Part shown: piece after piece, positions 1 to 22,631 of the stretch
Numbering within the stretch: the first letter of the stretch is position 1
Layout: every line of letters starts with the position of its first letter
Origin: a virus
Length of the DNA stretch: 22,631 bases
Reading direction: 5' to 3' (one strand)
IMG/VR virus record: IMGVR_UViG_3300009034_000219
Coordinates: 1 to 22,631 of that record
Notes under the pieces: model-generated
Databases searched by the model: none
What the model was told of the DNA's origin: nothing
What the model saw: the letters and a program-made list of their open reading frames with translations, nothing else
Translations under genes and position numbers: made by a program

Positions 1-1
1 A

Positions 2-214
2 TACCGCCAGGCTAAATATATCCCTATTTTAAACCGCCCTGATATTACTCCAGAGATAAGGGAGGAGATAGTAACTGAGTGTTATAAGGGAGAAAGCCAG
101 GCGGATATAGCAAAGAGATTTAGAGTAACAGCGGGATTCGTAGGCTTCTTAAAACGGAAATGGGATAAAGAGAATCTTTACGGACAGCATACGGGAGAAA
201 ACAAGTATAATTAG
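2..214 (+). CDS. Helix-turn-helix protein, C-terminal part (5' end outside window)
   Basis: An open frame enters the window at base 2 and stops with TAG at 212-214, giving the last 70 residues. The visible part reads ITPEIREEIVTECYKGESQ, then ADIAKRFRVTAGFVGFLKRK, which has the spacing of a homeodomain-like helix-turn-helix: a first helix, a turn around RVTA, and a recognition helix. Such domains occur in phage regulators, in homing endonuclease-associated proteins and in transposase or resolvase ends, so DNA binding is likely but the role is not known. It ends 45 bases before the small terminase start, and a promoter lies in the gap. The N-terminal part cannot be judged from this window. Confidence 0.6.
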   Translation, partial: YRQAKYIPILNRPDITPEIREEIVTECYKGESQADIAKRFRVTAGFVGFLKRKWDKENLYGQHTGENKYN

Positions 215-221
215 ATTTTCC

Positions 222-251
222 TTGACAAACCGATTTTACCTGATTTATAAT
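222..251 (+). promoter_or_regulatory. Sigma70-type promoter for the terminase genes, probably leaderless
   Basis: TTGACA at 222-227 is a perfect -35 box and TATAAT at 246-251 a perfect -10 box, separated by 18 bp. The small terminase ATG begins at 259, seven bases after the -10 box, where transcription would normally start. The transcript would then begin at or next to the start codon, with no room for a ribosome binding site. Confidence 0.75.
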
Positions 252-258
252 TAGGGAT

Positions 259-696
259 ATGGCTGGTAAAAAGAAACTTAATAAACTAATTCGTAAAAAA
301 AGAACCGTCAAGCCTAAAGGTAGAACATCAAGGGCTACCACTTTTCAAAATTATAAAAAAGCAATTATTACCAGTGGTGGCTTTATTACTATTACCGCAA
401 AGGCATTAGGAGTTACTCCCCCTGCTGTTAGTCTATATATCAAAGCCCATCCCGAACTACAAGAGCTTATCCAATCTATCCAAGACGGCTATCTTGACCT
501 TGCCGAAGATAAACTTACCTCTATGATTAAAGACGGCAATCTAACCGCTATAATATTCTACTTAAAATGCAAAGGTAAGGCACGAGGCTATATCGAGAAA
601 CAAGAATATTCAATCCCGGAATTAAAGGATGCAATCTTCAAAGCAGAGTTCCAAAACGGTAAGATTGATATTGCCCGAACTAAAGGAACCAGTTAA
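259..696 (+). CDS. terS: Terminase small subunit
   Basis: This 145-residue protein is likely the DNA-recognition subunit of the packaging terminase, which binds the phage packaging site and regulates the large subunit. It has a very basic N-terminus (MAGKKKLNKLIRKKRT), a helix-turn-helix around residues 45-70 (ITAKALGVTPPAVSLYIKAH), and the typical small-terminase stretch around residues 80-112 (DLAEDKLTSMIKDGNLTAII, then FYLKCKGKARGY). Length and position directly before the large subunit fit the family. No ribosome binding site is present, and the promoter at 222-251 suggests leaderless translation from ATG 259. Its 3' end overlaps the next gene by 68 bases, so the two are probably translationally coupled. 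Confidence 0.85.
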   Translation: MAGKKKLNKLIRKKRTVKPKGRTSRATTFQNYKKAIITSGGFITITAKALGVTPPAVSLYIKAHPELQELIQSIQDGYLDLAEDKLTSMIKDGNLTAIIFYLKCKGKARGYIEKQEYSIPELKDAIFKAEFQNGKIDIARTKGTS

Positions 697-1942
697 GCAA
701 TTCATCGAAGCTACTCCCCGCTATACTCTTGGTGTTAAGGGAACGAAAGCGGGAGGAACAGTGGGTTGTGCTGAATGGCTTATCTCTAAAACTTGGAATA
801 ATGCTGGCACACGGGGCTGGTGGACTGGCCCGGTATATAGGCAGACAAGGATAGGTTGGAATAGGTGTTGCGATTTACTGCCGAAGGAATTAATTAAGAT
901 TAAGGAAACTACCTTAGAAATATTTTTACCTAACGGCTCAATCATAGAGGGTAGAACAGGTGAAGATCCTGATAATCTACTTGGTGAGGAAGTGCATTTC
1001 GCAGTCGTTGACGAGGCCCCTCGATTTAGAGAAGAAGCTTTTAATAATTTAAGAACTACCCTATCAGTTACTCGTGGGCCAATTAAGGCAATGGGTAATC
1101 CAAAAGGCCGCAACTGGTTTTTCCGGCTTTACGGTAGAGGCCACGATCCGGCATACCCTGAATATAAAAGTTTCTGTATGCCGTCTGCTAAGATAGTTGA
1201 CGGCAAGGCTATTTCCCTGAGCCCCTATATGCCTGATGATGAGGTTGAAGATGCACATAGGCTTATGCCTTCTAATGCCTTTGCCGAACTATACCTTGCC
1301 GAGTTTATAGAGGATTCCGCAGGGGTATTTCGCAATGTTAAAGCTTGCATAAGAGGGCAGTTAGAAAAATCAGATCATGTTAGTAATTACGGTATCGGCC
1401 TTGACTTAGCAAAGCATGAGGATTTCACAGTTGAGATAATAGGGAATAGAAGCACGAATCAAGTTATAGCCTTTAAAAGATTTAATCGTTTAGCTTGGCC
1501 GTTGCAGAAAAAGATGATAATAGCAGACGCTAAGGAATTTAACGATGCTCAGATATTAATGGACGCTACTGGGATCGGCGATCCTATCTATGATGACTTG
1601 ATAGCGGCTGGTCTGAAAGTAGAGCCCTACACATTCACATCCGAGAAAAAGCAACAACTTATTGAGGGACTGGCGGTTGACATTGAGCAAGAGAATATTC
1701 ACTTCCCCGATATACCTGAGCTGATTAACGAATTACAGATGTTTGAATATAGGGTTATGCCTCGAAGTGGTAAGCTCCAGTATACAGCCCCGGAAGGATA
1801 CCATGATGACTGCGTAGTAGCCTTAGCATTGTTCAATAGGCTCTGCGGTTCCTATATCCCTATTACTGCAAGTATGGGGGGCAGGGATAGGATAGTAAGG
1901 GAGAGGTCAACGGATAGGGTAGCGGGGAGGGAGGAGTTTTAG
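629..1942 (+). CDS. terL: Terminase large subunit (ATPase-nuclease)
   Basis: This 437-residue packaging motor has an N-terminal ATPase and a C-terminal RNase H-fold nuclease. Walker B is clear at about residues 123-130 (HFAVVDEA) and the coupling motif follows (KAMGNPKG, 153-160). Nuclease acidic residues are D259 (GIGLDLAKHED), D312 (ILMDATG) and D393/D394 (YHDDCV). The Walker A region, K37-GTKAGG-T44, lacks the usual GKT lysine. The lysine appears displaced to the first position, as known for lambda gpA. The start at ATG 629 overlaps terS by 68 bases. AAAGG directly abuts the start, too close for a normal ribosome binding site, so translation probably depends on coupling. A later start near residue 13 is less likely because only TTG codons are available. 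Confidence 0.95.
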   Translation: MQSSKQSSKTVRLILPELKEPVKQFIEATPRYTLGVKGTKAGGTVGCAEWLISKTWNNAGTRGWWTGPVYRQTRIGWNRCCDLLPKELIKIKETTLEIFLPNGSIIEGRTGEDPDNLLGEEVHFAVVDEAPRFREEAFNNLRTTLSVTRGPIKAMGNPKGRNWFFRLYGRGHDPAYPEYKSFCMPSAKIVDGKAISLSPYMPDDEVEDAHRLMPSNAFAELYLAEFIEDSAGVFRNVKACIRGQLEKSDHVSNYGIGLDLAKHEDFTVEIIGNRSTNQVIAFKRFNRLAWPLQKKMIIADAKEFNDAQILMDATGIGDPIYDDLIAAGLKVEPYTFTSEKKQQLIEGLAVDIEQENIHFPDIPELINELQMFEYRVMPRSGKLQYTAPEGYHDDCVVALALFNRLCGSYIPITASMGGRDRIVRERSTDRVAGREEF

Positions 1943-1943
1943 G

Positions 1944-2102
1944 ATGCCACCCACAATCAAAGAGCTACTTGAAAAGTTGAAAGACTTGAAACAAGTCAGG
2001 GAAGGTTGTCAATGGAATTATGATGAATTAGGGGAAACCATATCTAACCTTGATGAACAAATCAAGCAGGTAGAAAAAGAGTTGGATGGTAGGGAGGAAT
2101 GA
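1944..2102 (+). CDS. Small predicted coiled-coil protein
   Basis: A 52-residue frame starts at ATG 1944, one base after the terminase stop, with AGGGAGGAG just upstream (1927-1935) as ribosome binding site. It ends with TGA at 2100-2102, directly abutting the next ATG. The protein is charged and heptad-like (IKELLEKLKDLKQ, then ISNLDEQIKQVEKELDG), so it is probably a short helical hairpin or coiled coil. No family is recognised. Its place between terminase and portal and its tight spacing support a real gene. The role is unknown. Confidence 0.65.
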   Translation: MPPTIKELLEKLKDLKQVREGCQWNYDELGETISNLDEQIKQVEKELDGREE

Positions 2103-2327
2103 ATGGCCAAAGAAATATGCAATTGTAAAATACCTATTTATTTAACTGGTCAAGCAGATAGTTATCTAACTGTTATTAAGAAGTGTGATAAATGCGGGGA
2201 GGATTTGTTAATCTATATCAGGCGAGATGAGTATTTTTATAAGGAGATTATGAAAAGATTGGATAAATTGGAAAGAAGTATTCTTGATAAAGATGTAATC
2301 GGATTAAGCCCTTACCGTAAGCAATAA
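2103..2327 (+). CDS. Small zinc-ribbon-like protein
   Basis: This 74-residue protein is unrecognised. Its N-terminal half contains C6-x-C8 (ICNCK) and C28-x2-C31 (KKCDKCGED), the spacing of a four-cysteine zinc ribbon. The C-terminal half is a charged helix (FYKEIMKRLDKLERSI). The start directly abuts the preceding stop, and AGGGAGGAA lies 4-5 bases upstream. It may bind nucleic acid or a protein partner through a structural zinc ion. Many phage packaging regions carry such mini-proteins, none of which gives a firm assignment here. Confidence 0.65.
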   Translation: MAKEICNCKIPIYLTGQADSYLTVIKKCDKCGEDLLIYIRRDEYFYKEIMKRLDKLERSILDKDVIGLSPYRKQ

Positions 2328-2340
2328 GGAGGCTTAAAAA

Positions 2341-2550
2341 ATGAAATTCAATATTGAAAAAGCAGGTGATAGTTATTATACTGAACAAATAGATATTACT
2401 ACCATTAATGAATTGGAAGTATTTGCTAATAAGCATAAAATTAAAGATAATGATTGGCCCCGTGTATTAGGACCCCCCGGACAATCATATAACTTAATAA
2501 TAGATTTTGAGAATAAACTTATAACGATTTATGATGGATATATAGAATAA
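2341..2550 (+). CDS. Hypothetical small acidic protein
   Basis: This 69-residue protein has a strong ribosome binding site (AAGGAGG at 2327-2333) and sits between the zinc-ribbon-like gene and the portal gene. It looks like a small alpha/beta fold, with an amphipathic helix (INELEVFANKHKIKD) followed by a PPG turn and two strands (YNLIIDFENKLITIYDG). No cysteines, signal peptide or membrane segment are seen. Function unknown; coding is supported by spacing and ribosome binding site. Confidence 0.65.
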   Translation: MKFNIEKAGDSYYTEQIDITTINELEVFANKHKIKDNDWPRVLGPPGQSYNLIIDFENKLITIYDGYIE

Positions 2551-2565
2551 CAAGGAGGTCTAAAA

Positions 2566-4950
2566 ATGACTCAACTAAATATGTATCGTAGGGTAATCAA
2601 TGCAATAACAAACACTCCCCCTACTGGCGAACTTGCAAAATCATCATCTGCAATTACAAGCGGGAATTGGGATTTAGGCAATTACAATCCCGATGACTTA
2701 ATAGGGCGAAAGGGCATTGATATTTATTACAAGATGCTGAATGATGAGCAGGTCAAGGCTGCTTTGTTAATTAAAAAATATGCAGTCCTGGCCGGAGGGT
2801 ATGTTATCGAGCCCGGATCTGATTCCCGGAAGGATAAGAAGGCAGCCGATTATGTGGATTATTCTATCAAGCGAATGGCAGGGAGTTTCGATGATGTATT
2901 GCTTGAGATACTAACTGCGATTGATTTCGGCTATTCGATAACTGAGGAAAATTATTTACAATATGCCGATGGGCCTCACTCCGGTATGTGGGGTATTAAG
3001 AGCTTAAAGACTAAAACCCCCGATGAGTTTAGTTTCGATACTGATGAATATGGCAATCTAAAAAGCATTATTCAGGGCTATGAAAAGAAGGGCTATCCCC
3101 CGGATAAGTTTATTATTTATTCCTATAATAAAAAGTTTGGCAACCTATATGGCCGATCTGATTTAAGAGAGGCTTATCGGTCGTGGTGGTCTAAGAATAT
3201 GATAATTAAGTGGTGGAATATGTTGCTTGAACGCTTCGGTATTCCGCCCGTTGTTGGTAAGTATCAATCGGAAGCTCAAAGGGCAACCTTGCAGACGATA
3301 ATAGAAAGGTTAATGTCAAAAACCTCTATTACTTTGCCGAAGGATACTGAAATCGAGATGATTGAATCTACAATGCGAGGTGCAGATGTATTCGAGAAGG
3401 CAATCCGCTATCACGATGGCGGTATTGCAAAAGCTGTTCTATTACCTTCCCTAAGTGGCTTTGCCGAGCAATCCGGTGTTGGCTCTTATGCACAGGCTAA
3501 GGAGCAATTCAATGCCTTCATGTGGATAGTATTTAAAATTCAAAGGGATTTATCGGAGACAGTTATCGGGGAGCAGTTAATAAGGCGGTTAGTGGATTAT
3601 AACATGGAGGTTACTGAATATCCTAAATTGGTATTTCCGCCGTTATCAGATGAGCAGTTGGATTATATATTTAACTTATGGTTTGTTGCTATTGAGAAAG
3701 GGGCAGTTAAGAGCACACCAGAGGACGAAAAGCACATCAGGACAAGCTTAGGATTTCCCGAAAGGGATATGAGCAAAGATGATGTTATTGATGTTATACC
3801 TACTCCCGGAGCCCCCCCACCTCCTGCACTCCCCGCCCCGCCAGCTACTCCACAACCGGAGGAAGTAGGGAAACCGGAAGGGGAGACAACGGCAACTTTT
3901 GCTCTAATAGGAACGAAACGCCCCGAATTAAAATTATTTATTAAACAAAAGGCTGCGGAAAAAGGGATTAATCTTGATAGGGTTACACCCGAACAAAGAG
4001 ATTGGTTAGATAAACAAGTTATTGAAGCTGGCTTAGTTGACAAGAGTTTATCTGGAGTGGACTTTACAGGCACAATAATGCCTACAAAAAGCCTATCCCG
4101 CCAGCCTAACAAGTTTGAAAAGAAAGTTGGCTTTGTCCAACTTCAAAAAGATATGGATTCAGAACAGGCTAAGGTGCAAAAGGATTTAACCGCTATCTTA
4201 GAACGAAGCCGGAAGGGATTGGTTAAGTGGCTGGAGCCTAAATATTGGAAGATGAAACCGAAGGATGTCAAGGTTATCGAGCTAAAGAATAAAAGGGAAA
4301 TGACTGATGTATTCAAAAAGTTTAGCACGGATACTTACACCGGGGGTAAGGATAAGGCTAAATCAGAAATACCGAAAGCGATGGCTGCTATTAAATCCCC
4401 CGGAACCCTACCTGCTACACAGGCCCTATCCTTCTTTGCCGAGAAAGCGGATTTCTATGTAACTGGCATTACAGGCAGGCTTGAGGGGGAAGTGCATAAT
4501 ATTTTATACAATGGCTTAAAGACTGGGGAAGGGGTTAAGTCAATTACCGAGAAAATAAATGAAGCCTTCAAGCCCTACCTCGGAGATCCTACCGCAATAG
4601 TTGACGATAAGGTCGTTGACCCATTCAGACTTGAAACAGTTATCAGGACAAATTACACTGAGGCTTATAATCAGGGTAGAAAGGATATGTTTGCCGATCC
4701 CGATGTGAAGGATTTTATAATCGGGATTGAGTATAGCAATATTCTTGATGCCCGAACTACTGATGTATGCACTTATCTGGATGGTAAGATATTCAAGCCC
4801 GATAGCCCCGGCCTTGATATGCTAACACCACCTAATCATTACAACTGCCGTTCGGTTATCGTGCCCGTTACTAAGGACGAAGGCCCGGTTGAATTTATCA
4901 CTGAGGCTGAGATTAACACGGCAATGGAGTTAAAAGGAAAAGGATTTTAA
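2566..4950 (+). CDS. Portal protein (DUF935, Mu gp29-like) fused to Mu F-like minor head protein
   Basis: This 794-residue protein joins two virion proteins that are usually separate. Residues about 20-400 match the DUF935 portal family (LLIKKYAVLAGGYVIEP at 67-83; FGYSITEENY at 121-130; NLYGRSDLREAYR near 193). The portal forms the dodecameric ring through which DNA enters the head. A proline-rich linker follows at 412-431. Residues about 620-770 match the Mu F-like minor head family (TVIRTNYTEAYNQGR at 691; ILDARTTDVC at 726; PPNHYNCRSV at 755). The ribosome binding site is AAGGAGGTC just upstream, and there is no internal stop. The linker DNA holds a run of seven C (3812-3818), a possible slippage site that could separate the two halves. 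Confidence 0.9.
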   Translation: MTQLNMYRRVINAITNTPPTGELAKSSSAITSGNWDLGNYNPDDLIGRKGIDIYYKMLNDEQVKAALLIKKYAVLAGGYVIEPGSDSRKDKKAADYVDYSIKRMAGSFDDVLLEILTAIDFGYSITEENYLQYADGPHSGMWGIKSLKTKTPDEFSFDTDEYGNLKSIIQGYEKKGYPPDKFIIYSYNKKFGNLYGRSDLREAYRSWWSKNMIIKWWNMLLERFGIPPVVGKYQSEAQRATLQTIIERLMSKTSITLPKDTEIEMIESTMRGADVFEKAIRYHDGGIAKAVLLPSLSGFAEQSGVGSYAQAKEQFNAFMWIVFKIQRDLSETVIGEQLIRRLVDYNMEVTEYPKLVFPPLSDEQLDYIFNLWFVAIEKGAVKSTPEDEKHIRTSLGFPERDMSKDDVIDVIPTPGAPPPPALPAPPATPQPEEVGKPEGETTATFALIGTKRPELKLFIKQKAAEKGINLDRVTPEQRDWLDKQVIEAGLVDKSLSGVDFTGTIMPTKSLSRQPNKFEKKVGFVQLQKDMDSEQAKVQKDLTAILERSRKGLVKWLEPKYWKMKPKDVKVIELKNKREMTDVFKKFSTDTYTGGKDKAKSEIPKAMAAIKSPGTLPATQALSFFAEKADFYVTGITGRLEGEVHNILYNGLKTGEGVKSITEKINEAFKPYLGDPTAIVDDKVVDPFRLETVIRTNYTEAYNQGRKDMFADPDVKDFIIGIEYSNILDARTTDVCTYLDGKIFKPDSPGLDMLTPPNHYNCRSVIVPVTKDEGPVEFITEAEINTAMELKGKGF

Positions 4951-5151
4951 ATGTTCAAGGTTATTGACATAAACGAAATGAGTTGTCAATATAAAAATAT
5001 GCCAAAGCCCGATGCCAAAAGGAAACAAAGGAGATGCGGAGAAAGGGCCGTGTGGCTTATATTATGGGATGCCCGGCATATAGAACCTTTGTTAGTGTGT
5101 CAGAAACATTTAGAGATATTAAATTATTACAATAGGGCTTTAAATAAATAA
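4951..5151 (+). CDS. Small Cys/His-containing hypothetical protein
   Basis: This 66-residue protein begins immediately after the portal stop codon; its upstream sequence (AAAAGGAAAAGG) provides a ribosome binding site. It has a basic middle (PKPDAKRKQRRCGERAV) and scattered candidate metal ligands C12, C29, C50 and H53 (LVCQKHLEIL). The C-x2-H near the end and the RRCGERA segment resemble small zinc-finger proteins seen in many phages, but no family can be named. It heads a run of four mini-genes between portal and protease. Confidence 0.6.
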   Translation: MFKVIDINEMSCQYKNMPKPDAKRKQRRCGERAVWLILWDARHIEPLLVCQKHLEILNYYNRALNK

Positions 5152-5161
5152 GGGGGCTTAG

Positions 5162-5266
5162 ATGGACAGATGTATAAACGCTATTAATGTTGGTTCTAAT
5201 ACTTATGTGTGTTCTTGTCATGGAGCCGAGTTTATTGTTATCCCTATTGGTCACGGTCAAGGATAG
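5162..5266 (+). CDS. 34-residue Cys/His mini-protein
   Basis: A short frame starts at ATG 5162 with an excellent ribosome binding site (AAGGGGGC at 5150-5157) and ends with TAG at 5264-5266. The product contains C4, C17-x-C19-H20 (YVCSCHG) and H31, again suggesting metal binding. Support comes from the ribosome binding site and the cysteine pattern shared with neighbouring mini-genes. It could be a decayed fragment of a longer gene. Confidence 0.45.
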   Translation: MDRCINAINVGSNTYVCSCHGAEFIVIPIGHGQG

Positions 5267-5286
5267 ATTCAGAAACAGTAAAATAT

Positions 5287-5361
5287 ATGATCAAGGAAAA
5301 ACCCCTAAATAGTATTTGCCAAGATTGTGTGAAGAGTTGTCAGGAATGCACGCCAACTTAA
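5287..5361 (+). CDS. 24-residue Cys4 mini-protein
   Basis: A 24-codon frame starts at ATG 5287 and stops with TAA at 5359-5361, directly abutting the ATG of the HTH gene. Its C-terminal half holds two CxxC pairs, C11-x2-C14 and C18-x2-C21 (ICQDCVKSCQEC), a compact zinc-knuckle pattern. No good ribosome binding site is seen, so this is tentative; the four-cysteine pattern and the exact abutment to the next gene are the reasons to list it. Confidence 0.35.
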   Translation: MIKEKPLNSICQDCVKSCQECTPT

Positions 5362-5544
5362 ATGCTTAACAAAGAACGCCTACTCACTCCCCTGCAAGTA
5401 GCTCAAAGGTTACAAGTTAGCCGACATACTATCTGGAGAGCTATTAGGAATGGGGATCTATCCGCCTTTAAAATCAGTAATACAATCTACCGCATTAGGG
5501 AAGATTCCCTGAAAAAATACCTCAGAAACTCAAAAAACAGTTAG
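5362..5544 (+). CDS. Excisionase-like helix-turn-helix DNA-binding protein
   Basis: This 60-residue protein matches the excisionase/HTH_17 pattern: LTPLQVAQRLQVSRHTIWRA gives the helix-turn-helix (residues 8-27), and AIRNGDLSAFKISNTIYRIR (26-45) gives the wing. Such proteins either bend DNA during phage excision or act as small transcription regulators. No integrase is visible nearby, and the gene lies inside the head operon just before a promoter, so a regulatory role is more likely. Its stop codon lies inside a tandem 10-bp repeat (5538-5559) that could be its own binding site. No clear ribosome binding site is seen (upstream bases CACGCCAACTTAA), so translation may be coupled to the abutting mini-gene. 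Confidence 0.8.
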   Translation: MLNKERLLTPLQVAQRLQVSRHTIWRAIRNGDLSAFKISNTIYRIREDSLKKYLRNSKNS

Positions 5545-5559
5545 CTACAGTTAGCTACA
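5538..5559. repeat. Tandem 10-bp direct repeat, candidate operator
   Basis: CAGTTAGCTA occurs twice head to tail at 5538-5547 and 5548-5557, followed by CA of a third copy. The 10-bp period equals about one DNA helical turn, so a protein could bind two copies on the same face. It lies 15 bp before the -35 box of the protease promoter and spans the stop codon of the HTH gene. Confidence 0.6.
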
Positions 5560-5573
5560 CTTAACACCCTGCC

Positions 5574-5603
5574 TTGACATTCCCCTTTCCCTTCCTTTAT
5601 CCT
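5574..5603 (+). promoter_or_regulatory. Sigma70-type promoter for protease, scaffold and capsid genes, probably leaderless
   Basis: TTGACA at 5574-5579 is a perfect -35 box. TATCCT at 5598-5603 matches the -10 consensus at four of six positions after an 18-bp spacer, the same spacing as the promoter at 222-251. The protease ATG at 5610 is six bases after the -10 box and has no ribosome binding site, so the transcript may be leaderless. A TTG start at 5574 is possible on paper but would place the -35 box inside the gene. Confidence 0.6.
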
Positions 5604-5609
5604 GTCAGT

Positions 5610-7178
5610 ATGCCAATCGAGATAGTCCAAGATGTATCTAAGCGTTGTCAAGCCGGACAGTTAAAGCCCTGGGAACAAACTATGAAGGACGACAAGGGGC
5701 TTACCTGTCAGCAACTTGGTGAGGCAGTCGCTGCTATCGTAGAGGCTAAGGTTGAGAAAGCTAAAGTAGGATATTCTATATCTGAATCTGGTGAGGAGAA
5801 TTTTAGACAACACTTTTATGATAACCTTACTGAATCTGATTGGGTAGATTATCAATGGCAAAATAAGACTGGTATATATGAAAAATTCTTTAAGGAGTAT
5901 GCTAACTTGCACAGTATAGACCGTGTAGAGGTAATGGCTACCGGAACTTGGAAAGGCGATCCCTATACTGAGCAAGACCTTGATAATATGGTTTCCGCCT
6001 TCAATGACCTATCCTTCAAGCCCCGCCTTAAACTTGATCACGGCTCACAGAAAATAGCAGACGGTTTACCTGCACTTGGTTATGTTAGTAAGCTATGGCG
6101 GGAAGGCAAAAAGTTAGTAGCTTCATTCGTTGATATACCAAAAACGATTTATGAGCTGATTAAAAATAAGGCTTATAATTCAGTTTCCTCAGAGGTATGG
6201 TTCAATCGAGTATTTGAAGGTAAGGTAAGGCCGAGAGTATTAACCGCCGTTGCCTTTCTCGGTGATAAATTACCCGCCGTTGATACACTGAAAGATATTT
6301 CAGCAATGTATTCCCTGCCAGGCGAAGGTGGGGAACTAAGGGCTTATTCAGTAGAGGACTATGAACCGGAAAAAGATTATTCTGCTAAGATTAATATTAA
6401 AGCGTCATTAGATGCTCTAAGGGCTTTAGTTAAAGCAGGTAAACTTGGAAAGTTAAAAGAGAATCAGCTTGCCGACCCTTCCGCTATATGGTCAGGGGTA
6501 GGGGGTAGTTTTACAAGTTGCGTTAGCACCCTTGAAGGCAAGTCCGGCATAACGGATGCTAAGGCTCTATGTGCTTGGCTACATCACGAAGCCGAAGGCA
6601 CTTGGCCTGCCGAAAGTAGTAAACAAACAAAAAATACTGAGGAGGACAATACAATGAATGAAGAGCAAAAAAAGGAAATGGAAGATCTAAAGGCTAAAAA
6701 TGCCGAGTTGGAAAAAACTGTTGAAGAGAAAGACAAGGAGACGGAATCCTTTAAGGCTGAAATGGCTAAGAAGGAAGAGGCGGTGCGGAAGGAAAAACGG
6801 GATACTTGGCTGGAGAAGTATAGCACTGGTGATGACATCAAGATAGCCCCGGTGGAGAAGCCGATTGTTGAGTTCCTTATGGAAACCCTTGATAGCGGTA
6901 ATGAGGATGTGAAAAAGCTATCACTGGAGAAAGAGGAACTAACCCCGATCCAGGCCTTTCAGAAACTCTTTGAAAAGAGAGCCGGGCTGTCCGGGATACT
7001 CCGGGAACTGTCAACCAGCGATGCTACTCACAAAGGTGAAGGGGCAATAGGTCTTGATGAGGAAGTAGCACTCTACATGAAGGAGAATGATGACAAGACT
7101 TACGCCGATGCGGTTGCCTTTCTACAAATGACCAAGCCCGAACTCTTCAAGGATTATGCAAGACCGGAATCGGAATAA
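5610..7178 (+). CDS. Head maturation protease with C-terminal scaffold (Mu I-like)
   Basis: The 522-residue protein resembles the Mu I-like prohead protease family, which cuts scaffold and capsid proteins during maturation. The family region spans about residues 105-230, with KLDHG (H144 a candidate catalytic His), ADGLPALGYVSKLW at 150-163 and AYNSVSSEVW at 188-197 (S192/S194 candidate nucleophiles). Residues 300-335 form a separate small motif, FTSCVSTLEGK then ALCAWLHHEAEGTWP, which I recall from other phage proteins without a firm name. From residue 349 the chain becomes a charged coiled coil, the scaffold portion. ATG 5610 is chosen over TTG 5574 because of the promoter; neither has a ribosome binding site. 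Confidence 0.8.
   Translation: MPIEIVQDVSKRCQAGQLKPWEQTMKDDKGLTCQQLGEAVAAIVEAKVEKAKVGYSISESGEENFRQHFYDNLTESDWVDYQWQNKTGIYEKFFKEYANLHSIDRVEVMATGTWKGDPYTEQDLDNMVSAFNDLSFKPRLKLDHGSQKIADGLPALGYVSKLWREGKKLVASFVDIPKTIYELIKNKAYNSVSSEVWFNRVFEGKVRPRVLTAVAFLGDKLPAVDTLKDISAMYSLPGEGGELRAYSVEDYEPEKDYSAKINIKASLDALRALVKAGKLGKLKENQLADPSAIWSGVGGSFTSCVSTLEGKSGITDAKALCAWLHHEAEGTWPAESSKQTKNTEEDNTMNEEQKKEMEDLKAKNAELEKTVEEKDKETESFKAEMAKKEEAVRKEKRDTWLEKYSTGDDIKIAPVEKPIVEFLMETLDSGNEDVKKLSLEKEELTPIQAFQKLFEKRAGLSGILRELSTSDATHKGEGAIGLDEEVALYMKENDDKTYADAVAFLQMTKPELFKDYARPESE
6639..6645 (+). promoter_or_regulatory. Internal ribosome binding site for nested scaffold gene
   Basis: GAGGAGG at 6639-6645 lies eight bases before an in-frame ATG at 6654 inside the protease gene. 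It is one of the strongest ribosome binding sites in the window and sits exactly between the protease and coiled-coil portions. Confidence 0.75.
6654..7178 (+). CDS. Capsid scaffold protein, nested in frame within the protease gene
   Basis: Translation from ATG 6654 would give a 174-residue protein identical to the C-terminus of the protease. It begins with a long highly charged coiled coil (residues 1-55, for example NAELEKTVEEKDKETESF) and ends with a helical region with the acidic segment EEVALYMKENDDKTYADAVA. This layout is the known lambda C/Nu3 and Mu I/Z arrangement, where the nested product is the abundant scaffold and the long form is the minor protease. The strong internal ribosome binding site supports high expression. 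Its stop is followed after 32 bases by the decoration gene. Confidence 0.75.
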   Translation: MNEEQKKEMEDLKAKNAELEKTVEEKDKETESFKAEMAKKEEAVRKEKRDTWLEKYSTGDDIKIAPVEKPIVEFLMETLDSGNEDVKKLSLEKEELTPIQAFQKLFEKRAGLSGILRELSTSDATHKGEGAIGLDEEVALYMKENDDKTYADAVAFLQMTKPELFKDYARPESE

Positions 7179-7210
7179 TCTTATAACGATTTCAAAGAGG
7201 AGGATTAATC

Positions 7211-7609
7211 ATGTCACAGTATGTTGAAGGACTATACCGTAGTGGTGAGGCTGGTGACGATCTGAGTGGTAAGCAATATCATTTCGTTGAAGAACGAACT
7301 GAACATACCTTCCATCAGGCTTCCGCTACTACCGCAATAACAGCAGGGGTATTACAGAACAAACCAAAAAGCGGTGAACACGCCCGTGTAAAGTTTGCTG
7401 GTATATCAAAGGTATATGCTGGCGGAACTATCACGGCAAATGCCTTAATAACCAATAACGCATCTGCTGCGGCAGAAGTCGTTACTTCCGGGACTATCCT
7501 CAAGGGTAGAGCCTGCGGAGCCGTCGCATCTGGAGGTATATTCGAAGCCGAACTATTCTCAGGTGGACTTCAGAGAGCATTTACTGTTGTTAATTCTGAT
7601 GTAGTGTAA
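7211..7609 (+). CDS. Capsid decoration protein (DUF2190-like)
   Basis: This 132-residue protein is placed between scaffold and major capsid genes, the usual place for head decoration or stabilisation proteins. The Gly/Ala-rich beta pattern (ITAGVLQNKPKSGEHARVKF, then GGTITANALITNNASAAAEV and GRACGAVASGGIFEAEL) fits DUF2190-type proteins, small beta-barrels that bind the outside of the capsid. Ribosome binding site AGAGGAGGA at 7196-7204. No signal peptide or membrane segment. An alternative would be a minor head protein, but the Ala/Gly repeat style and position favour decoration. Confidence 0.75.
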   Translation: MSQYVEGLYRSGEAGDDLSGKQYHFVEERTEHTFHQASATTAITAGVLQNKPKSGEHARVKFAGISKVYAGGTITANALITNNASAAAEVVTSGTILKGRACGAVASGGIFEAELFSGGLQRAFTVVNSDVV

Positions 7610-7644
7610 TTATTACATCAGCAATATAAAAGGAGGATAGTAAA

Positions 7645-8598
7645 ATGGGAGAAGGAAGAGATTTTCATATAGATAAGGCTATCAGTAACTTACTGGTGGG
7701 TTATCTTGTTGAGGGCTCTATCTACGAAGAGTTATTCCCCGTTTTGCCCGTAAAAAAGCAAAGCGATCTATTCTATAAAATAGATAAAGGGGATTTCTTT
7801 AGGATACCGGAAACTGCGAGGGCTCCTAAGACCGAGCCTAACAAGATTGACTTTGCCACCTCCTCAGCCGGGTATTTCGCCGATAACTACGAATTGCAGA
7901 GTGATATATCCTGGGAGGATATGGACAACGCTGATGATGCTTTTAATCTGACTGTTAGTCATGCCGAGTTGGTTAAGGGATTGTTATTGCTGGACGCTGA
8001 GGATAGGGTTGCCCGTGCAGTAACTTCCGGCACGAATTGCGGGAGTTATGTAACTGCTCCGGCTTCTCTATGGTCTGGCCGTGCCGCAGAAGGCGACTCA
8101 GACCCTATCAGTGATATAGAGACCGGGAAGACCTTTATTCAGCAAAACACAGGCAAGAAAGCCAATGTCATTGTAGTTGGCTATCCTGTTCATACTCAGT
8201 TAATACAACACCCTCAGATTAAGAACAGCATTAAGTATGTGCAACGAACCACTCAGGCCAACATGACTAACGCACTTGCCGACCTTTTCGGTGTAGAGAA
8301 GTATCTTGTGGGCTCGATGATCAAGAATACCGGCTCAGAAAAGTTGGCAGACGCTATGAGCCATGTCTGGTCGCATCATTGCATTATTGCTCATACTGAG
8401 AAACCGAAAGGCCCAGGTATTCCGACTGCAACCGCCGGAATTACCTTTCGATGGAAGTCGCCCAAATTACCCGCTGCGTTTACTGCAAGATGGATGGAAG
8501 ACGGAAAGATATACGCCCGGTCAGTTAGGGTAGGCACATATCAGGACGAAAAGATAGTTGCGACAGATTGCATTTATGCAATCCTGAATACTTTCTAA
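7645..8598 (+). CDS. Major capsid protein
   Basis: At 317 residues, with a strong ribosome binding site (AAAAGGAGGATAG), this gene directly follows scaffold and decoration genes. Conserved-looking features include the N-terminal arm (AISNLLVGYLVEGSIYEELF), the segment IPETARAPKTEPNKIDF, the helix HAELVKGLLLLDAEDRVARA, and NVIVVGYPVHTQLIQHPQIK, as in HK97-fold capsid proteins of the roughly 300-residue Mu T/gpE-type size. It forms the icosahedral shell and is probably cut or rearranged during maturation. The gene is followed by a structured region (8616-8690) whose second hairpin ends in a T run, typical for shutting off transcription after the most heavily used structural gene. Confidence 0.85.
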   Translation: MGEGRDFHIDKAISNLLVGYLVEGSIYEELFPVLPVKKQSDLFYKIDKGDFFRIPETARAPKTEPNKIDFATSSAGYFADNYELQSDISWEDMDNADDAFNLTVSHAELVKGLLLLDAEDRVARAVTSGTNCGSYVTAPASLWSGRAAEGDSDPISDIETGKTFIQQNTGKKANVIVVGYPVHTQLIQHPQIKNSIKYVQRTTQANMTNALADLFGVEKYLVGSMIKNTGSEKLADAMSHVWSHHCIIAHTEKPKGPGIPTATAGITFRWKSPKLPAAFTARWMEDGKIYARSVRVGTYQDEKIVATDCIYAILNTF

Positions 8599-8604
8599 TT
8601 GTCA

Positions 8605-8613
8605 TGCTATATT
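8605..8613 (+). promoter_or_regulatory. Possible extended -10 promoter (low confidence)
   Basis: TGCTATATT at 8605-8613 matches an extended -10 element (TG, one base, then five of six -10 bases). There is no good -35 box. A transcript from here would begin about 8619-8620, at the foot of the 8616-8690 structure, which would then be the 5' leader of the glycosyltransferase gene. Confidence 0.25.
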
Positions 8614-8615
8614 AT

Positions 8616-8690
8616 GGGGGCTACTTTTACAGGCTTATATTCCAAGAGGAGTAGCCCCCGCTGGATATAAGCCTTTTTATTAGTAGCCCC
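8616..8690 (+). other. Structured intergenic region: overlapping inverted repeats, possible pseudoknot or RNA switch
   Basis: GGGGGCTACT (8616-8625) is the exact reverse complement of AGTAGCCCCC (8650-8659). AGGCTTATAT-T-CCA (8631-8644) is the reverse complement of TGGATATAAGCCT (8662-8674) except for one bulged T. The two pairs interleave, so forming both at once gives an H-type pseudoknot with 10- and 13-bp stems. AGTAGCCCC recurs at 8682-8690 and could instead pair with 8617-8625, which gives an ordinary nested fold enclosing the second stem. The region lies between the capsid gene and the glycosyltransferase fusion. Confidence 0.7.
8631..8678 (+). terminator. Rho-independent-type terminator after major capsid gene
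   Basis: A hairpin of 13 bp with one bulge (8631-8644 with 8662-8674, 17-base loop) is followed by a T run (8674-8678, then ATT). The stem base is GGC/GCC and the T run starts directly after it, as in intrinsic terminators. Its loop contains the 3' half of the other inverted repeat, so its formation may compete or cooperate with that stem. Confidence 0.6.
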
Positions 8691-8707
8691 AACTTCTAAA
8701 GGAATTT

Positions 8708-11593
8708 ATGAAGCACTACAAATACAGCATCGCCTTTTACATTAATGGTATGCCGTTTGACGGTTCTACACTTGAGACTAAGGATCTCGGAGGCTCTGAA
8801 ACAATAGGGCTTCAAATGGCTCGCACCCTTAAACAACAGGGACATGAAGTAATCGTCTTTTCTAATTGCGAAAGAGAAGGCGATTATAACGGTGTTCAAT
8901 ATCTTAATGTTTCCCGCTTTCCTGAATGGGCTATTTATACCCCACATGATATAACAATAGTGCAGCGAGATCCGCAGGCGTTTAGTTTCCGAATAAACTC
9001 AAAGCTTCATATACTCTGGTCACATGACCTTGCTCTTAATAGATTCACCCCTCTTGTCCGGGGAACATTATGGAATGTAGATCAAGTATGGGTATTGAGT
9101 GAGTTTATGAAAGACCAATATAAGGAAGTATATAAACTGCCCGATGAAGCATTTAAAGTAACAAGGAATGGCATTGACCGATACCTTTTACCTGCTCCCC
9201 GGCCATTAGAACAGAGGGATAGAAACAAAGTTATTTATACTGCCAGGCCGGAGAGAGGCATGGATATAGTTCTTGAAAAGACCTTCCCCCGCCTTTTGGA
9301 AAAACTACCTAATTTGAAATTGTATTTAGCTGGATATGATAACAGGGTTCAGCATTTAGCAGGGTTATATAACAAGATAGATAACTTGATTGCGGGACTT
9401 GGTGATAAGGTTGTTCACCTGGGAGCATTGAGAAAAGAAGATTTATACGAACACTACCGGACATCAATGCTTTATTTATACCCTTCCGATTTTGAGGAAA
9501 TATCTTGTATTACTGCGATGGAGTGCATGGCAGTCGGTTTGCCGATGGTAGGGTCATTCCGGGCTGCCCTCCCGGAAACTCTTGGCAATCAGGCAGGGAA
9601 GTTAATTTGGGAAGATGATGCACGGGGTTCTGAATATCAGGGTAGGTTCATTACTGAATCATTAGAGCTATTGACAAATGAGGATAAATGGAAGGAGAAC
9701 TCTGCGGCCGGGTATGAACGATCTAAATTATTTGGCCTTGAATCTTTAGGGCAGGAATGGTCAAAATTGTTTGATGAATATTTTGAAAATGCAACTAAGG
9801 ATAAAGTCAGACTTGCTTATCATTTTACAAGACGAAGTGATATTATAGCTGCGAAAGCTTCGTTGGAAAAAACCAATGATATTAGAAAGGGTAGGCTATC
9901 AAAGCGGCTAAGAAATCAATGGCCCTTCGTTTATGATTATAAATATATCGAGAATGAGGAAATAGCAGCTAAGAAATATCTTGGCGAAGTTGGTGATACC
10001 CTCCGCCCTCCGAACCCTCCCCGTTGGCCTGCCGTTAAAAGGTGGCTTGAGGGGCATCCTAAAGTTAAAAACATTCTTGACATCGGTTGTGCTCAGGGGG
10101 AATATATCGGAGCTATCCTTGACCTTGACGAAAAGTATCATGTAGATGGCTTTGATATATCGCCTTCTATGGTTAACAGTTCCTTGAAAGTTTTAAAAGA
10201 TAAATATTCCAAAGATAGATATACAGTAAGGGTAGCGGATATATTAACAGAGAAGTATCCACATCCTTGCTATGATTTAGTTTTACTAATGGAAGTGCTT
10301 GAACATACCCCGGAACCCTGGAAGCTTGCCGATGCTGCCGAGAAATGGTTAAAACCCGGAGGGATTATTTTGGTAACGACTCCGATGGGGACTTGGGAAA
10401 TGTTCACATATAGAAAGGACAGCAAAAGGGAGCATATATGGGAACTTGAGAATTGGGATATAAAAGGAATGTTCGGCCATAAGCCTAATTTCCAAAAGAT
10501 GATTATTCCTGGTTCGATTTCCGATTTAGATGGTGTAGCGTTGGGGTGGTATTTTTACACATGGCAGGAAGGTGGTGAACCTGCAAAACCTATTGATATG
10601 GATCGTAAATTGTATGTGCAGAATCCGAGGCAAACAATATCAGTTTGTATGATAGTCAAAAATGGCGAGGATATGTTGAGGCGGTGCTTAAAAAGTGTTG
10701 ATTGGATTGCCGATGAGATTATCGTTGCTGATGATAATTCTACTGATAGCACCAGAGAAATATTAAAGGGATATGCAGACATGGTTATTGATGGGCTGAG
10801 TCCCGTAGAGGTAGGGTTTGACGAAGCCCGGAATAATAGTATTAAATCTGCCCAAATGGACTGGATATTATGGATTGATGCCGATGAGGAGTTATTGAGA
10901 ACAAACCATATTGATAAATATCTGAGGGAAAATATATTTAATGGCTATGCAATCCGGCAACATCATTTCTCTACAAATCCCCCTAATGCCTTTCCGCCCG
11001 ATCTGCCTGTTAGATTATTTAGAAACAATAAAAGCATTAAGTTTTTCGGTGTTGTTCATGAACACCCTGAAATAGGATTAAATAAAAGCGTTGGTGATGT
11101 TACTCTATTAGGTGATGTAGAGATTGCTCACGATGGTTATTTTACCGAGGAGGGGCGGATAAAAAGATTTCATAGAAACTTCCATCTTATGATTAGGGAT
11201 AGAGAAAAATATCCCGATAGGGTGCTTGGCAAATTCTTAATGGTTAGGGATTGGGCTCACCTTGCCCGCTATAAATTACAAGCTAATAGAGGTCAAATGA
11301 CTGAGGAAATAGCCGGGATATGCCATAATGCTATTAACCTTTATAGAAAAGAATTTCTTGGCAATGGTTGTAATATCAGATGGATGATTGACGGGTTGCC
11401 TTATTACTCGGAAGCCGTAGGCTTTCTCGGCCTGGGTATCAAGGCAAAAATAGCAATGGATATAAAACCGGATAACCCCGATCCTTCTAATAACTTTTTA
11501 GAGGCAAGGTTTTTAAATCCAGATGATATTAAGGCTTTTACGAATGCTTTGATTAATGACATGAGTAACCCCTGGATGGGGAAATATGTTTAA
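8708..11593 (+). CDS. Three-domain enzyme: GT4-type glycosyltransferase, SAM methyltransferase, GT2-type glycosyltransferase
   Basis: This 961-residue protein has three recognisable enzymes. Residues 1-360 look like a GT-B (GT4) glycosyltransferase: DLGGSETIGLQMA at 26-38, RPERGMDIVLE near 180, and the E-x7-E signature E264...E272 in DFEEISCITAMECMAVGLP. Residues 450-565 are a class I methyltransferase: ILDIGCAQGEYIG at 456-468, acidic D483 in GFDISP, and YDLVLLMEVLEHTPEPW. Residues 643-830 are a GT-A (GT2) glycosyltransferase: SVCMIVKNGEDMLRRCL, ADDNSTDSTREIL, and the metal-binding DAD at 724-726. The last 130 residues are helical and unassigned. Ribosome binding site AAAGGAA. Placed between capsid and neck genes, it probably glycosylates virion proteins, but host-surface modification is possible. 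Confidence 0.85.
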   Translation: MKHYKYSIAFYINGMPFDGSTLETKDLGGSETIGLQMARTLKQQGHEVIVFSNCEREGDYNGVQYLNVSRFPEWAIYTPHDITIVQRDPQAFSFRINSKLHILWSHDLALNRFTPLVRGTLWNVDQVWVLSEFMKDQYKEVYKLPDEAFKVTRNGIDRYLLPAPRPLEQRDRNKVIYTARPERGMDIVLEKTFPRLLEKLPNLKLYLAGYDNRVQHLAGLYNKIDNLIAGLGDKVVHLGALRKEDLYEHYRTSMLYLYPSDFEEISCITAMECMAVGLPMVGSFRAALPETLGNQAGKLIWEDDARGSEYQGRFITESLELLTNEDKWKENSAAGYERSKLFGLESLGQEWSKLFDEYFENATKDKVRLAYHFTRRSDIIAAKASLEKTNDIRKGRLSKRLRNQWPFVYDYKYIENEEIAAKKYLGEVGDTLRPPNPPRWPAVKRWLEGHPKVKNILDIGCAQGEYIGAILDLDEKYHVDGFDISPSMVNSSLKVLKDKYSKDRYTVRVADILTEKYPHPCYDLVLLMEVLEHTPEPWKLADAAEKWLKPGGIILVTTPMGTWEMFTYRKDSKREHIWELENWDIKGMFGHKPNFQKMIIPGSISDLDGVALGWYFYTWQEGGEPAKPIDMDRKLYVQNPRQTISVCMIVKNGEDMLRRCLKSVDWIADEIIVADDNSTDSTREILKGYADMVIDGLSPVEVGFDEARNNSIKSAQMDWILWIDADEELLRTNHIDKYLRENIFNGYAIRQHHFSTNPPNAFPPDLPVRLFRNNKSIKFFGVVHEHPEIGLNKSVGDVTLLGDVEIAHDGYFTEEGRIKRFHRNFHLMIRDREKYPDRVLGKFLMVRDWAHLARYKLQANRGQMTEEIAGICHNAINLYRKEFLGNGCNIRWMIDGLPYYSEAVGFLGLGIKAKIAMDIKPDNPDPSNNFLEARFLNPDDIKAFTNALINDMSNPWMGKYV

Positions 11594-11603
11594 GGGGAAT
11601 TAA

Positions 11604-12086
11604 ATGCCTATAACTTATCCGGTATCATACTGCACCGTTGATAATATTATGAAGATAATAACAAGAATCAACTCTTCTAATATTACCAGTGCTGATATTT
11701 ATTATCACATAGGCAGGGCGGAAACTTATGTAAATGCAAAGGTAGGCAAAGTGTATCCATTGCCATTTACTTCCAATATACCAATAATTCAAAGCTTGGC
11801 AGAGGATATGTCAGTCTATTATATTGCCCGGCGGTTTTTTGTTGATCAAGGTGTAGCGGAATCGGATTGGGTAGACGGATTCAAGGAAAATGTAGATGAG
11901 GTATTGACTGAAATAGTCAGCGGGAATTTACCATTAAAGACTGATAGCGGTGATACAGTAGCCTTACCAGCAAATATGCTTTATAGTGATACGATGGGCT
12001 ATGCCCCCACTTTTGACCATAGAGATGAGACAGAACAAAGGATTGATCCTGACCGCCTTGAAGATGAAGAAGATACGGCGGAATAA
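11604..12086 (+). CDS. Neck/head completion protein (DUF1320, Mu gp36-like)
   Basis: This 160-residue protein matches the DUF1320 pattern: an N-terminal helix with ADIYYHIGRAETYVNAKVGK, then YPLPF and the helix IIQSLAEDMSVYYIARRFF. The family attaches below the portal as a head-tail connector. The C-terminal tail is acidic (DPDRLEDEEDTAE). Ribosome binding site AAGGGGAA at 11592-11599. It is separated from the Phage_tail_S-like gene by two inserted genes (12101-13155), which is unusual since these neck genes are normally close together. Confidence 0.8.
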   Translation: MPITYPVSYCTVDNIMKIITRINSSNITSADIYYHIGRAETYVNAKVGKVYPLPFTSNIPIIQSLAEDMSVYYIARRFFVDQGVAESDWVDGFKENVDEVLTEIVSGNLPLKTDSGDTVALPANMLYSDTMGYAPTFDHRDETEQRIDPDRLEDEEDTAE

Positions 12087-12100
12087 CAAAGGAGGATGTA

Positions 12101-12421
12101 ATGAGATTAAGAGGTAGAAAACCAAAAACAGAAAAGAAGGTTAAGAGTGAGTCGAAAGATGAGATTGTGGCAATGACAGGGAAGGGCGGAAAGGTAATAA
12201 CGCTGCGAAACGAATTTCATAAGACTGAGACAGCTATTAATGTGTCAAGGGAAGGTGTTGGCATATTAAGTAAAAAAGAAGTTGAGACGATAAAAGATAA
12301 ACTTTATAATGGTGGCTGTAATTTTTGTGGTAATGAATTGGGAATGAGGGGTCATCAAGATTTTGTTTATCGGCTCGATCCCGTAGAAGACGAAGGAATA
12401 CAAATCACTGTTATTGAATAA
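12101..12421 (+). CDS. Small protein with CxxCG and G-x-RG motifs, coupled to the radical SAM gene
   Basis: This 106-residue protein has a basic N-terminus (MRLRGRKPKTEKKVK) and a C-terminal part with NEFHKTETAINVSREGVGI, then C73-x2-C76-G (GGCNFCGNELGMRGHQ). The combination of FH-x-TE, a helix before the cysteines, CxxCG, and G-x-RG recurs in uncharacterised phage and bacterial proteins I have seen, but I cannot name the family. Two cysteines and H85 could bind zinc or be modified. Ribosome binding site AAAGGAGGATG. The stop codon overlaps the radical SAM start (TAATG), so the two are probably made together and might be partners, for example substrate and enzyme. Confidence 0.65.
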   Translation: MRLRGRKPKTEKKVKSESKDEIVAMTGKGGKVITLRNEFHKTETAINVSREGVGILSKKEVETIKDKLYNGGCNFCGNELGMRGHQDFVYRLDPVEDEGIQITVIE

Positions 12422-13155
12422 TGCAACCAATAACCTCTATTACCAACATAGAACTATCCAGCTTGTGTAATAACAAGTGTCCTTATTGCCCTAATCAGGT
12501 TCAAGGCAATTACAGGGATGTTGGTTTGATGACATTGGATATATATGAAAGGACTTTGTATTGGTTGGATAAGTTGGTTGAACAGGGAACTCAGTTAGAG
12601 CAGTTGAATTTATTTGGCATTGGTGAGCCTACTATGAATCCGGCCTTACCCCGGATGATAAGAATGGCTCGTGAAGTATTCCCGAATCCGGGTATCTTGC
12701 ATTTTAACACTAATGGAAAATTGATGACTGAGGACTTGGCAATAGCTTGTAGAGATGCGGGGATAACAAGTATTGATATTACTGCACATGATGCTAAGTC
12801 AACAGCAAAGACAGTAAAAATATTCAGAAAGGCACATATCAAGTTTAATTGGAATATTGATTATGCCGTTTATCCTAATAATTGGGCGGGGCAAATAAAC
12901 TGGACTGATAATGTAGATTATGAAATGAACTGCCCCTGGCTTGGCCGGGGTGAGGTGATGATTATGTCTAATGGTGATATAACAACCTGTTGCCTTGATG
13001 CCTTCGGTTATGGGATAGTAGGCAATGTATATCAAGATATGTTTAAAATGAGATTGAAGCCTTTTAAATTATGTGCAACCTGTCATCATATTATACCTGA
13101 GAGGATGCAAGAGAATAAGATAATTATGCCTAATGTCGGGGTGGTTCATGCTTGA
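12421..13155 (+). CDS. Radical SAM enzyme with SPASM/twitch-like C-terminus
   Basis: This 244-residue protein has the radical SAM cluster motif C16-x3-C20-x2-C23 (LCNNKCPYCPNQ), the GEP-type motif FGIGEPTMNP at 65-74 and HFNTNGKLMTEDL at 94-106. The C-terminus shows an auxiliary iron-sulfur pattern: C171 (NCPWLGRG), MSNGDITTCCLDAFG with C190/C191, GIVGNVYQDMF, and C218-x2-C221 (KLCATCHH). This is typical of SPASM or twitch domains in peptide- and protein-modifying radical SAM enzymes. It uses S-adenosylmethionine to start radical chemistry; the substrate is unknown. It overlaps both neighbours (TAATG upstream, 8 bases downstream), so it is an integral operon member, set among neck genes. A virion protein or the coupled 106-residue protein are plausible substrates. 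Confidence 0.85.
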   Translation: MQPITSITNIELSSLCNNKCPYCPNQVQGNYRDVGLMTLDIYERTLYWLDKLVEQGTQLEQLNLFGIGEPTMNPALPRMIRMAREVFPNPGILHFNTNGKLMTEDLAIACRDAGITSIDITAHDAKSTAKTVKIFRKAHIKFNWNIDYAVYPNNWAGQINWTDNVDYEMNCPWLGRGEVMIMSNGDITTCCLDAFGYGIVGNVYQDMFKMRLKPFKLCATCHHIIPERMQENKIIMPNVGVVHA

Positions 13156-13708
13156 TATTGATGTTAAAGGCACAGACGAATTAGCAAGGAGCTTCCGGCA
13201 GATACAGAAAAAGGTATCTAATCATAAGGTGCTTTATAAAAGAATTGGAATTAAGATATTAAAATTCGTTGATGATAATTTCAAGGCCGAGGGTAAAGAA
13301 AATAAATGGAAGGAGCTTAGTAAGCTAACCATTCAAGCGAGGCGGAAAAAGTCATCTAAGATATTACAGGATACCGGGAAACTAAAACAAAGCTATGCTT
13401 ATCAAGTAGGGGGGCGAAGTGTAAAGATAGGATCGCCGTTAGAGATTGCTAAATACCATGAGTTCGGCACTAAAGGTTATCAGATAGTTCCTGTAAAAAA
13501 GAAAGTTCTTTTATTTGGTGTAAATCCTGCCGAGAGATCTCATCTTGCAAAAGGTGCAGGCAGTAAAGGAGAAAAGGGGAAGGCAATATTTTCAAGAGGT
13601 GTTACCCATCCTGGATTAGTAAAAAGGCCGATGTTGCCCTCAAAGAATTTAGCCTTGATGATGTCAATACAAGTAGCTGATGGATTCGTAAAAGAGGCGA
13701 TTAAATAA
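13148..13708 (+). CDS. Virion morphogenesis protein (Phage_tail_S / Mu G-like)
   Basis: The 186-residue form from ATG 13148 is chosen because GGGGTGG (13138-13144) precedes it, whereas ATG 13133, five codons earlier, has no ribosome binding site. The sequence shows the family core: helix TDELARSFRQIQKKV, WKELSKLTIQARRKK, DTGKLKQSYAYQV, KIGSPLEIAKYHEFGTKG, and the C-terminal RPMLPSKNLALMMS. This family acts in head-tail joining and tail completion. It overlaps the radical SAM gene by 8 bases and the next gene by one base (TAATG), so all are translated as a coupled set. Confidence 0.85.
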   Translation: MLDIDVKGTDELARSFRQIQKKVSNHKVLYKRIGIKILKFVDDNFKAEGKENKWKELSKLTIQARRKKSSKILQDTGKLKQSYAYQVGGRSVKIGSPLEIAKYHEFGTKGYQIVPVKKKVLLFGVNPAERSHLAKGAGSKGEKGKAIFSRGVTHPGLVKRPMLPSKNLALMMSIQVADGFVKEAIK

Positions 13709-14142
13709 TGGCAAGGATAGATTACTATTATTTAGAACAGCTTATAAAAACAGGGCTGGAGACTGGACTCGGTAGCACTGTTACAGTTGAGATTGAGCCT
13801 GAGAATATAGCTGCCGAACAATGTCCCTTAGTGGGAATATATTTAACAGGTAGAGAGCCATTTGAAACACAGCCGATTGCCGCAGGCACGATACAACGAT
13901 ATACAATAAGGATCGAGCTTTGGTGTTGGGAGTGTAATCTTGATAAGCAGTTGGCCTTTGAGCATAGAGACGATTTAATAGGCAATACCGAGATAGCTAT
14001 AATGGAACAGAGGGCAGCGAAGGGAATCGGTCAATACGGTTTGCGATTATTAGGTGGTGAATTTGAAAGCGGTCGGGAAGGAGTTAATTACTTAGCAGGC
14101 GGTAGTGTAATTGTAGAACTTGAATATGATGCAACGATATAA
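13708..14142 (+). CDS. Probable tail terminator (tail completion) protein
   Basis: This 144-residue protein follows the virion morphogenesis gene and precedes the tail tube region, the usual place of the tail terminator that caps the tube and joins it to the neck. Its pattern is also typical: N-terminal helix (YYLEQLIKTGLETGLG), central strands (CPLVGIYLTGREPFETQ, then YTIRIELWCWECNLDK) and a C-terminal strand (GSVIVELEYDATI). GAGGCG near 13696 can serve as ribosome binding site. It overlaps the next gene by one base. The assignment rests on position and general fold, not on a diagnostic motif. Confidence 0.6.
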   Translation: MARIDYYYLEQLIKTGLETGLGSTVTVEIEPENIAAEQCPLVGIYLTGREPFETQPIAAGTIQRYTIRIELWCWECNLDKQLAFEHRDDLIGNTEIAIMEQRAAKGIGQYGLRLLGGEFESGREGVNYLAGGSVIVELEYDATI

Positions 14143-14630
14143 TGAGCTTGATAGATATAAAACATATTGCTGATGAAGTAAGGAAAATAAATTATATTGA
14201 AATAGATAAGCTATGTAGTTTTATATATGATGTAAAGATATGTTGGGGTAATTATAAAAATGATGATTACTTGCCGAGGTTATTTGACATACTCAAGGAT
14301 ATGCCCTTGCCGATATTACTGAAAGTCGCTAATATTATAATTGATGCTAATAATCAGGAATTGGATTATTTCCTAATCAGGATATTGAATGAAGATAAAA
14401 GGATTAGCGAATGGATAAGTAGTTATAGGGCAAGAGGGAAACCGGAACTTGCCGAGTTTATGAAAAAACTATTAGCCAGTGAGGGTGTCAAGGAAGCCAT
14501 TGCGGAAATTGGTAATGAGGGATTAGGGGAAATACTTATCGGACATTACAGTAGGCAGAAAGAATTAAGCCCGGATGATTTTAGAAAGGATAGAAAATTA
14601 CAAAGGAGGACAGAATGTATATTGAGGTAA
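14142..14630 (+). CDS. Hypothetical helical protein in tail operon
   Basis: This 162-residue protein has no recognised family. It is largely helical by pattern (EVRKINYIEIDKLCSFIYDV; LPRLFDILKDMPLPILLKVA; ELAEFMKKLLASEGVKEAIA) with a basic C-terminus (DDFRKDRKLQRRTECILR). It begins by TAATG overlap with the tail terminator gene, has no ribosome binding site of its own, and its end overlaps the next small gene by 16 bases in another frame. Position suggests a tail-assembly or minor neck role. Confidence 0.6.
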   Translation: MSLIDIKHIADEVRKINYIEIDKLCSFIYDVKICWGNYKNDDYLPRLFDILKDMPLPILLKVANIIIDANNQELDYFLIRILNEDKRISEWISSYRARGKPELAEFMKKLLASEGVKEAIAEIGNEGLGEILIGHYSRQKELSPDDFRKDRKLQRRTECILR

Positions 14631-14776
14631 TATGGATTGGTGAATCGGGATGGAATCCTGACGTCGGTAATGTGGAAAGGGGCAAGCTAATAGTAGTTAC
14701 AACTGAGTTTGCCGATAAGCTTGTTGAGCAAAAGCAAGCTAAGTTTAAAGATAAAAAGAAAAAAGGAGGTAAATAG
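14615..14776 (+). CDS. Small hypothetical protein with Lys-rich tail
   Basis: A 53-residue frame starts at ATG 14615 with a strong ribosome binding site (AAAGGAGGA at 14602-14610) and stops with TAG at 14774-14776, two bases before the tail tube ATG. The product starts with strands (MYIEVIWIGESGWNPDVGNV, then GKLIVVTTEFADKL) and ends in a run of lysines and glycines (KFKDKKKKGGK). The DNA encoding that tail supplies the AAAAAAGGAGGT ribosome binding site of the tail tube gene, so the composition of the tail may partly reflect that second job. Confidence 0.6.
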   Translation: MYIEVIWIGESGWNPDVGNVERGKLIVVTTEFADKLVEQKQAKFKDKKKKGGK

Positions 14777-14778
14777 TT

Positions 14779-15738
14779 ATGGGAACTGGATATGGTATAC
14801 TTGGATTTTTTGGGTTAGCTCATCAGAGTAGTTATGGGGCTTCGGCACAAGCAAGTGCTGAATTTTTCCCTTTCATATCTGAGAGCATTACTACAACAGT
14901 TGAACAGCTTATGGAGGAGGGTATTAGAAGGCGGTTAGGGGAGCCTCCCAGTCAAGTCGGTCTTGAACAGACTGCCGGGGATGTAGCAATGGAGGTGCAT
15001 CCTTTAGGAATCGGACATTTCCTCAAAGCCGTTTGTGGGATAAATACTTCAACTTATACTGCCGATTCCTGCACTACCCATGATTTTATCCCGCAAGGTT
15101 CTGATTGGAATGCCAACGAACCATTACCCGCAATTACAGGGCTTATGCACAGGGGATTAGGTAGCACCTGGGAATTGACGGATGGGGTAGTTAACAGGCT
15201 GGAGTTTAATATCGTTGGTGGGCAGATGTTAAAAGTTACTGCGGGTATGATGTTTAAAACCTCTTCACTTAGGGCTGAACCGACTCCTACATTTGCCAAG
15301 CTTGATCCCTGGTTCTGGAGTCAAGGATCAGTAACAATAGCCACAACCCCGCATTCCCATATTGATGAGATGACAATCACGATAGACAATCAGATCGAAG
15401 GTCAAGCGAATCTGAATGCCACAAAGCGGATAGGGCGGTTTGTCAGAACTGGGTATATTATGGTTAGAGTTACTGGGTCAATGGTGTTTGAAACACAGTC
15501 ATCTTATCTTGATTATATTGCCGGGACTGAAAGGCGGTTACTACTTAACTTTAGTTCATCGGTTGTCAGTTACAATACACTACTTTTTGATATTCCTAAA
15601 GTCCGCTATGAGACATATCCGCCTGCAATAGCTGGCCCCGGAGTAATCAAGGTAGGATTTACAAATCGTGGTGTATATGATGAAAGCTCTAACTACGCTA
15701 TTAAGGTAAGTCTGGTAAATACAAGAGTGGCTTATTAA
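14779..15738 (+). CDS. Major tail tube protein
   Basis: This 319-residue protein sits directly before the chaperone and tape measure genes, where tail tube genes normally lie. Sequence features of phage tail tube proteins are visible: an N-terminal GFFGLAHQSSYGA, a long beta-rich body, NRLEFNIVGGQMLKVTAGM, a pair of strands with IDEMTITIDNQIEGQANLN (solvent-facing hairpin for ring stacking), and a terminal strand (NYAIKVSLVNTRVAY). Ribosome binding site AAAGGAGGT. It polymerises into the hollow tube that conducts DNA. No sheath gene is near, which supports a siphovirus-type tail. Confidence 0.85.
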   Translation: MGTGYGILGFFGLAHQSSYGASAQASAEFFPFISESITTTVEQLMEEGIRRRLGEPPSQVGLEQTAGDVAMEVHPLGIGHFLKAVCGINTSTYTADSCTTHDFIPQGSDWNANEPLPAITGLMHRGLGSTWELTDGVVNRLEFNIVGGQMLKVTAGMMFKTSSLRAEPTPTFAKLDPWFWSQGSVTIATTPHSHIDEMTITIDNQIEGQANLNATKRIGRFVRTGYIMVRVTGSMVFETQSSYLDYIAGTERRLLLNFSSSVVSYNTLLFDIPKVRYETYPPAIAGPGVIKVGFTNRGVYDESSNYAIKVSLVNTRVAY

Positions 15739-15751
15739 CAAAGGGGGCTTT

Positions 15752-16147
15752 ATGGATTTATCCACTCAGCAAGAGTATATCCCTACATGGAAAGGGAATG
15801 ATAAGTTACCGCCTGAAAAGCAGATTAAGACTAAATTGACAAGCCTATCAGTTGAGCTAATCCATGATGTGGAGCCTATCTATGAGGAGTTGTGTGATGA
15901 GAATAGGAAGTTAAAAAAAGGCAAGGCTAATGAGTTTTACAAACGGGTTTGTGTGCCGGTATTTAAGAATCAATATGTTGAGTTAAAAAACCTTTTCATT
16001 AACGGTAAGGAGGTAAATGCAGAGGAAGCGGCGGGGATAAATAAGTGTGTATTGCTGGTAATGGAAGTTGTAAATCAATTATTCACTATATCTTATCTAT
16101 CCGAGGAAGACGAAAAAAACTTAGAAGGGGTGTCTGGAATTTCCTAA
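15752..16147 (+). CDS. Tail assembly chaperone, short (G-like) form
   Basis: This 131-residue acidic helical protein is encoded between tail tube and tape measure with a strong ribosome binding site (AAAGGGGGC). It has no family signature I can name, but the position and the downstream overlapping -1 frame define it as the G-like chaperone that coats the tape measure protein during tail assembly. The zero-frame stop (TAA, 16145-16147) lies in the loop of a stem placed 6 bases after the slippery heptamer at 16114-16120. Confidence 0.8.
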   Translation: MDLSTQQEYIPTWKGNDKLPPEKQIKTKLTSLSVELIHDVEPIYEELCDENRKLKKGKANEFYKRVCVPVFKNQYVELKNLFINGKEVNAEEAAGINKCVLLVMEVVNQLFTISYLSEEDEKNLEGVSGIS

Positions 16148-16380
16148 CCAAGCACCCCGTTGACCCCGCCATAGGCCAGCTTATCAAAATCAGTCGTTTA
16201 TGCTCTGCTTGGTATTCTCAACCCACCGTTAATAGTCAAGGCAAACCAGCTTATATAATGGAATATAGATTAATTATGTATCCCAAGCCCGGCGGTCTTT
16301 TTGACCAGCCTAATAAATTAATTGAAACTATAAATGTATGCTTAGAGGAGTTAAGAGAATGGCGGCGAAAAATGCAGTAG
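15752..16380 (+). CDS. Tail assembly chaperone, frameshifted (G-T-like) form
   Basis: A -1 shift at A_AAA_AAC (16114-16120) would read on from CTT at 16120 in the other frame to TAG at 16378-16380. The result is a roughly 209-residue fusion: 123 residues of the short form and 86 more (beginning LRRGVWNFLTKHPVDPAIGQ). The extension is long and uninterrupted, and it ends after overlapping the tape measure start. Making a minor extended form by -1 shifting is the established G/G-T mechanism in lambda and most long-tailed phages. The extension is tryptophan- and proline-containing and helical at its end (NVCLEELREWRRKMQ), suitable for binding tail tube protein. Confidence 0.8.
16114..16158 (+). 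promoter_or_regulatory. Programmed -1 ribosomal frameshift signal (slippery heptamer and stem-loop)
   Basis: A_AAA_AAC at 16114-16120 is in the correct zero frame (codons GAA AAA AAC). After a 6-base spacer, GGGGTG (16127-16132) pairs perfectly with CACCCC (16153-16158); a G-U pair and three more pairs (16135-16137 with 16148-16150) extend the stem with one mismatch. The 10-base loop contains the zero-frame stop. Confidence 0.8.
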
Positions 16381-17966
16381 AAATTATAATCAGTGCTAAG
16401 GATCAAGCCTCGGCAGCTATTAATAAAATCGGTAATACACTAAAAGTCGGCTTGAAGGTCGCTGCTGTTGCCGCTGCTGCTGCTATTGCTGCCTTAACAG
16501 CGGCGATGGTAAAAGGTGTTAGATTAGCTCAGGTTCAAGAGAATGCCGAGTTAAAGCTTGCGGCTGCTCTACGATCCACAGGTATGGCTACTCAGGAGAA
16601 CTATCGCCATTTAACTCAATATGCCTCCGGTCTGCAAAAGGTAACTAAGTTCGGCGATGAGGCTACATTGCAGGCTCAGGCATTGTTAATGCAGTTGGGT
16701 AATTTAAGGGGGGAGGGGCTTGACAAAGCAACGATGGCCTCGGCAGACTTTGCCTCAGCTCTTGGTATGACTATTGAGCAGGCAGCAATGTTAGTGGCAA
16801 AAGGTGCTGAGATGCCTTCAATGCTTTCCCGGTATGGTATCAGGATTGATGAGAATATTCCAAAAGGCGAAAAGTTTAATGCTGTTCTTGCCGAGATACA
16901 AAAGAAATTTGGGGGATCTGCTCAGGCAATGGTTAACAACTATTCCGGGCAAATGGCACAACTAAGCAATACTGTCGGGGATACATTTGAAAAGTTCGGT
17001 TCACTTATTACCAGAAATACAGTTGTTATTGCAGGCATAAGAGGTGCAAAGGAAATATTTGAAAAGTTAGGTGAGGCAATAGAAGATAATAGAGAAGAGA
17101 TCCTTGAATGGGTAAAAGATGCGATGGTGAATTTACTTGAAGCGATTAACAAATCATTGCCCGCAATAGATTTTCTAAAAGATGCTTTCTATCGTGTATT
17201 GGTTGTGATAAGAGTTGCTAAGGGAGATATAGAGGGAGCATACCAAGCCCTTGCGGAAGTGGACAAACCGATTGAGGCAGTTGGGAAAATACAAGAAGCA
17301 ATAGACGGGCTTACTGAAAAACTCAGAAACACAGCAGCGGAATCTACCAATGCTGCCGAAACCCTGATAAATAATCAACAGGCAGTATTAGAAGCATCTT
17401 GGGAAACCGCCGAGGCACAGGCTGAGATAGAAGAAAATAGGGCATTAATGACTGAGCTTGCTGAAAAGAGAAAGCGGGAAGCGATTGAAACCAGTAAGCA
17501 AGCTGAGATTGAGAGGCAGGCAATCGTATCCGCTTCCTTTGATCTTAGTATTACAATGATGAGGGCAGCGGGAATAAAGGGAAAGGCTATCGCCCTTGCT
17601 TCGGCAATAATAAATACTGCAAAAGCGGTAACACAAGTATTACCTAACATACCCCTTGCTGCTATAATAGCTGCTAAAGGTGCTGCGGAAGTAGCAATTA
17701 TTTCGGCTCAAAAAATGGCAAAGGGCGGTATCGTTACTGCACCTACATTAGTGCTTGCAGGTGAGGCTGGCCCGGAAGCCATCGTGCCATTAACGGATAG
17801 GGATCGGGGAGTAGGGGGAGCCCTTGTTTTTAGAGGCGAAATAAATGTTGCAACTGCCGATAAAATGTCTGAAATGACAGACAGCGAAATTGATGATATG
17901 TTAGAAAAGCAATTACTTCCCGGATTAGATAGATTAGCTCGCCGGGGAATAACAGTTACTTCGTAG
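16359..17966 (+). CDS. Tape measure protein
   Basis: This 535-residue protein fixes tail length and is ejected with the DNA. ATG 16359 is chosen because GAGGAG (16345-16350) lies eight bases upstream; ATG 16338 is in frame but has no ribosome binding site. Visible features are a hydrophobic Ala-rich segment at about 30-52 (VAAVAAAAAIAALTAAMV), long helical and coiled-coil stretches (AEAQAEIEENRALMTELAEK), a second Ala/Ile-rich segment at about 410-455, and the typical tape measure motif near residue 456 (GGIVTAPTLVLAGEAGPEAI). At the usual 1.5 angstrom per residue its length implies a tail of roughly 80 nm. The start overlaps the G-T extension by 22 bases. Confidence 0.9.
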   Translation: MAAKNAVEIIISAKDQASAAINKIGNTLKVGLKVAAVAAAAAIAALTAAMVKGVRLAQVQENAELKLAAALRSTGMATQENYRHLTQYASGLQKVTKFGDEATLQAQALLMQLGNLRGEGLDKATMASADFASALGMTIEQAAMLVAKGAEMPSMLSRYGIRIDENIPKGEKFNAVLAEIQKKFGGSAQAMVNNYSGQMAQLSNTVGDTFEKFGSLITRNTVVIAGIRGAKEIFEKLGEAIEDNREEILEWVKDAMVNLLEAINKSLPAIDFLKDAFYRVLVVIRVAKGDIEGAYQALAEVDKPIEAVGKIQEAIDGLTEKLRNTAAESTNAAETLINNQQAVLEASWETAEAQAEIEENRALMTELAEKRKREAIETSKQAEIERQAIVSASFDLSITMMRAAGIKGKAIALASAIINTAKAVTQVLPNIPLAAIIAAKGAAEVAIISAQKMAKGGIVTAPTLVLAGEAGPEAIVPLTDRDRGVGGALVFRGEINVATADKMSEMTDSEIDDMLEKQLLPGLDRLARRGITVTS

Positions 17967-17974
17967 AGGATATT

Positions 17975-18763
17975 ATGCCAATATCATTAGCGAGCCCGGT
18001 TAATTCAAATCATTATTTGAGTGGCACATATACCAGTGGATTATGTAATGGGTATTTACAAAATTCAGGCACACCAACAAGAAACACCTCCCCTGCTTAT
18101 ATAAGGCGTGGGGATTATAGTCAGAAATTTCAAGCCCTGGCGGGTTTAAATGGTGCTTTAATTAGAGTGGACAGTTCAAGTGTTATTGATAGTGTTGTTT
18201 CGGGACAAAATGTAAGGTTCCTTGTTGAAGCTTATGTTATGTCGGGTTATATTATGATTTCCGCTGACGGCATAGCTGGATCTACGGTAATATATTCCTC
18301 AACGGTTGATGCAGGATGGATAACTGTTAATACTACTTTCCCATGTATGCAAAATTCGTTAGGCATTAGGGTATTCGCCACTAATAGCGGTGATACTTAT
18401 TTTCTCGATGTCTGCCGGGTAGAACCTTATGTTGAAATAAAACCTGAATATGATTTTGAATTACAAGATAAGGTTAATCGTTCCGAGAAAAGAACATTAA
18501 ACGGCACTCTCTATTCCTATCAGTTTGCGAAATGGAATCGTTGGGAAGTGCCTGTTAGTTTTGTCAACTCTTATGATAGGTCTTTAGTTAACAGTTGGTG
18601 GGAAAGTCAGAGAATATTATATTTTTATGATGAGGATCACACGGCTTTTCCAAGTAGTTATTACATAGTAAAGCTGATGAATAAAACATCACCTTTCGAT
18701 AAATATCAAAAGCCTTATTTCTTGCAAAAGTTTCGGGGCGATTTAATATTAGAAACCTTATAA
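17975..18763 (+). CDS. Distal tail-like protein with N-terminal carbohydrate-binding-like domain
   Basis: This 262-residue protein is the first gene after the tape measure, the position of the distal tail (Dit) ring protein. Residues 1-150 resemble a beta-sandwich carbohydrate-binding module (RRGDYSQKFQALAG, VRFLVEAYVMSGYIMIS, GWITVNTTFPCMQNSLGIRV, DTYFLDVCRVEP). Residues 165-262 look like a Dit-type domain, with NGTLYSYQFAKWNRWEVPVS, NSWWESQRILYFYDEDH and the closing FRGDLILETL. It may form the tail-tip ring and contribute to host surface binding. Ribosome binding site AGAGGA. The N-terminal assignment is by fold pattern, without catalytic residues. Confidence 0.6.
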   Translation: MPISLASPVNSNHYLSGTYTSGLCNGYLQNSGTPTRNTSPAYIRRGDYSQKFQALAGLNGALIRVDSSSVIDSVVSGQNVRFLVEAYVMSGYIMISADGIAGSTVIYSSTVDAGWITVNTTFPCMQNSLGIRVFATNSGDTYFLDVCRVEPYVEIKPEYDFELQDKVNRSEKRTLNGTLYSYQFAKWNRWEVPVSFVNSYDRSLVNSWWESQRILYFYDEDHTAFPSSYYIVKLMNKTSPFDKYQKPYFLQKFRGDLILETL

Positions 18764-18774
18764 AGGGGGTAGCA

Positions 18775-18993
18775 ATGAAGAAAGTCATCAGTCTTTGTGT
18801 GGCCGTTATTATCTTAACGGCAAGTATAGCTTATGGTGAAGAAATTGTTAATGAGGAGAATCCATCTAATTGCATTCATAACGGGTTAACCCTTAAAGAA
18901 TGCCAGATGAAAATAAGTAAACCACAGGCATTTACATTGCTTGGTTTTTATTTTCTTCTCGGTGGCCTTCTGATTTATACAAGTCAAAAATAA
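18775..18993 (+). CDS. Small exported membrane-anchored protein
   Basis: This 72-residue protein has a signal peptide (MKKVISLCVAVIILTASIAYG, cleavage likely after AYG) and a C-terminal hydrophobic helix at about 53-69 (FTLLGFYFLLGGLLIYT), with a short Cys-containing loop between them (C33 and C43). Ribosome binding site AAAGGGGGT. There is no lipobox. It lies between two tail genes, which is odd for a secreted protein. Possible roles are superinfection exclusion, a lysis accessory protein or another cell-envelope function. Confidence 0.7.
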   Translation: MKKVISLCVAVIILTASIAYGEEIVNEENPSNCIHNGLTLKECQMKISKPQAFTLLGFYFLLGGLLIYTSQK

Positions 18994-18997
18994 TAAA

Positions 18998-20734
18998 ATG
19001 CTATCTGTAACTTCCCTATTCAATAACGAATGCCAAAAGACTATACCGTCCAGTCCGGCGGTGCGATTTATTATAAGCAATACCGATCATTCCGATCATG
19101 TGCTTAAATATCCCACAATAAAAAGGCGGGTAGATAAACTATCCGCAGGCGATATGACAATAGGCTTAGCTAATCATTTACAGGAATATAATGTGATATT
19201 AAACACACCGGAAACTTATATTTATAATTATCCCGGAAGGGTGAAATTAGGATTTTCAGATGGTGTGGGTAGTGAGGATTTAATTACATTATACGAAGGC
19301 AATTTAATAGATGTCTCATATAAAGGAGTTGAATGTAGTATAAAGTTTCAGGATACTATTGAAAGGCTAAAGAAGCAAATAATAGGCACAAGCCAAGAAT
19401 GTATAGGTCTTCATTATGTGGGAACATATTGCCTTAATCCAGCGGAAATGTTTGCAGCAATGATCAATTCACATAGCACCGAAGCCTTTGGCACAATCGT
19501 TAATTGTGCAGCGTGGGCATCATGGAAAAATGAATGCGGATCGAGAAGTTATCAATTAAGGGGTTCTTCAAAGGGAGAATCAATATTAAAATTAATGGAT
19601 AGAATAAAGGAATTGACGAATACTATATTTTCAGTAGAAGAAAATAAAATATATCCTTCGATAATGAGCATTACAGCCAGTGCAGCGACTTATACCGAAG
19701 AACAAATATTCCCCTTGCCTAAATTGGAAATTGAAACCGATAGAATGGTTAATAAAGTTGAATTGCTATTTTCTCCCAGTTATTTATCAGAAGTTGATAG
19801 TAAGAGTTATAGCACCTACGGAGGACATGAAAAATATTTTGATCACACCGAAGGCAAGTCTCAAATGTTTTTAATATGGCCTGACTTGGGAGTGGCTTAT
19901 CGGGCTGGAGGCATAGCATTTGTTTCGGATTTTTTAGGGAAATATAGCAGACCACTAAAACATTTAGAAATAGAAGTTGGTATGATGGGATATAGACATC
20001 AGATGAATGACCGAGTGTATGTATCTCTTGCAGTTGCTTCCTTAAACAATGAAGCTTTTAGAGTTGAGGGAATAGATATAAAACCGGATAAGGGCAGAAC
20101 TAAATTAGATTTATTTGAAGATAGAATTGCTAAGTATTCAACTTCTTTTAATCCTTTTTATTCCACTATGAGTGATCCATTACATGAGCTTGATAGCTGG
20201 CACGATATGAACCCATCCGGTTATATCAATGGTGTTGTGCGTGCTGCCGTAATATTCGCAGGCAATGAAGTTTTGCTCAGTCCTGATGCAAGCTCTGGTT
20301 GTGTAATTCAAAGAAATGTAATAGAGACATCGGCGGATTCTATACAATGGGTTAAGCATAATATATGTAAAGTAACAACAGGAACAGATGGGCCACTTAC
20401 TCGGATAGCAAATCAAAATTTTAGCATTCAATCTTATTTAGTATATTATCAGAACAATGGATACATATATGCAAGGAATGGTGCAGCCTGGGTATCCACA
20501 GGAGTTACTTTCGATCCAGATAAAGGTGAGGAAATAAAATGCAGGATAGATTTCGGCACACAGAAATGGGGTATATTTATTGATGATATGAATACAGCAA
20601 AAGTTAATTGCATGACTATACAAACTTCATTAGGGGATATAGCAGGATTTCAGATAGCTCAACCTAAAGCAAGTGGTGATGCCATCCTTGATAATATAAT
20701 TATTAGCAATTTCAACCCGGATAAGGGAGCATAA
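18998..20734 (+). CDS. Tail hub / tip protein with C-terminal lectin-like beta-sandwich
   Basis: This 578-residue protein is probably the baseplate hub or tail-tip protein. Residues about 1-130 show the hub-like beta pattern (AGDMTIGLANHLQEYNVILN; GRVKLGFSDGVGSEDLITLY; LIDVSYKGVECSIKFQDTIE). Residues 130-385 continue a beta-rich body (VEGIDIKPDKGRTKLDLFED). From about 395 a concanavalin/LamG-like sandwich follows (DSWHDMNPSGYING, FAGNEVLLSPDASSGCVIQR, EIKCRIDFGTQKWGIFIDD), ending in ILDNIIISNF. The last domain may bind host sugars. No ribosome binding site is seen before ATG 18998, so translation may couple to the small gene upstream. Confidence 0.65.
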   Translation: MLSVTSLFNNECQKTIPSSPAVRFIISNTDHSDHVLKYPTIKRRVDKLSAGDMTIGLANHLQEYNVILNTPETYIYNYPGRVKLGFSDGVGSEDLITLYEGNLIDVSYKGVECSIKFQDTIERLKKQIIGTSQECIGLHYVGTYCLNPAEMFAAMINSHSTEAFGTIVNCAAWASWKNECGSRSYQLRGSSKGESILKLMDRIKELTNTIFSVEENKIYPSIMSITASAATYTEEQIFPLPKLEIETDRMVNKVELLFSPSYLSEVDSKSYSTYGGHEKYFDHTEGKSQMFLIWPDLGVAYRAGGIAFVSDFLGKYSRPLKHLEIEVGMMGYRHQMNDRVYVSLAVASLNNEAFRVEGIDIKPDKGRTKLDLFEDRIAKYSTSFNPFYSTMSDPLHELDSWHDMNPSGYINGVVRAAVIFAGNEVLLSPDASSGCVIQRNVIETSADSIQWVKHNICKVTTGTDGPLTRIANQNFSIQSYLVYYQNNGYIYARNGAAWVSTGVTFDPDKGEEIKCRIDFGTQKWGIFIDDMNTAKVNCMTIQTSLGDIAGFQIAQPKASGDAILDNIIISNFNPDKGA

Positions 20735-21120
20735 TGAAACGCTTTATAGTGGATACTGTAATTGAAGACCAAGAAATAGATGGTGATATTTCGCAGAGTA
20801 TTAAGCCTGCTATTATTCCGCCCGGAATAATTTACGGTGTAGAATATAGCGATGATAAAAAGAAAGCTATCTTGTCTATTGAAGATAGTGTATTTTTAGA
20901 ATATCCAGATTTGCTTATCCAGTTAAAAAATAATGAAATTGAAGGGGAAGAACTAAAAGTAGAAGCCGGGAATATATGCTCTCAATTCAATGTTGATATA
21001 CTTGATAAAAAGGCAGAATTAACAAGGGGAAAATATTTTACAGATAAGTTTATGTGTATGTGTTTCCGGCTCGCACAGAATATCGAAGGTTTATTTTTCA
21101 TAATCAACTCGGTAAAATAA
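20734..21120 (+). CDS. Hypothetical tail-region protein
   Basis: This 128-residue protein starts with TAATG overlap on the tail hub gene. It is acidic in the middle (NNEIEGEELKVEAG), with an N-terminal strand pattern (MKRFIVDTVIEDQEIDGDIS) and a short central Pro-rich turn (IIPPGIIYG). No membrane segment or motif is recognised. It may be a minor tail or baseplate component by position only. Confidence 0.6.
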   Translation: MKRFIVDTVIEDQEIDGDISQSIKPAIIPPGIIYGVEYSDDKKKAILSIEDSVFLEYPDLLIQLKNNEIEGEELKVEAGNICSQFNVDILDKKAELTRGKYFTDKFMCMCFRLAQNIEGLFFIINSVK

Positions 21121-21121
21121 A

Positions 21122-21445
21122 ATGATAGATAGAAAAATAAAAGACGGATTTGAAAAGGGAATATTAGAAGGGGTTACAAGGGATTCCCGAAGGTATAATG
21201 CTGTAAATATTATTTATCAGTTTAATATCGTAGGGGATAACGGCGGATCGTGGACTGTTGATTTAAGCACTAAGCCCCCAACAGTTAAGGGAGGGGCTTC
21301 AGACAATGCTCAATGTATAGTTACAATCACTGAGCAAGTCTGGTTAGATTTATTAGCGGGAAAACTTAACTATCAAGAGTTGCCTATAAGTGGAGATCTA
21401 AAGATAGATAACGTTTTGGTTTTATCAATAGCGATAGAGAGATAA
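21122..21445 (+). CDS. SCP2-like (sterol carrier protein 2 domain) protein
   Basis: This 107-residue protein consists almost wholly of an SCP2-like domain from about residue 28 on: IIYQFNIVGDNGGSWTVDLS, then a turn, CIVTITEQVWLDLLAGKLNY, and the closing LPISGDLKIDNVLVLSIAIE. The pattern of a Gly/Trp strand, a D-L strand, the edge strand followed by a W-D-L-L-x-G-K-L helix, and the G-x-L-K-I strand is the classic SCP2 sequence order, and about 100 residues is the usual length. SCP2 domains have a hydrophobic tunnel that binds lipids in other proteins; nothing here proves lipid binding. No ribosome binding site is seen. It ends by TAATG overlap with the holin-like gene. Confidence 0.75.
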   Translation: MIDRKIKDGFEKGILEGVTRDSRRYNAVNIIYQFNIVGDNGGSWTVDLSTKPPTVKGGASDNAQCIVTITEQVWLDLLAGKLNYQELPISGDLKIDNVLVLSIAIER

Positions 21446-21660
21446 TGAAAGATGCTCATATGGTTATCGGCAAAGAAGCTTTCAAATCAATGCCTCAAGC
21501 CGACCAGAATTATACCATCTACCAAAATCTGAATAATCTTGAACAGAGAATTTATGCCCTTGAACATAAGAATTGGTTTGATAAAAGTAAATCGTTTCTC
21601 GGTGGTATAACGGGAGGAGTCTTGACAATAATTGGTATTAAGTTCGGAGGCTTGGAATGA
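21445..21660 (+). CDS. Holin-like small membrane protein
   Basis: This 71-residue protein has a charged N-terminal coiled-coil segment (IYQNLNNLEQRIYALEHK) and one C-terminal hydrophobic helix at about 51-67 (FLGGITGGVLTIIGIKF). The overall plan resembles one-span holins and XhlA-type holin-associated proteins. It overlaps the SCP2-like gene by one base and the following hydrolase gene by four bases (ATGA), so it is the natural holin candidate of a two-gene lysis cassette. The assignment rests on layout and one membrane helix. Confidence 0.6.
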   Translation: MKDAHMVIGKEAFKSMPQADQNYTIYQNLNNLEQRIYALEHKNWFDKSKSFLGGITGGVLTIIGIKFGGLE

Positions 21661-22076
21661 ATCTACCTCCCTTCCTCATGCGTAGAATAGCTATTAAAAG
21701 GGCATGGACTCTTTTGGATTTACCTTACTCCTGGGGAGGGGACGATCCTATCGCTGGCTTCGATTGCTCAGGCTTAATAATTGAATTGCTTAAATCGGTT
21801 GGCCGACTTCCTCGGAAATTCGATTGCAGAGCTAAGGACTTATTCAATATGTTTCCTAAAGTGGATAAGCCCCGATCCGGTTGCTTGGTATTTTACGGTA
21901 AAGAAGAAATTACTCATGTAGAGTTCTGTATAAATAGATGGCTGGCAATGGGGGCAAGTGGGGGCGGGTCAAAAGTAAATGACCGATTGACTGCTATCAA
22001 ATATAATGCCTTCATTAAGCTAAGACCTATCAAGAGGGATAGACGGATTATAGGGTATGTAGATCCGTTTAGGTAA
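21657..22076 (+). CDS. NlpC/P60 family peptidoglycan hydrolase
   Basis: This 139-residue protein is an NlpC/P60 cysteine peptidase, which cuts peptide stems in bacterial peptidoglycan. The nucleophile is C37 in DLPYSWGGDDPIAGFDCSG, a typical YxWGG...DCSG motif, and H87 in EEITHVEFC is the catalytic histidine. The closing segment GYVDPFR fits the family. No signal peptide or wall-binding domain is present, so it is a compact single domain, likely an endolysin after holin release, though a tail-tip lysin for entry is possible. It overlaps the holin-like gene by ATGA. Confidence 0.85.
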   Translation: MNLPPFLMRRIAIKRAWTLLDLPYSWGGDDPIAGFDCSGLIIELLKSVGRLPRKFDCRAKDLFNMFPKVDKPRSGCLVFYGKEEITHVEFCINRWLAMGASGGGSKVNDRLTAIKYNAFIKLRPIKRDRRIIGYVDPFR

Positions 22077-22087
22077 TAACTTTATAA

Positions 22088-22297
22088 TTATTTCATTATT
22101 TTTAATATTGTTGTTGCCTCTCTATAATTATTACCTATCTCAAAATTCAATGGCTTAATTTCTATTGCCCTTTTTGTTCCCATTACTATAAGAGCAATAA
22201 CAGTATAAAAATGACCTGTTAATATTCTACGATAAATATCTTCCTTAATAGCACCTTCCAATCCATCTTCATGAGTTCCAAAAACTATATTCTCCAT
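22088..22297 (-). CDS. Hypothetical protein (opposite strand)
   Basis: On the - strand a 69-residue protein is preceded by a perfect ribosome binding site, read in its own sense as GGAAGGAGGC, four bases before ATG. It begins ENIVFGTHEDGLEGAIKEDI, then has a hydrophobic stretch (FYTVIALIVMG) followed by TKRAIEIKPLNFEIG, and ends in a short basic helix. No family is recognised. It lies convergent to the hydrolase gene, with an 11-base gap. Together with the next gene it starts a module of opposite direction. Confidence 0.65.
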   Translation of the reverse strand: MENIVFGTHEDGLEGAIKEDIYRRILTGHFYTVIALIVMGTKRAIEIKPLNFEIGNNYREATTILKIMK

Positions 22298-22329
22298 TTT
22301 GCCTCCTTCCTAAAACAATACCCCCTGAG

Positions 22330-22548
22330 CTAACTCCTCTCAACTCTCCTCCTCAGATTCTCCAGCATATCCAGGGCGGCAGGTTTACTGAATAAACTTA
22401 TTACCCCGATAAGGGTATTCTTATATATATGATATTTACCCTTGCATTTATCACAGTGGAATTTAGACCAGGGGCGATTTTGCTCTACCATTTTATCGCA
22501 GTTCGGGCCAAAACATTGGATATTCGATTTTGGCTTTTTAGGGGTCAT
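22330..22548 (-). CDS. Small zinc-finger-like protein (opposite strand)
   Basis: This 72-residue - strand protein is preceded by GAGAGGT at a short spacing. Its N-terminus is basic (MTPKKPKSNIQ) and contains C12-x4-C17 (QCFGPNCDKM) and C32-x2-C35 (FHCDKCKGKYH) with neighbouring His residues, a zinc-binding pattern. The C-terminus is a charged helix (ALDMLENLRRRVERS). It resembles small phage zinc proteins near regulatory or replication genes. It is the first gene behind a probable promoter with a palindromic operator. Confidence 0.65.
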   Translation of the reverse strand: MTPKKPKSNIQCFGPNCDKMVEQNRPWSKFHCDKCKGKYHIYKNTLIGVISLFSKPAALDMLENLRRRVERS

Positions 22549-22568
22549 GATACCTCTCTATGATTTAG

Positions 22569-22590
22569 GGTTCGCCTGGTGAGGGGAACC
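22569..22590. other. Imperfect hairpin between operator and - strand genes
   Basis: GGTTC (22569-22573) pairs with GAACC (22586-22590); after one G-G mismatch, CCT (22575-22577) pairs with AGG (22582-22584) around a GGTG loop. It lies in the 5' leader of the - strand transcript, 20 bases upstream of its first ATG. No T run follows, so it is not a plain terminator. Confidence 0.35.
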
Positions 22591-22598
22591 GAGCTAAT

Positions 22599-22616
22599 TA
22601 ATGCGTTAACGCATTA
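22599..22616. promoter_or_regulatory. 18-bp perfect palindrome over a - strand -10 box, operator candidate
   Basis: TAATGCGTTAACGCATTA at 22599-22616 is a perfect 18-bp palindrome. On the - strand a perfect TATAAT -10 box (22613-22618) overlaps its edge, with the -35 region beyond the window end. A dimeric repressor bound here would block the promoter of the - strand genes. Confidence 0.6.
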
Positions 22617-22631
22617 TAAAGGCTACTTTTA

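Follow-up and report, generated by a model that had tools for sequence, protein, structure and literature searches.

Attenuators of the trp and his type carry competing terminator and anti-terminator stems, only one of which can form at a time. Terminators that directly follow a capsid gene have been described in T7-like phages. In LUZ100, transcript mapping located a strong terminator directly behind the capsid gene, an arrangement said to match that of T7 (PMC10134795), and a terminator right after the capsid gene has been predicted for JG068 (PMC3765740). The element discussed here lies at the corresponding place in a phage with a different type of head genes, and its pairing arms overlap one another. 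It is likely, in our view, that the capsid mRNA receives its 3′-end signal from this element, which would act as a leaky intrinsic (Rho-independent) terminator and, probably as a by-product, as a 3′ hairpin that stabilises the mRNA.

The locus and its surroundings

The window, that is, the whole stretch of 22,631 nt analysed here (IMG/VR record IMGVR_UViG_3300009034_000219), comes from a tailed phage whose head genes are of the Mu/B3 type (a Mu-like portal and a B3-like capsid). The genes follow the order terminase, Mu-like portal fused to an F-like domain, protease, decoration or scaffold protein, major head protein and glycosyltransferase (GT) fusion. The 109-nt gap between the last two holds all arms of the element together with the T-run (Table 1). 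A tblastn search with the capsid matched 110 phage records at 23-31% identity. Across its 16.4-kb overlap with the window, the record IMGVR_UViG_3300009034_000180 shows two mismatches; it carries an identical element and represents the same virus. No relative was found between this identical copy and approximately 43% identity, and neither the capsid nor the GT fusion revealed a relative in host genomes.

Table 1. Features of the capsid-GT fusion junction, in window positions
Feature	Position	Strand	Basis or remark
Major capsid (head) protein gene	7645..8598	+	phrog_1005, E 6.4e-58; precedes the element
Optional outer arm (fold I)	8606..8613	+	Pairs with 8664-8672 and brings the S1 hairpin against the T-run
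S1a GGGGGCTACT	8616..8625	+	Perfect pairing with S1b (10 bp) and S1c (9 bp)
S2a AGGCTTATATTCC	8631..8643	+	With S2b, 12 pairs and one bulge
S1b AGTAGCCCCC	8650..8659	+	Loop copy that creates the interleaving
S2b GGATATAAGCCT	8663..8674	+	3′ arm of the terminator-type stem; runs into CTTTTTATT
T-run CTTTTTATT	8673..8681	+	Direct reading; terminator scan of the same region in L016
S1c AGTAGCCCC	8682..8690	+	Closes the long nested hairpin (fold II); pair 8617-8690 has probability 0.98 in the full-length fold
Likely ribosome-binding site AAAGGA of the GT fusion gene	8698..8703	+	Direct reading; outside all predicted stems
GT4 - methyltransferase - GT2 fusion gene	8708..11593	+	Pfam and PHROGs matches; 961 residues; next gene after the element

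A fusion of GT4, SAM methyltransferase and GT2 domains 3′ of the capsid gene is common to approximately 30 IMG/VR phages (L017-L046), at 30-46% identity; at a guess, its product might serve in glycosylation or methylation of the virion. A radical-SAM gene is situated inside the head-tail operon (12421-13155), and in the relatives L020, L022, L030, L036 and L045 radical-SAM genes lie beside the protease gene or adjoin the GT fusion. The top match of the whole promoter scan, a perfect sigma70-type promoter (TTGACA-18-TATAAT, 222-251), lies directly 5′ of the first gene of the packaging/head operon (259). The last late gene has a 10-bp perfect inverted repeat at its end (TAGGTAATAA / TTATTACCTA, 22070-22137), where genes on opposite strands converge in the overlapping contig. 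Within the late operon, two stretches of approximately 600 nt (1943-2565 and 4951-5573) are devoid of coding-strand ORFs of at least 80 residues. Moreover, the overlapping contig has a long, strongly folded intergenic gap (L004, 8410-8620; -81.6 kcal, z -2.2), which has no Rfam match.

Architecture of the element

The whole can be seen as a single long imperfect inverted repeat: S1a and S2a form one arm, S2b and S1c the other, each approximately 28 nt long, and the loop contains S1b as a further copy of the base arm. The AGTAGCCCC box is present in three copies at near-even spacing, with centres 33 and 32 nt apart. A sequence-only reading had described two inverted repeats interleaved as in an H-type pseudoknot at 8616-8690, and the arms are found at these positions: S1 is perfect over 10 bp, the further copy of one arm is present, and the second stem runs into a T run. 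The bulge in S2 is also there, but the stem counts 12 pairs and not the 13 bp that had been proposed.

The same reading held that such a layout would hardly arise by chance, and the shuffling data agree. S1 and S2 make up the only interleaved pair of perfect repeats of at least 9 bp within 80 nt in the whole window. Dinucleotide shuffling of the window (400 shuffles) never produced an interleaved pair of at least 10 bp within that distance, and it produced one of at least 9 bp in eight cases. When the S1 arms were kept fixed and the loop and flanks were shuffled, the interleaving stem reached p=0.005, which is the floor of the test, while the S1b loop copy was matched in 3 of 20000 loop shuffles. 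The region as a whole folds with a z-score of -3.8 to -4.0 (0/200 shuffles equally stable), and its terminator score exceeds that of all 30 shuffles. The outer arm is not above chance, with 331 of 1000 left-flank shuffles equally good, and was rejected as a designed part of the element for this reason.

Predicted folding of the growing transcript

The folding path was followed with energy models by nested folding of growing transcript prefixes. In a transcript reaching 8661, S1 closes first (-24.6 kcal). With the end at 8681, the best nested fold (fold I, -29.4 kcal) combines S1 with the outer stem 8606-8613:8664-8672, which has a pair probability of 0.95 and whose base touches the T-run; S2 alone gives -19.9 kcal. 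Extension to 8690 yields a long nested hairpin in which S1c pairs with S1a around S2 (-36.6 kcal), and at full length (to 8707) this nested hairpin is favoured at -38.0 kcal with pair probabilities of 0.97-0.98. Coexistence of S1 and S2 in a knot (10+10 or 10+7 bp) passes a crude rigid-helix test, which ignores linker volume and charge. The energy of the knot, calculated with a textbook value for the knot penalty, is estimated at -28 to -34 kcal, compared with the above values for fold I at the T-run and for the full-length nested hairpin.

These models suggest that a pseudoknot is possible, both sterically and energetically, as a short-lived state, and that the long nested hairpin wins after S1c has been transcribed. 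Of the pseudoknot and the alternative nested fold put forward earlier, the knot is thus compatible with the interleaved arms and with crude geometry, whereas the full-length RNA prefers the nested hairpin. All folds considered at the T-run, i.e., S1 with the outer stem, S2 alone and the strained S1+S2 knot, are predicted to place a stem against it. Prefix folding at first suggested S1 as an anti-terminator; this idea was dropped because the S1 fold also ends at the T-run. In the model the energy gap of this competitor is 0.0, and the two folds are not exclusive in the manner of a terminator and an anti-terminator.

Post-capsid hairpins in related phages

Searching with the GT fusion gave 30 further contigs, 24 of which have a capsid gene upstream, and a capsid profile search added more loci. 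Of 86 distinct post-capsid strips, 37 passed a strict terminator test, compared with 10/73, 5/70 and 2/21 at the control junctions after the decoration, protease and gp36 genes, respectively (Fisher p 4e-5, 2e-7 and 3e-3); these p values are optimistic, since the relatives are mutually related, and the contrast may be exaggerated, as densely packed coding sequence is frequent at the control junctions. A second related set, collected from a relative's capsid, gave 14/45 vs 2/35. The mean folding z is -2.49 after the capsid gene and -0.68 (decoration), -0.78 (protease) and -0.47 (gp36) at the controls. Stems with stacking <= -12 follow the capsid gene in 79 of the 86 strips, and where the capsid-to-GT order is kept, a simple hairpin with a T-run is common in the post-capsid strip. 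A terminator-like hairpin is missing after the capsid gene of the nearest relatives with this order (L018, L039 and L046; capsid identity 35-43%), and others have strong stems without a good T-run (e.g., L043, L056, L065, L108, L112 and L115). Hence, the post-capsid hairpin is common in the phage group and not universal, with only about half of the set passing the test.

The hairpin sequences also change quickly. L127, L128, L129, L130 and L132 have capsids 76-84% identical to that of L078, and their hairpins differ from that of L126, which is the same virus as L078. The post-capsid structure is thus kept although its sequence is replaced. Interleaving of the kind seen in the window reaches p<=0.05 in 6/86 relatives, where approximately 4.3 are expected. 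It was therefore rejected as a group feature, and the knot-like arrangement appears confined to this lineage. Loci that looked interleaved by eye (L028, L053/L097 and L078) were likewise set aside; only L078 reaches p=0.05, which is unremarkable among 86 tests.

Some of these strips deserve mention in their own right. After the capsid gene of L126 (2419-2520), the series GGCGCATCCTC / GCTCCC / GAGGATGCGCC / GGGAGC resembles a classical H-type pseudoknot, the last arm of which overlaps a GGGG:CCCC stem before CTTTTT; with p=0.05 alone, this is possibly chance. In L127 and L128, a second long hairpin approximately 50-110 nt past the capsid stop shows several paired changes between the two phages (AAAGGCGTATCTG:CAGATACGCCTTT versus AAAGCTGCAACTG:CGGTTGCAGCTTT) around a shared internal CTGAAAGTAT. 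It is preceded by a short CCTGCTGCCGCAGG hairpin that recurs in sister phages.

A probable leaky terminator and its alternatives

A leaky terminator is the most economical account of the element. As in intrinsic terminators, the stem ends at 8672/8674 and is followed by CTTTTTATT, with a loop longer than in textbook cases. The T-run directly 3′ of the stem, folding beyond what composition gives and the positional enrichment in relatives all support this assignment, and the terminator suggested by the sequence-only reading fits with the strong hairpins, many with T-runs, that occupy the same place in related phages. Termination may be weak, given the long loop (~18-20 nt) and the A+U-rich base of the stem. 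A simple consensus terminator scan, which allows loops of up to 8 nt, did not list the element. Moreover, a consensus scan found no sigma70-like site between 8600 and 8707, although a phage-specific promoter would escape it. Because no sigma70-like promoter was detected between the element and the downstream structural and tail genes, read-through is presumably needed, and hence leakiness. We infer from the sequence that RNA polymerase would stop at the element, and that this stopping would be partial and lower the expression of what lies downstream.

In such a mechanism, the terminator would sit between a heavily needed capsid gene and the little-needed GT fusion and tail genes. S1 would form first. 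While the T-run is being synthesised, S2b would pair either with the outer arm or with S2a, the latter once S1 has opened or within a transient knot; all three options would set a stem against the T-run. Should the polymerase read through, S1c would displace S1b and the RNA would settle as one long hairpin. On the basis of the modelled folds, we read the element as one that tolerates several folding routes and not as an on/off switch. The overlapping arms are a real oddity, and may be either a by-product of duplication or template switching in an often-replaced hairpin or a fine-tuned folding route. A more elaborate version, which we consider rather improbable, is a folding relay: the knot would let the terminator stem close without opening the first hairpin, and on read-through the third arm would dissolve the knot by strand exchange. 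If true, the relay would tune capsid expression relative to that of the glycosyltransferase and tail genes.

A true conformational switch, in which the balance between an early S1, an S1+S2 H-type pseudoknot formed at the T-run and a late S1c-closed hairpin would set the read-through into the GT gene, is unlikely. A protein, a ribosome or a ligand might shift this balance. The interleaving and the S1b loop copy are both beyond chance, the knot is allowed by crude helix geometry at an energy comparable to that of fold I, and S1c can displace S1b once transcribed. However, all states modelled at the T-run have the shape of a terminator, and none of them can be recognised as an off state; the predicted stems do not include the likely ribosome-binding site, and Rfam gave no match at the gathering threshold, with no known RNA family or conserved sensor recognised. 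The earlier proposals of built-in on/off states or an RNA switch controlling the GT fusion accordingly find no support here, the modelled S1 fold being no anti-terminator and the relatives sharing no interleaving beyond the frequency expected by chance. It is also decidedly unlikely that the hairpin, with its ~28-nt arms, acts not as a terminator but as a site of RNase III-type cutting or a barrier to exonucleases, by which the capsid mRNA would be separated and protected. The full-length RNA does fold as a long imperfect duplex, and several relatives combine strong post-capsid stems with the lack of a good T-run, stems with stacking <= -12 occurring in 79/86; the T-run directly after S2b, and after the stems of many relatives, favours termination instead.

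The three boxes at near-even spacing, and the extra copy, which suggests duplication or template switching, could reflect either the remnant of a repetitive or mobile element that had inserted there or a protein-binding site built from repeated AGTAGCCCC boxes. We regard this reading as very improbable. There is no second copy of the element in the window or the overlapping contig, two IMG/VR pattern scans built on the arms found only this virus and unrelated places without partner arms, and the ends of the element show no visible target duplication; dispersed copies of the REP/MITE kind were thus not seen, and the footprint of an inserted element that had been suggested finds no backing. Type III toxin-antitoxin RNAs are repeat pseudoknots that precede a toxin gene. 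Such an RNA was considered in view of the ~32-nt spacing and rejected, as the next gene is the glycosyltransferase fusion.

These findings show that selection maintains an RNA hairpin in the strip after the capsid gene of this large, mostly uncultivated phage group, although the sequence of the strip is quickly exchanged. A post-capsid hairpin would offer phages without known late promoters a simple means of adjusting how much capsid is made relative to tail proteins. The interleaved version would be a compact test case for terminator function amid several competing RNA folds; if only ordinary termination takes place there, the layout is a curiosity.

Comparison with known systems

The element shares the order S1a-S2a-S1b-S2b with the H-type pseudoknots found, for example, in preQ1 riboswitches and at frameshift sites, and crude geometry permits both stems. 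In contrast to these, its stems are far longer and its linkers short for the stem length, the third arm favours a nested fold, it does not lie in a coding overlap, and it matches no aptamer family. With attenuators of the trp and his type it has in common several mutually exclusive pairing arms that adjoin a T-run. It differs in that the competing stem is predicted to keep the terminator, and in having no leader peptide, ligand or conserved sensor.

Relative to the terminators of T7-like phages (T7 T-phi, LUZ100 and JG068), the element occurs in a phage with Mu/B3-type head genes and has overlapping alternative arms, and termination is here read from sequence. Like them, it combines a hairpin and a T-run directly after the capsid gene, and it shares their presumed role, namely that the capsid mRNA outnumbers the mRNA downstream.
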